This document shows positions 1 to 64,000 of a stretch of DNA of 64,000 nt, one piece after another (position 1 is the stretch's first letter; the number at the start of each line of letters is the position of its first letter). The DNA lies in assembly GCF_030012215.1 (NCBI RefSeq), contig NZ_JASCXX010000002.1, positions 1 to 64,000 of the forward strand. Reading direction: 5' to 3'. A program made the translations under genes and the position numbers. The stretch comes from Anaerobaca lacustris (GTDB taxonomy: Bacteria > Planctomycetota > Phycisphaerae > Sedimentisphaerales > Anaerobacaceae). Under the pieces are notes generated by a model. It saw only the letters and a program-made list of their open reading frames with translations. It was not told the DNA's origin and did no database searches.

Positions 1-427
1 ACTGATCGCGAGTTTATGGAAGACGCTCATGGCCGCATCTCCCCCTCGCCGTCCGGGGAATGGCTGCGTGTCCCGTCCGGAGGCTCGTTGCCTTGCAGGC
101 CGATGACGGCCGCAAGACCGGCAGCTTTGTGGGTGATTCGAAAACGGCAACGCGGGAAGTCGCGGCAGTGCCACGTGCCGACGACGTCGGGCCGAGCGTG
201 GTGTCTCTCCGTAGAAGTCCCACAATCGTCCATTGTGTCTTCCTCGAATGCAGGAACGACCTCTCCAACCGTACCACTTCCCATCGGGGCGTCTCACCAT
301 CCATGTCGCCTGCATTCGTCCTATATCGTACGCCACAGAGGGGGCCCGTGTCAACGGAATAATGCGGCAATCCGAATGTCCCTCCTGATGCCTCCCGGAG
401 CCACCGCTATCCGCCGGTGGGTGGGCC
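1..427. other. Intergenic stretch without a recognisable gene
   Basis: Several overlapping short open frames exist on both strands, but none has a ribosome binding site or a recognisable protein pattern. They look like the chance open frames expected at high GC. The left neighbour lies outside the window. I see no RNA gene here. Confidence 0.5.
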
Positions 428-456
428 TTGACGTTGTTGTTTCAAAAGGGCACAAT
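428..456 (+). promoter_or_regulatory. Sigma70-type promoter for the pectin/TRAP operon
   Basis: A -35 box TTGACG (428-433) and a -10 box CACAAT (451-456) are separated by exactly 17 bp. Transcription would begin near 463, giving a leader of about 80 nt before the ATG at 545. The five genes downstream are closely spaced and probably share this promoter. Confidence 0.5.
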
Positions 457-544
457 ACGGTTTCGTTCGGCGGCGCACCACTGGAGCGGCGCCATGGAAT
501 TCGCCGGGGGCCGATCGGCTCCAAGTGGGAAAGGGGTGGCAACG

Positions 545-1804
545 ATGACCTATCTGAATCTGCACCGAATCAAGCCTGTGGTTCTCCTTGCGGTGTTGTG
601 TGTGTGCGCGTCGGCGGCCGGAGGCGAATGGAAGCCTCTGTTCAACGGGCAGGACCTCGAAGGATGGAGCAATCCGTACGACTGGGGCAAGGCCTGGGTC
701 GAAGACGGGCAGATCGTGCTCCAGGCCGACCGGAAGTTCTTCCTCGTGGCGGACAAAACGTATCGCGATTTCATCTTCGAAGCCGAGGTGAAGATGCCCG
801 AGCGGCCGTCGAACTCCGGCTTCATGTTCCGCTGCCACAAAGAGCGCAACAAGGTCTATGGCTATCAGGCCGAAGTTGATCCCTCCGACCGGCAATGGTC
901 CGGCGGGCTTTACGACGAGGGACGACGCGGCTGGCTCCATCCCCGAAGCAACGACCCCGAGTCGGCCCGCGCGTTCGTCGAGAACGCCGGCGGGACGTTC
1001 CAGCGCGACGACTGGAACCGCTACCGCATCCATTGCGTCGGGCCGAGCATCCGCATCTACGTCAACGATGTCCTGACGACCGATTACATCGACACCACCG
1101 ACCGCGAGGGATACATCGCGATTCAACATCACGGCGAGGCCGGCAAGATGTACCGCTTCCGCAACCTGCGCATCCGGGAACTCAAGGCGCCGGCGGCGAT
1201 GACCGAGACCCGCAACGACATGCCGCTGGTGTTCGTCGAGGACTTCGAGAGCGGCGCCGGCCGCTGGACGCAGACCGATCCGAACGCCTGGAAGATCGTC
1301 GCCGAAGACGGCAACCACGTCTACGCCCAGCACCAGCAGAGCCGGTACCAGCCGCCCGTGCGCTCGCCGCTGAACATGGCGCGGATCAAGGACCTGAAGG
1401 TGGGCGACTTCGTGCTCCAGGCGCGGATGAAGCAGACCAGCCGGGAGTACGGCCATCGTGACATGTGCCTGTTCTTCGGCTATCAGGACCCGGCCCATTT
1501 CTACTACGTCCACATCGCCACGCAGGCCGACCCGCACGCCAACTCGATCTTTCTGGTCAACGGCGAGCCGCGCGTCTCCATCGCCAAAGAGCGGAACGAC
1601 GGTACCGACTGGGCCACCGGCTACCACGACGTGCGAGTCGTCCGCAACACGGCGAACGGCACAATTGAGGTCTTCTTCAACGACATGAGCAAGCCCATCA
1701 TGCGAACGGTGGATACGACGTTCGGCGCCGGCGGGATCGGCTTCGGGACCTTCGACGACACCGGCCACATTGACGACGTGATGATCTGGGGCCGCAAGCC
1801 ATAG
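545..1804 (+). CDS. Secreted DUF1080 (3-keto-disaccharide hydrolase-type) protein
   Basis: The 419-residue protein has a signal peptide at residues 1-25 (hydrophobic run VVLLAVLCVCASAAGG). It is followed by a DUF1080 fold opening with EWKPLFNGQDLEGW, the usual start of this concanavalin-like domain, to about residue 205. A second beta-sandwich of similar type fills residues 215-419 and contains DFESGAGRW. DUF1080 proteins are abundant in Planctomycetota, and some hydrolyse 3-keto-glycosides. The ATG at 545 is chosen because AAGGGG lies just upstream and it gives a clean signal peptide; a longer in-frame TTG start coincides with the promoter -35 box. It is the first gene of an operon with a pectate lyase and a TRAP transporter. 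The substrate cannot be read from the sequence. Confidence 0.85.
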   Translation: MTYLNLHRIKPVVLLAVLCVCASAAGGEWKPLFNGQDLEGWSNPYDWGKAWVEDGQIVLQADRKFFLVADKTYRDFIFEAEVKMPERPSNSGFMFRCHKERNKVYGYQAEVDPSDRQWSGGLYDEGRRGWLHPRSNDPESARAFVENAGGTFQRDDWNRYRIHCVGPSIRIYVNDVLTTDYIDTTDREGYIAIQHHGEAGKMYRFRNLRIRELKAPAAMTETRNDMPLVFVEDFESGAGRWTQTDPNAWKIVAEDGNHVYAQHQQSRYQPPVRSPLNMARIKDLKVGDFVLQARMKQTSREYGHRDMCLFFGYQDPAHFYYVHIATQADPHANSIFLVNGEPRVSIAKERNDGTDWATGYHDVRVVRNTANGTIEVFFNDMSKPIMRTVDTTFGAGGIGFGTFDDTGHIDDVMIWGRKP

Positions 1805-1845
1805 CGTGATTCACTGGTGGGAACCCTTTGCGAAGAGGCCGACCG

Positions 1846-3165
1846 ATGAACGCAAAGACGCTGGTCATACTCTGCACCCTCGTGGCCGTTTCGATGGCCG
1901 GTGCATCGCGTGGGGCGAGCGTTCCTGCTCGCCAAGGTGTGCGAGGACGCACGACCTACCGGCCCGCCCACACGCCGGGCGGTCGAGGCGGGCGCATTCT
2001 CCGCGTCACGAACCTCAACGCCGACGGCCCCGGCTCGTTTGCCGAGGCCGTGCGCGCCAAAGGGCCGAGGATCGTCGTCTTCGAGGTCGGCGGCGTGATC
2101 GATCTGGGCGGCAGGTCCGTCAGCATCAGCGAGCCGTTTCTAACGGTCGCCGGCCAGACGGCCCCGAGTCCGGGCATCACCTTCATTCGCGGCGGGATCG
2201 GCATCCGCACGCACGACGTGATCGTGCAACACATCTGTGTGCGTCCGGGCGAGGCCGGCCGCGAGAAGAAAAGCGGATGGGAGGTTGATGCGATCGCCAC
2301 CTCCGGCGGCGCCTACAACGTCGTCGTCGATCATTGCTCCTGTTCCTGGGCGACCGACGAGAACCTCAGCGCTTCGGGCCCGCGCTTCGACGGCGACGAC
2401 ATCGAGCAGTGGCGCCGGGGCACGTCGCGAGCGATCACATTCAGCAACTGCATCATCGCCGAGGGTCTGAGCCGATCGACGCACGCCAAGGGCGAGCATT
2501 CCAAAGGCACGCTGATCCACGACAACTGCACCGAGATCGCCATTGTCGGCAATCTGTACGCTCACAATCGCGACCGCAATCCGCTGTTCAAGGGCGGCGC
2601 GCAAGGCGTCGTGGTGAACAACTACATCTACAATCCCGCCGGCCGGGCCGTGCACTATGCGCTCGTGCGCAGCGAGTGGGGCGACCGTCCCTATGCGACC
2701 GGGCAGATGGCCATCGTGGGCAACGTGCTGGAGGCCGGTCCTTCGACGCGCGATCGCCTGTCGCTCTTTCGCCACCATGCCGGAGGGCCGTGCGAAGTCT
2801 TTCTGGATGACAACCTCGTCCTTGGCGTCGATGCGGATGTCCCTCTCGTCGAAGTGGACAGCCGGGCGGCGCCGGGCGAGTGCCGCGTGCTCGATGCCCC
2901 GCCGTTCTGGCCGGCAAATCTGACGGCGCTTCCGGCCGCCGAGGTCAAACGTCACGTCCTGGCCAACGCCGGCGCCAGGCCCTGGGATCGCGACGATGTG
3001 GATCGGCGTATCGTCGCCGAGGCCCGCAGCGGCCAGGGGCGGATCATCGACAGCGAGCAGGACGTCGGCGGATATCCCCAGGTCGAACCGACGCACGCCG
3101 CGTTCGATCCGGAGCAATGGAACCTGGACGACATGACCCGTCGTCGCCGTCAAAGGGACAGGTGA
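1846..3165 (+). CDS. Secreted pectate lyase-like right-handed beta-helix protein
   Basis: The 439-residue protein has a signal peptide at residues 1-21. It has the PL1-type polysaccharide lyase layout: VTNLNADGPGSF and the following strand early, then the turn motif SEPFLTVAGQTAP, then repeated parallel beta-helix coils rich in Asn and Asp. It would cleave pectin or polygalacturonate by beta-elimination outside the cytoplasmic membrane. The ATG at 1846 follows GAAGAGG. It lies 41 bp after the DUF1080 gene and 3 bp before dctP, so the unsaturated uronides it releases are plausible TRAP substrates. Oddity: residues 22-38, between signal peptide and helix, are encoded by a palindromic repeat that also occurs in an intergenic gap at 34.7 kb. 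The family is clear; exact substrate is inference. Confidence 0.85.
   Translation: MNAKTLVILCTLVAVSMAGASRGASVPARQGVRGRTTYRPAHTPGGRGGRILRVTNLNADGPGSFAEAVRAKGPRIVVFEVGGVIDLGGRSVSISEPFLTVAGQTAPSPGITFIRGGIGIRTHDVIVQHICVRPGEAGREKKSGWEVDAIATSGGAYNVVVDHCSCSWATDENLSASGPRFDGDDIEQWRRGTSRAITFSNCIIAEGLSRSTHAKGEHSKGTLIHDNCTEIAIVGNLYAHNRDRNPLFKGGAQGVVVNNYIYNPAGRAVHYALVRSEWGDRPYATGQMAIVGNVLEAGPSTRDRLSLFRHHAGGPCEVFLDDNLVLGVDADVPLVEVDSRAAPGECRVLDAPPFWPANLTALPAAEVKRHVLANAGARPWDRDDVDRRIVAEARSGQGRIIDSEQDVGGYPQVEPTHAAFDPEQWNLDDMTRRRRQRDR
1911..1959 (+). repeat. Double-hairpin repeat embedded in the pectate lyase gene
   Basis: It begins TGGGGCGAGCG and ends GGACGCACGACCTAC. It matches 34668-34722 with a few substitutions and a length difference in the middle. 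Each copy contains two small inverted repeats. Here it is read in frame as a linker after the signal peptide. Confidence 0.6.
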
Positions 3166-3168
3166 GCG

Positions 3169-4149
3169 ATGCGTCGATCTTGTGGACGAATTGTAGTTCT
3201 CTTGGCGGTGGTCCTGTGCATGTCGGGCCGCGTCTCGGCCCGGCCGGAACTGGTGCTCAAGCTGGCCCACGGCCTGCCGACGGCCCACCCCGTGCACGAG
3301 GCGATGCTGTTCATGGCCGAGCGCGTCGCCGCCAGGTCCGGCGGCCGCATGAAGGTCGAGGTCTTTCCCAGCGAGCAACTCGGCACCGAGAAGGAGTGCA
3401 TCGAGGCCCTGCAATTGGGGTATCTGGCGATGACCAAGACCAGCAGCGCGCCGATGGAAGGGTTCGTGCCGAGGATGCGGATCTTCGGCGTCCCCTATCT
3501 GTTTCGCGACGCCGACCATCTCTGGAAGGTGCTCAACGGCCCCATCGGCCGCGAGCTTCTGCTGGCGGGCGAGGCCAAGCGGCTGCGCGGGCTGTGTTAT
3601 TACGACGCCGGCGCCAGGAGTTTCTACACGAAGAACCGCCCGATCGAAACGCCCGCCGACCTGACGGGCCTGAAGATCCGCGTGCAGAACAGCGTCATGT
3701 CCATGCGAATGGTCCAGGCGATGGGCGGCTCGCCGACGCCGATCCCGTGGGGCGAGCTGTACACGGCGCTCGACCAGGGCGTTGTGGACGGCGCCGAGAA
3801 CAACGCGCCGTCGCTGCGGACTTCTCGGCATTATGAGGTCTGCAAATACTACATTCTCGACGAGCACACGTGCCTGCCCGATATCGTGGTGATCGGCACC
3901 CGCGTCTGGAACCGCATGACGGCCGAGCAGCAGAGAATCCTGCAGGAGGCGGCGGACGAATCCGTCGTCTATCAGCGCAAGCTGTGGGCCGAGGCCGAAG
4001 CCGCCGATCTCAAGGCGGTCGAAGAGGCCGGCGTCACGATCCTGCGGCCCGACAAGGGGCCGTTTCGCGAGTCGGTTCGCAGCGTGTGGGAGGAATTCGA
4101 AGGGACCGAGATCGGCGATCTGATCCGCCGAATCCAGGAGGTGCCATGA
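3169..4149 (+). CDS. dctP: TRAP transporter solute-binding protein, DctP family
   Basis: The 326-residue periplasmic binding protein has an N-terminal signal peptide (IVVLLAVVLCMSGRVSA). It shows the DctP pattern: LKLAHGLPTAHPVHEA at the start of the mature protein, KVEVFPSEQLGTEKE, and the central GLKIRVQNSVM, where the conserved Arg normally contacts a substrate carboxylate. Later, PWGELYTALDQGVVDGAENN is the usual family signature. The protein would capture an acidic ligand and deliver it to DctQM. Its place directly behind a pectate lyase suggests a uronate or oligogalacturonide ligand, which is inference. The stop overlaps the dctQ start (ATGA). Confidence 0.95.
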   Translation: MRRSCGRIVVLLAVVLCMSGRVSARPELVLKLAHGLPTAHPVHEAMLFMAERVAARSGGRMKVEVFPSEQLGTEKECIEALQLGYLAMTKTSSAPMEGFVPRMRIFGVPYLFRDADHLWKVLNGPIGRELLLAGEAKRLRGLCYYDAGARSFYTKNRPIETPADLTGLKIRVQNSVMSMRMVQAMGGSPTPIPWGELYTALDQGVVDGAENNAPSLRTSRHYEVCKYYILDEHTCLPDIVVIGTRVWNRMTAEQQRILQEAADESVVYQRKLWAEAEAADLKAVEEAGVTILRPDKGPFRESVRSVWEEFEGTEIGDLIRRIQEVP

Positions 4150-4661
4150 ATCTCGTCCGAACCATCAAGACCGTGCTGGACCGCTCGCTCGAAGTGCTGG
4201 TGATGGTCGTCGTGGCGGTGCTGGTGCTGGACGTGCTGTGGCAGGTGTTCACGCGGTTCATCCTGAACGATCCGAGCACGTGGACGGAAGAGTTGGCGGT
4301 GTTCCTGCTGATCTGGGTCTCGCTGCTCGGGGCGGCCGTGGCGCTGGGCCGCGGGGCGCACCTGGGCATCGACTATTTCGTCGGCAAGCTGCCCGAGCGG
4401 ACGCGGCTGGCGACAGAAGTGTTCGTGTTCTTCTGCGTCGCGGCCTTCTCGCTGCTGGTGATGCTCATCGGCGGCGTCGATCTGGTCCGCAGCACGCTCG
4501 AACTGGGCCAGGAATCGCCCGCCCTGGGCGTGCGGATGGGGTACGTGTATCTGGCCGTGCCGATCAGCGGGTTCTTCCTGACGCTGTACGCCGGGATCGG
4601 CCTGGTCGAGAGAATCCAGGGTTTGCTCAAGGGCGACCCATCGACTGACATGGCCCGTTGA
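4146..4661 (+). CDS. dctQ: TRAP transporter small permease, DctQ family
   Basis: The 171-residue protein has four hydrophobic segments, beginning with LVMVVVAVLVLDVLWQVF. The DctQ signature follows: STWTEELAVFLLIWVSLLGA, then an AVALGRGAHLGIDYF-type loop. It is the small membrane subunit that pairs with DctM and the binding protein. The ATG at 4146 overlaps the dctP stop by four bases, indicating translational coupling. An in-frame extension further upstream is rejected because it runs through dctP coding sequence in another frame. Confidence 0.95.
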   Translation: MNLVRTIKTVLDRSLEVLVMVVVAVLVLDVLWQVFTRFILNDPSTWTEELAVFLLIWVSLLGAAVALGRGAHLGIDYFVGKLPERTRLATEVFVFFCVAAFSLLVMLIGGVDLVRSTLELGQESPALGVRMGYVYLAVPISGFFLTLYAGIGLVERIQGLLKGDPSTDMAR

Positions 4662-4693
4662 GAATTCGGTTTGGTGTAGAAGGGGAGTGTTGC

Positions 4694-5998
4694 GTGGATC
4701 TACCCGTTGTGGTCCTGGTCGTCAGCTTCGTGGTCCTGCTCGTGCTGAATGTCCCGGTCGCGTTCTGCATGGGCATCGCGACGGTGCTGGCGTTTACGAC
4801 GATGAGCGGCGAACTGCCCGCCTTCGTCGCCGTCGCGCACCAGATCGCCACGGGCATCGACAGCTTCGCGCTGCTGGCGATCCCGTTCTTCATCCTGTCG
4901 GGCCAGTTGATGGGCCAGGGCGGCATCGCCCGGCGGCTGATCGACTTCGCCAATACGCTCGTCGGCCGCTTTCGCGGCGGGCTGGCCTTCGTCAACGTGG
5001 TCACGTGTATGTTCTTCGGCGCCATCAGCGGCTCGGCGACGGCCGCCATCTCGTCGGTCGGCGGTTTCATGGTCCCGCTGATGAACAAGATGGGCTACGA
5101 TCGCGACTTCAACGCCTCGGTGACGATCACCGCTGCGACGACCGGCCTGCTGATCCCGCCGAGCAACGTGATGATTGTTTACTCGCTCGCCACTGGCGGG
5201 GCGGTCTCGATCGCCGCGATCTTCATGGCGGGTTTCCTGCCCGGCATCCTCGTCGGGCTCGGCCTGATCCTCGTCAGCGCCGTCATCAGCGTCCGGCACA
5301 ATTACGGCAAGGGCGAGACCTTCCCGTTCCGTGAGGGTGTGGTCCGCTTCTTCAAGGCGGTCCCGGCGCTGCTGCTGGTCTTCATCGTCATCGGCGGCAT
5401 CCTGCTGGGCTGGTTCACCCCGACCGAGGCCTCGGCGGTCGCGGTGCTCTACGCGTTCTTCCTGGCGGTGGTGGTCTATCGCGAAGTGCGCATTCGCGAC
5501 CTGCCGCGCATTCTTCTGCAATGCGGGATCACGACGTCGGTCGTGTTCCTGCTGATCGGCACGAGCATGGCCATGTCGTGGGTGCTGGCGTCGGAGAATG
5601 TCCCACAGGACATCAGCGCCTATCTCGTCGGACTGACCGACAGCAAGGTCCTGCTGCTGCTGATGATCAATGCGATCCTCCTGGCGGTCGGGACGTTCAT
5701 GGACATGACGCCGGCGATCCTGATCTTCACGCCGATCTTCCTGCCCGTCGCCGAGCGGCTGGGCCTGCACCCGCTGCACTTCGGCATCGTCATGATTATG
5801 AACCTGTGCATCGGCCTGTGCACCCCGCCGGTCGGGACGTGCCTGTTCCTCGGCTGCGGGATCGCCGAGACGACCGTGACCAGGGTCATGCGTCACATCC
5901 TGCCGTTCTTCGGCGCGATGTTCGTGACCCTGCTGATCTGCACCTTCGTCCCGGACATCTCGCTCTGGCTGCCCGACAAACTCGGCTTCGTCCGCTGA
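4694..5998 (+). CDS. dctM: TRAP transporter large permease, DctM family
   Basis: The protein has 434 residues and about a dozen transmembrane segments. Family landmarks include AIPFFILSGQLMGQGG, the FFGAISGSATAAISSVGG stretch, a GLLIPPSN motif and its second-half counterpart GLCTPPVG. It is the sodium- or proton-coupled channel subunit of the TRAP system. I chose the GTG at 4694 because AGGGGAG lies about 8 bp upstream and the length then fits the family. An earlier TTG at 4658 overlapping dctQ is possible but lacks a ribosome binding site. It is the last gene of the operon. Confidence 0.93.
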   Translation: MDLPVVVLVVSFVVLLVLNVPVAFCMGIATVLAFTTMSGELPAFVAVAHQIATGIDSFALLAIPFFILSGQLMGQGGIARRLIDFANTLVGRFRGGLAFVNVVTCMFFGAISGSATAAISSVGGFMVPLMNKMGYDRDFNASVTITAATTGLLIPPSNVMIVYSLATGGAVSIAAIFMAGFLPGILVGLGLILVSAVISVRHNYGKGETFPFREGVVRFFKAVPALLLVFIVIGGILLGWFTPTEASAVAVLYAFFLAVVVYREVRIRDLPRILLQCGITTSVVFLLIGTSMAMSWVLASENVPQDISAYLVGLTDSKVLLLLMINAILLAVGTFMDMTPAILIFTPIFLPVAERLGLHPLHFGIVMIMNLCIGLCTPPVGTCLFLGCGIAETTVTRVMRHILPFFGAMFVTLLICTFVPDISLWLPDKLGFVR

Positions 5999-6006
5999 TT
6001 GCCCCC

Positions 6007-6100
6007 GCTCGTAGTGTGCCCATGAGGGCATATCCCGACGGGCTGAGGCCTCGCGTTGACACGGCGAACGGGTAACGCCTTACGGCGTCACTACAAGCGC
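6007..6100. repeat. Structured palindromic repeat, family A copy 1
   Basis: Ends carry inverted GTAGTG (6011-6016) and CACTAC (6089-6094). Inside are two small hairpins, TGCCCATGAGGGCA (6017-6030) and CGCCTTACGGCG (6076-6087). The same design recurs at 18131-18202. It lies just after dctM. Confidence 0.65.
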
Positions 6101-6120
6101 TTCGCCTCGTCGTGGCCGTG

Positions 6121-6327
6121 TCAATTCCGCAGTTCGTCTTCGAGCGAGTCGAGGCCCATGATGACGTCGTGCATGTAGACGCGCCGTCCGCTCGGCGTGT
6201 CGGTGGCGGCGTACGTGTGGCCGCTGCCCGGATCGACGTAGGCGTACCACCTGTACTTCGACAGCCACTCGTAATCCTCGTCGTCGACCTTCGCCTTCTG
6301 CCCGTTGTTCAACGGAATCTCTTTCAT
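6121..6327 (-). CDS. 68-residue HNH-associated N-terminal-like protein, copy 1
   Basis: The short protein starts MKEIPLNNGQKAKVDDEDYE, then WLSKYRWYAY, and ends with a MHDVIMG block and an acidic tail. This pattern resembles the DNA-binding N-terminal region seen in some phage-type HNH endonucleases. The ORF stops exactly where an HNH catalytic core would begin, so no nuclease residues are present. A GGAGG-type ribosome binding site precedes the ATG. An almost identical copy lies at 8705-8911, and the pair brackets the ParA/AlbA_2 genes. It may be a decayed endonuclease remnant or a free-standing small DNA-binding protein. Conservation of the frame in both copies favours a translated protein. 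Confidence 0.6.
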   Translation of the reverse strand: MKEIPLNNGQKAKVDDEDYEWLSKYRWYAYVDPGSGHTYAATDTPSGRRVYMHDVIMGLDSLEDELRN

Positions 6328-6380
6328 GCTCTGCTCGCCTCCACTCGCTATGCCGTCATTTCTGTGTGCTCACCAGAACA

Positions 6381-6407
6381 CGAGAGAGCACGAGAGAGCA
6401 CGAGAAC
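6381..6407 (+). repeat. 10-bp tandem repeat
   Basis: The unit CGAGAGAGCA is present twice (6381-6390, 6391-6400), followed by a partial third copy. It lies between the small ORF and the end of the ParA gene. It is too short for a centromere-like iteron array, but it is the only tandem repeat near this ParA. Confidence 0.5.
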
Positions 6408-6426
6408 ACCGCGCTTGCGTGCTCCG

Positions 6427-7428
6427 TCATTTGCGGCCTCTGCCCTCGGCATCATCGGTTCTGCGAATGATCTCCTGCGTGAGATGTTTGAAGTCCATAT
6501 AGCATTTTGACACCGCCGCCGCATGGGCGCCGATCGCGCCATCAGCAGGCGTTAGTCTGAAGATGGGCTTTCGTGCATCCTCGGCAAGCGGCATCAGGCT
6601 CTGATAGTTCTTGATGAACCCAATGCGGTTGGGTTCTGTCTCCGTGTCTGCCACGTGGCCTTTGTTCCCGAGCACATATGTTTCATAGACCTCGGGTATC
6701 TTCTCAACCCACCGCTGATAGGCTTTGACTGGACGGTTCTTACGCTCAACGTGCTGCATGACCACGTACCCAGCCGGCTTCATGATGCCCATGGGCATGG
6801 GAATAGCCAAATCAGCAGGTTTTGCTTCCAGGCGCTGTCGCCAGTTCGCTCGCCACGTCAGGAGGGTGGGCCCCAGATTCCTGAGACCTTGCAGCGAGAA
6901 CAGGCCGGGAGCCAGGGGCATCACGACGTGGTCCGACGCAATGAGAGACGCCCGGTTGATTGCACCAAGATTCGGCCCGACATCCATGAGTACGATATCC
7001 GCGTTGACCCTCTCGGCGGCATGGTGAATGATGCGGTAGAACGCCGTTATGACACGGAAGGCTGCTTTGTCACCATCCAGACAACGTGGCCAACTGTCAG
7101 AGAGCTTGTCCTCGAACTGGGAAAGGCCCAGATCTCCAGGTAGAAGATGGATTCCCGGACGAATGTGTTGCAGCGGTGCCTCCGCTATGTCACCCACTCC
7201 ATCAATGATCGGGGAAATACAGGAGAGGATGCTACTATTCCCTCCCTCCTCGGGCCACAACATCGCTTGGCGATCCTCTTCGATGAACATCGTGGTCAGG
7301 TTGGCCTGAGGATCGAGGTCGACAGCCAAAACGCGCTGGCCAAGCTCTGCACACATCCAGGCAATGTGATACACCAGCGTGGTCTTGCCGACGCCGCCTT
7401 TGTTATTGAAGAAGGTGATTGTCCTCAT
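6427..7428 (-). CDS. ParA/Soj-type ATPase
   Basis: The 333-residue protein has the deviant Walker A motif NNKGGVGKTT at residues 8-17, with the ParA signature lysine. LAVDLDPQANLTTMF follows at about 38-52 and a Walker B-like VLMDVGPNLGAI at about 145. It lacks an N-terminal helix-turn-helix, and no ParB gene is nearby, so plasmid-type partitioning is doubtful. It overlaps the upstream AlbA_2 gene by four bases (ATGA), so the two are translated together and probably act together. Related ParA-like ATPases occur in partitioning, protein positioning and accessory or defence cassettes. Which applies here is not visible. Confidence 0.85.
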   Translation of the reverse strand: MRTITFFNNKGGVGKTTLVYHIAWMCAELGQRVLAVDLDPQANLTTMFIEEDRQAMLWPEEGGNSSILSCISPIIDGVGDIAEAPLQHIRPGIHLLPGDLGLSQFEDKLSDSWPRCLDGDKAAFRVITAFYRIIHHAAERVNADIVLMDVGPNLGAINRASLIASDHVVMPLAPGLFSLQGLRNLGPTLLTWRANWRQRLEAKPADLAIPMPMGIMKPAGYVVMQHVERKNRPVKAYQRWVEKIPEVYETYVLGNKGHVADTETEPNRIGFIKNYQSLMPLAEDARKPIFRLTPADGAIGAHAAAVSKCYMDFKHLTQEIIRRTDDAEGRGRK

Positions 7429-8618
7429 CGTGCGGTCTCTTTGATTGTTGCCAGGAAGAAGGCCGGTTCATCGATGCAAAAGTCTGCCGGCGGATTCCCA
7501 TTGTCGCTCAGGAATCGCTGGGTCCGGGCAATGCCTCGACCAAACGTATTGACGTAACCGAGTATCTTCATGGCCTCGGCTATCTTGGGATTGCGGTAAT
7601 CGTTCTGGTCTGGGAATGTCTCTGGTGTGACTGCCCCGTATAGTCCGCCCGGATTCTGTATCTCGATGCGCCCACGGAACCAATAGAATCGTATCGGTGC
7701 ATTGGATTCGTAGTCGCGGTGCATCACGGCGTTCATGAGCAGCTCTCGAATCGCAGGCATCGGGTAAGCAGTGCGAATAACTTCTTTGAGTGCGGACGTG
7801 GATTCCGGCCGGGATGGAAACAATGTTCTCAGGAAGCCGTCGAGCTCTCTGAGCACCGTAATCAGATCGCCTTCGAAACGCCGTTCATCCAAAACCTCAC
7901 TGTCCAATCCGTCGTCCTGATATCGCACATATTGGATCGCCGCACCGGGAAACCAGTTCAGAGGGTCTTGCGAAAAGAGGATGGCGCCAGCGTTTGTCGC
8001 GCAGGCTTCGGTCGGGCACCAGAAGCCGAGGGATGCCATTTGCAGAAGCATATCGCGATTGTTCTCTTCGACGAGTTCTGGAGCAATCGCCGCCTTCAGG
8101 TACGTGAGTTGAAACAGATCCAGTACAAGGTCATCACGGCCACACCCTCTGCAAGGTCTTAGGTCGAATGTGCGTGCACGGTGAGTTCGTCTCTCCGTGA
8201 GAATCCGTTCTTCCTGCTCGTTGGCGATTGCCTTACGCGGTCCTCGCCGGATACACACCCGTCCGCGATAGCGAACAGGGGGCACATCGGAAGGGCGAAC
8301 CTCAACCACGGCTAGGTCGCCTTCGGGTAGCGACATCTTCTGCACCGTCATGGACGGTAGTGGAACGATCTGGCCGGAGTCAGCATAACTGGACAGCTTC
8401 TGCAACAACCGGTCTGTCACCTCTGTGCCTTTCACCTGGCCGTCGTCATCTTGCGCTCCAACGATGAGATAACCAGGGCGATTGTTCCCCGGCATATCAT
8501 TGGCAAACGCGCAAATCGCCTCACAGAACTTGTCTGTGTCGGTTGTTGACACGGTTCGTTCGACCCGATCCGATTCCAAATCGGCCAGCAACTCTCTCAA
8601 TTCCCGTTCGTCAATCAT
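7425..8618 (-). CDS. AlbA_2/Schlafen-type ATP-binding protein
   Basis: In this 397-residue protein, residues 1-120 form an AlbA_2 (divergent AAA_4/Schlafen-like) domain: an acidic start, CEAICAFANDMPGNNRPGYL, then IVGAQDDDGQVKG. A Cys pair (RPCRGCGRDD) sits near residue 157. The C-terminal part has a GHKL/HATPase-like region with RELLMNAVMHRDYES, IEIQNPGGLYG and NTFGRGI, as in RecG-like and Schlafen-AlbA_2 proteins. Such proteins are thought to bind nucleic acid and nucleotide, and several are associated with phage defence or transcription control. It is first in a two-gene operon with the ParA-type ATPase. I see no convincing ribosome binding site at a normal distance from the ATG. Confidence 0.85.
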   Translation of the reverse strand: MIDERELRELLADLESDRVERTVSTTDTDKFCEAICAFANDMPGNNRPGYLIVGAQDDDGQVKGTEVTDRLLQKLSSYADSGQIVPLPSMTVQKMSLPEGDLAVVEVRPSDVPPVRYRGRVCIRRGPRKAIANEQEERILTERRTHRARTFDLRPCRGCGRDDLVLDLFQLTYLKAAIAPELVEENNRDMLLQMASLGFWCPTEACATNAGAILFSQDPLNWFPGAAIQYVRYQDDGLDSEVLDERRFEGDLITVLRELDGFLRTLFPSRPESTSALKEVIRTAYPMPAIRELLMNAVMHRDYESNAPIRFYWFRGRIEIQNPGGLYGAVTPETFPDQNDYRNPKIAEAMKILGYVNTFGRGIARTQRFLSDNGNPPADFCIDEPAFFLATIKETAR

Positions 8619-8704
8619 TGCGGCTTTGTGCCTTCTTTAATGCGCCCACTGAATCTGTAATCGACGTCAGCAACCATCTATACTGCCCCGAATCAACGTG
8701 GCTG

Positions 8705-8911
8705 TCAATTGCGCAGTTCGTCTTCGAGCGAGTCGAGGCCCATGATGACGTCGTGCATGTAGACGCGCCGTCCGCTCGGCGTGTCGGTGGCGGCGTACGT
8801 GTGGCCGCTGCCCGGATCGACGTAGGCGTACCACGTGTATCGCGACAGCCACTCGTAATCCTCGTCGTCGACCTTCGCCTTCTGCCCGTTGTTCAACGGA
8901 ATCTCTTTCAT
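8705..8911 (-). CDS. 68-residue HNH-associated N-terminal-like protein, copy 2
   Basis: It is a second copy of the ORF at 6121-6327. By eye the two differ at 5 of 207 bases, giving only two amino-acid changes (SKYRWY here reads SRYTWY) and one synonymous change. A GGAGGTG ribosome binding site precedes its ATG. Same strand and orientation as copy 1, so the two form a long direct repeat around the ParA/AlbA_2 operon. Function is unknown; homology to the DNA-binding N-terminus of HNH endonucleases is inferred from the conserved block. Confidence 0.6.
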   Translation of the reverse strand: MKEIPLNNGQKAKVDDEDYEWLSRYTWYAYVDPGSGHTYAATDTPSGRRVYMHDVIMGLDSLEDELRN

Positions 8912-9057
8912 GCTCGTCGCACCTCCGCTCTTCGTGTCGGCCTTTCGGCCGCAACACCGCCGGCGGCTGACGTGGGCAGCCGCTTCCCACACCCATGATA
9001 GCCCAAACCGCCCACAAAGCCAACAACATCCATCGATGTGAAGGCCCAAGGAGGGGT

Positions 9058-9314
9058 GCACTTCACGTTTGTAGGTAGATCCTGGGGGCTCTGCAATCGA
9101 CTTTGTCATTCCGACCGGAGCGCAGCGCAGTGGAGGAATCTGGCTGCGAATGGGACATTGCCTTATCCTCGGCCAGATTTCTCCGTGCGGGCTTCGCCCC
9201 ATTCGACTTCGCTCAGAGCCGGCCCTGAGCGAAGTCGAACGGGGCAAGCTCTTAGTCGAAAAGACAAGGTTCTTTCCTATACTTGGCAGGAACCTACCTA
9301 CAAACACGCAGTGC
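9058..9314. repeat. Possible miniature element bounded by imperfect inverted repeats
   Basis: The left end (9058-9085) begins GCACTTCACGTTTGTAGGTA. The right end (9287-9314), read on the other strand, begins GCACTGCGTGTTTGTAGGTA. About 22 of 28 positions agree, with one gap. The interior holds no gene. The layout resembles a MITE; no target-site duplication is obvious. Confidence 0.4.
9196..9245. repeat. Long hairpin repeat of the TTCGACTTCGCTCAG type
   Basis: The arms at 9197-9216 and 9225-9244 are 20 nt each with a single mismatch, around an 8-nt loop; one further pair extends the stem. A related half-element, CGAGCGAAGTCGAGC, occurs near 11850. Such TTCGACTTCGCTCAG palindromes are dispersed in many environmental bacterial genomes. 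Confidence 0.7.
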
Positions 9315-9466
9315 AGCTCCCAAGGGGTGCAAGCACCCCGATTCCCTTGTCTGGCGGGAGGAAATGCGGTAGTATGGATGGGTGCCGCAGAGGGGGGGAC
9401 GCAGCGTGAGGCAGAAGCTTGCAGGGCGTGGAAGCGGAGCGACAGTGACATGGGCGGAGGCAGAAG

Positions 9467-9958
9467 ATGAACCGAGGCATCGTCACGAAGCGGATCATTC
9501 AGGGCGTGGCCGTCGCCTTTGGCGTGCTTGGCCTGATGTGGATGTTCATGGGGCTCGGTTTTGCCGTCACCGGCTTCAGGGAACCTGATTATCTCATGAC
9601 GCTCTTGGGGATCTCGATGGCTGTCGTTCTCGGCGGAGTTCTCGTCGCCATTGCGTGGGCGAATCTGCGTCACTTTGGATCGCGATCCATTCGGCATGTG
9701 GCCGCACTTGTCGTCGCCACCATATACCTTTGCTTTTCCTCGTGGTTGTTTCAGTTGATGGAGTGGTTGGAGCGGGCGAAACCGATGGTCGGCCTGCTCC
9801 TTGTTGCCATGCTCTGGCTCTCGCTGTATCTGATGCACCGGCTCTACCGGGCCTTGAGCTGCAAGCTGATTCAACTGGCCGGACTGGCAAATGGCGAGCG
9901 GGGCGACCCCGCCTTACTGTCGGATGCGCCATCGGACGCGCCTTCCGAAAGGGAATAG
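9467..9958 (+). CDS. Small integral membrane protein, unknown function
   Basis: The 163-residue protein has four predicted membrane segments (about 11-33, 44-65, 76-98, 105-125). A polar, acidic C-terminal tail follows, containing the near-repeat SDAPSDAPSERE. The gene begins with a plausible ATG and is followed 33 bp later by another membrane protein gene on the same strand. I recognise no family. It may form a small membrane unit with its neighbour. Confidence 0.6.
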   Translation: MNRGIVTKRIIQGVAVAFGVLGLMWMFMGLGFAVTGFREPDYLMTLLGISMAVVLGGVLVAIAWANLRHFGSRSIRHVAALVVATIYLCFSSWLFQLMEWLERAKPMVGLLLVAMLWLSLYLMHRLYRALSCKLIQLAGLANGERGDPALLSDAPSDAPSERE

Positions 9959-9991
9959 CCCCAGGGATAGGTTTTGGGTAGTGTGGATGAG

Positions 9992-10735
9992 ATGAGACGA
10001 TCGTTGCGATGCGTGGTGGTGTCGGTGTTGTGGCTGGCGTGGCTGGGTCTGCTGCCGGGGACGTTCGTGGTGGCGCTGGTGACGGGGCAGGGCGGGTGGA
10101 GCCGGTTCTGGTGGATGTCGTCGGCGGTGCTGGTGGCCGCCGCGTGGGTCCACTGGTTCTGGCAGCGGCGGGGCCGGCTGGGTCCGGCGTGCGCCCTGAT
10201 CGCCTGCGGGATCACCCTGGGCATGCTGGCCGACCTCTACGGCGCGTTCGCGGCCCTGCGCTTCACCGAGCCGCTGACGATGATCGTCCCGCTGTTCGCC
10301 CTGGGGCACGTCGGCTATATCGCCGGCTTCCTGATGGCGGCGAGCCGCCTGGGGCTCTCCGGCCGGCCCGGATGGCGCGGGACGCTGGCGGGCGCCGTGG
10401 CGCTCTACAATCTGGCCGGCCTGGCCCTCTGGGTGACGCTGGTGCACCCCTCAGACGCGCTGCCCGGCATGCACCTGCCGACGGCGGTGTACACGGTCTT
10501 CCTCGCGACGGCCGCTGCGGTGATGGCGGCTCTGGCCTGCTTCGACCGGCGATTTCTCGCGGTGGGCATCGGCGGGCTGCTCTTTTTGCTCAGCGACGGC
10601 TTCCTGGCGGTCCGCCTCTTCCAGGACAACTGGCGCGGCATCGGCGACCTCTGCTGGATCACCTACGGCATCGGGCAGATGCTGATCGTCTACGGCGTCA
10701 TCGCCGCCACCTGGCCCCGCGAAGGCCGGGACTAA
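9992..10735 (+). CDS. YhhN-like (lysoplasmalogenase-type) membrane protein, tentative
   Basis: The 247-residue protein has about seven or eight membrane segments and almost no soluble domain. The central ALGHVGYIAGF, followed by a second-half LLFLLSDGFLAVRLF, resembles YhhN/TMEM86 family proteins, which include lysoplasmalogenases. The similarity is only by eye. I took the ATG at 9992; GTG 9983 and TTG 9974 are alternatives. It sits 33 bp behind another small membrane protein gene on the same strand. Confidence 0.5.
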   Translation: MRRSLRCVVVSVLWLAWLGLLPGTFVVALVTGQGGWSRFWWMSSAVLVAAAWVHWFWQRRGRLGPACALIACGITLGMLADLYGAFAALRFTEPLTMIVPLFALGHVGYIAGFLMAASRLGLSGRPGWRGTLAGAVALYNLAGLALWVTLVHPSDALPGMHLPTAVYTVFLATAAAVMAALACFDRRFLAVGIGGLLFLLSDGFLAVRLFQDNWRGIGDLCWITYGIGQMLIVYGVIAATWPREGRD

Positions 10736-10777
10736 CGAAAGCTCTGCAGAAGACCTCCGCTCCGCCAGGGCATATGG

Positions 10778-10783
10778 TATAAT
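10778..10783 (+). promoter_or_regulatory. -10 box upstream of the MNT/HEPN pair
   Basis: A perfect TATAAT lies about 40 bp before the nucleotidyltransferase start. No good -35 box is visible at the matching distance, so expression may need an activator or be weak. Confidence 0.4.
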
Positions 10784-10820
10784 CTGTGGAGTCGAACGGA
10801 TTGGCATAAGGATGCAGGCG

Positions 10821-11165
10821 ATGATTGAGAAGGCACATGTGAACGGCAACGGGGCGGATCGCCACTTGCTTGCCCAATGCAAGGCGGCCATTTGCGAGGT
10901 GGCTCCCGAGGCCCACGTGGTCCTCTACGGATCGCGAGCCCGGGGCGACGCCCGCGACGACTCGGACTACGACCTGCTCGTGCTCGTCGATCGGGAAGTG
11001 GATGTGTCGCTCGAACGCGCCATTGTAGACCGTCTGGCCCCGCTGGAGGCCCGCACGGGCAAAGCCCTGACGACGCTGGTCTACAATCGCACGCAATGGA
11101 ATTCTCCCCTGTACCGCGCCATGCCCCTGCACCAGAGCGTCGCACGCGAGGGCCGGACCCTATGA
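10821..11165 (+). CDS. MNT-domain minimal nucleotidyltransferase (antitoxin)
   Basis: The protein is 114 residues long. The polymerase-beta fold signature GSRARGDARDDSDYDLLV carries the G-S-x(n)-D-x-D active site of minimal nucleotidyltransferases. In MNT/HEPN toxin-antitoxin pairs this protein (MntA type) neutralises the HEPN RNase, in studied systems by adding AMP to it. The HEPN gene overlaps its stop by four bases, as expected. I prefer the ATG at 10821 because AAGGA lies 8-9 bp upstream; an ATG at 10812 would put that site too close. Intact catalytic residues suggest an active enzyme. Confidence 0.88.
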   Translation: MIEKAHVNGNGADRHLLAQCKAAICEVAPEAHVVLYGSRARGDARDDSDYDLLVLVDREVDVSLERAIVDRLAPLEARTGKALTTLVYNRTQWNSPLYRAMPLHQSVAREGRTL

Positions 11166-11557
11166 CGCCGGAAGAACGGACGCTGGTCCAGTACCGCCTC
11201 GCACGCGCTCGCGAGGCTCTCGACGAGGCCGCACTCCTATTCGATGCGGGCCATCTTCACACCTACGTGAATCGACTCTATTATGCGTGCTTCTACGCCA
11301 TGTCCGCGCTGCTGCTGGCCAGAGGGTTGTCAACGAGCAGGCATAGCCATCTGCGAGGTCTCCTGCACAAGGAGTTCGTCCATCCCGGCCTGATCCCCAT
11401 CGACCGCGGCCAGTTCTTCGATCTCCTCTACAACAGCCGCCAGAAGGGCGACTACTCCGACCTTGTCGTCTTCAAGGCCGCCGAGGTCCAGCAGTGGCTC
11501 GCCCAAGCCCGCGACTTCGTCGATCATGTCTCCACCCTGACCCTCGGCCAGCCGTAA
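11162..11557 (+). CDS. HEPN-domain protein (toxin partner of MNT)
   Basis: The 131-residue helical protein has the HEPN pattern: RLARAREALDEAALLFDAGH, then NRLYYACFYAMSALLL. A late YNSRQKGDYSDL segment is typical of the UPF0332-like HEPN branch. The classical RxxxxxxH RNase motif of HepT toxins is not clearly present; the Arg of NSRQKGDY occupies the equivalent place. It may therefore be a weaker or differently acting RNase, or an RNA-binding partner. It overlaps the MNT gene by four bases, so the two are co-translated as a toxin-antitoxin-like unit. Confidence 0.85.
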   Translation: MTPEERTLVQYRLARAREALDEAALLFDAGHLHTYVNRLYYACFYAMSALLLARGLSTSRHSHLRGLLHKEFVHPGLIPIDRGQFFDLLYNSRQKGDYSDLVVFKAAEVQQWLAQARDFVDHVSTLTLGQP

Positions 11558-12135
11558 TAGGCAGGTGGGGCTTTCCCTGCCATGTCCCTCCGACAATTGT
11601 GCGGCAGGCAGGGCCGTTCAGGGTTTCGCTTTCTTCTTGGCCTGCCGGCGTTTTGCGTGGACCAGTATCAAGTGTGAAGTGTGGATGTGCGGTGGTGTGG
11701 CCTATAGCCTCCCGCCTGCCGGAACCGAGATACGAGATTCGGGATTCGAGCAACACAGGCCGTAGACGGGAGGCCGCAGGTTGCTGGCCGGAGGCCCCCA
11801 TCTATGCTCCCACCCGTTTACGAGATACGAGAGAAGCCTGCTCCGAGCGAAGTCGAGCAGAGATTCGAGATACGCCTCTTTTTCCTTGCCCCGTCCCCAT
11901 CCTTCGCCGAGAATACCTCCAACGAGCACGGGCCAGAGCAGCGCCCCGGCGTGCACCGAGGACCCAGAGACGTGCGAAACCGAAGACCCGCGACAACGCG
12001 ACAAGACACGATCACGACAGGTGATTATGCCTCCCGAAGTCCGCACGAGCCGCCGACGGACCCGCTGGACAAACCAGAAAACGTGGCGTGTCCCCTATTC
12101 TCACGCCATGGCCTTCAGTTCAAGAGGTTGGTGAA
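11558..12135. other. Intergenic region with degenerate short repeats
   Basis: No coding pattern is visible on either strand. The stretch contains several variants of CGAGATACGAGA and GAGATTCGAGA (around 11727, 11820 and 11867), a piece related to the 9.2-kb hairpin, and the inverted pair GCCTCCCG/CGGGAGGC. It looks like accumulated mobile-repeat debris. Confidence 0.5.
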
Positions 12136-12636
12136 ATGACAACTGACAGGACAAATGCCGGTCTTCTCAATTGCTATGGCCATTTGGAGATACATACCTC
12201 GGAGCGATTGGGACCGCGAGGGCTGGAATACAAATTGATGCAGAGTATAAGGAACGAATTGCAGCGACAGGGCATAAAATGCAAAGCTCCTCGTGTGCAC
12301 TTTCTTGCCTTGCTTACTCGGTGCAAGGTTCAGGGGGCCACAATAGGGATATGTGTGGGCACGGCCCATAGAAAGGCGAACTCGCATGTCGACTGCTGGA
12401 TTTCCTGTGCTAACCACGTACCCTGGTGGATTTGGCTCTTCCGCAATCCTGGAGCTCGCTCTCTATTTGCCGGAGAAAGTCTACAGCGCGTGCTCCGAGA
12501 ACTTGCAGAGATTGTCGAATCCGATCAGCGCATAGTCTCCTGTCGATGGACGACGGAGGATGAATGGAGCAGGTTCGTTACGAGCGCGGACGGTTTGCCG
12601 AACAACAGGGAGGCGGTGGAAGACTGGTTCAGTTGA
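12136..12636 (+). CDS. Hypothetical protein
   Basis: The 166-residue protein begins MTTDRTNAGLLNCYGHLEIH. It looks soluble, with Trp-rich stretches (NHVPWWIWLF; CRWTTEDEWSRF) and six scattered Cys. Base composition is visibly lower in GC than the neighbours, which suggests recent acquisition. GAGGTTGGTGAA before the ATG offers a weak ribosome binding site. I recognise no domain. Beyond the TGA, the same frame continues with protein-like text for about 50 codons interrupted by one TAG, so the gene may once have been longer. Confidence 0.5.
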   Translation: MTTDRTNAGLLNCYGHLEIHTSERLGPRGLEYKLMQSIRNELQRQGIKCKAPRVHFLALLTRCKVQGATIGICVGTAHRKANSHVDCWISCANHVPWWIWLFRNPGARSLFAGESLQRVLRELAEIVESDQRIVSCRWTTEDEWSRFVTSADGLPNNREAVEDWFS

Positions 12637-12946
12637 GGGGGCGACTGCAGTTATAACATCGCCAGCCGGCTGCTGGACGCTAATAATGTGACCGATACCG
12701 GGCAACTCAAGTACGCCTAGACGTACAAGGGACAGACCCCGTTTTATCGTTGGCGGCGAATGCTATCGGGCGAGGCGCGTGACTGTGTCGATGCGTGTAA
12801 GGCTGTAGGCGGGTAGGGGACGTGTTGCGTTTTGAGTGATAGCGGCTCCGGCGGGCTTCGGGCGGACGCTCTTACCCATCTACGCTTCTACCGCGAGCAA
12901 CGAGCGACGGCCTCCTGCCAGGCGGATCGATGTGTTGGAGCGGGGG
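12637..12946. other. Intergenic region between convergent genes
   Basis: The first 150 bp continue the frame of the preceding gene through a stop and may be its decayed tail. The rest shows nothing recognisable. A dispersed-type motif AAGGGACAGACCCC lies near 12728. Confidence 0.4.
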
Positions 12947-13792
12947 TTATTTCTGGGTGTAGTCGATGAGGCGGGCGATTTCGCTGCGGAGGTCTTTGCG
13001 GTCGACGATCATATCGACGAAGCCGTGTTCGAGGAGGAATTCGGCGGTCTGAAAGCCTTCGGGCAGCTCGACCTTGATCGTCTCGGCGATGGTGCGCGGG
13101 CCGGCGAAGGCGATCAGGGCCTTGGGCTCGGCGATGATCACGTCACCGAGCATGGCGAAGCTGGCGGTGACGCCGCCGGTGGTGGGGTCGGCGAGCACGG
13201 AGATGAACAGGCCCTTGCGGTCGTTGAAGCGGGCCAGGGCGGCCGAGGTCTTGGCCATCTGGCCGAGCGAGACGACGCCCTCGTGCATGCGGGCCCCGCC
13301 GGAGCAACTGACGACGATCAGCGGCAGCGACTCGTCGATGGCCTTCTCGACCGCGACGCAGAACTTCTCGCCGACGACGGCGCCCATCGAGCCCATCAGG
13401 AAGTTCGGCTCCATGACGCCGAGGACGACGCCGCGACCCTTGATGAACGCCTTGCCGATCTGTATCGCTTCGCGGGCGCCGGATTTCTGTTCGTCGGCGC
13501 GGATGCGGTCCTTGTAGGTGGTGCCGCGGAACTGGAAATCGAGCGGATCGGTCGAGGTCATCTCTTCGAGGATGGGCTGGAACGTGTCCTCGTCGACCAG
13601 GTAGCGGATACGGTCGGTGGCCCCGATGCGGAAGTGGTAGTTGCAGGACGGGCAGACGTCGAGGTTCTTCTGGACGGCGCTCTTATAGAGCATGTGCTCG
13701 CAGCCGGGGCATCGGACCCAGAGCCCCTCGGGCATTTCCTTGCGGGGCTTCAGGGAGAAGCCGTTCCAGGTCGCTTTCGCTTTCTTGGTCAT
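12947..13792 (-). CDS. accD: Acetyl-CoA carboxylase carboxyltransferase subunit beta
   Basis: The protein has 281 residues. An N-terminal zinc ribbon (CPGC at about 28 and CPSC further on) precedes the carboxyltransferase fold. The biotin-dependent carboxylase signature follows: SCSGGARMHEGVVSLGQMAK, then a PTTGGVTASFAMLGD loop and FAGPRTIAETI. It transfers CO2 from carboxybiotin to acetyl-CoA to make malonyl-CoA. The start at MTKKAK follows GGAGAG; a longer start would use repeat-derived sequence. No accA is adjacent. It is the last gene of a collinear central-metabolism cluster. Confidence 0.96.
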   Translation of the reverse strand: MTKKAKATWNGFSLKPRKEMPEGLWVRCPGCEHMLYKSAVQKNLDVCPSCNYHFRIGATDRIRYLVDEDTFQPILEEMTSTDPLDFQFRGTTYKDRIRADEQKSGAREAIQIGKAFIKGRGVVLGVMEPNFLMGSMGAVVGEKFCVAVEKAIDESLPLIVVSCSGGARMHEGVVSLGQMAKTSAALARFNDRKGLFISVLADPTTGGVTASFAMLGDVIIAEPKALIAFAGPRTIAETIKVELPEGFQTAEFLLEHGFVDMIVDRKDLRSEIARLIDYTQK

Positions 13793-13830
13793 CCTCGTCT
13801 CTCCAACAGGTCGTGCAGGACCCATGAGAC

Positions 13831-14496
13831 CTATTCTATCGCCCTTCGAATCGCGTCGATGGCGGCGGCCCGGTCGGGTCGGCCGAAGATCGCGTTGCCG
13901 GCCACCAGCGTGTCGGCCCCATAGGCGACCACGATGGGCGTCGTGTCGGGGTCGATGCCGCCGTCGACCTCGATTCGCACGTTCGGGCCCACGATTCGGC
14001 GCACATCAGCGATCTTGCGGGCGGCGTCGGGCATGAACTGCTGGCCGCCGAAGCCGGGGTGCACGGTCATCACGAGGACCATGTCGCACAACGGCGCGAC
14101 CTTCTCGATCGCCTCGACGGGGGTCTGCGGGTTCAGCGTGACCCCGACGGTGCAGCCCAGGTCGCGGATTCTCGAAACCATCGCCTCCGGGTCGTCGACG
14201 ACCTCGATGTGGAACGTGATGTTGTCGACGCCGGCCTTGGCGAAGGCCTCGACGTACCTGTCCGGCTCGCTGATCATCAGATGGCTGTCGAAGACCAGGT
14301 CGCTGTGCCGGCGGAGCGAGGCGATCACCGGCGGCCCGATCGTGAGATTCGGGACGAAATGGGCGTCCATGACGTCGAGATGGACGATCTTGACGCCGGC
14401 GGCCGTCACCTCGGCGATCTCGTCGGCGAGCTTGCCGAAATCGGCGCTCAGGATCGACGGCGCAATCTCAATTGTCCCGGCGGGCGGTAGTCGCAT
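13831..14496 (-). CDS. rpe: Ribulose-phosphate 3-epimerase
   Basis: The 221-residue TIM-barrel enzyme has IAPSILSADFGKL at the start and HLDVMDAHFVPNLTIGP with the metal-binding His/Asp. DSHLMISEPDRY, TVHPGFGGQQF and EVDGGIDPDT complete the standard active-site loops. It interconverts ribulose 5-phosphate and xylulose 5-phosphate. The start at MRLPPAG gives the normal family length. An upstream in-frame ATG would add a Gly-Pro-Ile tripeptide run encoded by an intergenic repeat and is rejected. It lies between pgk and accD on the same strand. Confidence 0.96.
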   Translation of the reverse strand: MRLPPAGTIEIAPSILSADFGKLADEIAEVTAAGVKIVHLDVMDAHFVPNLTIGPPVIASLRRHSDLVFDSHLMISEPDRYVEAFAKAGVDNITFHIEVVDDPEAMVSRIRDLGCTVGVTLNPQTPVEAIEKVAPLCDMVLVMTVHPGFGGQQFMPDAARKIADVRRIVGPNVRIEVDGGIDPDTTPIVVAYGADTLVAGNAIFGRPDRAAAIDAIRRAIE

Positions 14497-14526
14497 GTCT
14501 CTATTGCCTTTGGCACCGATGGACGC

Positions 14527-14557
14527 AATAGGTCCAATTGGTCCTATGGGACCTATT
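14527..14557. repeat. GGTCCCATAGGACC-type intergenic repeat
   Basis: Perfect 9-bp arms AATAGGTCC (14527-14535) and GGACCTATT (14549-14557) enclose a third copy of the core. Related pieces lie at 13818-13835 and 16789-16816, upstream of neighbouring genes in the same cluster. Confidence 0.6.
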
Positions 14558-14592
14558 CGCACTGAGCGGGCGATCCAATTCGCCAGGAACCG

Positions 14593-15831
14593 CTACTTCT
14601 CGTCGAGGATCTCGAGGCAGACGAACTTCTTGCCCTCGAGGAATTCGAGCGAGGCGCCGCCGCCGGTGGAGATGTGGCTGATCCGATCCTCCAGGCCGAG
14701 CTTGGTTACGGCGCTGGCGCTGTCGCCGCCTCCGATGATGCTCTTGGCGCCCTTGTCCGTTGCCTCGGCGACGGCCAGAGCGACCGCTTTGGTGCCCGCA
14801 TCGAACGGCTCGGTCTCGAAGACGCCCATCGGGCCGTTCCAGACGACGGTCTTGGCGCCCTTGGCCTTCTCGGCGAAGATCGCCTGGCTCTTGGGGCCGA
14901 TGTCCAGTCCGAGCCACCCGGCTTCGATGTCCTCGCCGACGACCTTGTTCGCCGCACCGGCTTTGACCTCCTGGGCCACCACGGAATCGACCGGCAGAAC
15001 GACCTCGCAACCGGCCTCCTTGGCCAAATCGAGCAGGGCGGTCGCCTTGTCGAGGAAGTCGTCCTCACAGAGACTGTTGCCCACCTGCTTGCCGAGGGCC
15101 TTGAGGAAGGTGTACGCCATGGCGCCGCCGATCACGATGGTATCGACCTTGTTGGTGAGGTTCTCGATGACGCCGATCTTGTCGGAGACCTTGGCGCCGC
15201 CGAGGATGGCGACGAAGGGCCGTTCCGGCTCCCTCAACGTGTCGCCGAGGAACCTCAGCTCTTTCTCGATCAGGAAGCCGATCACGCGGGGCTTGCCCTC
15301 CATCACGGCCGGGACCGTGTACATCGAGGCGTTGTCCCGGTGGGCGGTCCCGAAGGCGTCATCCACGTAGATATCGGCCATCGACGCCAGCTCTTTGGCG
15401 AAGTCGTCCTTGGCCTGCCTCAACTGGGCGTCTTCCTTGGCGGCCTTGTCCTTGATGGTCTCTTCCTTGTGGAAGCGGAGGTTCTCCAGCAGCATGCAGT
15501 CGCCGCTCTTGAGGGCGGCCGCCTTGGCCTTTGGGTCGGGCCCGACGCAGTCGGCCGCAAAGACCACCTCCCGGCCGAGAAGCTCGGAAAGTCTTTTGGC
15601 TACAGGCTTTAGCGAGTACTTGGCCTCCGGGACACCCTTGGGCCGGCCCAGGTGGCTCATCAGGATCAGCGCACCGCCCTTGTCGAGGATGTGCTTGATC
15701 GTCGGCAGGGCCTTGACGATGCGATCGTCGCTGGTGATGTTGCAGTTCTCATCCAGCGGCACGTTGAAATCGCACCGCATCAGGACCTTTTTCCCTTTGA
15801 CGTCGATGTCAGCTACAGTCTTTTTCGCCAT
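14593..15831 (-). CDS. pgk: Phosphoglycerate kinase
   Basis: The 412-residue protein has the conserved VLMRCDFNVPLD near the start and the MSHLGRPKG loop. GGAKVSDKIGVIENL, VVWNGPMGVFE and a closing GGGDSASAV ATP-binding segment follow. It makes ATP from 1,3-bisphosphoglycerate in glycolysis. MAKKTVADI is taken as the start because it matches the usual N-terminus; six further in-frame codons upstream carry no ribosome binding site. It is collinear with gap and ndk upstream and rpe downstream. Confidence 0.97.
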   Translation of the reverse strand: MAKKTVADIDVKGKKVLMRCDFNVPLDENCNITSDDRIVKALPTIKHILDKGGALILMSHLGRPKGVPEAKYSLKPVAKRLSELLGREVVFAADCVGPDPKAKAAALKSGDCMLLENLRFHKEETIKDKAAKEDAQLRQAKDDFAKELASMADIYVDDAFGTAHRDNASMYTVPAVMEGKPRVIGFLIEKELRFLGDTLREPERPFVAILGGAKVSDKIGVIENLTNKVDTIVIGGAMAYTFLKALGKQVGNSLCEDDFLDKATALLDLAKEAGCEVVLPVDSVVAQEVKAGAANKVVGEDIEAGWLGLDIGPKSQAIFAEKAKGAKTVVWNGPMGVFETEPFDAGTKAVALAVAEATDKGAKSIIGGGDSASAVTKLGLEDRISHISTGGGASLEFLEGKKFVCLEILDEK

Positions 15832-16025
15832 GATCCAACCCAAAAACAAGTCCGTTTTCTATGGTCAAGCCGCACGATCGGAGTCACGGTATCGTGGCCC
15901 CGTCTCAGCACCGATTGAAGTGAAACACTATGTCCGCCCGCCGGGCCTGTCAAGCGTCTTTCCGGGACGGCCCCGGCGGGACGCCGGCCCCGGGCCGCTG
16001 CGATTTCACGGAAACGCCGGGGGTC

Positions 16026-16766
16026 CTACTGCTCCTGCGCCGTTCGATTGACGAGATACTTGGCCACCACCTTGTTCAGTTGCCCCTGCGACGGCTGGCC
16101 CTGGGCGTGCTGGCGCAGGATCTCCAGATCCGATTTCCAGACCACGTCCCCGGGCGCCAGCAGGAAGACGCTGTCGGGCTCGTACGTGTTGAAAAGCCGG
16201 TCGTCCTTGTAGTAGTAATGGGTCTCGCAGACCTCCGTCGGATAGGCCCGCATCAGCGGGGGGATGTCGTGGGGCAGGAACCAGAGCTTGATCTCCCGCT
16301 CGGCGTCCTCATACGTGGCCGAGGCGTGGATCAGGTTGTCCATGCGGTCGTCGATCTTGTTGCCCTTGGCATCGAGGATGGGAACGACGGTTCCGAGGGC
16401 CCGAAGGCAGCCGGGTCTCTCTTCGCGGGCCTTGTGCGGGTTGGTCGGTCCGGCCATCTCCCGGACGGTCTTGAGCACGTTGGGTCCGAGGTAGACGATG
16501 GCGATGACCCGCCGTTTCCAGACGTCCACAGGGTAGTGGACGGCGCCAGTGATGTAGTCGAGCAGCGCCGCATAGAACGCCTTGCCCCGATGCTCGGCGT
16601 AGTGTTCCTCGGCCAGCATCCTGTGGACGTTGACGATCTTGGCGGCGGCAAAACGCGACCCGGTGTGAAACTCGGATAGCTGCGAGAGAATGAACCCCGT
16701 GACGGAGTTCTTCAGGGCATCCGGCTTGATGAGCACCAGGGTCTGTTCCAGTTGATTGCTGTCCAT
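16026..16766 (-). CDS. ndk: Nucleoside-diphosphate kinase-like protein, extended form
   Basis: In this 246-residue protein the NDK fold starts with TLVLIKPDALKN. It shows the nucleotide-binding PTNPHKA and, after an insertion, NLIHASATYEDAEREIKLWF, which contains the His that is phosphorylated in this family. Typical bacterial NDK is about 140 residues. This one has an insertion before the catalytic His and about 90 extra C-terminal residues. It would transfer gamma-phosphates among nucleotides. GAGGA precedes the ATG. Lying between gap and pgk fits an energy-metabolism role; whether the extension changes activity is unknown. Confidence 0.88.
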   Translation of the reverse strand: MDSNQLEQTLVLIKPDALKNSVTGFILSQLSEFHTGSRFAAAKIVNVHRMLAEEHYAEHRGKAFYAALLDYITGAVHYPVDVWKRRVIAIVYLGPNVLKTVREMAGPTNPHKAREERPGCLRALGTVVPILDAKGNKIDDRMDNLIHASATYEDAEREIKLWFLPHDIPPLMRAYPTEVCETHYYYKDDRLFNTYEPDSVFLLAPGDVVWKSDLEILRQHAQGQPSQGQLNKVVAKYLVNRTAQEQ

Positions 16767-16788
16767 AGACGCGGTTCCTCACGACTCG

Positions 16789-16816
16789 AATAGGTCCCAT
16801 AGGACTGATCGGACCT
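16789..16816. repeat. GGTCCCATAGGACC-type intergenic repeat
   Basis: AATAGGTCCCATAGGAC followed by a degenerate GGACCTG lies directly upstream of the ndk start. It belongs to the same repeat family as 14527-14557. Confidence 0.5.
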
Positions 16817-16847
16817 GTTGCGACCCGGCCCGGCGTGGGTGATTGAG

Positions 16848-16891
16848 CCAAGAAAAAGAGCGTCTGCGCCCCAGGGGCAGGGCGCAGACGC
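16848..16891 (-). terminator. Rho-independent terminator after gap
   Basis: Perfect 11-bp arms (16860-16870 and 16881-16891, GCGTCTGCGCC and its complement) enclose a 10-nt loop. On the minus strand the stem is followed by CTCTTTTTCTT. It begins about 10 bp after the gap stop, so gap is probably transcribed separately from ndk and the genes below it. Confidence 0.85.
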
Positions 16892-16901
16892 ATGAACTCG
16901 A

Positions 16902-17915
16902 TTACATCTTGGCGATCTTTTCCATGATATCGACGGTGCGGGTCGAGTAGCCCCACTCGTTGTCGTACCAACTGACGACCTTGACGGTCTTGCCCTGCAC
17001 CATCGTGCAGAGCGAGTCGAAGATACTGGAATGGGGATCGCCGATGATGTCGCTGCTGACGATCGGCTCATCGCAGTAGGCGAGAATGCCCTTCATCGGA
17101 CCTTCGGCAGCGGCCTTGACCGCGGCATTGACCTCGTCCTTGGTCACTTCTTTCTTCAGGTCGGCCACCAGATCCACGCAGCTTCCGGTGATGACCGGGA
17201 CGCGGAGGGCGTAGCCGTCGAGCTTGCCGTTCAGTGCCGGGATGACCTTGCCGACGGCCTTGGCGGCGCCGGTGGTCGTCGGGATGATGTTCTGGGCGGC
17301 CGCCCGGGCGCGACGCATGTCGCTGTGGATCATGTCGCAGACGTTCTGATCGTTCGTGTAGCCGTGCACCGTGACCATCAGGCCTTTCTCGATGCCGAAG
17401 GCGTCGTTGAGGGCCTTGGCCAGCGGGGCCAGACAGTTGGTCGTGCAACTGGCGTTGGAGATGCTCTGGGTCTTCGCGGTGATGGCCTCGTCATTGACGC
17501 CCAGCACGACGGTCGCGTCGATGTCGTCCTTGGCCGGCACGGTCAGGACGACCTTCTTGGCGCCAGCCTTGACATGGTCCATATAGCCGCCCTTCGGCGA
17601 CTCTTTGGCGCGGAAAATGCCCGTGGACTCGACGACGATCGAGACGCCCATGTCCTTCCAGGGCAGTTCGGCCGGGTTGCGGACGCCGAGGACCTTGACG
17701 GTCTTGCCGTTGATGACGATGTCGTCGCCCTTGACCTCGACGGTCCCGTTCCATCGGCCCATCACGGTATCGTACTTGAACAGGTGGGCCAGGCTCTTGG
17801 TGTCGGCCAGGTCGTTGATCGCGACCAGTTCCAGCTCGCCCTTACGCTGCATGATGATGCGTGCGACCGCTCTGCCGATTCGGCCGAAACCGTTGATTGC
17901 CACCTTTGTTGCCAT
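16902..17915 (-). CDS. gap: Glyceraldehyde-3-phosphate dehydrogenase, type I
   Basis: The 337-residue enzyme has the NAD-binding [14 protein letters not shown] at the start and the catalytic cysteine in [22 protein letters not shown] and the closing [10 protein letters not shown] signature are present. It oxidises glyceraldehyde 3-phosphate to 1,3-bisphosphoglycerate, the substrate of the Pgk encoded in the same cluster. AAGGAGA lies 6 bp before the chosen ATG (MATKVAIN). A strong terminator follows the stop. Confidence 0.97.
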
Positions 17916-18284
17916 CTGCGTTCTCCTTATTCTGTTCACACGTCTGTAAGAGGGGTTTCTCAGCGATTCGATGCCCCGCCCATGGGAGCTTGCATATACG
18001 GAGGGGCCACTCTATGGGAGCCGCTGCGGCCTGTCAAGACATTTTGCCCCAGGTTTTGGACGGACGCCGGCAGGGTGTCTGTGCAGATTTCCGGGCGACG
18101 GCACTTCGGGCACAGAGAGCCGCCGGTGGCCGTTTGTAGTGTGCCCGTCAGGGCATGCCTTCCACGAAATGGGGATAACGCCTTGCGGCGTCACTACAAA
18201 CGCGCGAGGATCGCGTCAGACGACGCCACCCCAAACGACTATCCCCATGCCAGGAAATCTTCACAGACCCCCGGCAGGATCGGT
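17916..18284. other. Intergenic region upstream of gap
   Basis: It should carry the gap promoter, but I cannot point to clear -35 and -10 boxes. The main structure is the 72-bp palindromic repeat at 18131-18202. No gene is visible. Confidence 0.5.
18131..18202. repeat. Structured palindromic repeat, family A copy 2
   Basis: Perfect 11-bp inverted ends, CGTTTGTAGTG (18131-18141) and CACTACAAACG (18192-18202), enclose two side hairpins: TGCCCGTCAGGGCA (18142-18155) and CGCCTTGCGGCG (18179-18190). As single-stranded nucleic acid it would fold as a closed stem with two arms. It is related to 6007-6100. Confidence 0.75.
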
Positions 18285-18698
18285 TCAGATGAGCCTGGTG
18301 CGGAGACCAGCCTTCCTGGCTGCTGAAACCTCCCGCTGGTCTGCCGAGACGAACAGCTCGGCTCCCCAGCGGAGGGCGCAGGCAATGTGCAGTGCCTCCA
18401 TTGCACGGACCGGGTTTTCTTCCAGAATGGTTGTGCAAGACGATATGACATCCGCTGTGAGATTGACGATGGCTGCATCGTGGATGTCTTCGAACAGGCT
18501 GTCCTTGGCCGTCCTGTACTGACGGGCGGAGAGGCTCCTCTCGCGCAGACGACGGTTGAGGGCCGAGACGATCTCGGGGATGCAGACGACGCTCAAGGCA
18601 AGCTCGGCGGCCGTCGCACAAAGCGCGTCAACCACGTCGCTGCCTGGCTCCTCAACGTACCGCTTTGCGAAGGCCGCCGAGTCAAAGAACGTCTTCAC
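18285..18698 (-). CDS. PIN-domain toxin, VapC-like
   Basis: The 137-residue PIN-fold RNase starts MKTFFDSAAFAKRY with the first active-site Asp. A Glu-containing IPEIVSALNRR helix follows, then MEALHIACA and ELFVSADQRE with the later acidic residues. VapC toxins cut tRNA or rRNA when released from their antitoxin. The start overlaps the end of the Phd-type antitoxin gene by 17 bases, the usual antitoxin-first order. Confidence 0.88.
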   Translation of the reverse strand: MKTFFDSAAFAKRYVEEPGSDVVDALCATAAELALSVVCIPEIVSALNRRLRERSLSARQYRTAKDSLFEDIHDAAIVNLTADVISSCTTILEENPVRAMEALHIACALRWGAELFVSADQREVSAARKAGLRTRLI

Positions 18699-18921
18699 GC
18701 CTTCGCTCCTCGCGGATGGCGGCCGACAGCCGTGCCCCCTTGGCGGTCAGACGCAGGCCCGGCCGCTTCCACGAAGGGCCGGCGGAACGGTCCGCCGCCG
18801 GCGGCGAGATCTCCGCGATGGGCTTGCCGTGACGCAGCACCAGGAACGTCTCCCCTTTCTCCACGTCCGAGAGCACCCCCGACGCCTGCCTTCGAAACTC
18901 CGTGAACGTGATCGCCTTCAC
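18682..18921 (-). CDS. Phd/YefM-type antitoxin
   Basis: The 79-residue protein reads KAITFTEFRRQASGVLSDVE, then GETFLVLRHGKPIAEISP, the classical Phd/YefM DNA-binding fold. The basic C-terminal part would wrap the PIN toxin. I chose the GTG at 18921 because GGAAGG lies 5 bp upstream. An earlier GTG at 18948 would place part of the operator-like repeat inside the gene. The antitoxin would repress its own operon through the repeat just upstream. Confidence 0.85.
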   Translation of the reverse strand: MKAITFTEFRRQASGVLSDVEKGETFLVLRHGKPIAEISPPAADRSAGPSWKRPGLRLTAKGARLSAAIREERRREDVL

Positions 18922-18939
18922 ACGGACCTTCCGATTCAA

Positions 18940-18957
18940 ACTGTACACAACTGTACA
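18940..18957. promoter_or_regulatory. Candidate operator of the Phd/PIN pair
   Basis: ACTGTACA occurs at 18940-18947 and again at 18950-18957, exactly 10 bp apart, so both face the same side of the helix. Each contains the palindrome TGTACA. The site lies about 20 bp upstream of the antitoxin start, where Phd-type autoregulators normally bind. Confidence 0.6.
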
Positions 18958-19198
18958 GAAGTGCGCAATACGAACACCGCTCGATCAAGGCCCTGCGCGC
19001 AGCGTACAGCAGCCGCAACCCTTCTATCGATTTGCTGCCAGCCCACCTCCCCGCTGATCCGGTTCTGAAGCACCCCGTCCAGCAACCAACCGCCAGTCTT
19101 CGGCCCATTCCGCATCACCCACCGGTTCACGATATTCGTCATCTATCTACCTATAAACGGTGACTGTCCCTATTAGTACCTTGGCCGATAGGTTCTAT

Positions 19199-19239
19199 GC
19201 CCTCCTTGGCTGGCCGAGCCAATCAAAGCCAGGGAGGGC
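19199..19239 (+). promoter_or_regulatory. Hairpin sequestering the transposase ribosome binding site
   Basis: The 13-nt arms at 19199-19211 and 19227-19239 pair with one mismatch. The GGAGG ribosome binding site (19233-19237) of the transposase, 8 bp before its ATG, lies inside the right arm. A long read-through transcript would hide it, limiting transposition driven by outside promoters. Confidence 0.6.
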
Positions 19240-19245
19240 ATAACG

Positions 19246-20628
19246 ATGTTGAGCCTATCGGTGCCACGAGCGGGTTTCAAGAACGACTTTTCCGTCATCA
19301 CCGATTCCTTCCTTCACACCCCGGGCCTGCCGTTCGCCTCGGTGCTGGACGCTGAGGCGCTCTTCGGGCAGGCCGACTTATTCTCGACCCAGATTGTCCT
19401 GTGGGCTTTTCTCGCCCAGACGCTGCGGGATGGCAAGGGCGTCGCCTGCTCGTCGGCGGTGGCCGATATCGCAGCGTATCTGCTGCAGACCGGTCAGCGG
19501 CCCCCGTGCGGCGACACGGGCGATTACTGCCGGGCCCGCGCGAAGCTGAGCCGAAGGGCCTTGCAGCGGTTGGCTGGCGAGGCGGCCGACCACCTGGAGC
19601 AAGAGGCTCCTGCGTCCTGGTTATGGAAGGGCCGGCACGCCAAACTCGTCGACGGCTTCACCTTCACCATGCCCGACACGGCGGACAATCAGCGGGCGTT
19701 CCCCCAGATCGGCGCCCAGCGTCCCGGCGTGGGCTTGCCCATTGCCCGAACCTGTGTTGTGCTCTCGTTGGCTACCGCCTGTGTTTGCGACCTGGCCATG
19801 GGGCCGTACGAGGGCAAAGAGACGGGCGAAACCGCCTTGCTGCGCAGGCTGCTCGATACCTTCAACGAGAACGATGTGGTCGTCTTCGATCGCTACTATT
19901 GCTCCTTCATGATGCTGGCTCTGCTGGCGCAGCAGGGCTTGCACCTCTGCGCCCGACGGCACCAATGCCGAGCCAGTGACTTTCGACGCGGACGGCGACT
20001 GGGGCCGGGCGACCATCTGGTCACGTGGACGCGACCGCCGAGGCCACGGTGGATGTCCGCCGAGTCGTACGAGCAGATGCCCGAGATCCTCACGTTGCGT
20101 GAGGTGAGATTCCAGGTGACCGTTCCCGGTCGGCGAACGGAAACCATCACCATCGTCACGACGCTGACCGACCCGAACGTCTATTCCCGGCAAGACCTGG
20201 CGGACCTCTATGGGTTTCGGTGGAATGCGGAGTTGGACATTCGTCAGATCAAGCAAACGTTGCACCTCGATCACGTCCGCTGCAAAACGCCGGCGATGGT
20301 CGCGCGCGAACTGTGGGTGACGGTGCTGGCCTACAACCTGATCCGCAAGCTGATCGCGACGTCGGCGGTGGTCCATCGAAAGCAGCCTCGGCACCTGAGC
20401 TTTACGCTGGCCTGCCAGAGTCTTCTGGCCTCCTGGATGGTCTTAGCGACGGGATCCTGTCGGGATCGGCGTGCGTTGTACAACCTGCTGCTGGCGCACC
20501 TCGCCGCCCACGGGGTGGCGAACCGCCCGGGCCGCATCGAACCGCGTGTCTTGAAGCGTCGACGGCATCGCTATCCCCTGATGCAACAACCTCGCGCTCA
20601 GCTACGTGCGAAACTCACGAAAACGTAA
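19246..20628 (+). CDS. IS4-family transposase (DDE)
   Basis: The 460-residue transposase has catalytic Asp at about 136 (KLVDGFTFTMPDT) and Asp at about 215 (VVVFDRYYCS). The IS4 hallmark Y-x2-R-x3-E-x6-K is complete in YGFRWNAELDIRQIK (Y322, R325, E329, K336). It would excise and insert the element by cut-and-paste. All key residues and the frame are intact, so it may be active. Translation appears restrained by the hairpin over its ribosome binding site. Confidence 0.95.
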   Translation: MLSLSVPRAGFKNDFSVITDSFLHTPGLPFASVLDAEALFGQADLFSTQIVLWAFLAQTLRDGKGVACSSAVADIAAYLLQTGQRPPCGDTGDYCRARAKLSRRALQRLAGEAADHLEQEAPASWLWKGRHAKLVDGFTFTMPDTADNQRAFPQIGAQRPGVGLPIARTCVVLSLATACVCDLAMGPYEGKETGETALLRRLLDTFNENDVVVFDRYYCSFMMLALLAQQGLHLCARRHQCRASDFRRGRRLGPGDHLVTWTRPPRPRWMSAESYEQMPEILTLREVRFQVTVPGRRTETITIVTTLTDPNVYSRQDLADLYGFRWNAELDIRQIKQTLHLDHVRCKTPAMVARELWVTVLAYNLIRKLIATSAVVHRKQPRHLSFTLACQSLLASWMVLATGSCRDRRALYNLLLAHLAAHGVANRPGRIEPRVLKRRRHRYPLMQQPRAQLRAKLTKT

Positions 20629-20767
20629 CTCGCTACCCATACGGTGCTTGCGGACGGCAGTGCCATTCGTGGCTGTCCCTATTATTGCCCCGCCGAGAAA
20701 TGCGGGATAGTGCCACCGGCCAGTCGGCATGTTCCCTGGCTGGGCCTATGTTGGGCGAGATCTTGCC

Positions 20768-21202
20768 CTATCGGGCTATGGGGTGTGCGTCGCCACTGAT
20801 CCGATATTTCGACAAGAATCCCTGCAATCGCTGCGGCACGCGAGGAAAGCTATAACCGCCGCGATGGGACCATGAAACCGTCGAGCCTATACCGGTGAGC
20901 TTGAGCACATCGCCGAGAAGCTCATCGTGTGGGTAGAGGTACCACGAACCGCCTTCGTGGAAAGCGACCCAGAGGTCTTTCCCCGTATACTTCTTGTAGA
21001 AGGATAAACGCCCTTTGAGTTGCACGCGCAGAAACGTGCTCCCGTCCACGTGGTGGGCGATGAAATCCGCTCCTTGCCAATCATCGCTGAGTCGCATGGT
21101 GACGAACCCGTAGTCTGCCAGGACCGCTGACAGCTTCTGGAAGTTGAAATTCTCTTTCTGTCTTGCGTTCAATTCCGTGTACTTGATTCGCTCCAGTCTC
21201 AC
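20768..21202 (-). CDS. Small PD-(D/E)XK nuclease-like protein, unknown function
   Basis: The 144-residue soluble protein starts MRLERIKYTELNARQKENFN. A central GADFIAHHVDGSTFLRVQLK gives Asp, then a Val-Gln-Leu-Lys strand, the order expected in a restriction-endonuclease-like core. This is followed by KDLWVAFHEGGSWYLYPHDE. The GTG start at 21202 has GGAGG 8-9 bp upstream. I believe similar small proteins are common in environmental genomes but have no defined role. It is near an IS and a broken DUF4258 pair, in an accessory stretch. The nuclease fold is inference by eye. Confidence 0.65.
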   Translation of the reverse strand: MRLERIKYTELNARQKENFNFQKLSAVLADYGFVTMRLSDDWQGADFIAHHVDGSTFLRVQLKGRLSFYKKYTGKDLWVAFHEGGSWYLYPHDELLGDVLKLTGIGSTVSWSHRGGYSFPRVPQRLQGFLSKYRISGDAHPIAR

Positions 21203-21266
21203 GGGGCCATTCCTCCGAGACGTGTCATCTTCCGGTACTTGCCCGTCTGGCTGGCGACCAGCAAGC

Positions 21267-21494
21267 TCATCTACTTTCCAAGGCCTGGTAGACCGTGCCG
21301 TGCTGCTGAAGCCATTCGATGTCTCCCTGTTCCGCGTGCTCTTGCACTTTGCGGAGCAGTTGCACTGTCTCGGCCTCATAGCAGGGTTCTCCTGCGTTAT
21401 CCTCCGGGATGACCGCCTCAACCTCAACTGCTACGATGAAACTCTGTGTTCGAACCAGGCGCGTACGAGGCACTCGCTTACCGGCAATTCTCAT
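21267..21494 (-). CDS. Small partner protein of a DUF4258 gene (antitoxin-like)
   Basis: The 75-residue protein begins MRIAGKRVPRTRLVRTQSF. A VAVEVEAVIPEDN strand and a helical EHAEQGDIEWLQQHG end follow. Its ATG overlaps the stop of the upstream DUF4258-type frame by ATGA, so the two were built to be co-translated. DUF4258 proteins resemble RelE-like toxins, so this could be the antitoxin. The upstream partner is frameshifted here, which would leave this gene without its usual coupling. Confidence 0.65.
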   Translation of the reverse strand: MRIAGKRVPRTRLVRTQSFIVAVEVEAVIPEDNAGEPCYEAETVQLLRKVQEHAEQGDIEWLQQHGTVYQALESR

Positions 21495-21783
21495 CGTTCA
21501 ACCCCATCGAAGAAATGAACTGTGACCAGTTTGGCCACTCCGCTGCGCTTCAAATGGAACCAGGCAGCCTTGAACGCCGTTCCGTCCGGAAGCTTCTCCT
21601 GCATCTCGACGGCGGGATTCGGCGTGTCATCGGCCCGTTCACGGATCAATTCCGCATCCTCGAAACCAAGAACGGCTTGCCATTCCAGATACCACGCTCT
21701 TCAAGTCGCTGGGCTGCGTGCTCTCCCACGACGTATCTTTCGTCCGCAACAAGTCGGCGAATCGTGTGAAATAACTCCCCCAT
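21491..21783 (-). pseudogene. DUF4258-type (RelE-like) protein, single-base frameshift
   Basis: From an ATG at 21783 with GAGGAG upstream, the first frame gives YVVGEHAAQRLEERGI, the start of DUF4258. Around 21687 the frame must shift by one base to continue as EWQAVLGFEDAELIRER and end KLVTVHFFDGVER. Restoring one base gives a 97-residue protein with the normal HAxxRLxERGI core. Without it, translation stops after about 45 codons. It may be a real inactivation of a toxin-like gene or a sequencing error. The downstream partner gene overlaps its stop. Confidence 0.8.
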
Positions 21784-21945
21784 TGGGGGGGCTCCTCATC
21801 CCTTGTTCAAGGTCCAGTCATGTCGTCGGCGTCCAGAGAGTCCAAGACTTCGCTCACATGGTGAGCATGACAGAATCCGCCTGCAAAGGCAAGAGGGCCG
21901 CCTCTTTCCGTCGCAGGCGCACACGCGCAGACCTTGCAGATCGGG

Positions 21946-23178
21946 CTACTTGGGGGCTTTGGCCTTTCGGATGGGTTTTTCCTGGAGGAAGCGGCTGATG
22001 TTTCGGATCGCCTGTCGCAGGCGCTGCTCGTTCTCGACCAGGGCGATGCGGAAATAGCCTTCGCCGTTCTCGCCGAAGGCCCCGCCGGGGCTGATGGCCA
22101 CCTCGGCGTGCTCCATCAGGTCCATCGCGAAGTCGATCGTGCCCTTGCCTCGCAGGTGCTCGTCCGGGACGCGGGTCCAGACGAACATCCCGGCACGCGG
22201 CTTCTCGACGCTCCAGCCGATTCGTTCGAGGGCCTCGCACACGACGTCACGCCGCAGGCGATAGATCTCGTTCTGCGCGACGATGGTGTCCTCGCAGTGC
22301 CGCATGGCGATGATGCCGGCGATCTGGACCGCCTGGAAGATGCCGTAGTCGTAATAGCCCTTGATCGTGGCCAGGTAGTCGATCATCTGCCGGTTGCCGG
22401 CGACGAACCCGACGCGAAAGCCGGCCATGTTGTAGGGCTTGCTCATCGTGGTGAACTCGACGCCGACGTCCTTGGCGCCCTTGGCCGAGAGAAAGCTGGG
22501 GGCCTTGTAGCCGTCGAAGACGGTCTCGCCATAGGCGAAATCGTGAATGACCGTGAACTTGAACCGCTTGGCCAGATCGACGACGGTCTCGAAGAACCCT
22601 TCATCGACGGTCATGGTGGTCGGGTTGTGCGGGTAGTTCAGGATCAGCAGCTTGGGTTTGGGGAACAGGTGCTCGGAGACCATCGCGATGGTGTCGAGGA
22701 ACTTCTGATCGTTGCCCAGCGGCACGGTGATGACGTTGCCGCCGGCCAGGACGACGCCGTAGTTGTGGATGGGAAAGGCCGGATCGGGAACGATCGCCGT
22801 GTCGCCCGGACCCAGCATCGCCAGGCACAGGTGGCTGAAACCTTCTTTGGACCCGATGCAGGCCAGGACCTCGTGCTCCCAGTCGAGGTCGACGTTCCAT
22901 TTGCGGGCATACTTCTTGGCCATCTCGATACGGAGGCCTTTGATGCCCTTGCTGGCGCTGTAGCGATGGTTGCGCGGATCACGGGCGGCCTCACAGAGCT
23001 TCTCGATGACCAGCGGGGGGGCCGGGTCCTGAGGGTTGCCCATTCCCAGATCGATGATATCGGCGCCTTGCTGTCTCTTGGCGAGCTTGAGGGCGTTCAG
23101 TCGCCCGAACAGATACGGCGGCAGCCGCGTGATTCGTGTTGCCGGTTCAATCGTGTATTCGGTGTTGTTGCTTGGCAT
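21946..23178 (-). CDS. alaC: AlaC-type PLP aminotransferase (alanine/LL-DAP aminotransferase family)
   Basis: The 410-residue fold-type I aminotransferase has RITRLPPYLFGRLNALKLAK and DIIDLGMGNPQDP at the start. The pattern YPHNPTT, the Asp and Tyr of VIHDFAYGETVFDG and the PLP-lysine segment TMSKPYNMAGFRVGF are all present. It is closest by memory to E. coli AlaC, which makes alanine from pyruvate; LL-diaminopimelate aminotransferase is a sister family and cannot be excluded. The start at MPSNNTEY gives the family length. An upstream in-frame extension has no coding character. Confidence 0.9.
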   Translation of the reverse strand: MPSNNTEYTIEPATRITRLPPYLFGRLNALKLAKRQQGADIIDLGMGNPQDPAPPLVIEKLCEAARDPRNHRYSASKGIKGLRIEMAKKYARKWNVDLDWEHEVLACIGSKEGFSHLCLAMLGPGDTAIVPDPAFPIHNYGVVLAGGNVITVPLGNDQKFLDTIAMVSEHLFPKPKLLILNYPHNPTTMTVDEGFFETVVDLAKRFKFTVIHDFAYGETVFDGYKAPSFLSAKGAKDVGVEFTTMSKPYNMAGFRVGFVAGNRQMIDYLATIKGYYDYGIFQAVQIAGIIAMRHCEDTIVAQNEIYRLRRDVVCEALERIGWSVEKPRAGMFVWTRVPDEHLRGKGTIDFAMDLMEHAEVAISPGGAFGENGEGYFRIALVENEQRLRQAIRNISRFLQEKPIRKAKAPK

Positions 23179-23612
23179 CGTGAAAACCTGCTTTTCTGTG
23201 GCGGGCCAGATATATCCCGCCCCGACGTTTATCGGGATCGGCTGGATCGACCCACGCCCTTTCCATTCCGGTGGTGGGCCCGCGACCCACGCGACAAGTC
23301 GGCATTGTAGCATCCCCTTTGCCGTTTGCAAAAACTTCCCACCGTCGCCATCCACCTGTTTTGGGCAAATTGTCTCTGCAGGCAAGCGCTTGGGTGCTGC
23401 CAAGGCCGGTTGTCGTGTGTCGTGGGAACGCCCGGCATCGTGATTTCGGCGGGGTTGTTGCGGTCGACGACAACATCGCGTCTTGTAAGGGGCAGCGGTC
23501 GAGGGTATTCTGGCCGAACAGGGACCACGCTGTTCGGCGTCTCGGCTTGTCGGATCAGTGGGATGCGCCTGTATGTGACCTGCGATCTGGAAGAGAAGGA
23601 GATGGCGTCGCG
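23179..23612. other. Divergent intergenic region
   Basis: It separates alaC (-) from the SNF2 gene (+) and must hold both promoters, though no strong boxes stand out. The SNF2 frame remains open leftward to 23271, but the text is low-complexity basic and Pro-rich and is probably not translated. Confidence 0.4.
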
Positions 23613-26600
23613 ATGGATGTCGCCACAAATCGAACGCGGAAAGAGAAACGCAGCCCCCACGGGTACCCTCCCGGTTCCCGTCTGGCTGCAATGGGACAGT
23701 TGTCGAGCCTCGACGGCGCGGTGCTGACGATGTTTGCTCTGTCCTTCGGACCGCTGACACGGAACGATCTGGTCGCCGCCCTCAAGCAGGCGGGCTTTGC
23801 CATGCCCGACGGCTCGGCCATTGCCGCGGTGAAGCTCGGGCCTTCCGTTCGGGTGCTTCGACAGAAGGGTTGGATTGTCGAGCGCGGCGGCAATACGCCC
23901 GAGTGTCCCGCCGACGTCCGTGCCGATGCGATCGAGGTCGCCCGGGCCAGGGGCGAGCTGCGCCGTCTGGGAGACGGTTTGCGAAGAGCCGTGCCGGCGG
24001 AGCTGACGCTCGATTCCTGGGAATATCGGTGGCGCCGGCAGCGTTTCAAGTCGTTCTCTCACGCCTGCCGGGATGCGTTTCTGGCCTTGGAGAGAGCCGA
24101 TCACGGTGCGTTGGATCGCCTGGCCCAGCTTTGCCAACAGGACGAGCGCGTGCAATCGTTGGTCCACGTGCTCCTTGAGGTCTGCGGCGATCCGTTCCGG
24201 CCCGAATACATCGATCGCGCCGGTCCCTATCGCAATGATCTATTGTATGGCATCTTGCGATTTGCCGTGTACAACCTCGATCTGGAAAGCCCCGTCTTCG
24301 CCTACACACGGTCCAAAGCGATGACCGAGCGTGATTCCTTTGAGAAATCCACCCTGGAGATCTGCGTCAACCACGTTGCCGAGCGGGATATCCTGGCCGG
24401 GGATTTCGCCGGGGCGCGGGCACTGCTCGACACGTACGCCGACCTGGACACCCACATCATTCGGGGGACGCTGGAACTGCTCTGCGGCGACCTGCCTGCG
24501 GCCCGCCTGGCGTACCAGCGGGCGGTGCAGCACGCGGGAAAGACCAAACGAGATCAGATGGCGTATCTTGGGAGCCTCCCCGGACTGTTGCACGTGTTGC
24601 TTCTCGTCCAGTCCGAGTCGCCACCGACATCGGGGCAGGATCGTCGCCAGGCCCGGACCTGGCTGGGATGGGTCCTCAAGGGCGGATCCCATGCTCCCTA
24701 CTACGGCGCCTACTTCTTTCTGGATGCCCTTCTGTCTTTCTATGAGGGCGGTGCGACGCCGGGCGGGCCTGCCTGGCGCCCGTCGCATCGCCAGGGGCCG
24801 TCCCTGGTATGTCTGGCCACGTGCCTTATGCAGATGATGTACAGTCTCTACGCCTCGGATGCCCAGGCCCTCAAGGCCCGTAACGGCGCAGCGATGGCGG
24901 ATGTGGAGAGCCTGCTCGACCAATGGGACCAACGGGGCGCCCGCTGGCCTGTGATGCAACTGTCGCGACTGATGGACCGGCTCGGCGTGGCGCTGCCGCA
25001 GTACGCGGCCCGGGCCGAGTCGTTCTTCGCGCAGAGTCCGGCACGGGACCTGTCCGAACTCTGGACCGTCAAGGAGATGTGGGAAAGCCAGATCGGCGCC
25101 CTGGAGCAACTCGTGCAGGAAAGCGAGTCGTCGGCCGGCGAGGTGGCTCAGAATACGCGTCGCCTGGGTTGGAGACTTTCGGATGCCGGGGAAGGCATGA
25201 TTCTGGTCACGCCGGTCGAGCAGAAGCGCACCAAAAAGGGTTCCTGGACGGGCGGTCGCGAGGTGGCCCTGCACCGACTGATGAGTCCTGAGATCAGCGG
25301 ATTGGATTACCTGACCGATCAGGACAAGGCGACCCTGGCGGGCGCCGCCGGGCGGCGCTCGGGCGGGTATTATAGCTACAACTACGCTGTGGACCTGAAC
25401 CCCGGCCCGGTTCTGCAACACCTGGCGGGCCATACGAACGTCTTCTGGGAGGGCGCTCCGGACATTCCGGTGGAGATCGTCCGAGGCACGCCGGAAGTGC
25501 GTATCGTGCCCAAGGGCCAGAAGCTCAACATTACGATGGACCCTTACCCCGATCCCTACTACTGCGATGGCGTCTGGGCCATCGAGAGGGAATCCGCGAG
25601 CCGGCTGCGAATCGTCAAGTTCGATTCGGTGCACCGGAAGATGGCCGAGATCCTCGGGCCGACCGGCGTGACGATCCCCAAGGACCGCTCGGAAGAGGCC
25701 CTCAAACGCCTGCAAGGATTGTCCCGGCACGTTGCGATCCAGTCCAATGTGGCGTTGGCCGGCGAGGAGGCCGAGGCGGTCGAGCCGGACTGTCGGCCGC
25801 GACTGCGCTTGCAGCGGTTCGCAGAGGGTTTGCAGGTCCAGATGGTTGTCGTTCCCCTGGGCGGCGAATCGCAGCGGGCGTTTACGCCCGGTGCGGGCAA
25901 TTCGCACCTGCTCGAATCCGTTGCCGGGCGGACCGTCCAGGCCCGCCGCAATCTCAAAGCGGAGGCCGCCTGCGCTGCGGAGGCGGTTGCTGCCGTTGCG
26001 ATGCTGGAGGCGGGAGCGGATTGCGACTACACGTGGACGTTCGGCGATCCCCTCGAGGCGCTCGAGCTGTTGGAACAACTGCAGGGCATCTCGCCCGAAC
26101 TGCTGACGGTCGAGTGGCCCAAGGGCGATCCGATCACCGTACGGCCCGTCTCGGCCAAACAGTTCCAATTCTCGATCCGCTCGGCGCAGAGTTGGTTCGA
26201 GGTCGAGGCCGCCGTCCAGGTCGATCGGGACGTGATGATCAAGATGCAGACGCTCCTCGACCAGATCGAGAGCGCCAATGGTCGGTTCATCGCCATCGGC
26301 AAGGACCAGTACATCGCGCTGACGCGCCAGCTCCGAAAGCAGTTGCAGGGGCTCTCGATGAGCGGCCAGCCCGTGCGCAAAGGCGGGGCCCTTCGCATTC
26401 ATCCACTGGCGGCGATTGCTCTGGAGCAGTGGAAAGACGAGGTGGGCCGGTTCAAGGCCGATGCGGCATTCCACGACTGGGTCGAGCGGTTCCGCGCGAT
26501 CGAATCGTATCAGGCGGAGATTCCCTCGACGCTCCAGGCCACGCTGCGGCCCTACCAAGAGCACGGGTTCCTCTGGCTGGCTCGCCTGGCCGAATGGGGC

Positions 26601-27926
26601 GCCGGCGGCTGCCTGGCCGACGACATGGGCCTGGGCAAGACCATCGAGGCCCTGGCGCTGATCCTGCACCGGGCGGCGCGAGGGCCGACGCTGGTGGTGG
26701 CGCCCACGAGCGTTTGCGCCAACTGGGTCAATGAGACGCAGCGGTTCGCTCCGACGCTTCGCCCGATTCGGTTCGGGATCGACGATCGCGGCCGTCGCGG
26801 GCAAGTGCTGGAGAACGTCGGGCCGTTCGATCTGGTGATCTGCTCCTATACGCTGCTTCAGCAGGAGGCCGACGCGATCAAGGACGTGCACTTCGCGACG
26901 ATCGTGCTGGACGAGGCGCAGGCGATTAAGAACGCCGCGACGAAACGCTCTTCGGCGGCGATGAACCTGACGGCTGGTTTCCGCATGATCTGTACGGGCA
27001 CGCCCATCGAGAACCGCCTTTCCGAGCTGTGGAACCTGTTTCGATTCATCAATCCCGGCCTGCTTGGCTCCGAGGATCGCTTCCGCGACCGGTTCGTGCG
27101 GCCCATCGAGATCGATCGCGATTCTTCCGCGCGCGCGACGCTCAAGGCCCTGGTCCAGCCGTTCATCCTGAGGCGCACCAAATCGCAGGTGCTCGAAGAC
27201 CTGCCCGCGCGCACCGAGGTGATGCGACTGGTGGAGCTGACCGAAGAGGAACGGGCCCTGCACGAGTCGCTGCGCCGCCGGGCGCTGGAGCGGCTCGAAG
27301 GGGTTCGTGACATGGACAAGGGCCAGGCCCATATCCAGGTGCTGGCCGAGCTGATGAAGCTGCGGCGCTGTTGCTGCAACCCGCGTCTGGTGGTCCCGGA
27401 CTGCGGCCTGCCCGGCTCGAAGTTGGAGGCCTTTGCCGAGCTGGTCGACGAGCTGCTCGACAACCAGCACAAGGCCCTGGTCTTCTCGCAATTCGTCGAT
27501 CACCTGAGCCTGCTGCGCGAGCACCTCGACGCGAGGAAGATTCGCTATCAGTATCTCGACGGCAGCACACCCGCCCGGACGCGGCAGAAACGCATCGACG
27601 CCTTCCAGAATGGCGACGGCGACCTGTTCCTGATCTCGCTGAAGGCCGGGGGGCTTGGTCTGAACCTGACCGCCGCTGACTATGTGATTCACATGGACCC
27701 GTGGTGGAACCCCGCCGTCGAGGACCAGGCCAGTGACCGGGCCCACCGCATCGGCCAGACCCGTCCGGTGACCGTCTACCGCCTCGTCGCCGCCGAGACC
27801 ATCGAGGAGAAGATCGTCCAGCTCCACCACGCCAAGCGCGACCTGGCCGATTCCCTGCTCGAAGGCACCGACGCCGCACACGCCCTGACCGCCGACGACC
27901 TCATCAACCTGCTCCGAACCCGCTGA
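23613..27926 (+). CDS. Very large SNF2-family DEAD/DEAH-type ATPase
   Basis: In this 1437-residue protein, residues about 985-1437 form a full SNF2 motor. Walker A is CLADDMGLGKTIEALALI (about 1000) and Walker B is VLDEAQAIKN (about 1099). Then come TGTPIENRLSELW and the C-terminal lobe with KALVFSQFVDHL, LKAGGLGLNLTAADYV and DRAHRIGQTRPV. Such motors translocate on double-stranded DNA and remodel protein-DNA complexes. The first 980 residues are mostly helical and acidic, with no domain I can name. They probably provide target recognition. AAGGAG lies 11 bp before the chosen ATG. The BrnT/BrnA pair follows. Confidence 0.92.
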   Translation: MDVATNRTRKEKRSPHGYPPGSRLAAMGQLSSLDGAVLTMFALSFGPLTRNDLVAALKQAGFAMPDGSAIAAVKLGPSVRVLRQKGWIVERGGNTPECPADVRADAIEVARARGELRRLGDGLRRAVPAELTLDSWEYRWRRQRFKSFSHACRDAFLALERADHGALDRLAQLCQQDERVQSLVHVLLEVCGDPFRPEYIDRAGPYRNDLLYGILRFAVYNLDLESPVFAYTRSKAMTERDSFEKSTLEICVNHVAERDILAGDFAGARALLDTYADLDTHIIRGTLELLCGDLPAARLAYQRAVQHAGKTKRDQMAYLGSLPGLLHVLLLVQSESPPTSGQDRRQARTWLGWVLKGGSHAPYYGAYFFLDALLSFYEGGATPGGPAWRPSHRQGPSLVCLATCLMQMMYSLYASDAQALKARNGAAMADVESLLDQWDQRGARWPVMQLSRLMDRLGVALPQYAARAESFFAQSPARDLSELWTVKEMWESQIGALEQLVQESESSAGEVAQNTRRLGWRLSDAGEGMILVTPVEQKRTKKGSWTGGREVALHRLMSPEISGLDYLTDQDKATLAGAAGRRSGGYYSYNYAVDLNPGPVLQHLAGHTNVFWEGAPDIPVEIVRGTPEVRIVPKGQKLNITMDPYPDPYYCDGVWAIERESASRLRIVKFDSVHRKMAEILGPTGVTIPKDRSEEALKRLQGLSRHVAIQSNVALAGEEAEAVEPDCRPRLRLQRFAEGLQVQMVVVPLGGESQRAFTPGAGNSHLLESVAGRTVQARRNLKAEAACAAEAVAAVAMLEAGADCDYTWTFGDPLEALELLEQLQGISPELLTVEWPKGDPITVRPVSAKQFQFSIRSAQSWFEVEAAVQVDRDVMIKMQTLLDQIESANGRFIAIGKDQYIALTRQLRKQLQGLSMSGQPVRKGGALRIHPLAAIALEQWKDEVGRFKADAAFHDWVERFRAIESYQAEIPSTLQATLRPYQEHGFLWLARLAEWGAGGCLADDMGLGKTIEALALILHRAARGPTLVVAPTSVCANWVNETQRFAPTLRPIRFGIDDRGRRGQVLENVGPFDLVICSYTLLQQEADAIKDVHFATIVLDEAQAIKNAATKRSSAAMNLTAGFRMICTGTPIENRLSELWNLFRFINPGLLGSEDRFRDRFVRPIEIDRDSSARATLKALVQPFILRRTKSQVLEDLPARTEVMRLVELTEEERALHESLRRRALERLEGVRDMDKGQAHIQVLAELMKLRRCCCNPRLVVPDCGLPGSKLEAFAELVDELLDNQHKALVFSQFVDHLSLLREHLDARKIRYQYLDGSTPARTRQKRIDAFQNGDGDLFLISLKAGGLGLNLTAADYVIHMDPWWNPAVEDQASDRAHRIGQTRPVTVYRLVAAETIEEKIVQLHHAKRDLADSLLEGTDAAHALTADDLINLLRTR

Positions 27927-27963
27927 TGCCAATGTAACGGCAGCATTCCAGAGGATGACCATA

Positions 27964-27992
27964 TTGACAGTTGGCCAGTTTCACGGCACAAT
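27964..27992 (+). promoter_or_regulatory. Promoter of brnT/brnA, probably leaderless
   Basis: A perfect -35 TTGACA (27964-27969), a 17-bp spacer and a weak -10 CACAAT (27987-27992) end 8 bp before the ATG at 28001. Transcription would start at or next to the start codon, and no ribosome binding site is visible. Confidence 0.6.
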
Positions 27993-28000
27993 CGGCATCC

Positions 28001-28285
28001 ATGAAGATCAGGGGAGTCATCTGGCTGGATTCGGTCATTGAGAAGGTTGAGAGTAAGCATGGTGTCTCCTGCGAGGAAGTGCGTCAGATTCTTCGAGGAC
28101 ATGCATCATTCCGCTTTGTGGAGAAAGGCCATCGTCGCGGTGAGAACGTGTATGCCGCTCTTGGCCGGACCGAGGCAGGCAGGTATTTGGTTGTGTTCTT
28201 CGTCCAAAAGCCGGATCATCGAGCGTTGATCTTGACGGCGCGCGATATGACGGTAACCGAGAGAAAACGCCATGAAAGAAAGTAG
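28001..28285 (+). CDS. BrnT-like toxin
   Basis: The 94-residue protein has the RelE-fold BrnT layout: MKIRGVIWLDSVIEKVESKH, a FRFVEKGHRRGENVYAALG core with the basic residues of the presumed active site, and GRYLVVFFVQKPD, then ALILTARDMT. BrnT toxins inhibit translation by cutting RNA. The ATG at 28001 is used with no ribosome binding site, consistent with the promoter 8 bp upstream. Its end overlaps the start of the BrnA-like gene by 14 bases, toxin first, as in other brnTA operons. Confidence 0.82.
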   Translation: MKIRGVIWLDSVIEKVESKHGVSCEEVRQILRGHASFRFVEKGHRRGENVYAALGRTEAGRYLVVFFVQKPDHRALILTARDMTVTERKRHERK

Positions 28286-28580
28286 CGAAAAGAAGAGACG
28301 CGTCACTCGCAGGAAGAGCAGTGTCTCCGAGGCACGGACGTATGCCGAGATTGGAGATTTCTGGGATGAGCATGACTTGTCGGACTACTGGGACGCGACT
28401 CGGTTTATTCGCGTCGATGTCGAGCTTGAATCCGAGGAGTCCCTCTATGCCGTCGAAAAAGGCTTGTCGGATACGATTCGCCGCGCTGCGAAAGAGAGGG
28501 GTGTTTCTCCCCACACACTAATCAACCTCTGGCTTCAGGAGAAGGTCCAGAAGCTCAAACTGGGGCCCGGACGCGGGTAG
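28272..28580 (+). CDS. BrnA/CopG-type antitoxin
   Basis: The 102-residue protein has a very basic start and EIGDFWDEHDLSDYWDA, the linker that contacts BrnT-type toxins. A ribbon-helix-helix region follows (RFIRVDVELE, then AKERGVSPHTLINLWLQEK) for DNA binding. Together with the overlapping toxin gene it should form an autoregulated toxin-antitoxin pair. Confidence 0.85.
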   Translation: MKESSEKKRRVTRRKSSVSEARTYAEIGDFWDEHDLSDYWDATRFIRVDVELESEESLYAVEKGLSDTIRRAAKERGVSPHTLINLWLQEKVQKLKLGPGRG

Positions 28581-28675
28581 AACAGCGGGCTGGTGCACGT
28601 CGGGGCACTTGGTGTCTTCACAGATGCCGGAATGAGCGACCAACGGGTGTTGTCATGCCTGAGAAGGAGGATTCC

Positions 28676-30196
28676 ATGCAAACGAATCGACGCGAGTTTC
28701 TGAGAATGACGGCGGCGGCAGCCTTGTCGGCGGGGCTGGGTGCGGGACAGACACGAGCAGCCGGCGGCGGCAGGGCGATTCCGCGATGGCGGGGGTTCAA
28801 CCTGCTGGAGAAGTTCTATCGCAACGACCCGTTCCGCGAGAGCGACTTTCAGTGGATCAGCGAATGGGGCTTCGACTTCGTTCGTCTGCCGATGGACTAC
28901 CGGCAATGGACCGATGCCAACGATCCGTACGCGCTGAAGGAGCCGGTGCTCGAACACATCGATCGGGCCATCGAGCTTGGCCGCAAGTATGGAATCCACG
29001 TCTCCTTGAATCTGCACAATGCGCCGGGATATAGCGTCAATGCGGCCGCCAAACACACGCTGAACCTGTGGAACGACGCCGAGGCCCAGAAGCAATTCGC
29101 GTTTCAATGGTCCAGCTTCGCGCAGCGATATCGGAGCATCCCGCCGGCGCAACTGAGCTTCAACCTCGTCAACGAGCCGGCGAATATCGACGAGGCCAGC
29201 TACGTCCAGGCGGTGCGCGGGGCCATCGACGGCATTCGCGCGGCCGATCCCGACCGGCTGATCATCACGGACGGCCTGAACTGGGGCCGCGATCCGGTCC
29301 GGTCGCTGGCCGCTGAGGGCGTCGCCCAGTCCACTCGCGGCTACGAGCCGTTCGGCCTGACGCACTATCGGGCAAGCTGGGCCAACGGAGACCGGTTCCC
29401 CCTGCCGCAATGGCCGGTCCCGCAGGTCAACGGCCATCTGCACGGTCCGGGCAATCGCGAGTTGCACTCGTCGCTGGTCATCGAGGGCCGCTTCGAGCGG
29501 GAGACGGTCCTGCGCGTTCGCGTGGGCCAGGTCTCCACTCGCGCGCGTCTGCGCGTGCAGGCGGACGACCAGACGATCTTCGAGAAGGACTTCCGGCCGG
29601 GAGCGGGAACGGGCGAATGGAAAGAGGTCGTCTTCGCAGAGCAATGGAATACCTATCAGAACATCTACGATCGTGACTACACGGCGGTGGTGCCGGCCGG
29701 CACGAAGCTCGTGCGACTGACCAACGCCGACGGCGACTGGCTCACACTCAGAGAGATCGGCCTGCGTCCGACCGGGGCGCAGGATGAGCCGGAACACGTC
29801 TTGAAGATAACGGACACGACGTGGGGCCGGCCGACACGGGAGCCGGTGAAATACGATCCGACCGGCGACAGCTCGGCCTTCATCGCCCCGCGAATGCAGG
29901 ACCGCCGGTGGCTATATGAGGACCGCGCGCTGCCCTGGAAGAAGGTCGCCGATTCCGGCGTGGGCGTGCACGTGGGCGAGTGGGGGGCGTACCGGTATAC
30001 GCCGCACGACGTCGTGCTCCGTTGGGCCCGCGACCAACTCTCCGTCTGGGCCGAGGCCGGTTTCGGCTGGGCCCTCTGGAACTTCCGTGGCTCGTTCGGC
30101 ATCCTCGATTCCGACCGGGCCGACGTCCAATACGAGGACTTCCGAGGCCGCAAGCTCGACCGCAAGTTCCTCACCCTGCTGCGCGAATTTGCCTGA
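28676..30196 (+). CDS. Tat-exported GH5-type glycoside hydrolase
   Basis: The 506-residue protein has a twin-arginine signal (NRREFLRMTAAAALSAGLGA). The (beta/alpha)8 glycosidase carries the GH5 acid/base Glu in FNLVNEPAN (E167) and a nucleophile candidate in HVGEWGAYR (E435). A beta-sandwich of about 120 residues (roughly 245-365) is inserted between the two halves of the barrel, which is unusual and may bind carbohydrate. It would hydrolyse a beta-glucan or mannan-type polymer outside the cytoplasmic membrane. GAGAAGGAGG lies 5 bp before the ATG. It faces the GH97 gene with only 17 bp between stops. Confidence 0.88.
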   Translation: MQTNRREFLRMTAAAALSAGLGAGQTRAAGGGRAIPRWRGFNLLEKFYRNDPFRESDFQWISEWGFDFVRLPMDYRQWTDANDPYALKEPVLEHIDRAIELGRKYGIHVSLNLHNAPGYSVNAAAKHTLNLWNDAEAQKQFAFQWSSFAQRYRSIPPAQLSFNLVNEPANIDEASYVQAVRGAIDGIRAADPDRLIITDGLNWGRDPVRSLAAEGVAQSTRGYEPFGLTHYRASWANGDRFPLPQWPVPQVNGHLHGPGNRELHSSLVIEGRFERETVLRVRVGQVSTRARLRVQADDQTIFEKDFRPGAGTGEWKEVVFAEQWNTYQNIYDRDYTAVVPAGTKLVRLTNADGDWLTLREIGLRPTGAQDEPEHVLKITDTTWGRPTREPVKYDPTGDSSAFIAPRMQDRRWLYEDRALPWKKVADSGVGVHVGEWGAYRYTPHDVVLRWARDQLSVWAEAGFGWALWNFRGSFGILDSDRADVQYEDFRGRKLDRKFLTLLREFA

Positions 30197-30213
30197 GGGG
30201 CTAAGGACTCTCC

Positions 30214-32202
30214 TCACGGGACCGTTGCCGGTTCAAGAATGACGGCCAGGCCGCCGCGAGGTTCCATCGCCACGTGCAGGACATCGGCGGCGGTCGCCTG
30301 CATCACCGTTCGCCGGGCATCCCGCAAGCCCTGAACGTCGGAGAAGAAGGTAGCGCGGTAGGGGACGCGCTCGTTGAGGAAATCGAGCGGCAACTCGACG
30401 AGCCGGGCGTTTTCGTCGTTCATGCCACCGATGAACCACCGGCGTCCGCTGCGTCGGGCGATGACGACGCAGTCGCCCGGCTCGGCTCGCAGGACGCGCA
30501 CGTCGTCCCAGACGGTCGGCACCTTTTCGAGAAACTCCATCTCCGGGCCGAACTGGTTGCGGCTGCCGTAGACGTTGCGCACCGATTGCCTCGCCCCGTG
30601 GTAGACCACGAGCTGGGCCATCTCGAACAGCTTGGTCCGGCCGTCCTGGCCGCTGTACAGCGTCGGTGTGTGGTCGTGGGCGCCGACCAGGTGCCGTGTG
30701 AACGGCAGCATCAGCTCGTGGGTCACCGGTGGGTTGGTCTCGCGCCCGCCGCCGCCTTCCTGGGTCAGCAGGTTGGGATAGGTGCGGCGCATCCCGTCGG
30801 CGATGTAGCCGTCGTGGATGTTCAGGACCAGCTTGTGTTCGGCCGCGATCGCGACGAGGTCCCGCAGCCACTGGATGTCCTCCTGGCTGTTGCAGGCGAC
30901 GAAGCCGGGCTTGAGCGCGGTGACGCCCCAGCTTGCGAGTGTCCGGAACACCAGATCGACGTCGTGATCGCCGTACGGTCTCAGCGTGCCGCCATTGACG
31001 TAGAGCGAGAGCCCGATGCCTTTGGACTTGCCGTAGCGGATGACCTCAGGCATGTCGAGGTCGATGTGGCTGAGCGAGCCGTAGAACCGCTCCATGAACT
31101 GCAGGTACGGCACGTAGCCGCTGGCGACGGTCGTGGGATTTCCGCTGGTGTTCTTGATCCAGTCGTGGCCTTCGAGCCGCTTGCGGGTGCTCTCGGGCAT
31201 GTGCTCCTTGAAGTGGGCGATGGCTTCGTCGCTCCACTTGCGTTCGGTGCCGTACCAGCTCCAGTCGATGTGGACGTAGCCGATGTTGTGCTCGGCGGCA
31301 AAGTCCATGTTCCGCTTGATGTTCTCCGTCTCGATGGGTCCGCTGCGGTCGATGAAGATGCCCGGCTCGATCCATGATGGGTCGTCGATCGCACACGGGG
31401 GGTTGAGGTTTTCGACGAGATATCGCCGCTCGATCAGTCCGGCGACATTCGGCGCCAGGATGAAGCCGCGCCAGGTGAGCGTCTGCGGCGTGGCCAGCGT
31501 GAGCTTGCCCTTGCGAAAGTGCGGCCGCAGCGTCCGTTCATCTTTCTGCTTCAGCACGCACGGGGGCTGGTTCGCCACGTGCGCTTCGAACAGCGACGCC
31601 ATCACGCCGTCGCCCAACTCGATGGTCAACGGGATCAGCACCGATTTGCATTCGCTGATCGGCGTGGGCGTCTCGCTGTAGTGCGCCTCGGTCCATGGGA
31701 TCGGATAGGCCCCGAAGTCGTCCGCAAAGCGAAACTCGGTGGCCTCGCTGGAAGCCGTTGTCCCGTCCAGCGCCGGCTGCGCGGGCAGCACATAGCGGAA
31801 CGCGACGCCCTCGTCGTAGGCGCGGAACTCGACGTGCAGACGACGCTTCGGCTCGGCCCGTTCCTGCAACTCGACGGTCAGGTGGTGGTAGCGATCGCGA
31901 ACGATCTCGCGTTCGCCGACGACCGGCTTCCAGCTCGTGTCGGCCGATCCGGTCTGCGTCCCGACGATCTCGAACGCGCCGAAGGGCCTCTCGTCGAGGT
32001 TCAGACCCAGCGCCGAATCGCGAATCAGGGCTTTGCCGGCGCAGGTCACGTCATACCGAGGCGCCCCATTGACGAGCGTCACCGACACCACGTTTCGGCC
32101 GTCGGGCGAGACGCACGTCATGATCTCGCCGGCCCGCCCGGAAACAGGTGCGAACACACACAGGAGCAGTAGTACGAGACGGACAAACGATGGGCGGGAC
32201 AT
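30214..32202 (-). CDS. Secreted GH97 alpha-glycosidase
   Basis: The 662-residue protein has a signal peptide (VRLVLLLLCVFAPVSGRA) and an N-terminal beta-supersandwich (SPDGRNVVSVTLVNG through about residue 260). A (beta/alpha)8 barrel with YVHIDWSWYG, ALKPGFV, LNIHDGYIADG and NLLTQEGGGG follows, then a C-terminal beta domain. GH97 enzymes are calcium-dependent exo-alpha-glucosidases or alpha-galactosidases; the substrate class cannot be set by eye. GGAG precedes the ATG at 32202. It lies 54 bp downstream of the beta-helix protein, in the same direction. Confidence 0.92.
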   Translation of the reverse strand: MSRPSFVRLVLLLLCVFAPVSGRAGEIMTCVSPDGRNVVSVTLVNGAPRYDVTCAGKALIRDSALGLNLDERPFGAFEIVGTQTGSADTSWKPVVGEREIVRDRYHHLTVELQERAEPKRRLHVEFRAYDEGVAFRYVLPAQPALDGTTASSEATEFRFADDFGAYPIPWTEAHYSETPTPISECKSVLIPLTIELGDGVMASLFEAHVANQPPCVLKQKDERTLRPHFRKGKLTLATPQTLTWRGFILAPNVAGLIERRYLVENLNPPCAIDDPSWIEPGIFIDRSGPIETENIKRNMDFAAEHNIGYVHIDWSWYGTERKWSDEAIAHFKEHMPESTRKRLEGHDWIKNTSGNPTTVASGYVPYLQFMERFYGSLSHIDLDMPEVIRYGKSKGIGLSLYVNGGTLRPYGDHDVDLVFRTLASWGVTALKPGFVACNSQEDIQWLRDLVAIAAEHKLVLNIHDGYIADGMRRTYPNLLTQEGGGGRETNPPVTHELMLPFTRHLVGAHDHTPTLYSGQDGRTKLFEMAQLVVYHGARQSVRNVYGSRNQFGPEMEFLEKVPTVWDDVRVLRAEPGDCVVIARRSGRRWFIGGMNDENARLVELPLDFLNERVPYRATFFSDVQGLRDARRTVMQATAADVLHVAMEPRGGLAVILEPATVP

Positions 32203-32256
32203 GGCTTCTCCAATGACGAAGTCCGGATGGTTCGTTTCGATGCCGCACATAGGGGA

Positions 32257-34506
32257 TCACCACACCTTCAGTGTGACTTGGCCTTCTCCCGGATCCTCGA
32301 ACGGGCCGGGGCAGGGCGCCGTCTCGTTTCGCTTTTTGCCAAAGTAGTCCGTGCTTAACGCCAAGGGCGTGCCGTCGGGGTTCTCATAGGCCGCCTTCGA
32401 GACGACTGTTTGTCCCAGGCGTTTCGTCGTGACCAGGGCGGACCTCGGATTGTGCCATGAGGGATCGACCCTGGCATGCAAATACACCGATTCGCCTTGT
32501 TCGACGATTCGAAGGCCGGGGTCGGACTGTGCCGGCCTGACACAATCCGGCTCGTTGGCGTAGGGCTCGGCGCCCTGGAGATAGACGTTGCCCTCGGCGA
32601 ACACCGGACGCGCCGCCTTGTCATAGGTGGCCAGGCCGCCCGGATGGACGAAGACGTTGTTGTAGAACCGGTCGTCGCCGCCAGCGATGTTCAGCAGGCC
32701 GGCGACCTCGGTGGAGTGCGGCTTGTGGAAGGGCGTTTCGCGGCTCAACTCGGGACGCAGCACGACGCGGCCGGCGAACAGGTTGTGCGCGTAGGCCCCG
32801 CCCTGCGACATGTCGAACAGCGCGATCGGCGAGAGGAAGATGTTGTGGTCCACCAGGAACGGACCGTGGTTGACCTCCACAAAGAGGTCTTCCGACGGGC
32901 CGTTGTCGTGCAGCAGGTTCCGCGTGACGCGTGTGCCCTGGGTCATCCAGTCGAGCCAGATGCCCCGGCAGGTGCGGTAGATGTGGTTGCGGCTGATCTC
33001 GGTGTCGATGGGGGCGTGCAGCTTGATGCCGGCCATCTCGGCGCCGGTGAACAGTTGGCGAACGTGAATGTCGTGAATAACGTTGCCGGTGATCGTGCTG
33101 AACACTGCGCCCAGGCTGCCGACGAGGCCCGCCTGCTCGCAATGGCTGATGCGATTGTTGCGTACGACATGGTGGCCGATGTTCTCCTTGGACCAGCCGC
33201 GTTCCAGTCCCCGCTCGATGGTCTTGACGTAGCCCTCGGCGGTGTTGGCGGATGTGTTGTCCCACTGGTCGCCGTGCTTGCCCAGCGTGATCCCGACGCA
33301 CGTCGAGTAGCGGATGTCACAATCCTCGATGATCCAACCTTTGCTCCAGTGCGTGCCGATCAGGCCGATCTGCTCGGCCGTCGGCGGGGCCCAGGGCGTC
33401 GCGGCGTGCATCATCGTGAAACCGCGCACGGTGAGGTAATTGACGCCGGGCCTGGCGGGGTAGAACACCGTCCGGCGAACGTTGATCTCCACCTCGGCGT
33501 CGTTCGGATTGACGTTCTCGAACTGCGCCCAGATCGTGGTGTTCGACGCATCCACCTGTGCGAACCACAGCCGCAGGTCCGCGATGGGGGCCGCCTCCGA
33601 ACGGGGTCCCTTGAACGCCAGATAGAGCGTCTTGACGCCGCTCGTCGGTTTGATCCTGGCGTGAAACGACGACCACGATTGCCAGTCGCCGGTGTTGGGG
33701 ACCGCGCAGACGCCCAGCAGTTCGCCGTCCGGCGCGTCCAGGCGGATCTCGATGGTCCCGCCGCGTGCCGCCGAGGCGGCGCGAATCTCGATCTGCTTTG
33801 CGTCCCGGCCGAAGTCGACGCGTTCGTATCGAACCCAGTCGCCATGCTCGATCCAGCCGATGCACTCGCCTCCCTCCGAGCAGGGGGCGGTCTGTATCCC
33901 GCGCTGGGCGGCGAAGGACGCGGCCGGAATCCGCTCCTGGCCGGGCCGCAGCCAGGCGACGTTCAGCAGGTATCCCTGCCCGCCCCGGACATACGAAGAC
34001 GCGGCGTCCCCGATGCCCTTGAGCACGTCGTCCAGCGTGGCCGCTTCGGTGAGCCAGTGGCCGTTCAGATAGACGGCCCCCGTGTGGTGGTTCCGCCCGC
34101 GCGGATTGAACCAGTCGCCGGCAATCCGATCGCTGTAGGGATTGAAGTCGCCGAAGAAGCCGTTGGGGATGACGACCTTCCAGGTGTCGTTCTGCACCTT
34201 CTGCCAGCCTTTGACGATCTCGGAGCCCTTGATGACGGCCTTTTCGCCGGGTGCGGCCCGATACACGACACGCTCGGCGTCGGACGCCCCGCCCCGGGCC
34301 GGGGTCACCCGCTCGCGATACACACCCTCATGCACCGTGACGACGTCGCCCGGCTGGGCGACCTGGGCCGCCTTCAAGATGGTCCGGAACGGCCGGGCGG
34401 ACGAGCCGTTGTCCTCGTCGCTGCCCCCGACCGAGACATGAAACTCCCGCGCCGAGACCACGGACGCGAGCAGTGCCGCACAGAATAGCACGTGGAAAGC
34501 CTTCAT
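32257..34506 (-). CDS. Secreted DUF1565/CBM6/parallel beta-helix protein
   Basis: In this 749-residue protein, residues 1-19 are a signal peptide. A DUF1565-type start reads REFHVSVGGSDEDNG, then PFRTILKAAQVAQPGDVV. Residues about 210-315 form a CBM6-like beta-sandwich (GEC, then IEHGDWVRYERVDFG). The rest is a long right-handed beta-helix with repeated NxI and HN coils (VVRNNRISHCEQAGLVGS). This arrangement occurs in polysaccharide lyases and in GH141-like glycosidases; I cannot choose. GGGAGG precedes the ATG. Its place with GH97 and GH78 genes supports a role in side-chain-rich plant or algal glycans. Confidence 0.8.
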   Translation of the reverse strand: MKAFHVLFCAALLASVVSAREFHVSVGGSDEDNGSSARPFRTILKAAQVAQPGDVVTVHEGVYRERVTPARGGASDAERVVYRAAPGEKAVIKGSEIVKGWQKVQNDTWKVVIPNGFFGDFNPYSDRIAGDWFNPRGRNHHTGAVYLNGHWLTEAATLDDVLKGIGDAASSYVRGGQGYLLNVAWLRPGQERIPAASFAAQRGIQTAPCSEGGECIGWIEHGDWVRYERVDFGRDAKQIEIRAASAARGGTIEIRLDAPDGELLGVCAVPNTGDWQSWSSFHARIKPTSGVKTLYLAFKGPRSEAAPIADLRLWFAQVDASNTTIWAQFENVNPNDAEVEINVRRTVFYPARPGVNYLTVRGFTMMHAATPWAPPTAEQIGLIGTHWSKGWIIEDCDIRYSTCVGITLGKHGDQWDNTSANTAEGYVKTIERGLERGWSKENIGHHVVRNNRISHCEQAGLVGSLGAVFSTITGNVIHDIHVRQLFTGAEMAGIKLHAPIDTEISRNHIYRTCRGIWLDWMTQGTRVTRNLLHDNGPSEDLFVEVNHGPFLVDHNIFLSPIALFDMSQGGAYAHNLFAGRVVLRPELSRETPFHKPHSTEVAGLLNIAGGDDRFYNNVFVHPGGLATYDKAARPVFAEGNVYLQGAEPYANEPDCVRPAQSDPGLRIVEQGESVYLHARVDPSWHNPRSALVTTKRLGQTVVSKAAYENPDGTPLALSTDYFGKKRNETAPCPGPFEDPGEGQVTLKVW

Positions 34507-34667
34507 AATGGTCCTCCCTGGACATTGTCCGATGTTAGCATGGCTTCTCAGACTTTCGCCGGCTTGTCCCCAAGCGGCGCACCTATGCTACCATCATCTC
34601 GACCAGGCGTCGAGCAATTCAAGGAGAGTTGTGGCCTTTGGATGCGGCCGGGTCCTGCGCTGCTGTG

Positions 34668-34722
34668 TGGGGCGAGCGTCCTCGCTCGCCTTTGGGGCAT
34701 CGTGCGGGGACGCACGACCTAC
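34668..34722 (+). repeat. Intergenic copy of the double-hairpin repeat
   Basis: TGGGGCGAGCGTCCTCGCTC opens a perfect GGCGAGCG/CGCTCGCC hairpin, followed by GTGCGGGGACGCAC and ACGACCTAC. The related sequence at 1911-1959 lies inside the pectate lyase gene. Confidence 0.6.
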
Positions 34723-34764
34723 AAGTGGCCGGACCGTCTCGCCGGCCCCGGACAGTCCATGATC

Positions 34765-35577
34765 TCACGCGTCAAAACCGGGGCGCAGGAAGGCGCGGGC
34801 GGCGGGGAATGCCGCTTCGATCTGAGACAGCAGACGCTGAAGGACGCTGAGCAGACGGAGAATCGCACGCTCCTGATCGGAGAAGTGCGGCAGCAGGGCC
34901 GCCCACGCGGCGATGGATCGCTCGACGCCGATCAGGGCGACTTTGGCCGAACCGTTAGCGTCTTCGGAGGCATCTTCACGATCCTCGAATCGGCCACGGA
35001 GCATCCCGGCTGCGGCCCGGCAGAGTTTGACGTAGATCTGGTGCTGGTACCAGCGGATGACTTCGATGTCGTCTTTGATTCTGACCGCGTCGTCGGCCGG
35101 GTTCGTGCCCGGCACATCGGCCTGGGCCAGCGATTCCAGTTCCTCGGCCTTTCGTTCGAGGTGCCACTTGTTGGCCTCGAACCAATCATTGACTATCTCG
35201 GCGTATTCCCTCGCGGCCCGGCTACAGGGCTGCTCCCTGGCGATGTCGTGAATGTGACGGACTGGTTCGGCTGTTTCATCGCCATCGAACGCATCGAGAT
35301 CGATGCCCAGTTCTTTGGCCTTCTCTTTGACCATCTCCGCAGTGGCGGCGAAGATGTCCCCCAGCTTGCTCCAGAAGGCTTCGTTCTTCACGTCGCGAGA
35401 AGCGGGACTATCGAACGCCTCCTCGCTCATGGCATAGGTCATGCAGCGAGAGGTAAATGCGCAGCGCTCGCACCACCGGTCGCAGTAGTCGTAGATGCCG
35501 GGAATGAACCGCGGGTCGTTCGCAAGCTCTTCGATGCGTTCCTTGTCCATGTCTTTTGTGTCGATGGTCGCGTTCAA
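34765..35577 (-). CDS. Hypothetical protein with N-terminal Cys cluster
   Basis: The 270-residue, largely helical, acidic soluble protein has IYDYCDRWCERCAFTSRC near residue 28. The four Cys are spaced C-x3-C-x2-C-x5-C, which could bind zinc or an iron-sulfur cluster. The helical remainder includes REYAEIVNDWFEANKWHLER. I recall similar proteins in other Planctomycetota but no function. A TTG at 35577 overlaps the stop of the oxidoreductase gene (TTGA), suggesting coupling. The ATG at 35550 is an alternative. It is last in the operon starting with the GH78 gene. Confidence 0.6.
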   Translation of the reverse strand: MNATIDTKDMDKERIEELANDPRFIPGIYDYCDRWCERCAFTSRCMTYAMSEEAFDSPASRDVKNEAFWSKLGDIFAATAEMVKEKAKELGIDLDAFDGDETAEPVRHIHDIAREQPCSRAAREYAEIVNDWFEANKWHLERKAEELESLAQADVPGTNPADDAVRIKDDIEVIRWYQHQIYVKLCRAAAGMLRGRFEDREDASEDANGSAKVALIGVERSIAAWAALLPHFSDQERAILRLLSVLQRLLSQIEAAFPAARAFLRPGFDA

Positions 35578-36989
35578 TACTCCCGGTCTTTCAGGAGGCC
35601 GGGCTGGGGCGCGGGGTACAGGCCGTCGGCGCCGGCCCGCACGGGCGCGGGTGAATCGGCCGTCAGCTTGTCCACGTCGCCGGCGAACTCCTCCTCGCAG
35701 TTGAGCATCTCATCGTAGGTTACGACTTGCCCGGTGTGGACGGCCCGGCGGGCCATCGCGGTAACGAGGCTGGCCTCTGCGCCGCGTTTGGCTTCGTTGA
35801 AAGGCGTGTCGTTGCGAATCGCGTCGATCAGATGGTCCCATTCGAGTTGATAGGGATTCGGCTCGGGCTGCGGGAACGCCCAGGTGAGATTGGCCCTGGC
35901 GAAATCGTGGCTCTTGTAGATGCGGCATTTGGCCGGCGTGTGCATGTGGGTCGAGATCACGGCCGCGCCCTTGGTCCCGTGGGCGTAGCTGGCGAATTCA
36001 CCGCGACAGCCCGCCATAGCGCGGACGTAGATGAACAGCGTCGCGCCGTCGGCGAAGGTGCATTCGACGTCGTAATGGTCGAAGTTCTGATCGACGTTCC
36101 CGTCGCGATAGCAGCGGCCGCCGGAGCCCTGGGCCTTCACCGGCCAGGCGCCTTTCATCCAGCAGCATTCATCGACGTTGTGCGCGATGATGTCCTGGAA
36201 GAGGCCGCCGCTGGCCCACATGAAACCGAGGTAGTGCCGAATCTGCCAGAGCAGCTCGCTGAGGTCGCTGCGGTTGGGTCCGGTGAACCCCGCCGGGCCG
36301 TGCTGCCGGTATGTACGGAGCGTCAGCAGGTCGCCGATCGCGCCGGACTGGATGCGGTCGTACAACTCCCAGCGGGCCTTGCAGTGGCGGCACATCAGCC
36401 CGACGCCCACCTTGAGGTTCTTCCGCTCGGATTCGGCGGCAAGCTCGAGCATCTTGCGGGTGCTCGGTCCATCGACTGTCACGGGCTTTTCCATGAAGAC
36501 GTTGATGCCCTTCTGGATCGCATAGCGGAAGTGGACCCAGCGGAACGCCACGGGGGTCGTCAGGATCACGACATCGCCCGGGCGCAGGCAGTCGATGGCG
36601 TTCTTATAGGCGTCCAGTCCGACGAACCGTCGCTCCGGCGGCACGTCGATCTTGTCGGCCCGATAGCCCATCACCCAGATATCGGCGGAGCCTTCGGTCC
36701 TCGGGGCGCTGGCGGCCTCGATCAGGCCGTTGTAGCTGCGCTGGAGGCGTTCTTCGAAGACGTCGGCCATGGCGAACAGCTTGACCGGGCCGTTCTTGAC
36801 CGCCATGGCGTTGGCCGCTGCGCCTGAGCCGCGTCCGCCGCAGCCGACCAGCGCCACGCGAATCACGGAATCGTCGCTCGCATACGCACGCGGCGACAAC
36901 GCGCCCAGCATCGCCGAAGCCGTTACGATCTGGCCGCTGCTCTTGAGGAATGCACGACGGGACGAATGCTTTGCCTTGGTGTTCTTCAT
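35574..36989 (-). CDS. Tat-exported Gfo/Idh/MocA-family oxidoreductase
   Basis: The 471-residue protein has a twin-arginine signal (SSRRAFLKSSGQIVTASAML). A Rossmann fold VIRVALVGCGGRGSGAA and the family's INVFMEKPVTVDGPSTRKML, with the Glu-Lys-Pro signature, follow. The C-terminal beta-sheet dimerisation domain holds HNVDECCWMKGAWP. Members oxidise or reduce sugars and inositols with NAD(P). Exported, cofactor-carrying versions are especially numerous in Planctomycetota. AGGAGAACAACGATC precedes the ATG. It sits between a glycosidase-like gene and the Cys-cluster gene and may modify released sugars. Confidence 0.92.
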   Translation of the reverse strand: MKNTKAKHSSRRAFLKSSGQIVTASAMLGALSPRAYASDDSVIRVALVGCGGRGSGAAANAMAVKNGPVKLFAMADVFEERLQRSYNGLIEAASAPRTEGSADIWVMGYRADKIDVPPERRFVGLDAYKNAIDCLRPGDVVILTTPVAFRWVHFRYAIQKGINVFMEKPVTVDGPSTRKMLELAAESERKNLKVGVGLMCRHCKARWELYDRIQSGAIGDLLTLRTYRQHGPAGFTGPNRSDLSELLWQIRHYLGFMWASGGLFQDIIAHNVDECCWMKGAWPVKAQGSGGRCYRDGNVDQNFDHYDVECTFADGATLFIYVRAMAGCRGEFASYAHGTKGAAVISTHMHTPAKCRIYKSHDFARANLTWAFPQPEPNPYQLEWDHLIDAIRNDTPFNEAKRGAEASLVTAMARRAVHTGQVVTYDEMLNCEEEFAGDVDKLTADSPAPVRAGADGLYPAPQPGLLKDREY

Positions 36990-37018
36990 GATCGTTGTTC
37001 TCCTGTCCAGTCAGTCGG

Positions 37019-38560
37019 CTACCACCATTTTGGATTGTCTTGTAGAAACTGCATGACGGCCTGGTACTTGGGGGCTTCGGCGGCCGGCTGGCCGTGGTAT
37101 TCGAGCAGGCCCCAGGAGCCCCACTTGGAGTAGGTGCCCATCGAGCTGAAGATGGCCATCAGGGTCCCGCCGTTCTGCTTCCAGCCGGCGAGGTAGTCGA
37201 GGTAGAGCTGTTTCATGCGCGGATGGCGATTGGCGGCGTGGAACAGTTGCATCATCTTCTCATTGTTCTCGGCGCCGCCGTGGCCGACGAGGTGCTGGCC
37301 GCCCTCGTAGGCGACCAGGCGCAGGCCGCGCTGGGTGGCGAGCTCGGCCTGTCTGGCGATCGTCTCATTGCCTTCGGCGATGAACTCGGCACATCGGTCG
37401 AGCACCTGGTCCACGGTCATCTGCGCGACCTGATCCTGTCGCTTGGGATCGCCGAGAGCGTTGCCGAAGTAGGGGGCGATGCCCAGCGCGTCGGCGTGCT
37501 CGTACGCCCGCTCGAAGTCCATCACCTGCTCGCTGGTCCAGGGGTTGGCGCTCTGGGCGGCCAGGACGCGGACGAGGCGGTCGGTCCCGCCGAAGACCTC
37601 TTCCCATATGCCAAAGATCTCGACGGACCGTTTCGAGTAGTATTGCAGTTGCGCCTGATAGTCGTTGTCGCTGAGGCCCAGCTCCTTGCCTTTGTCGCGA
37701 CAGTAGCGGGCCTGGGCGAAGACGCCGTTCCAGCATTCGTTCGAGTACTCGACGTAGATCTTCAGGTCGGGATCGAGCCCGGCCTTGACCATCTCGGCGA
37801 AGCTTCGCACGTAGTCGTCGCTCGCCATGTGCGGCATGCAGAACCACGGATCGGCGCCGAGCATGTTGCTCAGCCGGATCATGTATTCCAGCGCGACGCC
37901 AGCGTCGGTGCCCTGCGTCTGGAACGCGGGCGTCGCGCGGTCCGCCCAGTCGGTCTGCTCCGAGCCGTTGGTGCGCTGAAAGTCCATGAAACGCAGCGTG
38001 CTGAGCCGCTCCCAGCGTTCGAGGAAGTCCGGATGGAAAGGCTGCTCGTCGTACGTCTGCTCGAAGCCGGGCAGGAGCACGCGGATATGGCGGACCGGGT
38101 CGCTCGGATCGGTCTCGGTGACGCGCAGCGTCAGCAGGTTCTGGCTCGCCTTGACGCGAATGCGTATCCGGCCGGGCCGCCCCTCGACTGTCTCAACGCC
38201 ATAGGCGAATGTGATCTTACCCCGGCCTTCGTACAGGCAGGTGTAGATGCCCTCAGGATAGCCCATCGCCGGCCGACTCAGGACGATCGAATCGGCGAAC
38301 TGCCCGCCGGCGGCCAGAGAGCGGACGTAGCCGTCGTCGGTCAGATCGAGCGGGCCGCCCTGGGCGTAGCCCTTGCCCGGCGCCTGGCTCTTGAAGGTCT
38401 GCGAGTGCTTGAACAGATCGACGAAGACGATCTCCGACGACCAGTACGTCACGCCGCCCAGGTTGATGCCCAACGACGCGTCGTCGTTCGGCGCCGCGCC
38501 GGCGGCACAGGCCGCGTGCCCTGCGGCCAGCAGGGCGATGCACAGGAGTTTTGCTCTCAT
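37019..38560 (-). CDS. Secreted glycosidase-like (cellulose-binding-protein-like) protein
   Basis: The 513-residue protein has a signal peptide (LLCIALLAAGHAACAAGA). An N-terminal beta-rich part (GINLGGVTYWSSE through about 170) precedes a region resembling a clan-A barrel. IYVEYSNECWNGVF and LRLVAYEGGQHLVG contain the two Glu expected at the ends of strands 4 and 7. Such proteins are usually annotated only as cellulose-binding-like in Planctomycetota. The activity is unproven. It lies 22 bp downstream of the GH78 gene and 29 bp upstream of the oxidoreductase, within one operon. Confidence 0.7.
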   Translation of the reverse strand: MRAKLLCIALLAAGHAACAAGAAPNDDASLGINLGGVTYWSSEIVFVDLFKHSQTFKSQAPGKGYAQGGPLDLTDDGYVRSLAAGGQFADSIVLSRPAMGYPEGIYTCLYEGRGKITFAYGVETVEGRPGRIRIRVKASQNLLTLRVTETDPSDPVRHIRVLLPGFEQTYDEQPFHPDFLERWERLSTLRFMDFQRTNGSEQTDWADRATPAFQTQGTDAGVALEYMIRLSNMLGADPWFCMPHMASDDYVRSFAEMVKAGLDPDLKIYVEYSNECWNGVFAQARYCRDKGKELGLSDNDYQAQLQYYSKRSVEIFGIWEEVFGGTDRLVRVLAAQSANPWTSEQVMDFERAYEHADALGIAPYFGNALGDPKRQDQVAQMTVDQVLDRCAEFIAEGNETIARQAELATQRGLRLVAYEGGQHLVGHGGAENNEKMMQLFHAANRHPRMKQLYLDYLAGWKQNGGTLMAIFSSMGTYSKWGSWGLLEYHGQPAAEAPKYQAVMQFLQDNPKWW

Positions 38561-38582
38561 TGTCTCTTCCTCAAAACCGTTC

Positions 38583-41312
38583 TCAGCGGGACAGCTTGGA
38601 ATGGAATTCAAAAGTCCCCGACTCGACCTCGAACACGACGTAGCCGTCTTCCAGGCGGGCGAAACGCACGTGGTCACCCGAATGGATCGTGCTCGGTCCT
38701 TCCTTGGCGAACTGCTCCTCGTCGCAGGGGACATACACGGTGGCGGTGGTGTTCGTCGGGACGGCGACCTTCAGCGTGAAACGGTCGCCCTTGACGTCCC
38801 ATGCGCTCTTGATCGTGCCGTACATCGATTCGTGCTCAGCCCGCACCCAGGTGACATCGCCGAGCAGTTGCGGCTTGATGACGACGTGCTTGAATCCGAC
38901 CGCGTCGGGACTGAGATTGATGCCCGCCAGGGCCTGATAGAACCAGGCGCTGATGTGCCCGAACATGATGTGATTGCGCGAGGCGCCGCCGTCCCATTGC
39001 TCCCAGAGCGTGGTGGCGCCCTGCGCGATCCAATGGCCCCAGCTTGGGTACGTGGTCTTCGTCGCCATCTTGTAGACCACGTCGGCCCGGCCGTTGGCGG
39101 TCAGCGCGTCGATCAGGTACTTGGTGCCGAGAATGCCGGCGTCGAGATGGTTGTCGTTCTTCTCGATCCTCTCGACGAGCTTGTCGACGACCCGCTGTCG
39201 CTCGGCGGGGTGGACGAGTCCGTGGTAGAGCGCGCAGCTCATCGCGGTCTGCGTGCCGCCGGCGTAGAGGCCGGTCTTCGGGTCGAAGAACGCCCGGTTG
39301 AAGGCGTCGCGGATGCGCATCGCCAGGTCGGCGTAGTGGCGGGCGTCGTCGGTTTTGCCCAGCATCGCCGCGACCTTCGAGACGATCAGCGCGTCGCGGT
39401 AGTAGTAGCCGGTGGACGTGACCTTGGCGGGCGTCTCGGTCTTGGCGGGCACCCAGTCGCCCAGGCCGATCGAGACGATGCCGTTGTCGGCCTTGCTGGT
39501 GAGGTAGTCCACGTAGCGTTTGAACCGCTCGTAGTGCTCGGTGAGGATTCGCGTGTCGTCGCGGTATTGGTACATGTACCAGGGGATCAGCAGATACGCA
39601 CTGTCCCAGGCGGGTCCGTTGCCCCAGGCGTAGCCCCAGCCGGCGGTTGGGACGATGCCGGGCAGTTCGCCGCTGTCGCGCTGCTCGTCTTTGAAGTCGG
39701 TCATCCACTTGGTGTAGGCGGCCGCCGCGTCGAAGTTGTAGAGCCCCAGTTCGGCCGCCAGATGAGCGTCGCCCGTCCAGCCGTTCTTCTCACGGTGGGG
39801 ACAATCGGTGGGGTAGCCGTGGTAGTTGCCGACGTAGGCCCAGAGCGTGCAGCGCTGAATCTTGTTGAACAGGTCGTTGGAGCACTCGAAGAGGCCCGCC
39901 TGGTCGAGGGCGGTGTGGACGATGCGGCCCTGAATCGTATCGGCGTCGGGCTTGCCGGGCAGGCCGGTCACCTGGACGTACTGGAAGCCGTGGTAAACGA
40001 ATCGCGGCTCCCACGTTTCCGTGCCTTCGCCCTTGAGGATATAGGTGTCGGTCTGGAACGGCGTGCTCTTGGTGTGGACGGCGATGTCCTTCTGGTCGAT
40101 GGTCCCGTCGTCGTTGAGACGTTCGGCGTACTGCATCACCACCTTCGTCCCGGCCGGACCGCTGGTTTTCAGCCGGGCCCAGCCGGCGATGTTCTGCCCG
40201 AGGTCGAAGACGTACACGCCGGGTTTGGGCTCGGCGACCTTCACCGGCTTGAGCGTGCCGATGACTTGAATGGGCGGCATCATCTGGGCGCTGAGCGTGC
40301 CCTTGGGACCGGGGCCGACCTTCGTCAGCGACCAGTTCGCGTCGCTGGTGTCGGCCGTATTCCAGCCGGGAATCTCACGCCGGGCGTCGTAGGTTTCGCC
40401 CTGTCGGATGCAGTTGAACGTGATCGGGCTCGGCGCAACCCGCCACGTCCCGTCGCTGGCGATCGTTCGCGCGGTGCCGTCGGTAAACGTCACTTCGAGC
40501 TGGCATCGCAGCGTCGGCCGGGCCCGCCAGGGCGCCTTGTTGAAATTCCACGCCGCTTCGGCGTCCATGTCGTACCAGCCGTTGCCCAGGACGACCGCGA
40601 TGGCGTTGAACTCGCTCTTCAACTGCCCCGTGACGTCATAGGTGACGTAGAGCGCGCGCCGGTCGTAGCGTGTGAACGCCGGGTCCAGGACGTGGTCGCC
40701 CACCTTGCCGCCGTTCAGATGCGCTTCGTAGTAGCCGAGCCCGCAGATGTAGAGCCGCGCCTGTCGGACGGGCTTGGACAGAACGAACGTTTTGCGGAAG
40801 ATCGGCGCCGGCGGCATCCCGTCCTCGTCGCCCGGCGCGGTGATCCACTTCGCCTGCCAATCGTCCGGTTCGAGCAGGCCCATCTCCCACGTCGCAACGG
40901 CGCTGAACGGGCTGGGCTTGTCGTCCCTGTCCCAGACGCGGACCTTCCAGAAGCAGCGGGTCCGCGAAGCGAGCGGCCGGCCGGCATAGGCGACCTGGAT
41001 CGACCGGTCCGATGTCACCTTGCCCGTGTTCCACAGGTCGGCGCGGTTGTCTCTGAGCAGCTCTTCATTGCTCGCAACGAGGACCTGGTAGGCGGTCTGC
41101 TTCCGGCCTCGCCACTGCGATTGGAGCTTCCAGCTCAGACGAGGCTGCACCACGTCGATGCCCAGCGGTTCGCAGAGGTATTCACATCGCAGATCGGTTG
41201 CCCGCATGTCGCTGCCCAGGGTAGGCAGGGGCAGGTTGACGGTCGGCAGGTTCAGCACCGTGGCGGAGACGGCCGAGATCTGAATCAGGAGCATGGTTGC
41301 CAGTTGCGTCAT
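38583..41312 (-). CDS. GH78 alpha-L-rhamnosidase
   Basis: The 909-residue protein has an N-terminal hydrophobic signal, then RCEYLCEPLGIDVVQPRLSW, the fibronectin-like start of this family. Two beta-sandwich modules follow. The (alpha/alpha)6 catalytic barrel shows the GH78 hallmark TDCPHREKNGWTGDAHL and GLGDWVPAKTETP. The concluding EQWDGGASRNHIMFGHISAW and C-terminal beta domain are also typical. It removes terminal alpha-L-rhamnose, for example from rhamnogalacturonan. GGAGGT lies before the ATG. It is the first gene of a four-gene operon. Confidence 0.96.
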   Translation of the reverse strand: MTQLATMLLIQISAVSATVLNLPTVNLPLPTLGSDMRATDLRCEYLCEPLGIDVVQPRLSWKLQSQWRGRKQTAYQVLVASNEELLRDNRADLWNTGKVTSDRSIQVAYAGRPLASRTRCFWKVRVWDRDDKPSPFSAVATWEMGLLEPDDWQAKWITAPGDEDGMPPAPIFRKTFVLSKPVRQARLYICGLGYYEAHLNGGKVGDHVLDPAFTRYDRRALYVTYDVTGQLKSEFNAIAVVLGNGWYDMDAEAAWNFNKAPWRARPTLRCQLEVTFTDGTARTIASDGTWRVAPSPITFNCIRQGETYDARREIPGWNTADTSDANWSLTKVGPGPKGTLSAQMMPPIQVIGTLKPVKVAEPKPGVYVFDLGQNIAGWARLKTSGPAGTKVVMQYAERLNDDGTIDQKDIAVHTKSTPFQTDTYILKGEGTETWEPRFVYHGFQYVQVTGLPGKPDADTIQGRIVHTALDQAGLFECSNDLFNKIQRCTLWAYVGNYHGYPTDCPHREKNGWTGDAHLAAELGLYNFDAAAAYTKWMTDFKDEQRDSGELPGIVPTAGWGYAWGNGPAWDSAYLLIPWYMYQYRDDTRILTEHYERFKRYVDYLTSKADNGIVSIGLGDWVPAKTETPAKVTSTGYYYRDALIVSKVAAMLGKTDDARHYADLAMRIRDAFNRAFFDPKTGLYAGGTQTAMSCALYHGLVHPAERQRVVDKLVERIEKNDNHLDAGILGTKYLIDALTANGRADVVYKMATKTTYPSWGHWIAQGATTLWEQWDGGASRNHIMFGHISAWFYQALAGINLSPDAVGFKHVVIKPQLLGDVTWVRAEHESMYGTIKSAWDVKGDRFTLKVAVPTNTTATVYVPCDEEQFAKEGPSTIHSGDHVRFARLEDGYVVFEVESGTFEFHSKLSR

Positions 41313-41674
41313 GGTCGTGTACCTCCAGTACCGAATTGGAAAGACTCCTCAGGACCGCCATTGTGGCGCATGGCGATGCCGAACGCAAGTTCGAATCGCA
41401 CGTCTGTACCTCACGGGTGCGATTCCTGTTTGCACATGGATTCTCGCAGAGCCCAGCAACACGTCCCGTCGTTCCCGGTAGGGGCGACGCATGCGTCGCC
41501 CTTACGGCACACGATCTGACCATCGCTTGTGTAGCAGATGAGTCTACCGGTGTGGTTTGACGGCTGATCGACTCGGTATGCCGCGGGTGGCAGCCTCAAG
41601 CCCGCAGGGCTTGGGGATGGCGGACGTCTGGGCCGCGAGCGGCCGGACGTGACGTGCGGGACGAATGGCAGAGG
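41313..41674. other. Intergenic region with two palindromic repeats
   Basis: It holds the palindrome GGGCGACGCATGCGTCGCCC (41482-41501, flanked by GTA and TAC), a type dispersed in many genomes. It also holds a 35-bp half copy (41587-41621) of the element at 45593-45688. No gene is visible, although it must contain the promoter of the GH78 operon. Confidence 0.6.
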
Positions 41675-42712
41675 CTACTGAGAGGCCGGCGGGCGGCGGC
41701 GCTCGACGAGCAGGACGCCCTTGGCGGCGGCCAGACGGACCGTGTTGGATTGGTCCTGGAGCATGTCGGGCAGGTATCGCAGCAGACCGGGTGTGGCGAT
41801 CTCGCCGATGGCCAGGGCGGTCCAGACGCGGACGCGCTCGGCGCTGGTCGGGTCCATGTTGGCCAGGAGGTTCCTGGTGATGACGGCCTGGACCTCGCGC
41901 TCGCCGATGGTCTGGCCCAGCCTGGCGAGTTGAGCGGCTGCCGCCAGGCGCACCTCAAGGACGGCGTCGTCGAGCAACGTGACGATCGCGTTCCTTGCCT
42001 CTTCCGTGCCCAGGGCGCCCATCCCGCGGATCCCCACGATCCGGTCGTCGGCATAGGCGCTGATCAACTGCGTCCAGAGCTTGGGGTAGATCCGCGCGTC
42101 GCGGAGCATGGCGATCGATTCGACCGCCTGGAGTAGCACCTTGTCGGCCGAGTCCTTTCGCTGCAACGTCCAGTAGAGGTAGCGCAGGGCCTCCTGCTGG
42201 CCGCTCTTGCCGAGCAGCAGGGCGGCGTTGGCCCGGACGGTCTGGTCTTCGCTGGCGACCGCGTCGCGGATCACCTGGAAATACGCCGGCTGGCCCAGCT
42301 TCATCAGGGCATAGGCGCCGGCCAGTCGGACGTTCTGGTCCTGATCGTTCAACAGAACACCGACGTCGTCTTTGGCCAGATGGTATTGGAGATCGCCCAC
42401 CGCCAGGGCCGCCAGAAAGCGAACGGGCACCGCCGGGTCCTGAAGCAGCCTCTGGGCCCTCGGCATCATCCGCGCTTCTCCGGTCGTGGCGATCACCTCG
42501 ATCGCGTTGGACCGAATCCGTGGGTCGGGATGACCCAGGGCGTCGAAGACGATCTGGCGGGCCACCGTGGGAGGGTCGCCAGGGATAGGCTGGAACGGGG
42601 GCGAAACGAACTCCGGCGCCGTTGGCGTTTGGTTCGCCGGCTGGCACCCGCAGACGGCCGCAAAGAGGCAAGCGACCGCGATGATCCGCCATGACACGCG
42701 TGCGTTCTGCAT
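41675..42712 (-). CDS. HEAT-repeat lipoprotein
   Basis: The 345-residue protein has an N-terminal lipoprotein signal (IIAVACLFAAVCGC, lipidated Cys probably residue 23). At least six HEAT-like helical repeats follow, each with a DPxxRxxAxxAL-type pattern, for example DQNVRLAGAYALMKLGQPAY and DQTVRANAALLLGKSGQQEA. HEAT repeats build a curved scaffold for protein binding. It follows lnt by 37 bp in the same direction, and Lnt would add its third acyl chain. No specific partner can be named. Confidence 0.82.
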   Translation of the reverse strand: MQNARVSWRIIAVACLFAAVCGCQPANQTPTAPEFVSPPFQPIPGDPPTVARQIVFDALGHPDPRIRSNAIEVIATTGEARMMPRAQRLLQDPAVPVRFLAALAVGDLQYHLAKDDVGVLLNDQDQNVRLAGAYALMKLGQPAYFQVIRDAVASEDQTVRANAALLLGKSGQQEALRYLYWTLQRKDSADKVLLQAVESIAMLRDARIYPKLWTQLISAYADDRIVGIRGMGALGTEEARNAIVTLLDDAVLEVRLAAAAQLARLGQTIGEREVQAVITRNLLANMDPTSAERVRVWTALAIGEIATPGLLRYLPDMLQDQSNTVRLAAAKGVLLVERRRPPASQ

Positions 42713-42749
42713 ATCGAGAACCCTGAAAGCCTGGATCGTTCCTCTGGGG

Positions 42750-44537
42750 TCAGGCCGACTTCCTGGCCCTTCGTCGGGCCAGTCCCAGGAAGGCGGGCCC
42801 GACCAGGACGGCGACGAACGCGACGGCACAGGCGGTGTCCAACCACTGGCCATGCCGGCTGTAGAACGTCACCCTGCTGTCTATCGGCATTCTATCGAGG
42901 AACCATCCGGACATTCCGGTCCGTTGCATCGCCTCGACGGGAAACCCGTCGCCGGCGGCGATGGGCTCGTTGTGGATGCGGCCGGACGAGTCGATCAGGC
43001 AACTGATGCCCGTATTGACGCTGCGCAGGATGGGAAGGCGGTTCTCCACCGCTCGAAACACGCAAATTGCGGCGTGCTGGGGCAGTTCCGTGCTCGGGAT
43101 CACGCGGGGTGGATCGTCCAGAAAACGGACGAACCAGCCGTCGTTGCTGATGTTGACCAGCCAATCGACGCGTTTTCGGCCCTTCGGGTCGAGGGCGAAA
43201 TTCCGGGCGATGTACGGGATTGCGTCCTCATAACAGATGATCGTGCCGAAACGATACGTCGATTCGGACGTTCGCGGCGGGGCGTTCGGGTCGCCGCCAG
43301 GGATCGGTGCGGCCATTTCGTAGATCGTATAGCGCGTGCCGTGTTCGAGTGAGTAGTCGTAGTTGTACTGCTCGGGGGCGAAGCGTTTGAGCTGCTGGTA
43401 GAGCCAGTTGAAGCTGCGGCGGAAGGGGATGTACTCGCCGAACAGGACCAGGTGAATCTTGTCGTATCGCTGCGGGTCCCGCGTCCCGTCGGGCCGATAA
43501 AGATAGGCGGAGTTGTATTGGCCCAGGAACGGTTCGCCTTGGGGGTCCTTCATGACCTCGCCGCCGTAGGCGCCGACGAGCAGGTAGGCGGTGTCCCTGG
43601 CGTGGTCGATCAGGGCTTTGTGGAAGGCCATGTCCTCCTCGGGCGCCGGCGCGAGGTAGGGCCAGAGCTCCGGCTGGAGGAAGGCCTGGACCATCGTCTC
43701 GGGCCAGACGATCAGTTCGGCGCCGGCCTGTGCCGCCGCCCGGCTCTTGGCCATCAGATCGTCGAACAGTCGATCGCTGACGCTGAAGCTTCGTTTGACC
43801 GATTGCGGCACGTTCGACTGGAGCGCCGCCACCAGTGGTCCGTCCGTCGCGTGTGCAGGGGCCTGCGCCAACCGCCAGCGTCCGTAGCCGAAGGCGGCCG
43901 CCACCGCCAGGACTGTCGCCACTGTCGAGATGACCCTCGTAGGGTGTGCACCGCACACCTTTTCTTTGGCCACGTTGTCGAGCTGGTGTGCAATGCACAC
44001 CCTACGAGTTGAAATCCACCATTGGATCCAGTCCGCCAGAACGCCGTTGACGGCCGCGACGAGGAGGGAGACGCCGCCGGCGCCGAAGAGGTCGGAGATC
44101 TGGATCAGCGTGAGGTTGGCATATTGGCTGTGGCCCAGCAGCCGCCAGTAGAAGCCGCCCAAGGGGAAGCCCTGGAGCCGCTCGGCGCCGACGACGAGGA
44201 TGGGCAACGCCAGCGCCATCGGGACGTTCCACGTCCGGGCCCGGCGAATCGCCATCGCCAGCAGGGGCCAGAGCACGGCGATGTACACGCCCATCGCCAG
44301 CCAGCCGGGGATCGTGATCGGTGCGATCCAGTAGATGTTCGCCAGCCAGTACGCCGTGCCGACCAGCCACGCGAGAAGCACCAGCGTCCGCGCCCGGACC
44401 TCGGGCCGGCACGCCAGTGCGAACGGGACCATCGCCACCGGCGCCAGGAACCACGCATCGTGCGGCGCCTGGATGACGCTGAGCAGGGCCGCTGATACGG
44501 CGAACGCAATAGCCGATGACAGAAGGGTTTTACGCAT
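42750..44537 (-). CDS. lnt: Apolipoprotein N-acyltransferase
   Basis: The 595-residue protein is longer than the usual 510-540. Six or so membrane helices (to about residue 215) precede a nitrilase domain with the catalytic triad Glu280 (IVWPETMVQ), Lys360 (RYDKIHLVLFGEYIP) and Cys435 (IICYEDAIP). It completes lipoprotein maturation by acylating the N-terminal Cys, implying a Gram-negative-type outer membrane. Oddity: residues about 177-201, between the membrane part and the nitrilase domain, are encoded by a palindromic repeat. It lies 13 bp downstream of a DNA methyltransferase gene and upstream of a lipoprotein. Confidence 0.94.
   Translation of the reverse strand: MRKTLLSSAIAFAVSAALLSVIQAPHDAWFLAPVAMVPFALACRPEVRARTLVLLAWLVGTAYWLANIYWIAPITIPGWLAMGVYIAVLWPLLAMAIRRARTWNVPMALALPILVVGAERLQGFPLGGFYWRLLGHSQYANLTLIQISDLFGAGGVSLLVAAVNGVLADWIQWWISTRRVCIAHQLDNVAKEKVCGAHPTRVISTVATVLAVAAAFGYGRWRLAQAPAHATDGPLVAALQSNVPQSVKRSFSVSDRLFDDLMAKSRAAAQAGAELIVWPETMVQAFLQPELWPYLAPAPEEDMAFHKALIDHARDTAYLLVGAYGGEVMKDPQGEPFLGQYNSAYLYRPDGTRDPQRYDKIHLVLFGEYIPFRRSFNWLYQQLKRFAPEQYNYDYSLEHGTRYTIYEMAAPIPGGDPNAPPRTSESTYRFGTIICYEDAIPYIARNFALDPKGRKRVDWLVNISNDGWFVRFLDDPPRVIPSTELPQHAAICVFRAVENRLPILRSVNTGISCLIDSSGRIHNEPIAAGDGFPVEAMQRTGMSGWFLDRMPIDSRVTFYSRHGQWLDTACAVAFVAVLVGPAFLGLARRRARKSA
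43936..44008. repeat. Palindromic repeat inserted within lnt
   Basis: The 24-bp arms, CTCGTAGGGTGTGCACCGCA and four more bases (43936-43959) and its complement (43985-44008), match at 22 of 24 positions. Each arm also carries an internal near-palindrome GGTGTGCA/TGCACACC. It stays in frame and adds a Cys- and His-containing linker. Confidence 0.75.
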
Positions 44538-44550
44538 TGACGACGGCAGC

Positions 44551-45543
44551 CTATATCGAATTGACGCGGTCGGAAAGCTGAGCGTTAAGCTTGCAGAATC
44601 GTTCCATCTCGCCGAGTCGGTCGAGGATTTCCTGCGGTGTATAAGGGACGCTCCTGCGCAGGCGATCGTTGAGCTTGGCGGTGAACAGCGAAAGCAGCTT
44701 GGGACTGGCTTTCAACTGCTTGTACGGGGCCTTGTTCTCGCTGTAGAGCCAGCGCAGCTCGTCCTCGGCGTGCTCGGTCCAATCGCTCTCGCCATCGATG
44801 GGCAGCCCCTTGGCCTCGGCGATCCGCTGTCTTGCGGCTTCGACGTATTGTTCGGACAGATCCATGCTCGTGTAGAGGCGATTGAGCTTGTGCGCGACGG
44901 TGGCGGTCGTGCCCGAGCCGCAGAACGGGTCGAGGACCCAGTCGCCTTCGTTGCTGCTGACACGGATGATCCGGGCCAGCAGGCTCTCGGGCATCTGGCA
45001 CGGGAAGCCCGTCCGTTCCATGAACGTGCCGCAGATGCGCGGGTATTCGTTCCACACGTCGTCGGGCATCTTGCCGGCGGGGTTGGCCCGCTTGTCGCGA
45101 TAGCGCTTCTGCCGGTCGCTGATGACGCGGACGATCTCATCGTTGAACGTGAAATTCTTCGGGTCCTTCACGAAGTAGAAGATGTGCGCGTGGGCGCGGG
45201 CGAATTTGGTCTTGGTCTGCTGGCCGAACGTGTAGTGCCAGATGATCCAGTTTCGCATCACCAGCCCCTGGGCGTCGGCGATCAGCTTGATGTTGGCGGC
45301 GTACTCATCGCCGATGGCGATGTAGAACGAGCCGTGCGGCTTCAGTGCGGCCGCGCACGCGCCGATCCAGTCTTCCGTCCAGGCCAGGTACTTCTCGTGG
45401 GCCTTTTTGTCGTGGTACTTGTCGTATTTGTACCCGATGTTGAACGGCGGGTCGGCGAACACCAGGTCGGCGAACCCCGGCGGGCTTGCCCGCAGGATCT
45501 CGACGCTGTCACCGTGCAGGATTTGATTCTTCAGGTCAGTCAT
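44551..45543 (-). CDS. Solitary beta-class DNA methyltransferase
   Basis: The 330-residue protein has the catalytic motif IV, DPPFNIGYKYDKY (from residue 31), before motif I, DPFCGSGTT (from residue 205). This is the order of beta-class N6-adenine/N4-cytosine enzymes. A helical C-terminal part (TEHAEDELRWLYSE to the end) may read the target. No restriction enzyme gene is nearby, so it is probably an orphan modifying enzyme used in regulation or protection. The recognition sequence is unknown. It is first in a probable operon with lnt and a lipoprotein, and its mRNA is probably leaderless. Confidence 0.92.
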   Translation of the reverse strand: MTDLKNQILHGDSVEILRASPPGFADLVFADPPFNIGYKYDKYHDKKAHEKYLAWTEDWIGACAAALKPHGSFYIAIGDEYAANIKLIADAQGLVMRNWIIWHYTFGQQTKTKFARAHAHIFYFVKDPKNFTFNDEIVRVISDRQKRYRDKRANPAGKMPDDVWNEYPRICGTFMERTGFPCQMPESLLARIIRVSSNEGDWVLDPFCGSGTTATVAHKLNRLYTSMDLSEQYVEAARQRIAEAKGLPIDGESDWTEHAEDELRWLYSENKAPYKQLKASPKLLSLFTAKLNDRLRRSVPYTPQEILDRLGEMERFCKLNAQLSDRVNSI

Positions 45544-45549
45544 GGGCGT

Positions 45550-45577
45550 ATTCTACCGTCTCCTCTGTCCGTGGCAA
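45550..45577 (-). promoter_or_regulatory. Promoter of the methyltransferase-lnt operon, probably leaderless
   Basis: Read on the minus strand, TTGCCA (45577-45572), a 16-bp spacer and TAGAAT (45555-45550) end 6 bp before the ATG at 45543. The transcript would begin at about the start codon; no ribosome binding site is present. Confidence 0.55.
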
Positions 45578-45592
45578 GTCCCATCACCGCCG

Positions 45593-45688
45593 GTGGCAGC
45601 CTCAAGCCCGCAGGGCTTGGGGATGGCAGTCACCGATAAGACAGCCCAATCCGCCATCCCCAAACGCTACCGCGTTTGAGGCTGCCAC
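45593..45688. repeat. Cruciform repeat element, family B
   Basis: The outer arms GTGGCAGCCTCAA (45593-45605) and its complement (45676-45688) are perfect. Two side hairpins follow, GCCCGCAGGGC and ACGCTACCGCGT, then an inner perfect 11-bp stem (45617-45627 with 45653-45663). The left half alone recurs at 41587-41621. Confidence 0.8.
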
Positions 45689-45740
45689 GCCCATGCCGGG
45701 AAGTCGTCACAAGCATGGACGCGTGTCTACGGGTAGAGCA

Positions 45741-45774
45741 GGGGCCTGTCCCGATGTTCACCGGGACAGGCCCC
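45741..45774 (-). terminator. Strong hairpin downstream of the LamG gene
   Basis: Perfect 13-bp arms GGGGCCTGTCCCG (45741-45753) and its complement (45762-45774) enclose an 8-nt loop, about 40 bp after the LamG stop. No T run follows on the minus strand, so it may act as an mRNA-end stabiliser or a factor-dependent terminator. Confidence 0.5.
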
Positions 45775-45812
45775 GTACAAGCTTCTGTCTCTGCCGGGAT
45801 TTCCGGCGGGTG

Positions 45813-48734
45813 CTATTCGACGTCGGACGGATGCCCGAACTGAACGTCGTCGATGTAGATCAGCCCGGCGCCGCCGGCCGTGGGGTTGGCGCGGTTTCCG
45901 ACGCCGATGGCCATCGTTTCGACCCTCGTCAGGTTGACGCCATCGAACGCGTTGAGGGGGATTCGCCATTGCTGCCACGTCGGTCGCGCGGTCGCGGCTG
46001 CGTCGGGATGCGTTACTGTGGCCGTTGTTCCCGTACTGTCTTCGAGTGTGACGTAGAGCGGCTGCGGCGCGTTGCCCTCCGGCTGCGCGGCGCCGATGCC
46101 ACTGGCCTGCCACGATCCCGTCACGTTGCCCGTCGTGGAGACGTTGGAGAATTCCGCTGTGGTCGAGATCGCTGCCTCGTGACTGGTCACCGCCAGGCCG
46201 ATGTAGACGTTGCCGGCCATCAGGATCTCCACCGGCGCCGTCGGCGTGATGTCCACCCACGTGACGCCGTCGGCCGACTGCTGCGCCGTGAAGATGTTGC
46301 CCGTCCGGGTCAGCTTCACCCAATGCGGCATCTCGATGCCGGCCGCGTCCGTATTGTAGCTGGTCGTCCCGGCTATCGGACGCCGCTGAAACGATATGCC
46401 GTGAGCCGGCTCGGGCGTCACGGCCACGAACGCATGCTTCGACCCGGCCTCGAGCGTCTCGCGAATCATTACGCCCGCCTTGGCCCACTCGTTGCTGCGA
46501 ACGAGACTGTCGACGCGGACGGTGATCGACCCGTTGCCGCTGAGGCTCTTGTAGACGTAGCGGAACTGATCGGCGTTGCCCCAGATGTCCGTGCCGACGG
46601 CGCTGATGATGATCTCGCCGGCAGAACTCTCGAAGAAGGCCGGGGCGCTGCCGCGAACGTGCAGTACGAGAGTGTCGGCCCCGTTGACGGTCCAGTCCTG
46701 TGCCGTCGCGAAGGTCCGCGTTGCCTCGGAGTACCAGGGCGACGCGGCGTTGTCGTATGCCAGGGGCATCGACTGGCGGCCCCCGTGGACGATGCCTCGC
46801 TCGGCGAAGGGAGCGTCGAGGTAGCCGACGAGCGCGCCGGTGCCGTTCTCCCAGCCGTCGATCCAGGTCTGGAAGATGGCCTCGCCGGCGTCGAGATCGT
46901 CGGTATAGTCCTCGAAGTCATCGATTGTGACATATTCCTGTGTGGAGAAGCTCCACAGCGGGCCTGCCCAGACGGCCGGCGTCGCGGCCTCGTTGACCTC
47001 ATCGACCTTCCAGTAGTAGGTGGTCCCAAAGGTCAGGGCTCCGAGGTCGTAGTCGGCCTGGCCGATCGTATCGATGAGCGCCGTCCCATCGGCCACGGCA
47101 GCCTCGTCGCTGCTGAAGTAGAGTTCGTGCGCCGCCGCCTCGCGACCGGCCCGCCAGCGGAGCGCGACGTTCGGGTTGACTTCGGTGGCGCCGTCGGCCG
47201 GCTCCGGCTGCCGCGCCTGGACGGGAACGTAGAAGAAGCGGACCTCGCTGAGCCCATATTGCCCGAGGATGCCCCAGCCGCTGACGGCGGTCAGCCGGAC
47301 GAACCGGGCCGCTGCGCCGCCAAGGTCCACCGTCGTGTTGTGGGCATAGTTGGCCGTGGAAGGGCCTTTGGCGAACTCGACCTCGCCAAGTGCCGTCCAC
47401 TCGACGCCGTCTGTTGAGTATTCGACGAGCACCTGGCGGAGCCCGAATCCCAGGACCGCCTCAAACTGAACGTTGTAATTCCAGACCCACAACTCGTGGA
47501 GCTTGTAGACGCGATCGAATTCGTACTGAATCCAGACGGGCCCGGCGGCCCCGGGGGCGGTCAGCCACATGTCTCTGTCGGTCAGGGAGTGTCGATCGTT
47601 CTCATCGAGTCCGGAGCCGTTGACGGTGTTCTCCGGTCCGGCGCCTTCGGTGGCCGGCACGTTACTGGTCGCGACGACCCCCTCGATCGGATAGGCCATC
47701 GGTTCGGTGGCGAACGTCCAGGTGGCGCCTTTGTAAATCGCGAAATCCGGCGCGCCGTTGACTTCATCGACACGCCAGTAATACGTTTGACCGATGTCGA
47801 GCAGGCCGGGCGGGTCGTAGGTGTTGGCGTCCTGACCCTGGCTGACGAGCAGGCCCATCGGGTTGGCCCGGCTGGCCTCGTTGACGTCGTCGAACACTGT
47901 GCCGAGATAGACGTCGTGTGTCCGGGCGAACTCGCCCGGCGTCCAGCTCAGAACGACGTCGCGGACGATGTCGGTTGCCCCGTCGGCGGGGCTGGGGTTC
48001 TCCGCGATAGGGTCGTACGTGCCCTCCATGACGCCGGCCAACTCGGCCGCCGACAGGGCCCGGTTGTAGATCCGCGCATCATCGAGCCGGCCGACCAGCA
48101 GGTGCGTCGGCGGGGTTAAATCGCGCCCCGCGCCGAGAAGCAGCCGGCCGTTGCTGGACTCGATCTGGCCGGACGCAGCGGCCGTGATTACGGCCGCGCC
48201 GTCGAGATAGATGGTCTTCGTCTGGCCATCGTACGTGGCGGCGGTGTGGTGCCATTCCCCGTCGAAGAGGGCGGCGGCGGCATTGGTGGCTGTGGCCGTC
48301 CATTCCGGTGGGGCGCCCGTCGTCTTGAAGCCGAGCTGCTGGTTGGGCCGGTTGTAATACAGAGCGAACGTGTCGATATTGGGCCCACCCCGCATGATGA
48401 TGCCCGACCAGTCGGGGTAGGTGAAGTCGGGATCGGCCCGGACCCAGGCGGCCAGCGTCACGGCGCTGCCGACGTTGAAGACCGTACTGCTGCCGCAATC
48501 GACGTAGTCACCGTCGCCGTCCAGAAGCACGGAACCCCGCAGGAACCCTTCAGTGTCCAGCGTCGCACTGCCTTGCAGGGCGCCGTGGTTGCCGTTGCCC
48601 GACGAGTCGAAGGCCGTGGCGCCGGCGCCCTCGTCGAATTTCCACCAGCCGATGAGGCTGGAATCGGCCGCGTGGACGGCGCCGGCCAGGATGACGGCCA
48701 GGGCCGCAAGTGTAATGACGCGATGGTTGAACAT
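45813..48734 (-). CDS. Large secreted LamG/discoidin-type glycan-binding protein
   Basis: The 973-residue protein has a signal peptide (VITLAALAVILAGAVHA). A LamG/concanavalin domain (25-235, SSLIGWWKFDEGAGATAFDS) precedes a fibronectin-like segment with AYPIEGV at its end. A discoidin/F5-8C-type domain (about 355-505, WIQYEFDRVYKLHELWVWN), a second fibronectin-like segment and a long C-terminal beta region with DDFEDYTDDLDAGEAIFQTW follow. No catalytic domain is recognised, so it is probably a cell-surface or secreted carbohydrate-binding protein. AAGGAGG lies 6 bp before the ATG. Such mosaics are common in marine Phycisphaerae. Confidence 0.85.
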   Translation of the reverse strand: MFNHRVITLAALAVILAGAVHAADSSLIGWWKFDEGAGATAFDSSGNGNHGALQGSATLDTEGFLRGSVLLDGDGDYVDCGSSTVFNVGSAVTLAAWVRADPDFTYPDWSGIIMRGGPNIDTFALYYNRPNQQLGFKTTGAPPEWTATATNAAAALFDGEWHHTAATYDGQTKTIYLDGAAVITAAASGQIESSNGRLLLGAGRDLTPPTHLLVGRLDDARIYNRALSAAELAGVMEGTYDPIAENPSPADGATDIVRDVVLSWTPGEFARTHDVYLGTVFDDVNEASRANPMGLLVSQGQDANTYDPPGLLDIGQTYYWRVDEVNGAPDFAIYKGATWTFATEPMAYPIEGVVATSNVPATEGAGPENTVNGSGLDENDRHSLTDRDMWLTAPGAAGPVWIQYEFDRVYKLHELWVWNYNVQFEAVLGFGLRQVLVEYSTDGVEWTALGEVEFAKGPSTANYAHNTTVDLGGAAARFVRLTAVSGWGILGQYGLSEVRFFYVPVQARQPEPADGATEVNPNVALRWRAGREAAAHELYFSSDEAAVADGTALIDTIGQADYDLGALTFGTTYYWKVDEVNEAATPAVWAGPLWSFSTQEYVTIDDFEDYTDDLDAGEAIFQTWIDGWENGTGALVGYLDAPFAERGIVHGGRQSMPLAYDNAASPWYSEATRTFATAQDWTVNGADTLVLHVRGSAPAFFESSAGEIIISAVGTDIWGNADQFRYVYKSLSGNGSITVRVDSLVRSNEWAKAGVMIRETLEAGSKHAFVAVTPEPAHGISFQRRPIAGTTSYNTDAAGIEMPHWVKLTRTGNIFTAQQSADGVTWVDITPTAPVEILMAGNVYIGLAVTSHEAAISTTAEFSNVSTTGNVTGSWQASGIGAAQPEGNAPQPLYVTLEDSTGTTATVTHPDAAATARPTWQQWRIPLNAFDGVNLTRVETMAIGVGNRANPTAGGAGLIYIDDVQFGHPSDVE

Positions 48735-48970
48735 GTCGATCCTCCTTCAGAAATGGGTATGGTCTTGGCTCGGTGATATGCCGGAGCGTGTCTCTGGGAT
48801 CGGGACTGTGATAGAACCTCCGATTCGGAATTGTCCTTCACCACCATGCCGACGGTGCCGCACGCGACCGATGATACCGCAAAGGTCGGCTGCGTCGCGA
48901 CGCTCCGATTCTAACGGATCGAACGCGCCGTTTCAATCCCAATTGTGGATCCGCTGAGGGGCGTCGGATT

Positions 48971-50125
48971 CTATCGGCGTTTGAAGAGGTTGCCGGGCAG
49001 TTGCCGGATGAGCCCCTTGAGGCGGAGCGACATCAGGGTGGCGTTGACCGTCCCGGCGGGCAGGTCGGTCTGGTCGATGACCTGGTCGGTGTGCAGCGGC
49101 TCGGCGCCGAGCGAGTCATAGACGCACTTCTCATGGCCTTTGAGGTTGAGCCGGGCGGTCTCGAACAGGGGGGCCTCGGCCCTGGCCGCGGCCTTGCCGG
49201 CCGCCTGGGCCGTGTGGTCCTTGAGCTGCTCGCCCACGTAGCCGAGGGCCTCCATCACGTCCTCGACCGACTCGACGAGCTTGGCGCCCTGTTTGATGAG
49301 CTGATTCGGCCCCTTGCCCAGGGGCGAATCGACCTTGCCCGGCACGGCCATGACCTCGCGGTTGCTGTCCAGGGCCGTCCGCGCTGTGATCAATGCCCCG
49401 CTGCGCAGGCCCGCCTCGACGACGATCGTCCCGAGCGACAGTCCGGCGATGATGCGGTTTCGCGGGGGGAAGTTCTCGCTCAGCGGTTCGTACTGAACGG
49501 GGAGCTCAGAGAGGCATGCGCCGCTTTGGCTGACCAGATCGAAGAGCCTGGCGTTCTCGGGCGGGAAGACGTTGGCCAGCCCGCAGCCCTGCACCGCGAT
49601 GGTGCGGCCCTCGGCGGCCAGGGCACCGTGGTGGGCGGCGGTGTCGATCCCCCGAGCCAGGCCGGAAACGATGGTAAAACCTGACGCCGCAAGAAGATGC
49701 GCCAGGCGCGAGGCCTGCTCGGTCCCATAGATGCTGGGCCCCCTCGATCCCACGATGGCGATGGCCAGGTTGTCCTCGCGGCCCAGCGTCCCCTTGACGT
49801 ACAGCACCGGGGGCGGATCGTAGATCTGTTTGAGCAGGGGCGGATACCGCGGGTCGGCCATGTGGACGATCCAGACGCCGAGCTTCTCGGCCTGCTCCAA
49901 CTCGGCGCATGCGTCGAACCGGTCGCGCGTGGAAACGATCCGCTCGGCCGTCTTGGGCCCGATCCCTTCGATTCGGGCCAGCCCTGCGGCCGAGGCGCCC
50001 AGGGCCGCATCGACCGAGCCATAGAACTCGATCAGCCGGCCGAACGAGACCGGACCGACGCCGTCGGCCCGGATCAGCCTGATCCACTTCTCGATATCCG
50101 TCGAATTCTCCGGAATCACGCCCAT
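48971..50125 (-). CDS. dprA: DNA processing protein A
   Basis: The 384-residue protein has an N-terminal helix-hairpin-helix (ARIEGIGPKTAERIV). A Rossmann-like DprA core carries IAIVGSRGPSIYGTE, VSGLARGIDTAAHHGAL, GCGLANVFPPEN and ENFPPRNRIIAGLS. The C-terminal winged-helix domain ends with RLKGLIRQLPGNLFKRR. DprA loads RecA onto single-stranded DNA taken up during transformation. The start is uncertain: ATG 50125 is taken because longer versions run into the divergent promoter of the STAS gene. Confidence 0.93.
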   Translation of the reverse strand: MGVIPENSTDIEKWIRLIRADGVGPVSFGRLIEFYGSVDAALGASAAGLARIEGIGPKTAERIVSTRDRFDACAELEQAEKLGVWIVHMADPRYPPLLKQIYDPPPVLYVKGTLGREDNLAIAIVGSRGPSIYGTEQASRLAHLLAASGFTIVSGLARGIDTAAHHGALAAEGRTIAVQGCGLANVFPPENARLFDLVSQSGACLSELPVQYEPLSENFPPRNRIIAGLSLGTIVVEAGLRSGALITARTALDSNREVMAVPGKVDSPLGKGPNQLIKQGAKLVESVEDVMEALGYVGEQLKDHTAQAAGKAAARAEAPLFETARLNLKGHEKCVYDSLGAEPLHTDQVIDQTDLPAGTVNATLMSLRLKGLIRQLPGNLFKRR

Positions 50126-50205
50126 CCCCTTCGTTCTGTGTGCCAATCGGGGCAACGCGTCTCGACGCACCGACTGCTCGGGCGCTGCGATGCCAAACAA
50201 AACGC

Positions 50206-50234
50206 TCGACGTCTCGAACGCCATGTGGGATAAT
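50206..50234 (+). promoter_or_regulatory. Promoter of the STAS-domain gene
   Basis: TCGACG (50206-50211) and GATAAT (50229-50234) are 17 bp apart, about 38 bp before the ATG, which has a GGAGG ribosome binding site. Confidence 0.45.
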
Positions 50235-50272
50235 CCCGCCATTGCCAACTCGGCCGGTGAGCATGGAGGACC

Positions 50273-50641
50273 ATGAAAACGAAGACGACGGTGGAAATCA
50301 GCAGCGAAGGTCGTGTCGCGATTGTCTCGTTCGCGAGCGCCTCGATCAGCGACGTCGAGGAGATCACGAATGCCTCGGCCGCAATCAGGCAGTACGCCCA
50401 GACGTATTCGCCGCAGGAGTTCGTGTTCGACTTCTCAGGCGTCAAGTTCTTCTCCTCGCAGGTCCTTGGCCTTCTGCTGGAGGCCCGTGGCCACGTGAAG
50501 CCGTACGGCGGCCGGGTGTCCATCTGTGCCCTGGATTCCCAGTTGCAGCGCGTCTTCCGGATCACCAACCTCGATCGAATCTTCACCTTCCACCCCGACC
50601 GGCAGGCCGCTCTCGCTGCTCCGTCCGCCCGGGATCAGTAG
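50273..50641 (+). CDS. STAS-domain anti-sigma factor antagonist-like protein
   Basis: The 122-residue single STAS domain opens with a VAIVSFASASISDVEE strand-helix pair, then EFVFDFSGVKFFSSQVLGLL. The Ser pair lies where SpoIIAA-type antagonists are phosphorylated. A GGRVSICALDSQLQRVF segment and FRITNLDRIFTF close the fold. It would release a sigma factor or other partner by binding an anti-sigma kinase. No kinase gene lies nearby. ATGGAGGACC precedes the ATG. It is divergent from dprA and convergent with the subtilisin-like gene, 12 bp between stops. Confidence 0.88.
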   Translation: MKTKTTVEISSEGRVAIVSFASASISDVEEITNASAAIRQYAQTYSPQEFVFDFSGVKFFSSQVLGLLLEARGHVKPYGGRVSICALDSQLQRVFRITNLDRIFTFHPDRQAALAAPSARDQ

Positions 50642-50653
50642 TCTCCCACGCTC

Positions 50654-53600
50654 TCAAGGCCAGAGGGCGCCGCCCTTCTCATAGAGCCGGCGCACCTCCT
50701 CCGGAAAGAGGGCCTGGTCGAAGATCATCACTTCGTCCACCGTCGCCCGCAGATAGTCATCTCGGCCGAAAGCATCAGTGCCTTCCCTTGTTGTATATCG
50801 GCCAACGCTGACATTGGCGTCGTTGTATGCGCCCCCAAAGAAGATGGGGCTGGATGAACAGTCCCGCCGGCCGTCGAGCTGGCCATTGACGTAGATTTCC
50901 TGGGTGCTGCCATTTCGGACCGCCACGATGTGAACCCACGCACCGTCGCTGAAAGACAACGTTGTCTCCAAATCGTCAAGTGACCTATCCACGCCGGTCA
51001 TGTGGAAGGCGATCTTCTGACTGCTCTGTCGTATCAGGGCATATCCTGCCGGTTCTTTGATGCGCGTCGTCAAAACGCCGATGATATCTCTTGCATAGTC
51101 GAGATCGAGCAGCATCTCTACACTGGGGGGATTGCTCTGCCGGAATCGCACCCAGAGCGCAAGGGCAAAATCGTTACGCGGCAGCCAGCCGGTACCATTG
51201 GCCGGCAGCGACACGTAGTCGTTTGCGCCGTCGAATTCCAGGGCCGAGGCGGATCGCCCCGGCGTCCACTGGGCCCCGACGACCGTGCCGTGACGGACGC
51301 CGATCGAATCGTGGACCACGTTGCCGGCGTTCTCATCAAAGGACCAGTACCCCAGCGGACTGGGCACACCGTCCCGCGTGACCTTCACCGTCACTGTGGC
51401 CGGTTCCGAGAAGCCGCCGGTCGGGGCGGCGCCGCCGTCACTGGCGCGGAACGTGAAGCGATCGACGCCGGCGAAGCCCGCCGGGGGTCGGTAGACGACC
51501 TCGTCGCCGAAGGCCCGGAGTCTGGCGGGAGCGGCGATCGGTGTCCCGTCGGGATACTCCAGCGTGCCGCGCTCCGGCAGGCTGATAATCTCGTAGGTCA
51601 GCAGGCCGGGTTGTTCGGGCAGCCCGTCGTCGCTCGCGCGCAGTGCGATGGTCGCGGCGGTGTTCTGGGGTGTTTCGACCTCCATATCATGCGCGACCGG
51701 CGGGCTTCCGACAGACGACGGCGCCAGAGGCTCGGCGTCCGGAGGGGGGGCGTAGATGACTTCGAGCCGGGCGGCGCGGTCCGCGTGGGCATCGTCGCAG
51801 GCGAAGAACGTCACGCTCTGCCCGTAGTCGGCGGCGGGCAGGTAGAGGATCGCCAGGGCGTTGCCCTGCATCCAGTCCGGGCGATCGACGATCTCCTGGA
51901 TGACCGGGCCGATATCGGGGCTGGGGTAGAACACGCCGCACTCCCAGGCGTTCGAGGGTTGCCAGGTCCAGCGGACCGATGCGACTGTGGTGGGCAGTGC
52001 GGAGATGCGACGGTTGCTGCCGGTGAAGTCGCGGGCGTCGGCTACGGCCTCGGCCGTGACACGTCCTTCGATGGCCCGCGAGATGACGGCGGTGTCCATG
52101 CAGAGCAGCAGGCGGGCGCTGACGATTTCACTGTCCGGCGGAATGTCGATGTTGCGGAAACGCAGGGCGCTGCCGTACTTGCCGATGCTGAGCGTCTCGG
52201 AGAAGACGACGGGATTGCCGGCCGCACCGAAGGCGTCGTCGGCCGGTGCGGCCACCTGAAACCGGCGGGCGACCATCTCTCTGACGAGGACTGTCACCGT
52301 AGCGGTGTTGGACGTTCCACCCCGCGGGCGGCTGCCACCGTCATCGGCATAGAATGTGAAGCGGTCGTCGCCGGCAAAACCGGCCTCGGGGGTGTAGACG
52401 ACCTGGCCGGCCGAGCCGGCGAGCGTCGCAGGCTCGGCGATCGCCGCGCCGCCCTGACTCAGCGTGCCGTGCTTTGGAAGCGAGGCGATCGTGTAGCGCA
52501 TCGGCATCGGCCGGCCGTCGTCGCGCGCGTCGAGTTGGATCGTCAGCGGCTGCCCCGACGAGGCATAGAGCGTCATGTTCTGTGCCGTTGGGGGGGCCTG
52601 CCCCGTCTGCGACGCGGCAGACGAAGCCGGCGAGCCGCCGGCTGGCGGAGCGAAAACGATCTCCAGTTTCGGCGCCTCGCCCGGATCTTGATCCCAGGAA
52701 TGGAAATACGTGCCGTTCCCGCTGCTTTCAAGACCGACATATAACACAGCAATGGCGTTGCCGCTCGTGAAGTCGGGACGGTCAATGACCTCCTGGATCA
52801 CCTTCGCGGCGTCCGGACTGGTGTACCAGTGGTAGGTGGGTTCATTCCCCTTCCAGTCCCATCGGACGGAGGCCTCGGTTCGCGGCCGTTCCCATATCTC
52901 GGGATGGTTCATGCCGAAATCAACGGCATCGCCAGTCGCCTCCGCGTGAATTGCGCCCCTGACTTTGGCTCTTCCACCACAGTAGACCTGCAAATGAGCA
53001 GCGAAGATCATACTGCCCCGTGGAATACCAATATTCTCGAATCGCATGCCAACGGTATACTGCCCGACCCAGAGGTGTCTTCCTGAGGCGAGCTGATAGC
53101 CCTCTCCGCCGAAGGCGTCGTCGTTGGAGGCGCTGACCTGATACTGGACTGTGACGAGGTTTCGCACGGCGATGGCCGCGGTGGCGATGTTGGAGCGCCC
53201 CCCGGATGGGGCGGTCCCACCGTCGTCGACGTAGAACGTGAACTCATCTTCGCCCGTGAAGGCGGCCTGGGCCCGATAGACCACCTTGTTGCTGTGGTTC
53301 GGCAACGCCATCAGTTGGCCAATCACGTTTCCGTCCGCCGTTTCGAGTGTGCCGTGCTTGGGCAGCGAGGCCAGCACGTACGTCAATGCGCCCGGCGGGT
53401 TGGGGTGGCCGTCGTCATCGGCCGCCAGGGTGATGGTCGCCGGCTGCGCGGGCGATGCGAAGGTGGCCACGTCTTCGGCCTTTGGCGGGCGGCCCTGGAA
53501 GAGCGGCTGGTCGGATATCAGCGAATAATACTGCTCGTCGTATCGCAGGGCGCCTTTGTGAGAAACCCGCACCTCGTAGAGCCCCGGCTCGCCTGGCGTC

Positions 53601-55384
53601 AAGACGCAGACCTGCTCGACGTTGTCGCGGTTATTGTCGCCGGTCGTAGCCGGTGCGGCCGGTTCCGAGGGGTTGAGGATGTGTGGGTAGTAAACCGTCG
53701 ATCCGTCCGGGCCGATCACTCGCAGGTCGAGATCGTGAACCAGGCGAGGGGTCGGGTCGTCGGGGCTCGTCGTGCTGGCGCCCGGCGGATCGGTCCAGCA
53801 GAGCGTCACGCGGATCGGCTCGCCGGCTTCGGCAACGAAATAGCGTCGATGTTCGTTGGGCCCGCGCCAATCGAAGAGGCCTTCGAGGATGATGTCGCCC
53901 CGGGGGTCCTCGGCGTGCCTGGTGATCGTTTCGACGGCGGTCTTGGTGTTCATCAGGCCCCAGCCGTACGCATAGTCCGGCCCCGGCCGCCCCAGATCGT
54001 CGGCCGTGTGGAGGATAAGGCCCTTGAGCGTGCTGGAGCGCATGAACTGGCCTGGGAACAGCCGGCCATAGTGCTGGATGAGCAGGGCCGCCGACCCGGC
54101 GGCGTTGGGACTGGCCATGCTGGTGCCACTGTACGCGTCGTAGGCGTCGTCGGACGAGTCGGTGGTGGAGTAGACGGCGACGCCGTTGGCCACGATGTCC
54201 GGCTTGATCCGTCCGTCGTCCGTCGGGCCCCAACTGCTGAAATCGGCCATGGCCGCATGGGCCAGACTGCGGACCCCCTGGGAGACCGCCTTGTGCACGG
54301 CCCCTACGGTCATAATGTTCTTGGCCACGGCCGCAAAGGAGATGGTGTCGTAGCCTCCTTTGGCCTCGCCGTCTCCCGCAGGGCACGTCTGCTCGCTGTA
54401 GACGATCTCGTGCCAGCCGCCGCCGGCGCGGTAGTAGACGGTGTCGCCGACGGCAGGGGTGTCCGCCCGGTCGTTTCCTGCCGCCGCAAAGGCCAGATAA
54501 TACGCATGGTAGTGGGCCAACTGGTCCCAGGTGGCGGCGACACTGCTGTAGCGACCGAACCAGTTCTCCTGGAATCCCGGTCCCATCGAGCCGCCCCACC
54601 AGTGCCATCCGACGTGGCCGCTGAGCGCACTGGTGGCGTGGTATTCCCATCCGGCCAGGATGCCGTACGAGTGGTTGGACACGTAGATGGCGTTGGCCTG
54701 TCCGGGCGTTCGGGCGGCGCGGAGGCTCATGGTCCCCGTGTCGTTGTTCCAGTTGTACGATTCGACGCCGACGGCGGGGGCCATGCCTGTAGCCGAGGCG
54801 ACCACGCCGGTCGCGCCGACCGTGCCGGCCACGTGTGTCGAGTGGGCCGAGGTGCCGAACGAGTTTCCGATCCGGATCCGGGATTGTCCGTTGAGCCCCT
54901 GGAACTCCTGGTGCGTCTGACGCGCGCCGGCGGCGTCCCAGACACCGACCGCCAGACCGGCTCCATCGAGATCCCAGGGCAGCATGTCCCTGACGCGGTC
55001 GGTCTGCAGGCTGATGGCGGCGTTGAGATTGGCGGTGACATAGTAGAGCGGCCTGTCGTCCGTGAGGGCCATCAGCTCACAGACCCGTTGTCCGTTGTCG
55101 CAGCGGATCGGCGCCCCTTGTCGAAGGGCCCACTCGATGGCCTCGGCCTTCTGCGCCTCGCTGTCGGCGGCAAGCTGCGCCGTATACGCCGCATGCGCCT
55201 GCGCGGTGCTCGGAACGGTCAGCCGTTCGGCACGCGCCGGCCGAGCGTCCAGGGCGCCCCAGGCCGCGGCCAGCGCCGGCAGCATCGCAAGGAAGACAAG
55301 CCGGGACGGACCGCAATGCCTTCGTTTCCGGATGGTCTGGCGCGTTCGACAATGGGGGTGTGTCTGCCTGGTGTAGCTTCGCAT
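50654..55384 (-). CDS. Giant secreted subtilisin-like protease with repeat modules and LamG
   Basis: The 1576-residue protein has a long basic signal peptide. The S8 catalytic domain carries Asp150 (VGVWDAAG), His181 (SAHSTHVAGT) and Ser422 (SGTSMASPNAAG). Behind it lie a proprotein-convertase-like beta domain (to about 640) and three cadherin/Ig-like modules, each with ASLPKHGTLE or a variant and FTFYxDDGG. Between them are two copies of a DNRLRE-like beta module (SNDDAFGGEGYQ; APADDAFGAAGNP). A C-terminal LamG starts at SPLGYWSFDENAGN. AGGAG lies before the ATG at 55384. It is a surface or secreted protease, substrate unknown. Confidence 0.9.
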   Translation of the reverse strand: MRSYTRQTHPHCRTRQTIRKRRHCGPSRLVFLAMLPALAAAWGALDARPARAERLTVPSTAQAHAAYTAQLAADSEAQKAEAIEWALRQGAPIRCDNGQRVCELMALTDDRPLYYVTANLNAAISLQTDRVRDMLPWDLDGAGLAVGVWDAAGARQTHQEFQGLNGQSRIRIGNSFGTSAHSTHVAGTVGATGVVASATGMAPAVGVESYNWNNDTGTMSLRAARTPGQANAIYVSNHSYGILAGWEYHATSALSGHVGWHWWGGSMGPGFQENWFGRYSSVAATWDQLAHYHAYYLAFAAAGNDRADTPAVGDTVYYRAGGGWHEIVYSEQTCPAGDGEAKGGYDTISFAAVAKNIMTVGAVHKAVSQGVRSLAHAAMADFSSWGPTDDGRIKPDIVANGVAVYSTTDSSDDAYDAYSGTSMASPNAAGSAALLIQHYGRLFPGQFMRSSTLKGLILHTADDLGRPGPDYAYGWGLMNTKTAVETITRHAEDPRGDIILEGLFDWRGPNEHRRYFVAEAGEPIRVTLCWTDPPGASTTSPDDPTPRLVHDLDLRVIGPDGSTVYYPHILNPSEPAAPATTGDNNRDNVEQVCVLTPGEPGLYEVRVSHKGALRYDEQYYSLISDQPLFQGRPPKAEDVATFASPAQPATITLAADDDGHPNPPGALTYVLASLPKHGTLETADGNVIGQLMALPNHSNKVVYRAQAAFTGEDEFTFYVDDGGTAPSGGRSNIATAAIAVRNLVTVQYQVSASNDDAFGGEGYQLASGRHLWVGQYTVGMRFENIGIPRGSMIFAAHLQVYCGGRAKVRGAIHAEATGDAVDFGMNHPEIWERPRTEASVRWDWKGNEPTYHWYTSPDAAKVIQEVIDRPDFTSGNAIAVLYVGLESSGNGTYFHSWDQDPGEAPKLEIVFAPPAGGSPASSAASQTGQAPPTAQNMTLYASSGQPLTIQLDARDDGRPMPMRYTIASLPKHGTLSQGGAAIAEPATLAGSAGQVVYTPEAGFAGDDRFTFYADDGGSRPRGGTSNTATVTVLVREMVARRFQVAAPADDAFGAAGNPVVFSETLSIGKYGSALRFRNIDIPPDSEIVSARLLLCMDTAVISRAIEGRVTAEAVADARDFTGSNRRISALPTTVASVRWTWQPSNAWECGVFYPSPDIGPVIQEIVDRPDWMQGNALAILYLPAADYGQSVTFFACDDAHADRAARLEVIYAPPPDAEPLAPSSVGSPPVAHDMEVETPQNTAATIALRASDDGLPEQPGLLTYEIISLPERGTLEYPDGTPIAAPARLRAFGDEVVYRPPAGFAGVDRFTFRASDGGAAPTGGFSEPATVTVKVTRDGVPSPLGYWSFDENAGNVVHDSIGVRHGTVVGAQWTPGRSASALEFDGANDYVSLPANGTGWLPRNDFALALWVRFRQSNPPSVEMLLDLDYARDIIGVLTTRIKEPAGYALIRQSSQKIAFHMTGVDRSLDDLETTLSFSDGAWVHIVAVRNGSTQEIYVNGQLDGRRDCSSSPIFFGGAYNDANVSVGRYTTREGTDAFGRDDYLRATVDEVMIFDQALFPEEVRRLYEKGGALWP

Positions 55385-55538
55385 GGGTGTCGTTCTCCTC
55401 TCAATAGGGGCCCGCAACTCCGTCGTTTCCCCGGGGTCCGCAACCAGCGCTTCCGTTCGCGTGACTCAGGGCGGGGCACACGCGCATCCCGCTTCCAATG
55501 GTCTCCGTCGGGCGATGAACGCATTCGCCATCTCCGGT

Positions 55539-55567
55539 ATTGTATGGGGATATCCGTTCCGTGTCAA
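55539..55567 (-). promoter_or_regulatory. Near-consensus promoter of the giant subtilisin gene
   Basis: On the minus strand, TTGACA (55567-55562), a 17-bp spacer and TACAAT (55544-55539) give one of the best sigma70 matches in the window. The leader to the ATG at 55384 is about 150 nt. Confidence 0.7.
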
Positions 55568-55606
55568 TCCCGAATCGCGATCCCTATGGCGATGGCGAGA
55601 TATCGC

Positions 55607-55635
55607 TTGATTTTGGGGCGTGGAAAGGGTATGAT
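55607..55635 (+). promoter_or_regulatory. Promoter of the second subtilisin gene
   Basis: TTGATT (55607-55612), a 17-bp spacer and TATGAT (55630-55635) predict a transcript starting near 55642, about 26 nt before the ATG at 55668. Its -35 box lies 39 bp from that of the divergent promoter. Confidence 0.7.
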
Positions 55636-55667
55636 AACGTCAGAATGGCATCCGCGCCGGATGTCCT

Positions 55668-58010
55668 ATGTTGGGGGTGCTTGAGTTGGCACGAAGCAAG
55701 GCGAGAATTGGCCCGACGTTTCTGACGGACGCGGTGCGTCAGAGGCGGGGGCAGGGCCGTTTTCCGGGGCGATACGGGCTTGTGGCTTGCCTGGTGTTGT
55801 GTGCGATCTGTGTGACCGCTGCGACGGGGCAGCGCCTGACGCCGCCGGCCCGTCCCGAGGTTCGGCCGGTGATCAGCGGGACCTATCCGAACGACCTCGA
55901 CGGCAACCGCATCGACGACGAACTGGAGGGCCACTTCACGCTGGCGAGCGGGTCGTCGCCCCTGTACGGACGGAGCCGGTCGCTGGGAACGACCCTGGCG
56001 GCCGACAAGATCGTGGATGTCGAGCTGATCTTCGACGAACCGGTGACCGCCGAACAGATCGATGCGTTCGTCGCATTTGGCGGCGAGATCACCCACCTGT
56101 ACGAAACGGTCTCTTACGGCTGGAACGGCCGGATCGCGATGGGGCACGTCGCCTCGCTGCCGGCGGCGATGGGACCGACGATGGTCCTGGTGACCCCGGC
56201 GGCCCAGACCGTGCAGTTGTATATGGACGTGGCCTCTCAGGTCGGCCGGGCCCGTCCCGTCTGGCAGCCGGGATTCGCCGGAGAGGCGGAGGGATTCCGA
56301 GGCAACGCGAACACCACCATCGGCTTCATCGATACCGGCGTCGACGGCGCCCACACCGACCTGGCCGGACGTTGTGTTTATTGGGACGATATCGCCGGGG
56401 AATCCGGACTCGATCCCGTGGACTACGACGGCCACGGAAGCCGGGTGGCCGGCGTCGCCGTCGGCACCGGACACAGCGCCGGGGCCGACGATTCGGAACT
56501 GCGGTACACCTACTCGCAGGAGGGGCCGAGTTGGGCCCATATCGTCGATCCGATTCGCCTTCCGTCCGGTCCAGCCACGGTGACATCCACGGCGTACTGG
56601 AGCGGTCCGGCGGCCCACCTGGATCTGGTGTCCTGGCTGTGGGGCGATGCCGAGATGGACAGCATCGAGTGGATTGGCGACGGCAGCGAAGGCGCCTCGG
56701 CCGTCACCTTGATCACCACGTTCGATGCGGTGACGGGCAAGCTGTACTCGCCGCTGCTGGCCAATTACCGCAACCGGCTTCTGGAACGCGTGGTCATCAC
56801 GACCTCGGTGGCCGACTATCCCGGCGTGGGCGATGGATTCAACAAGCTCAGCGGTGTCGCCCCCGGCTGCAACTACGCCGCCGTCAAGATCGCGACGCGC
56901 GATGGAGAGCTTATCGAGGACGGATTCGCCGTAGGGATCGACCGCCTGGTGGCTCAGCGCGTCGCCGGGAAGATCAAGGTCGTCAACATCAGCGGCGGGC
57001 TCATGGATGCCTGGGGCTTTCCGATCGAGAGTGTATCGCTTCGCGACAAGGTCACCTCGGCGGTTCGCAGCGGCGTGATCGTCGTCGTCGCGGCCGGAAA
57101 CAGCGCCGACGAGCCGATGGACGGTCTGCGCAGGATGGCCGATCCGGGCCGGGCGGCCCTGGCCATCACCGTCGGAGCGTCGAACGATGAAAATCGCCTG
57201 ACGGACTACTCCTCGTATGGGTATCTTAATCCCCGCACGTACGCGTCCGAGGATTTCAAACCCGATCTGATCGCCCCCGGAGGCGACTACTACTACACGA
57301 CGATCCTGTCGATCGACAGCGGCGCCTCCGACGGACTGAGTGGGCCGGACAAGGCGCCCGACGACTACGCCGGTGCGGTCGGCACGTCGTTTGCCAGTCC
57401 GTTTGTGGCCGGCGCCGCGGGGCTGGTTATCGAGGCCCTGGAGCGAGGAGGGCTCGAATGGGACTTCACGTCCGACCGGCATCCTCGGCTGGTGAAGATG
57501 CTCCTGTGCGCCACTGCGACCGAAACGAACGCGAATCGGCAGGGGGGCGATCTTCATCCCACGCTGGAACGCGACGCCGGCGGTCCCGATGGGTTCGCGG
57601 TGGGCAAGGACCGGTACGAGGGATACGGCCTGATCAATGTGGATGCGGCGGTGGAGGCGGCCGCGTCGGTGCATACGCCGGGAGCGCCCGTGAGCGTCGA
57701 ACTGGCAGGTGGGCCGGCCGACCGCCGGGCCTGGGCGAGCACGGTCGATCTTGCGGCCGGGTGCGGCATCGAAGTTTGGCTGGAGAACCCGGACGAGGGA
57801 GACTTCGACCTGTATCTCTACAGCATGGTGCCGAGCGATACGGGGACCCCGATCATTCTGGCGTCGAGCACGACCCCTCAGGTGGGCGCCGAGGAATTCC
57901 TCCGCTACACGGCGCAGACCGATTGCTCGGTCCTGTTGGTGGTCAAGCGCGTCTCAGGTTCGGGGGCGTTTCGACTGGACTCCGCACGGCTCGGCACACC
58001 GGGATGGTGA
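55668..58010 (+). CDS. Secreted subtilisin-like (S8) protease with inserted domain
   Basis: The 780-residue protein has an N-terminal hydrophobic segment (YGLVACLVLCAICVTAATG). The S8 triad is Asp222 (GFIDTGVDGAHTDL), His256 (DYDGHGSRVAG) and Ser574 (VGTSFASPFVAG), with oxyanion Asn478 (AAGNS). About 130 extra residues (roughly 268-398) are inserted between the His motif and SGVAPGCNYAAVKI and look like a beta-sandwich. A C-terminal pre-peptidase-like beta domain (WLENPDEGDFDLYLYS) ends the protein. The start is uncertain because the ribosome binding site is poor; a TTG shortly downstream follows GGGGG. It is divergent from the giant subtilisin gene. Confidence 0.88.
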   Translation: MLGVLELARSKARIGPTFLTDAVRQRRGQGRFPGRYGLVACLVLCAICVTAATGQRLTPPARPEVRPVISGTYPNDLDGNRIDDELEGHFTLASGSSPLYGRSRSLGTTLAADKIVDVELIFDEPVTAEQIDAFVAFGGEITHLYETVSYGWNGRIAMGHVASLPAAMGPTMVLVTPAAQTVQLYMDVASQVGRARPVWQPGFAGEAEGFRGNANTTIGFIDTGVDGAHTDLAGRCVYWDDIAGESGLDPVDYDGHGSRVAGVAVGTGHSAGADDSELRYTYSQEGPSWAHIVDPIRLPSGPATVTSTAYWSGPAAHLDLVSWLWGDAEMDSIEWIGDGSEGASAVTLITTFDAVTGKLYSPLLANYRNRLLERVVITTSVADYPGVGDGFNKLSGVAPGCNYAAVKIATRDGELIEDGFAVGIDRLVAQRVAGKIKVVNISGGLMDAWGFPIESVSLRDKVTSAVRSGVIVVVAAGNSADEPMDGLRRMADPGRAALAITVGASNDENRLTDYSSYGYLNPRTYASEDFKPDLIAPGGDYYYTTILSIDSGASDGLSGPDKAPDDYAGAVGTSFASPFVAGAAGLVIEALERGGLEWDFTSDRHPRLVKMLLCATATETNANRQGGDLHPTLERDAGGPDGFAVGKDRYEGYGLINVDAAVEAAASVHTPGAPVSVELAGGPADRRAWASTVDLAAGCGIEVWLENPDEGDFDLYLYSMVPSDTGTPIILASSTTPQVGAEEFLRYTAQTDCSVLLVVKRVSGSGAFRLDSARLGTPGW

Positions 58011-58197
58011 TTGCCCTCCAAACGGGTGAACGTGCCGCTTCCGCCTGCGTAACATTAGGGTTGAAGGGCCCGTGGCGCCTGTGGATAATGCCGGCGGTTG
58101 CCACGGAATCGTAACCGGTCGAGATGAGCGGTGGTGTAACGCTGATTCGTCGGCACGAACAGACGATGGACACGATCACGGTTGGAAAGGCAAGAGC

Positions 58198-58647
58198 ATG
58201 TACATGGCATCGCAGTTTTCGGTTTTCATGGTGAACAAGCCCGGCGTCCTGGCCCGAGTTCTGGGCGACTTCGCCAAGGCCAAGATCAACATCACGGCGA
58301 TCACCATGATGGATTCGGCCGAGCATGGGGTGATGCGGGTCGTATTCGAGAAGCCGGAGGCGGCCCGAGAGGTGCTGGCGAAGCTGAACATGCCTTATAA
58401 CGAAACGGATGTGCTGTGCGTCGACCTGGCCAACAAGTCCGGCGCGTTGGCGGTCGTGGCCGAGAAACTCTCCAAAGGGCATATCAATATCTCCTACGCC
58501 TATTGCACCGCCGGCGGCAAAGGCGGGCGGACCACCGGCGTGCTGAAGGTCTCCGACGTCAAGAAGGCGATGAAACTCCTGCAGAACCACAACAAGGCGA
58601 GCAAAGCGGAGACCGCCACCCGTCGATCCAAGGCCGCGCTCGGCTGA
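58198..58647 (+). CDS. Tandem ACT-domain protein
   Basis: The 149-residue protein has two ACT domains: SVFMVNKPGVLARVLGDFAK, then ITAITMMDSAEHGVMRVVF, and a second one from CVDLANKSGALAVVAEKLSK to SYAYCTAGGKGGRT. ACT pairs bind amino acids or related small ligands and act as sensors. Stand-alone pairs are often regulators of amino-acid metabolism. A basic tail (SKAETATRRSKAALG) is present. GGAAAGG lies 7 bp before the ATG at 58198. The ligand is unknown. Confidence 0.82.
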   Translation: MYMASQFSVFMVNKPGVLARVLGDFAKAKINITAITMMDSAEHGVMRVVFEKPEAAREVLAKLNMPYNETDVLCVDLANKSGALAVVAEKLSKGHINISYAYCTAGGKGGRTTGVLKVSDVKKAMKLLQNHNKASKAETATRRSKAALG

Positions 58648-58695
58648 GCGACCGATCGGGCGCCTCGTCGTCTGCGCTCCATTCTTCATCGGCTG

Positions 58696-58724
58696 TTGCC
58701 CCAGCATGGCGCACGGGCTATAAT
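58696..58724 (+). promoter_or_regulatory. Promoter of the sulfatase-GH16 operon
   Basis: TTGCCC (58696-58701), a 17-bp spacer and a perfect TATAAT (58719-58724) lie 30 bp before the sulfatase ATG. Confidence 0.65.
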
Positions 58725-58754
58725 CGGCTCGGATTGCCTGTCGAAAGGGGATGT

Positions 58755-60197
58755 ATGGCACGCACGGAGATCGGTCGAAGAGAGTTCCTCAAAGCGGTTG
58801 GCGCAGGCGCCGCCGGGAGTCTTCTGGCGTCAGCGGCACAGGATCGGTCCAGGGGCCCGACAAGGCCCAACCTTCTGTTCGTCTTCGCCGATCAGTGGCG
58901 AGCGCAGGACGCCGGCTACGCGGGCAACGCCGACGTCCGGACGCCCCATCTCGATGCCCTGGCAAGGACCGCCGTCAACTTCCGCAATGCGGTTTCAGGC
59001 TGTCCCGTGTGCAGTCCCTATCGGGCGAGCCTGGTCACGGGGCGGTATCCGCTGACCCACGGCGTCTTTCTCAACGATGTTTTGCTGAACGACGACGCGG
59101 TCTCGATCGCGCAGGCCTACAGCCGCGCGGGTTATGACACGGCCTATATCGGCAAGTGGCACCTGGACGGAAACCATCGAAGCGCCTTCATCCCGCGGGA
59201 TCGGCGGCAGGGCTTTGCGTTCTGGAAGGCCCTGGACTGCACGCACAACTACAACAATTCGTTCTACTACGGCGATGAGGACGTCAAGCTCCGCTGGGAG
59301 GGCTACGACGCCATCGCCCAGACCCGCGAGGCCCAGCGATACATCCGCGAACGCGCCACCGGCAAGCCGTTCGCGCTGTTCCTTTCGTGGGGGCCGCCCC
59401 ATGCGCCGTACCATACCGCCCCGGAAAAGTATCGGGCTCTGTTCGATCCCGAGTCGCTGGCGGTCCGACCCAATGTCCCCGAGGCCGACAGGCACAAGGC
59501 CCGCGAGGTCCTGGCGGGCTATTATGCCCACATCGCTGCTCTCGACGACTGCATCGGCGATCTGGTGGCAACGCTGTCGGAACAGAGAATCGCAGAGAAT
59601 TCGGTTTTTGTCTTCACATCCGACCATGGCGATATGCTGTACTCCCATGGTCACCAGAAGAAGCAACAGCCCTGGGAAGAATCGATCCGCGTGCCGTTCC
59701 TGCTGCGCTATCCGGCGGCCCTGGGCCCTGGCGGGCGGACGGTCGATATGCCGATCAATACGCCGGACATCATGCCCACCCTGCTCGGACTCTGCGGTAT
59801 CGACGTGCCCGCTACCGTCGAGGGGACCGATTTCTCGGCCGTGGTGAAGGGCCAGTCGCCTGTGCCCGATAGCGCTGCGCTGATAAGCTGCCCCTCGCCC
59901 TTCGGACAGTGGAGCCGCAAGATCGGCGGCCGGGAGTATCGCGGCGTACGCACGGAACGCTACACGTACGTGCGCGATCTCGACGGCCCCTGGCTGTTGT
60001 ATGACAACATCGCCGATCCCTACCAGTTGACCAACCTGGTCAACCGCCCCGAATGCGCGCGTTTGCAGCAGCGACTGGAGCGACTGCTGGCCGAGAAGCT
60101 GGCGGAGACCCACGACGATTTCCGCTCCGGATGGGACTACATCAAACAATGGGCCTACGAGGTGGACGACTCCGGCACCGTCGTCTATACGAACTGA
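58755..60197 (+). CDS. Tat-exported S1-family sulfatase
   Basis: The 480-residue protein has a twin-arginine signal (GRREFLKAVGAGAAGSLLA). The metal-binding LLFVFADQWR comes next, then the formylglycine site PVCSPYRASLVTGRYP with modifiable Cys86 (C-x-P-x-R). GKWHLDG, the late FTSDHGDMLYSHG and a basic KKQQPWEESIRVPFLLRYP complete the active site. It would remove sulfate esters from polysaccharide after an anaerobic or FGE-type maturase converts the Cys. It is 16 bp upstream of a tandem GH16 gene, which points to sulfated marine glycans such as porphyran or carrageenan. Confidence 0.93.
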   Translation: MARTEIGRREFLKAVGAGAAGSLLASAAQDRSRGPTRPNLLFVFADQWRAQDAGYAGNADVRTPHLDALARTAVNFRNAVSGCPVCSPYRASLVTGRYPLTHGVFLNDVLLNDDAVSIAQAYSRAGYDTAYIGKWHLDGNHRSAFIPRDRRQGFAFWKALDCTHNYNNSFYYGDEDVKLRWEGYDAIAQTREAQRYIRERATGKPFALFLSWGPPHAPYHTAPEKYRALFDPESLAVRPNVPEADRHKAREVLAGYYAHIAALDDCIGDLVATLSEQRIAENSVFVFTSDHGDMLYSHGHQKKQQPWEESIRVPFLLRYPAALGPGGRTVDMPINTPDIMPTLLGLCGIDVPATVEGTDFSAVVKGQSPVPDSAALISCPSPFGQWSRKIGGREYRGVRTERYTYVRDLDGPWLLYDNIADPYQLTNLVNRPECARLQQRLERLLAEKLAETHDDFRSGWDYIKQWAYEVDDSGTVVYTN

Positions 60198-60213
60198 ATC
60201 CGGAGGTGACATC

Positions 60214-61773
60214 ATGCTGCAACCCATGTGGAGAACGATCTCGGTCCTCGTCCTGGGGACGGTCGTCCTGTGCAACGCCGAAGCGAAGCGCCCGGAAAGC
60301 TGGGTGCGGACGGGACCGCTGGGACCTGTACCTGAGCGGGTCTCGGACCGTCTGCCGCTGTCCGATCAGAGCAACGAGGGCGATTGGGTCTCGTACGAGC
60401 CGATGACGGACGAATTCGATGGGACGGCGCTCGATCCGAATAAGTGGTGGCCCCGGAACCCCGGCTGGCTGGGGCGTCAGCCTGCGTATTTCTGGCCCGG
60501 TAACGTCACCGTCTCGGACGGCAAGCTCCACCTGGCGATGCGCCGCGAAGAGGTGCCCGAAATGCCCAAAGACAAAGGCTACCATACCTATACATCGGCC
60601 GCCGTGCAGAGCAAGGGCCTGATCCGGTACGGCTACTTCGAGGTCAAGGCCAGGCCGATGCGGTCGCATGGGTCCAGCTCCTTCTGGTTCTATCACAGCA
60701 CGCCCGAGGAGTGGACCGAGATCGACGTCTTCGAGATCGGCGGCGGGGCGCCCGGCTTCGAGCGCAAGTACAACATGAACGTGCACGTCTTCCGGACGCC
60801 CACCGAAACCGAGCACTGGTCGAGTCACGGCGTCTGGACCGCGCCGACGGACCTGGCCGACAACTATCATGCCTACGGCCTGGAATGGGGGCCCGGCAAG
60901 ATCAAGTGGTACTTCGACGGCGTGCTGGTCCGCTGGGTCGAGAACACCCATTGGCATCAGGCGCTGAGGTTAAACTTCGACAGCGAGACAATGCCCGAAT
61001 GGTTCGGTTTGCCTGAAGACGGCGATCTGCCTTCGACCTACAGCATCGAATACGTCCGGTCCTGGAAGCAGCGGGCCGATGCGCCGTTGCCGGTAGGCGA
61101 CGGGTACAAGCTCGTCTGGTCCGACGAGTTCGACGGAGAGACACTCGATCTGAGCAAATGGGACTATCGCGGCTTGGGCCCGCGCCGCAATGCGATCAAC
61201 GTCAAGGAGACCGTCTCGCTGGACGGCGAGGGACATCTCGTCCTGACCACGAAGCGCGTCGGCGACGCCTGGCACACCGCGATGATCGGCACGCAGGGCA
61301 AGTTCGAGACGACCTTCGGCTATTTTGAGTGCCGCGTCCGGTTGCAGGAGCAGATCGGCCACTGGTCGGCCTTCTGGCTCCAGAGCCCCAGCCTGGGCGA
61401 TCCGCTGGGCGACCCCGCGACAGCCGGCACGGAGATCGACATCTTCGAATACCTGCGTAAGGACGGCGACCGCGTCCATCACAACCTGCACTGGGACGGC
61501 TACGGCGAGCACCATAAACGAGCCGGCACGACCGTGACGGTGCCCGGACTGGGCGAGGGCTGGCACACCTTCGGCCTGCTCTGGACCGAGGCCGAATATG
61601 TCTTCTACGTCGATGGCCACCAGACCTGGCGCAGCGACAAGGGCGTCTCGCATCGCGACCAGTACATCATCCTGAGCCTGGAGGTCGGCACGTGGGCCGG
61701 CGATATCGCGCAGGCGGAACTGCCCGATCATCTCTACGTCGATTACGTCCGCGTCTACAAGAAGGCCCCGTAG
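60214..61773 (+). CDS. Secreted protein with two GH16 catalytic domains
   Basis: The 519-residue protein has a signal peptide (ISVLVLGTVVLCNAEA). A first GH16 domain (about 60-290) carries the catalytic E-x-D-x-x-E as E169-I-D171-V-F-E174, and TYSIEYVRSW at its end. A second (about 295-519) has E407-I-D409-I-F-E412 and a closing YVDYVRVYKK. GH16 enzymes cut beta-1,3/1,4-glucans, agars, porphyrans or carrageenans. The first domain resembles the agarase/carrageenase type and the second is more laminarinase-like. Both active sites look intact. GGAGGTGA lies 6 bp before the ATG. It is co-transcribed with the sulfatase. Confidence 0.92.
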   Translation: MLQPMWRTISVLVLGTVVLCNAEAKRPESWVRTGPLGPVPERVSDRLPLSDQSNEGDWVSYEPMTDEFDGTALDPNKWWPRNPGWLGRQPAYFWPGNVTVSDGKLHLAMRREEVPEMPKDKGYHTYTSAAVQSKGLIRYGYFEVKARPMRSHGSSSFWFYHSTPEEWTEIDVFEIGGGAPGFERKYNMNVHVFRTPTETEHWSSHGVWTAPTDLADNYHAYGLEWGPGKIKWYFDGVLVRWVENTHWHQALRLNFDSETMPEWFGLPEDGDLPSTYSIEYVRSWKQRADAPLPVGDGYKLVWSDEFDGETLDLSKWDYRGLGPRRNAINVKETVSLDGEGHLVLTTKRVGDAWHTAMIGTQGKFETTFGYFECRVRLQEQIGHWSAFWLQSPSLGDPLGDPATAGTEIDIFEYLRKDGDRVHHNLHWDGYGEHHKRAGTTVTVPGLGEGWHTFGLLWTEAEYVFYVDGHQTWRSDKGVSHRDQYIILSLEVGTWAGDIAQAELPDHLYVDYVRVYKKAP

Positions 61774-61784
61774 GTCGTGCCCTC

Positions 61785-62765
61785 TTATGCGAAGCTGTGG
61801 CGGACAGGCTGTTTCTTCAGTTCCGCCAGGGTGGGCAGCAGTTCGAACGACCGAACGGGGTGGGCCTCGGTGAATCGGTCGATGGTGTGCTGAATCTGGG
61901 CCATCGTTCGGCCGTGCATCATGGCGAAGAGGTTGTAAGGCCAGCCTGCAAACACCTGTCGCTCGTAGCAGTGACTGACGGCGCCGGAATGGGCGAGCCG
62001 ACGGCCGGCCTCGACGATGCGCTCGGGATCGACCTGTGCCGCGAACATGACGTTGGCGGTGAAGCCGAGCTTGTGGTGGTTGAGCACGCCGGCGATGCGC
62101 CGGATCACCCCGGCCTCGATCAGCTCCGCCAGCAGGGCGAACATCTCCGGCTCGGCCATACCCGCCGGCCGAACGGTAGCGAATGGACGCGAGACGATCT
62201 CCAGACCGTCGCGCAGACCGGTGAGCAAGTGCTTGTGCTCGTCGCGCAGTGTAACCGGTTCCGTTCCAGGCGTCCTTTCGACATCACGCAGAAGCACACT
62301 GTCGTCGCTTTCGGCGTCGAAACGCACGTCGAGCTTGAAGACGCGCGTCACCGGCAGGCTGTGAAACGCGATGTCGAAACGCCCCTGAAGCTCGACCAGA
62401 CTGAGCCGAAGCTGCTCGGGCGATTGGGCCTGGAGAGTGAACCAGAGATTGAACCTGTGGTTGCGCAGGTAGTTGTGCGAGACGCCGGAAAGGGCGTTGA
62501 CCGCCGCTGTCACCGGCCGAATCTGTTCATCCGGCACGTGGGCGGTCACGAGCGTGCTGGCCATGCCCAGCGCCCGCTGATTGAGCACGGCGCAGATACG
62601 CCGCAGCACGCCCGATGCCTTCAATTGCTGCGCCTGCTCCAGGACCTCCGCCTCAGTGCAGCCCAGGTCAGCCGCGATCTCGGCAAACGGCTGCGAAACG
62701 AGCGGCAGGCCCCTCTGAAGGCGATTGCACAGGCGCTTCTCGAAATCGGTCAGCGAGACCGTCAT
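61785..62765 (-). CDS. ahbAB: Fused siroheme decarboxylase AhbA/AhbB
   Basis: The 326-residue protein is built from two homologous halves, each with an Lrp-like winged helix (FEKRLCNRLQRGLPLVSQPF; HKHLLTGLRDGLEIVSRPF) followed by a ferredoxin-like fold. The first half carries NYLRNHRFNLWFTL and the second CYERQVFAGWPYNLFAMMHG, the motifs of the two siroheme decarboxylase subunits normally made as separate proteins. The enzyme converts siroheme to 12,18-didecarboxysiroheme in the alternative heme pathway. The ATG at 62765 overlaps the ahbD stop by ATGA. Misannotation as an AsnC regulator is common for this family. Confidence 0.88.
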   Translation of the reverse strand: MTVSLTDFEKRLCNRLQRGLPLVSQPFAEIAADLGCTEAEVLEQAQQLKASGVLRRICAVLNQRALGMASTLVTAHVPDEQIRPVTAAVNALSGVSHNYLRNHRFNLWFTLQAQSPEQLRLSLVELQGRFDIAFHSLPVTRVFKLDVRFDAESDDSVLLRDVERTPGTEPVTLRDEHKHLLTGLRDGLEIVSRPFATVRPAGMAEPEMFALLAELIEAGVIRRIAGVLNHHKLGFTANVMFAAQVDPERIVEAGRRLAHSGAVSHCYERQVFAGWPYNLFAMMHGRTMAQIQHTIDRFTEAHPVRSFELLPTLAELKKQPVRHSFA

Positions 62766-63799
62766 GGTTTGCCCTTTGGCTCGTACCAGCAGACGGGGTC
62801 TGCGGCGAGGTAGTCGCCCGTCATGGTGTACGCGCGGGCGCGGCAGCCGCCGCAGACGGTGACATAGGCGCATCGGCCGCACTTGCCTTTGTACGCCGGC
62901 AGATCGCGAATCTCGGTGAGGAATGGCGAACGGTCCCAGATCGCAGCGAAGTCGTAGCCGTTCTCGACGAGATTTCCCGCCGAGACATCAAGGAAACCGC
63001 ACGTCTGGACGTCGCCTCGATGGCTGATGAAGCCGAAGCCGCGCCCGCCCATGCACCCGCTGATGTGCACCTTGGGTACTTCGGCGTTCATCTCGCGAAA
63101 GAGCCGGGCGTATTGCGGCCCGCAGGTCACGCGCAGTTCGATGCCAAGCTCGGCCCGCAGTTGCAGCAGCTCGGCCAGCAGCTCGGCGTATTGGCTCGGT
63201 TCGAGAATCTCTTCGCTGATCTGCTCGCCCCGCCCGGTGGGAACGAGGATGAACGGATTGTAGCAATAGGCCCCCAGCCGACGCGCCAGATCGGCGATGG
63301 CCGGCACCTCGTGCAGGTTGCTTCGCGTGATCGTCGTATTGATCTGGAATCGGACGCCGGTTCGCCGGGTGGTCTCGGCGGCCCGCAGGACCGTTTCGAA
63401 CGCGCCCTCGGTCCGCCGGAAGGCGTCGTGCGTTTCCGCTGTCGCGCCGTCGAGCGAGAACGACAGCGCCATCAGGCCGGCCTCTTTCAGCGTCGCCAGC
63501 GACGCGTCGTCGATGGCATAGCCGCACGTGGCCATCACCACGTACAGCCCAAGATCCTGCCCATGCCGCACGAGTTCGACAATGTCGGCGCGTTCGGTGG
63601 GTTCGCCCCCGGTCATGATGACGACGCACTTGCCGTAGGCGGCCACCGCGTCGAGGATCTTCTTCCACTGCTCCGTGCTCAATTCGTCGGCGACGGCACC
63701 ATCGGCATCGGCCCGACAGTGCCGACAATTGAACCGGCACCGCCGCGTCACCTCCAACGCCATCAATCGCGGCTTGTTGTTCTGTCCGTGTTTCGTCAT
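62762..63799 (-). CDS. ahbD: Radical SAM heme synthase-like protein (AhbD type)
   Basis: The 345-residue radical SAM enzyme has its first cluster site in RRCRFNCRHCRA (Cys21, 25, 28), then MTGGEPTERADIVELVRHG. A C-terminal SPASM-like region shows GCMGGRGFGFISHRGDVQTC and CGRCAYVTVCGGCRARAY, with further cluster cysteines. In the alternative route AhbD oxidatively decarboxylates coproheme to heme, and AhbC removes two acetate side chains. Gene order with fused ahbAB favours AhbD, though AhbC cannot be fully excluded. The ATG at 63799 is preceded only by a GTG in frame and has no ribosome binding site. Confidence 0.87.
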   Translation of the reverse strand: MTKHGQNNKPRLMALEVTRRCRFNCRHCRADADGAVADELSTEQWKKILDAVAAYGKCVVIMTGGEPTERADIVELVRHGQDLGLYVVMATCGYAIDDASLATLKEAGLMALSFSLDGATAETHDAFRRTEGAFETVLRAAETTRRTGVRFQINTTITRSNLHEVPAIADLARRLGAYCYNPFILVPTGRGEQISEEILEPSQYAELLAELLQLRAELGIELRVTCGPQYARLFREMNAEVPKVHISGCMGGRGFGFISHRGDVQTCGFLDVSAGNLVENGYDFAAIWDRSPFLTEIRDLPAYKGKCGRCAYVTVCGGCRARAYTMTGDYLAADPVCWYEPKGKP

Positions 63800-63807
63800 C
63801 ACTTGCC

Positions 63808-63836
63808 ACTCTATCGAAATCCGCTCTGTGCGTCAA
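63808..63836 (-). promoter_or_regulatory. Promoter of the ahbD-ahbAB operon, probably leaderless
   Basis: On the minus strand, TTGACG (63836-63831), a 17-bp spacer and TAGAGT (63813-63808) end 8 bp before the ATG at 63799. Confidence 0.55.
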
Positions 63837-63987
63837 TTCCGGCCCGCTTTCAGCGACCGAGAGGATACTGCAAAGGGCGTCTGTCGAGGTGGATATCACA
63901 CGCTCCCTATGTGCAGCTCTGGCAAGGGTTTGTGGGAATGTGGAGAAAGTCGGCAATTGGGTCTTTCTTGCGGGGCGGGGGCGCTCG

Positions 63988-63993
63988 TATAAT
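63988..63993 (+). promoter_or_regulatory. -10 box at the right edge
   Basis: A perfect TATAAT lies 7 bp from the end of the window and may serve a gene outside it on the plus strand. The -35 region is weak. Confidence 0.3.
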
Positions 63994-64000
63994 TGCATAC

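Follow-up and report, generated by a model that had tools for sequence, protein, structure and literature searches.

ParA-type ATPases are known for positioning DNA and other large cargo. Bacterial Schlafen RNases, which join an AlbA_2 domain to a C-terminal minimal histidine kinase (HATPase), have been reported next to BREX and related systems, in at least 1017 taxa, and a wHTH is mentioned for them (PMC12839542). Here we describe a locus in which a protein of the Schlafen-HATPase type is encoded together with a ParA-type ATPase, a combination that belongs to a wider set of ParA-paired effectors for which no description was found in the literature searched.

The window, a stretch of 64,000 nucleotides from Anaerobaca lacustris, carries both genes on its reverse strand. 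The AlbA gene (7425..8618) encodes a 397-aa protein with a SLFN_AlbA_2 domain at residues 15-130 (8229..8576; Pfam E-value 4.5e-14, 53.4 bits against a curated cut-off of 25.3) and a HATPase_c_4 domain at residues 307-387 (7458..7700; 9.7e-14, above the Pfam cut-off). It is followed by the gene of a 333-aa ATPase (6427..7428) that matches AAA_31 (E = 8.5e-31); the stop codon of the first gene overlaps the start codon of the second by 4 bp, ATGA (7425..7428). None of the four proteins scanned at the locus has a ParB domain. The original prediction, made from the letters alone, had described exactly these features, namely overlapping genes for an AlbA_2/HATPase protein and a ParA-like ATPase lacking ParB, and the Pfam matches bear it out. 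An overlapping two-gene layout that includes an RNase-type domain is an architecture like that of type II toxin-antitoxin systems, in which one protein would be toxic and its partner would relieve the toxicity. No tRNA gene was found within the window.

The residue pattern of the AlbA protein points to nuclease activity of the Schlafen type. In an alignment of 30 rows, both E15 and E20 are kept in all 27 rows that cover the two positions. The third acidic residue, D57, tells against such an activity, being aspartate in only 21 of 28 rows (the remainder being four N, one E and two K). The best fold match of the predicted structure in Foldseek is 3lmm, nearly full length with a TM score of 0.52; GHKL-type kinases are among the weaker matches, and human SLFN14 is matched weakly (E = 3e-3). 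The model is good in its C-terminal half but poor in the Schlafen domain (mean pLDDT 69), for which we therefore relied on the Pfam match and the residue pattern. We infer that the protein is a Schlafen-type RNase effector. Its relatives in the phage collection are distant, at no more than 29% identity among the 15 of 28 records listed.

The ATPase belongs to a subfamily whose members are conserved from end to end. Ten full-length relatives share 49-83% identity with it, and the deviant Walker A motif NNKGGVGKT (residues 8-16; 7381..7407), including the signature lysine, is invariant in all 11 aligned rows. Further relatives in the phage collection are found in Pf1 (27.8% identity) and P22-like phages (25.5%).

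Pairing of the two genes is the rule well beyond this genome. The AlbA gene adjoins ParA at 28 of 30 genome loci, the window included, and at 10/10 loci in another count; seen from the AlbA side, 17 of 22 matches in the phylum adjoin a ParA place found in the phylum search for ParA. The overlap is exactly 4 bp at 16 of the 19 other pair loci measured. The adjacency that the original prediction proposed to look for in other genomes was thus found, and rare adjacency does not count against its idea of a cassette. ParA occurs in at least 18 and AlbA in at least 20 of the 392 genomes of the phylum, both lower bounds since at most five (ParA) or four (AlbA) candidates were scored per genome among the matches listed. 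Third-position GC (GC3) of the pair is 0.61 and 0.66, against 0.85-0.92 in eight nearby genes and 0.79 in a ninth, a nucleotidyltransferase. The pair is a conserved, patchily distributed module of foreign composition.

At two loci, the pair lies inside unrelated phage-defense operons. In one (L124), it sits between PglX (1555 bits) and PglZ (934) of a BREX operon that also has BrxL (978), and in the other (L102), between HmaA and HmaB (1705 and 1534 bits) of an Hma operon, with HmaC (1151) further on. No BREX or Hma gene was present among the genes looked at adjoining the pair in the window. A general defense-island setting was sought around 20 pair loci, mostly from Planctomycetota and with genes called by a simple script, and was mostly not found: the 88 neighboring proteins are chiefly metabolic, transport and kinase proteins among the 25 of 87 Pfam families listed, and the pair is therefore not usually in a defense island. 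The families listed include PemK toxins with two members. Among the 25 of 84 PADLOC families listed, the matches are mainly to PD-T4-6-type kinase models (three members), which we do not count as evidence for defense. The embedding in BREX and Hma operons nonetheless makes a defensive role, which had been suggested at the outset, probable.

Members of the same ParA subfamily have other partners. At viral-contig loci, a SIR2_2 protein accompanies the ATPase in 21 of 60 cases and a RelA_SpoT protein in 20 of 60, with HEPN in none; at plasmid loci, the corresponding counts are 6/11, 0/11 and 1/11. None of these three partner types occurs at 35 control ParA loci. The viral set comprises the best 80 of 207 confirmed ParA relatives, near-duplicates included, and the 11 plasmid loci were chosen by hand from 40 matches listed, of at least 5000 records. 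Of the SIR2 partners, two were scanned; they are similar to ThsA and Dsr2. Partner type tracks ParA clade, with 5 changes on the tree against a shuffled mean of 36.8; this tree holds 75 of 101 rows, after exclusion of contig-edge loci, envelopes shorter than 230 residues and identical rows, a filter that took out 15 of the 20 RelA/SpoT-type loci. No recognized partner was present at 11/60 viral and 4/11 plasmid loci, so that the ATPase may also act alone.

Taken together, the pair is probably a horizontally acquired abortive-infection or toxin-antitoxin-like module, made up of a Schlafen-type RNase effector and a ParA guard. The ParA-type ATPase would keep the RNase inactive until a change caused by the phage frees it; the freed enzyme would then cleave tRNA or other RNA, and growth arrest would precede phage multiplication. 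More tentatively, with confidence somewhat short of even, we suggest that this distinct ParA subfamily may act generally as guard or switch over growth-arrest effectors of unrelated chemistry (Schlafen RNase, SIR2 NADase-type enzyme, RelA/SpoT alarmone synthetase and HEPN RNase), the type of partner varying with ParA clade. It would form a modular class of defense with a ParA ATP switch in place of the usual antitoxin or sensor, and the window would represent its Schlafen branch. If this is true, many plasmid and provirus genes annotated as 'ParA family protein' would be components of immunity or addiction, and a set of two-gene systems with exchangeable effectors becomes directly testable. 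DNA positioning, the other role once suggested for the locus, is disfavored, since none of the four scanned proteins contains a ParB domain and the subfamily partners point to growth arrest.

The same two genes could form a toxin-antitoxin module that maintains itself or its carrier element and has no anti-phage role. The 4-bp overlap suits such a module, as do the ParA relatives present on plasmids and viral contigs and the broken AlbA copies, with an in-frame stop in two genomes (G368 and G340) and a split gene in two others (G433 and G409), which are expected of selfish genes. However, the embedding of the pair within two defense operons and the scarcity of plasmid or phage genes at most loci, among the neighbor families listed from a general Pfam scan, speak against it, and we consider it unlikely. 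A regulatory pair, with the AlbA_2/HATPase protein as DNA-binding regulator and ParA as co-regulator, is harder still to accept and seems improbable. Annotations are its main source: of 25 plasmid AlbA relatives listed, 4 are called transcriptional regulators (12 are called RNA-binding domain proteins), and the ParA relative is a regulatory protein in the records of a Pf1 and a P22-like phage (ST160). Yet E15 and E20 are both invariant, unrelated partners of toxic enzyme type would not be predicted for a DNA-binding co-regulator, and neighbor families are mostly seen once among those listed, leaving no constant target gene in sight.

The surroundings of the pair in the window call for a separate explanation. 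The repeat search returned one pair of direct repeats on the reverse strand (6119..6362 and 8703..8946), 244 nt long with 93% identity and a spacing of 2584, which excludes a chance match. Each repeat contains a 68-codon ORF (6121..6327, adjoining a TRAP transporter gene, and 8705..8911), and the DNA search (E 0.001) found only these two copies in the host genome. The ORF copies lie on the same strand and in the same frame, start with ATG after GGAGG and have no internal stop. Of their 207 bases, 5 differ, with two residue changes and one change in a synonymous codon. The original prediction had reported the five differences, the common orientation, the ribosome binding sites and the frame correctly, with a repeat length of 207 bp that holds for the coding part; the match is longer, extending some 35 nt past each start on the upstream side, where identity is much lower (6 differences in the first 20 bases and 10 in the next 20 in an ungapped comparison).

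In genome G002, from the same genus, one ORF adjoins the same TRAP operon and the pair is missing. The left flank of the window is collinear with G002 through the TRAP operon, and both have the ORF with about 78 bp of its upstream sequence, beyond which the G002 flank differs and carries an arabinofuranosidase-like gene; the upstream region of the second ORF copy is common to G002 and G005. The single-ORF site for which a check of related strains had been proposed is thus present at the TRAP operon, but with a flank that differs beyond about 78 bp, and the empty site is only partly shown. Past 8989, the right flank of the window loses collinearity with G002 and is found on another of the G002 contigs. 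This last fact, the different composition of the pair and the 117 contigs of the assembly would suit an artefact in which the repeat fused pieces of two genomes in a metagenome-assembled genome. Such an error would require two independent false joins, though, and the ORF copies carry distinguishing variants, the contig is 381 kb long with a left flank collinear with G002, and the pair is present in many other assemblies; we therefore regard the artefact as quite improbable.

The repeated ORF had also given rise to the idea of a mobile cassette that it bounds and whose inner genes move by recombination between its copies. For this, there is the exact bracket in the window and the single-ORF allele in G002. 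What remains of the cassette is the conserved, patchy and foreign pair; that the ORF is part of it is not supported. A single copy of the ORF occurs in each of 10 other, related genomes (E 1e-20 or better), and its GC3 of about 0.86 (0.87 in the first copy and 0.855 in the second) is native, against the foreign composition of the pair. No match to the inner pair was found at E 1e-15 in 10 loci surrounding single ORF copies. Conversely, a search for the ORF in 48 sequences with this ParA gave no match; almost all of these also have the AlbA partner (L096, L099 and L113 are without it, and some sites are covered twice). Of 24 other sites, 5 of them with fewer than 600 bases on one side, 23 have no 18-mer common to the two sides of the pair. 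The single exception (L112) has ten 18-mers common to both sides, a short repeat. Other repeats seen near the pair are a 300-nt repeat with both copies on one side of it (L060) and a few imperfect repeats of 21-31 nt spanning it, which look like chance, at three loci (L056, L058 and L059).

The original prediction had itself tied the fate of the cassette to whether the flanking ORFs belong with the pair, and with no match to the ORF near the other pairs covered that link is refuted; the cassette defined by the ORF repeat, with no comparable bracket at the other sites compared, is rejected as largely refuted and very improbable. The ORF had further been taken for the DNA-binding end of an HNH protein without its nuclease. 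It is related to the region preceding HNH in larger proteins, but it is a conserved small protein in its own right and not what decay has left of an HNH gene. ORF and inner pair have separate histories: the native ORF would either have been duplicated at the insertion site or have recombined with it, and would be no working part of the module. Gene conversion between the copies would fit such a duplication, and a crossover with incoming DNA that carried the ORF would fit as well. At this locus, a native ORF that was duplicated can be told apart from the foreign pair next to it. Finally, it is barely credible that the locus is what is left of a plasmid partition system. One could cite the ParA fold and the matches to plasmid RepA/ParA models, but those matches score far under their curated cut-offs (69 against 348 bits), none of the four scanned proteins has a ParB domain, and the adjoining gene encodes an enzyme-type partner.

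With the pair read as a putative RNase effector and its guard, its relation to known systems can be outlined. The ATPase shares with the ParA/MinD ATPases of ParABS the deviant Walker A motif and the fold, and differs from them in that no ParB was present among the proteins scanned and in belonging to a full-length conserved subfamily that pairs with effectors. Within this subfamily, the SIR2 and RelA_SpoT partners are like the SIR2 effectors of ThsA and Dsr2 type and the small alarmone synthetases, the latter presumably comparable to the toxSAS class. In those pairs, the effector lies downstream of ParA, the reverse of the order in the AlbA pair, and its chemistry is unrelated to that of Schlafen. 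The AlbA protein has the same spacing of its glutamate pair (15/20) as the catalytic pair of SLFN13 (205/210), with the third acidic residue 38 positions further on in SLFN13 and 37-39 here (PMC5862951). Unlike SLFN13 and the mammalian Schlafen tRNA RNases, which have a two-lobed N domain, it was found to have one AlbA_2 domain, with a C-terminal HATPase domain and a less conserved third acidic residue. With the bacterial Schlafen RNases it shares the order of domains, Schlafen then HATPase; the likeness to their BREX setting consists of the one BREX-embedded pair (L124), and the ParA partner sets it apart, the word ParA being absent from the main text of PMC12839542. In the Panacea/NetFlax network, whose partner domain is Panacea and whose description, in the text searched, does not mention ParA, SIR2 or Schlafen, one common partner domain is likewise combined with interchangeable toxins (PMC10440598).

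The AlbA_2/Schlafen-HATPase gene (7425-8618; its product is AlbA) and the ParA-type ATPase gene (6427-7428) lie on the minus strand between two copies of a 68-codon ORF, also on the minus strand (copy 1, 6121-6327; copy 2, 8705-8911), confirming the ORF-bracketed gene pair originally observed. A count by eye of five differences in 207 coding bases was reproduced on direct comparison, and the direct repeat covering the ORF measures 244 nt, with 93% identity between copies. No third copy of this repeat was found in the host genome (DNA search, E 0.001; 5.73 Mb assembly, 117 contigs). A short tandem-like stretch of acgagagagc units occupies 6378-6409, in the gap from the ParA stop to copy 1. An NTP_transf_2 nucleotidyltransferase gene and the HEPN-domain gene that comes after it, overlapping it, make up an MNT-HEPN type pair (10812-11557) some 1.9 kb from copy 2, and elsewhere in the window a 41-nt direct repeat pair is 98% identical (41581-41621 and 45587-45627).

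The original prediction made the ORF a component of a cassette with the pair, a view that base composition does not support. The ORF copies, at GC3 0.855 and 0.87, match eight nearby genes (0.85-0.92), but the pair stands at 0.61 and 0.66; the nucleotidyltransferase gene, a ninth neighbour, has 0.79. A search of 60 other genomes at E 1e-20 or better found the ORF in 10, once per genome (59-94% identical); only the window's genome has it twice. Those relatives whose sequences were read measure about 68 residues, while weaker ones are larger proteins bearing an HNH-like motif in the segment directly after the ORF-like region, and one of these, when scanned, matches HNH_3. The ORF thus encodes a small, conserved protein that stands alone and is related to the segment preceding HNH, so that its proposed kinship with HNH proteins stands but not its description as the end of one that lacks its nuclease. 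The ORF that brackets the pair is a native gene duplicated locally and no part of the module.

An empty site with a single ORF, proposed as a check in related strains, was recovered in part. The same-genus genome G002 carries one ORF copy adjoining the same TRAP operon, with no ParA match at E 1e-10. Its left flank matches window positions 629-5994 in pieces (77.5-82%), and the upstream side of its ORF matches the copy 2 side as far as 8989. Since the flanks diverge past 8989 and a dispersed repeat of some 260 bp, matched dozens of times across genus genomes, lies beside the right-hand junction (about 9054-9315), that junction has been rearranged and G002 is only a partial empty site. A second dispersed repeat family of the genus genomes is present at 11821-12010.

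The pair itself is a real module. Both genes were side by side in all ten relatives tested first, and AlbA partners ParA at 28 of 30 genome loci overall, which shows the adjacency beyond this genome. A profile search placed ParA in at least 18 of 392 phylum genomes, at 20 places including the window; the AlbA gene lies directly upstream at 18 of these (in two pieces at two of them), the other two being a contig end and a place with a different neighbour. The search from the AlbA side gave 22 places in at least 20/392 genomes, 17 of which adjoin a ParA place when the coordinates of both searches are compared; of the remaining five, G183 and G340 lie close to contig ends and the other three are shortened matches (G272, G227 and one of two in G372). 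The two genes overlap by exactly 4 bp at 16 of the 19 loci measured. AlbA genes that are split (G433, G409) or carry an in-frame stop (G368, G340) are as expected for a gene that is dispensable or harmful. Within the window's genus, the pair is found in 2/6 genomes. The closest named matches to ParA are records titled Phycisphaerae, Phycisphaerales and Sedimentisphaerales, and the records holding relatives 76-84% identical in ParA are named Phycisphaerae, Sumerlaeota and Hydrogenedentota. This suggests transfer between phyla, although these records are metagenome bins.

The main interest of the pair lies in the wider ParA family. An IMG/VR profile scan, from which the best 80 of 207 confirmed relatives were kept, yielded 60 viral ParA loci scoring at least 100 bits, with an adjacent SIR2 gene at 21, RelA/SpoT at 20 and AlbA at 2; of the rest, six are cut off by a contig end and 11 lack a recognised partner. 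The Pfam name was verified for three SIR2 and five RelA_SpoT members, the others being assigned by clustering and cluster-built profiles. Eleven plasmid loci, chosen by hand, gave SIR2 at six, HEPN at one and none at four. When two of the SIR2 partners were scanned, they matched models of ThsA and Dsr2. A control set of 35 ParA loci below 100 bits (20 viral, 15 in related genomes) contained no gene of the four partner types. Mapped onto the ParA tree, partner type requires five changes in total against a shuffled mean of 36.8 (quick method). One branch (99) sets the 26 SIR2 rows apart, and AlbA rows fall inside a 30-row group that includes one partnerless row; the tree takes in 5/20 RelA/SpoT loci and the only locus with HEPN, with long branches meeting away from the AlbA and SIR2 groups. 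Two-gene ParA-RelA/SpoT units were seen on viral contigs (L135, L136, L157, L164, L171). Of the partnerless subfamily members, one adjoins a gene annotated as phage tail (L118) and another, in the E. coli record L122, lies near a gene read as repressor-like; Pf1 and P22-like phages (H82, H84-H88) contain distant ParA relatives. Titles, abstract starts and term counts revealed no paper on ParA–Schlafen, ParA–SIR2 or ParA–alarmone-synthetase pairs among the matches listed, bioRxiv preprints being outside the scope.

Neighbours of 20 pair loci are, among the matches listed, chiefly metabolic, transport and kinase families. On the IMG/VR contig L124 (559-10351), PglX, the pair, PglZ and BrxL stand in one row on one strand, a BREX operon with the pair between PglX and PglZ. 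At locus L102 the pair is flanked by HmaA and HmaB, and HmaC follows further along. As these defence systems are unrelated, it is difficult to see why the pair should lie within both unless it is useful there. PMC12839542 reports that at least 1017 taxa have Schlafen–HATPase RNases close to BREX and related systems, and it counts Schlafen RNases among backup suicidal effectors; a text search of that article's main text finds no whole word "ParA". The pair is probably antiviral and, judging from this context, phage would be the trigger.

Because ParA is constant and the toxic-type enzyme variable across the subfamily, we infer that AlbA, the predicted RNase, would act as effector, and that ParA, in which the nucleotide-binding motif is kept, would restrain it or serve as sensor. 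In fold, the predicted AlbA model matches 3lmm best, over nearly its entire length (TM 0.52); GHKL-type kinases and human SLFN14 score more weakly. E15 and E20 are kept in all 27 rows covering both positions, a third acidic position being less constant (21/28 rows). Their spacing is that of E205 and E210 of SLFN13, both described as essential for tRNA cleavage (PMC5862951).
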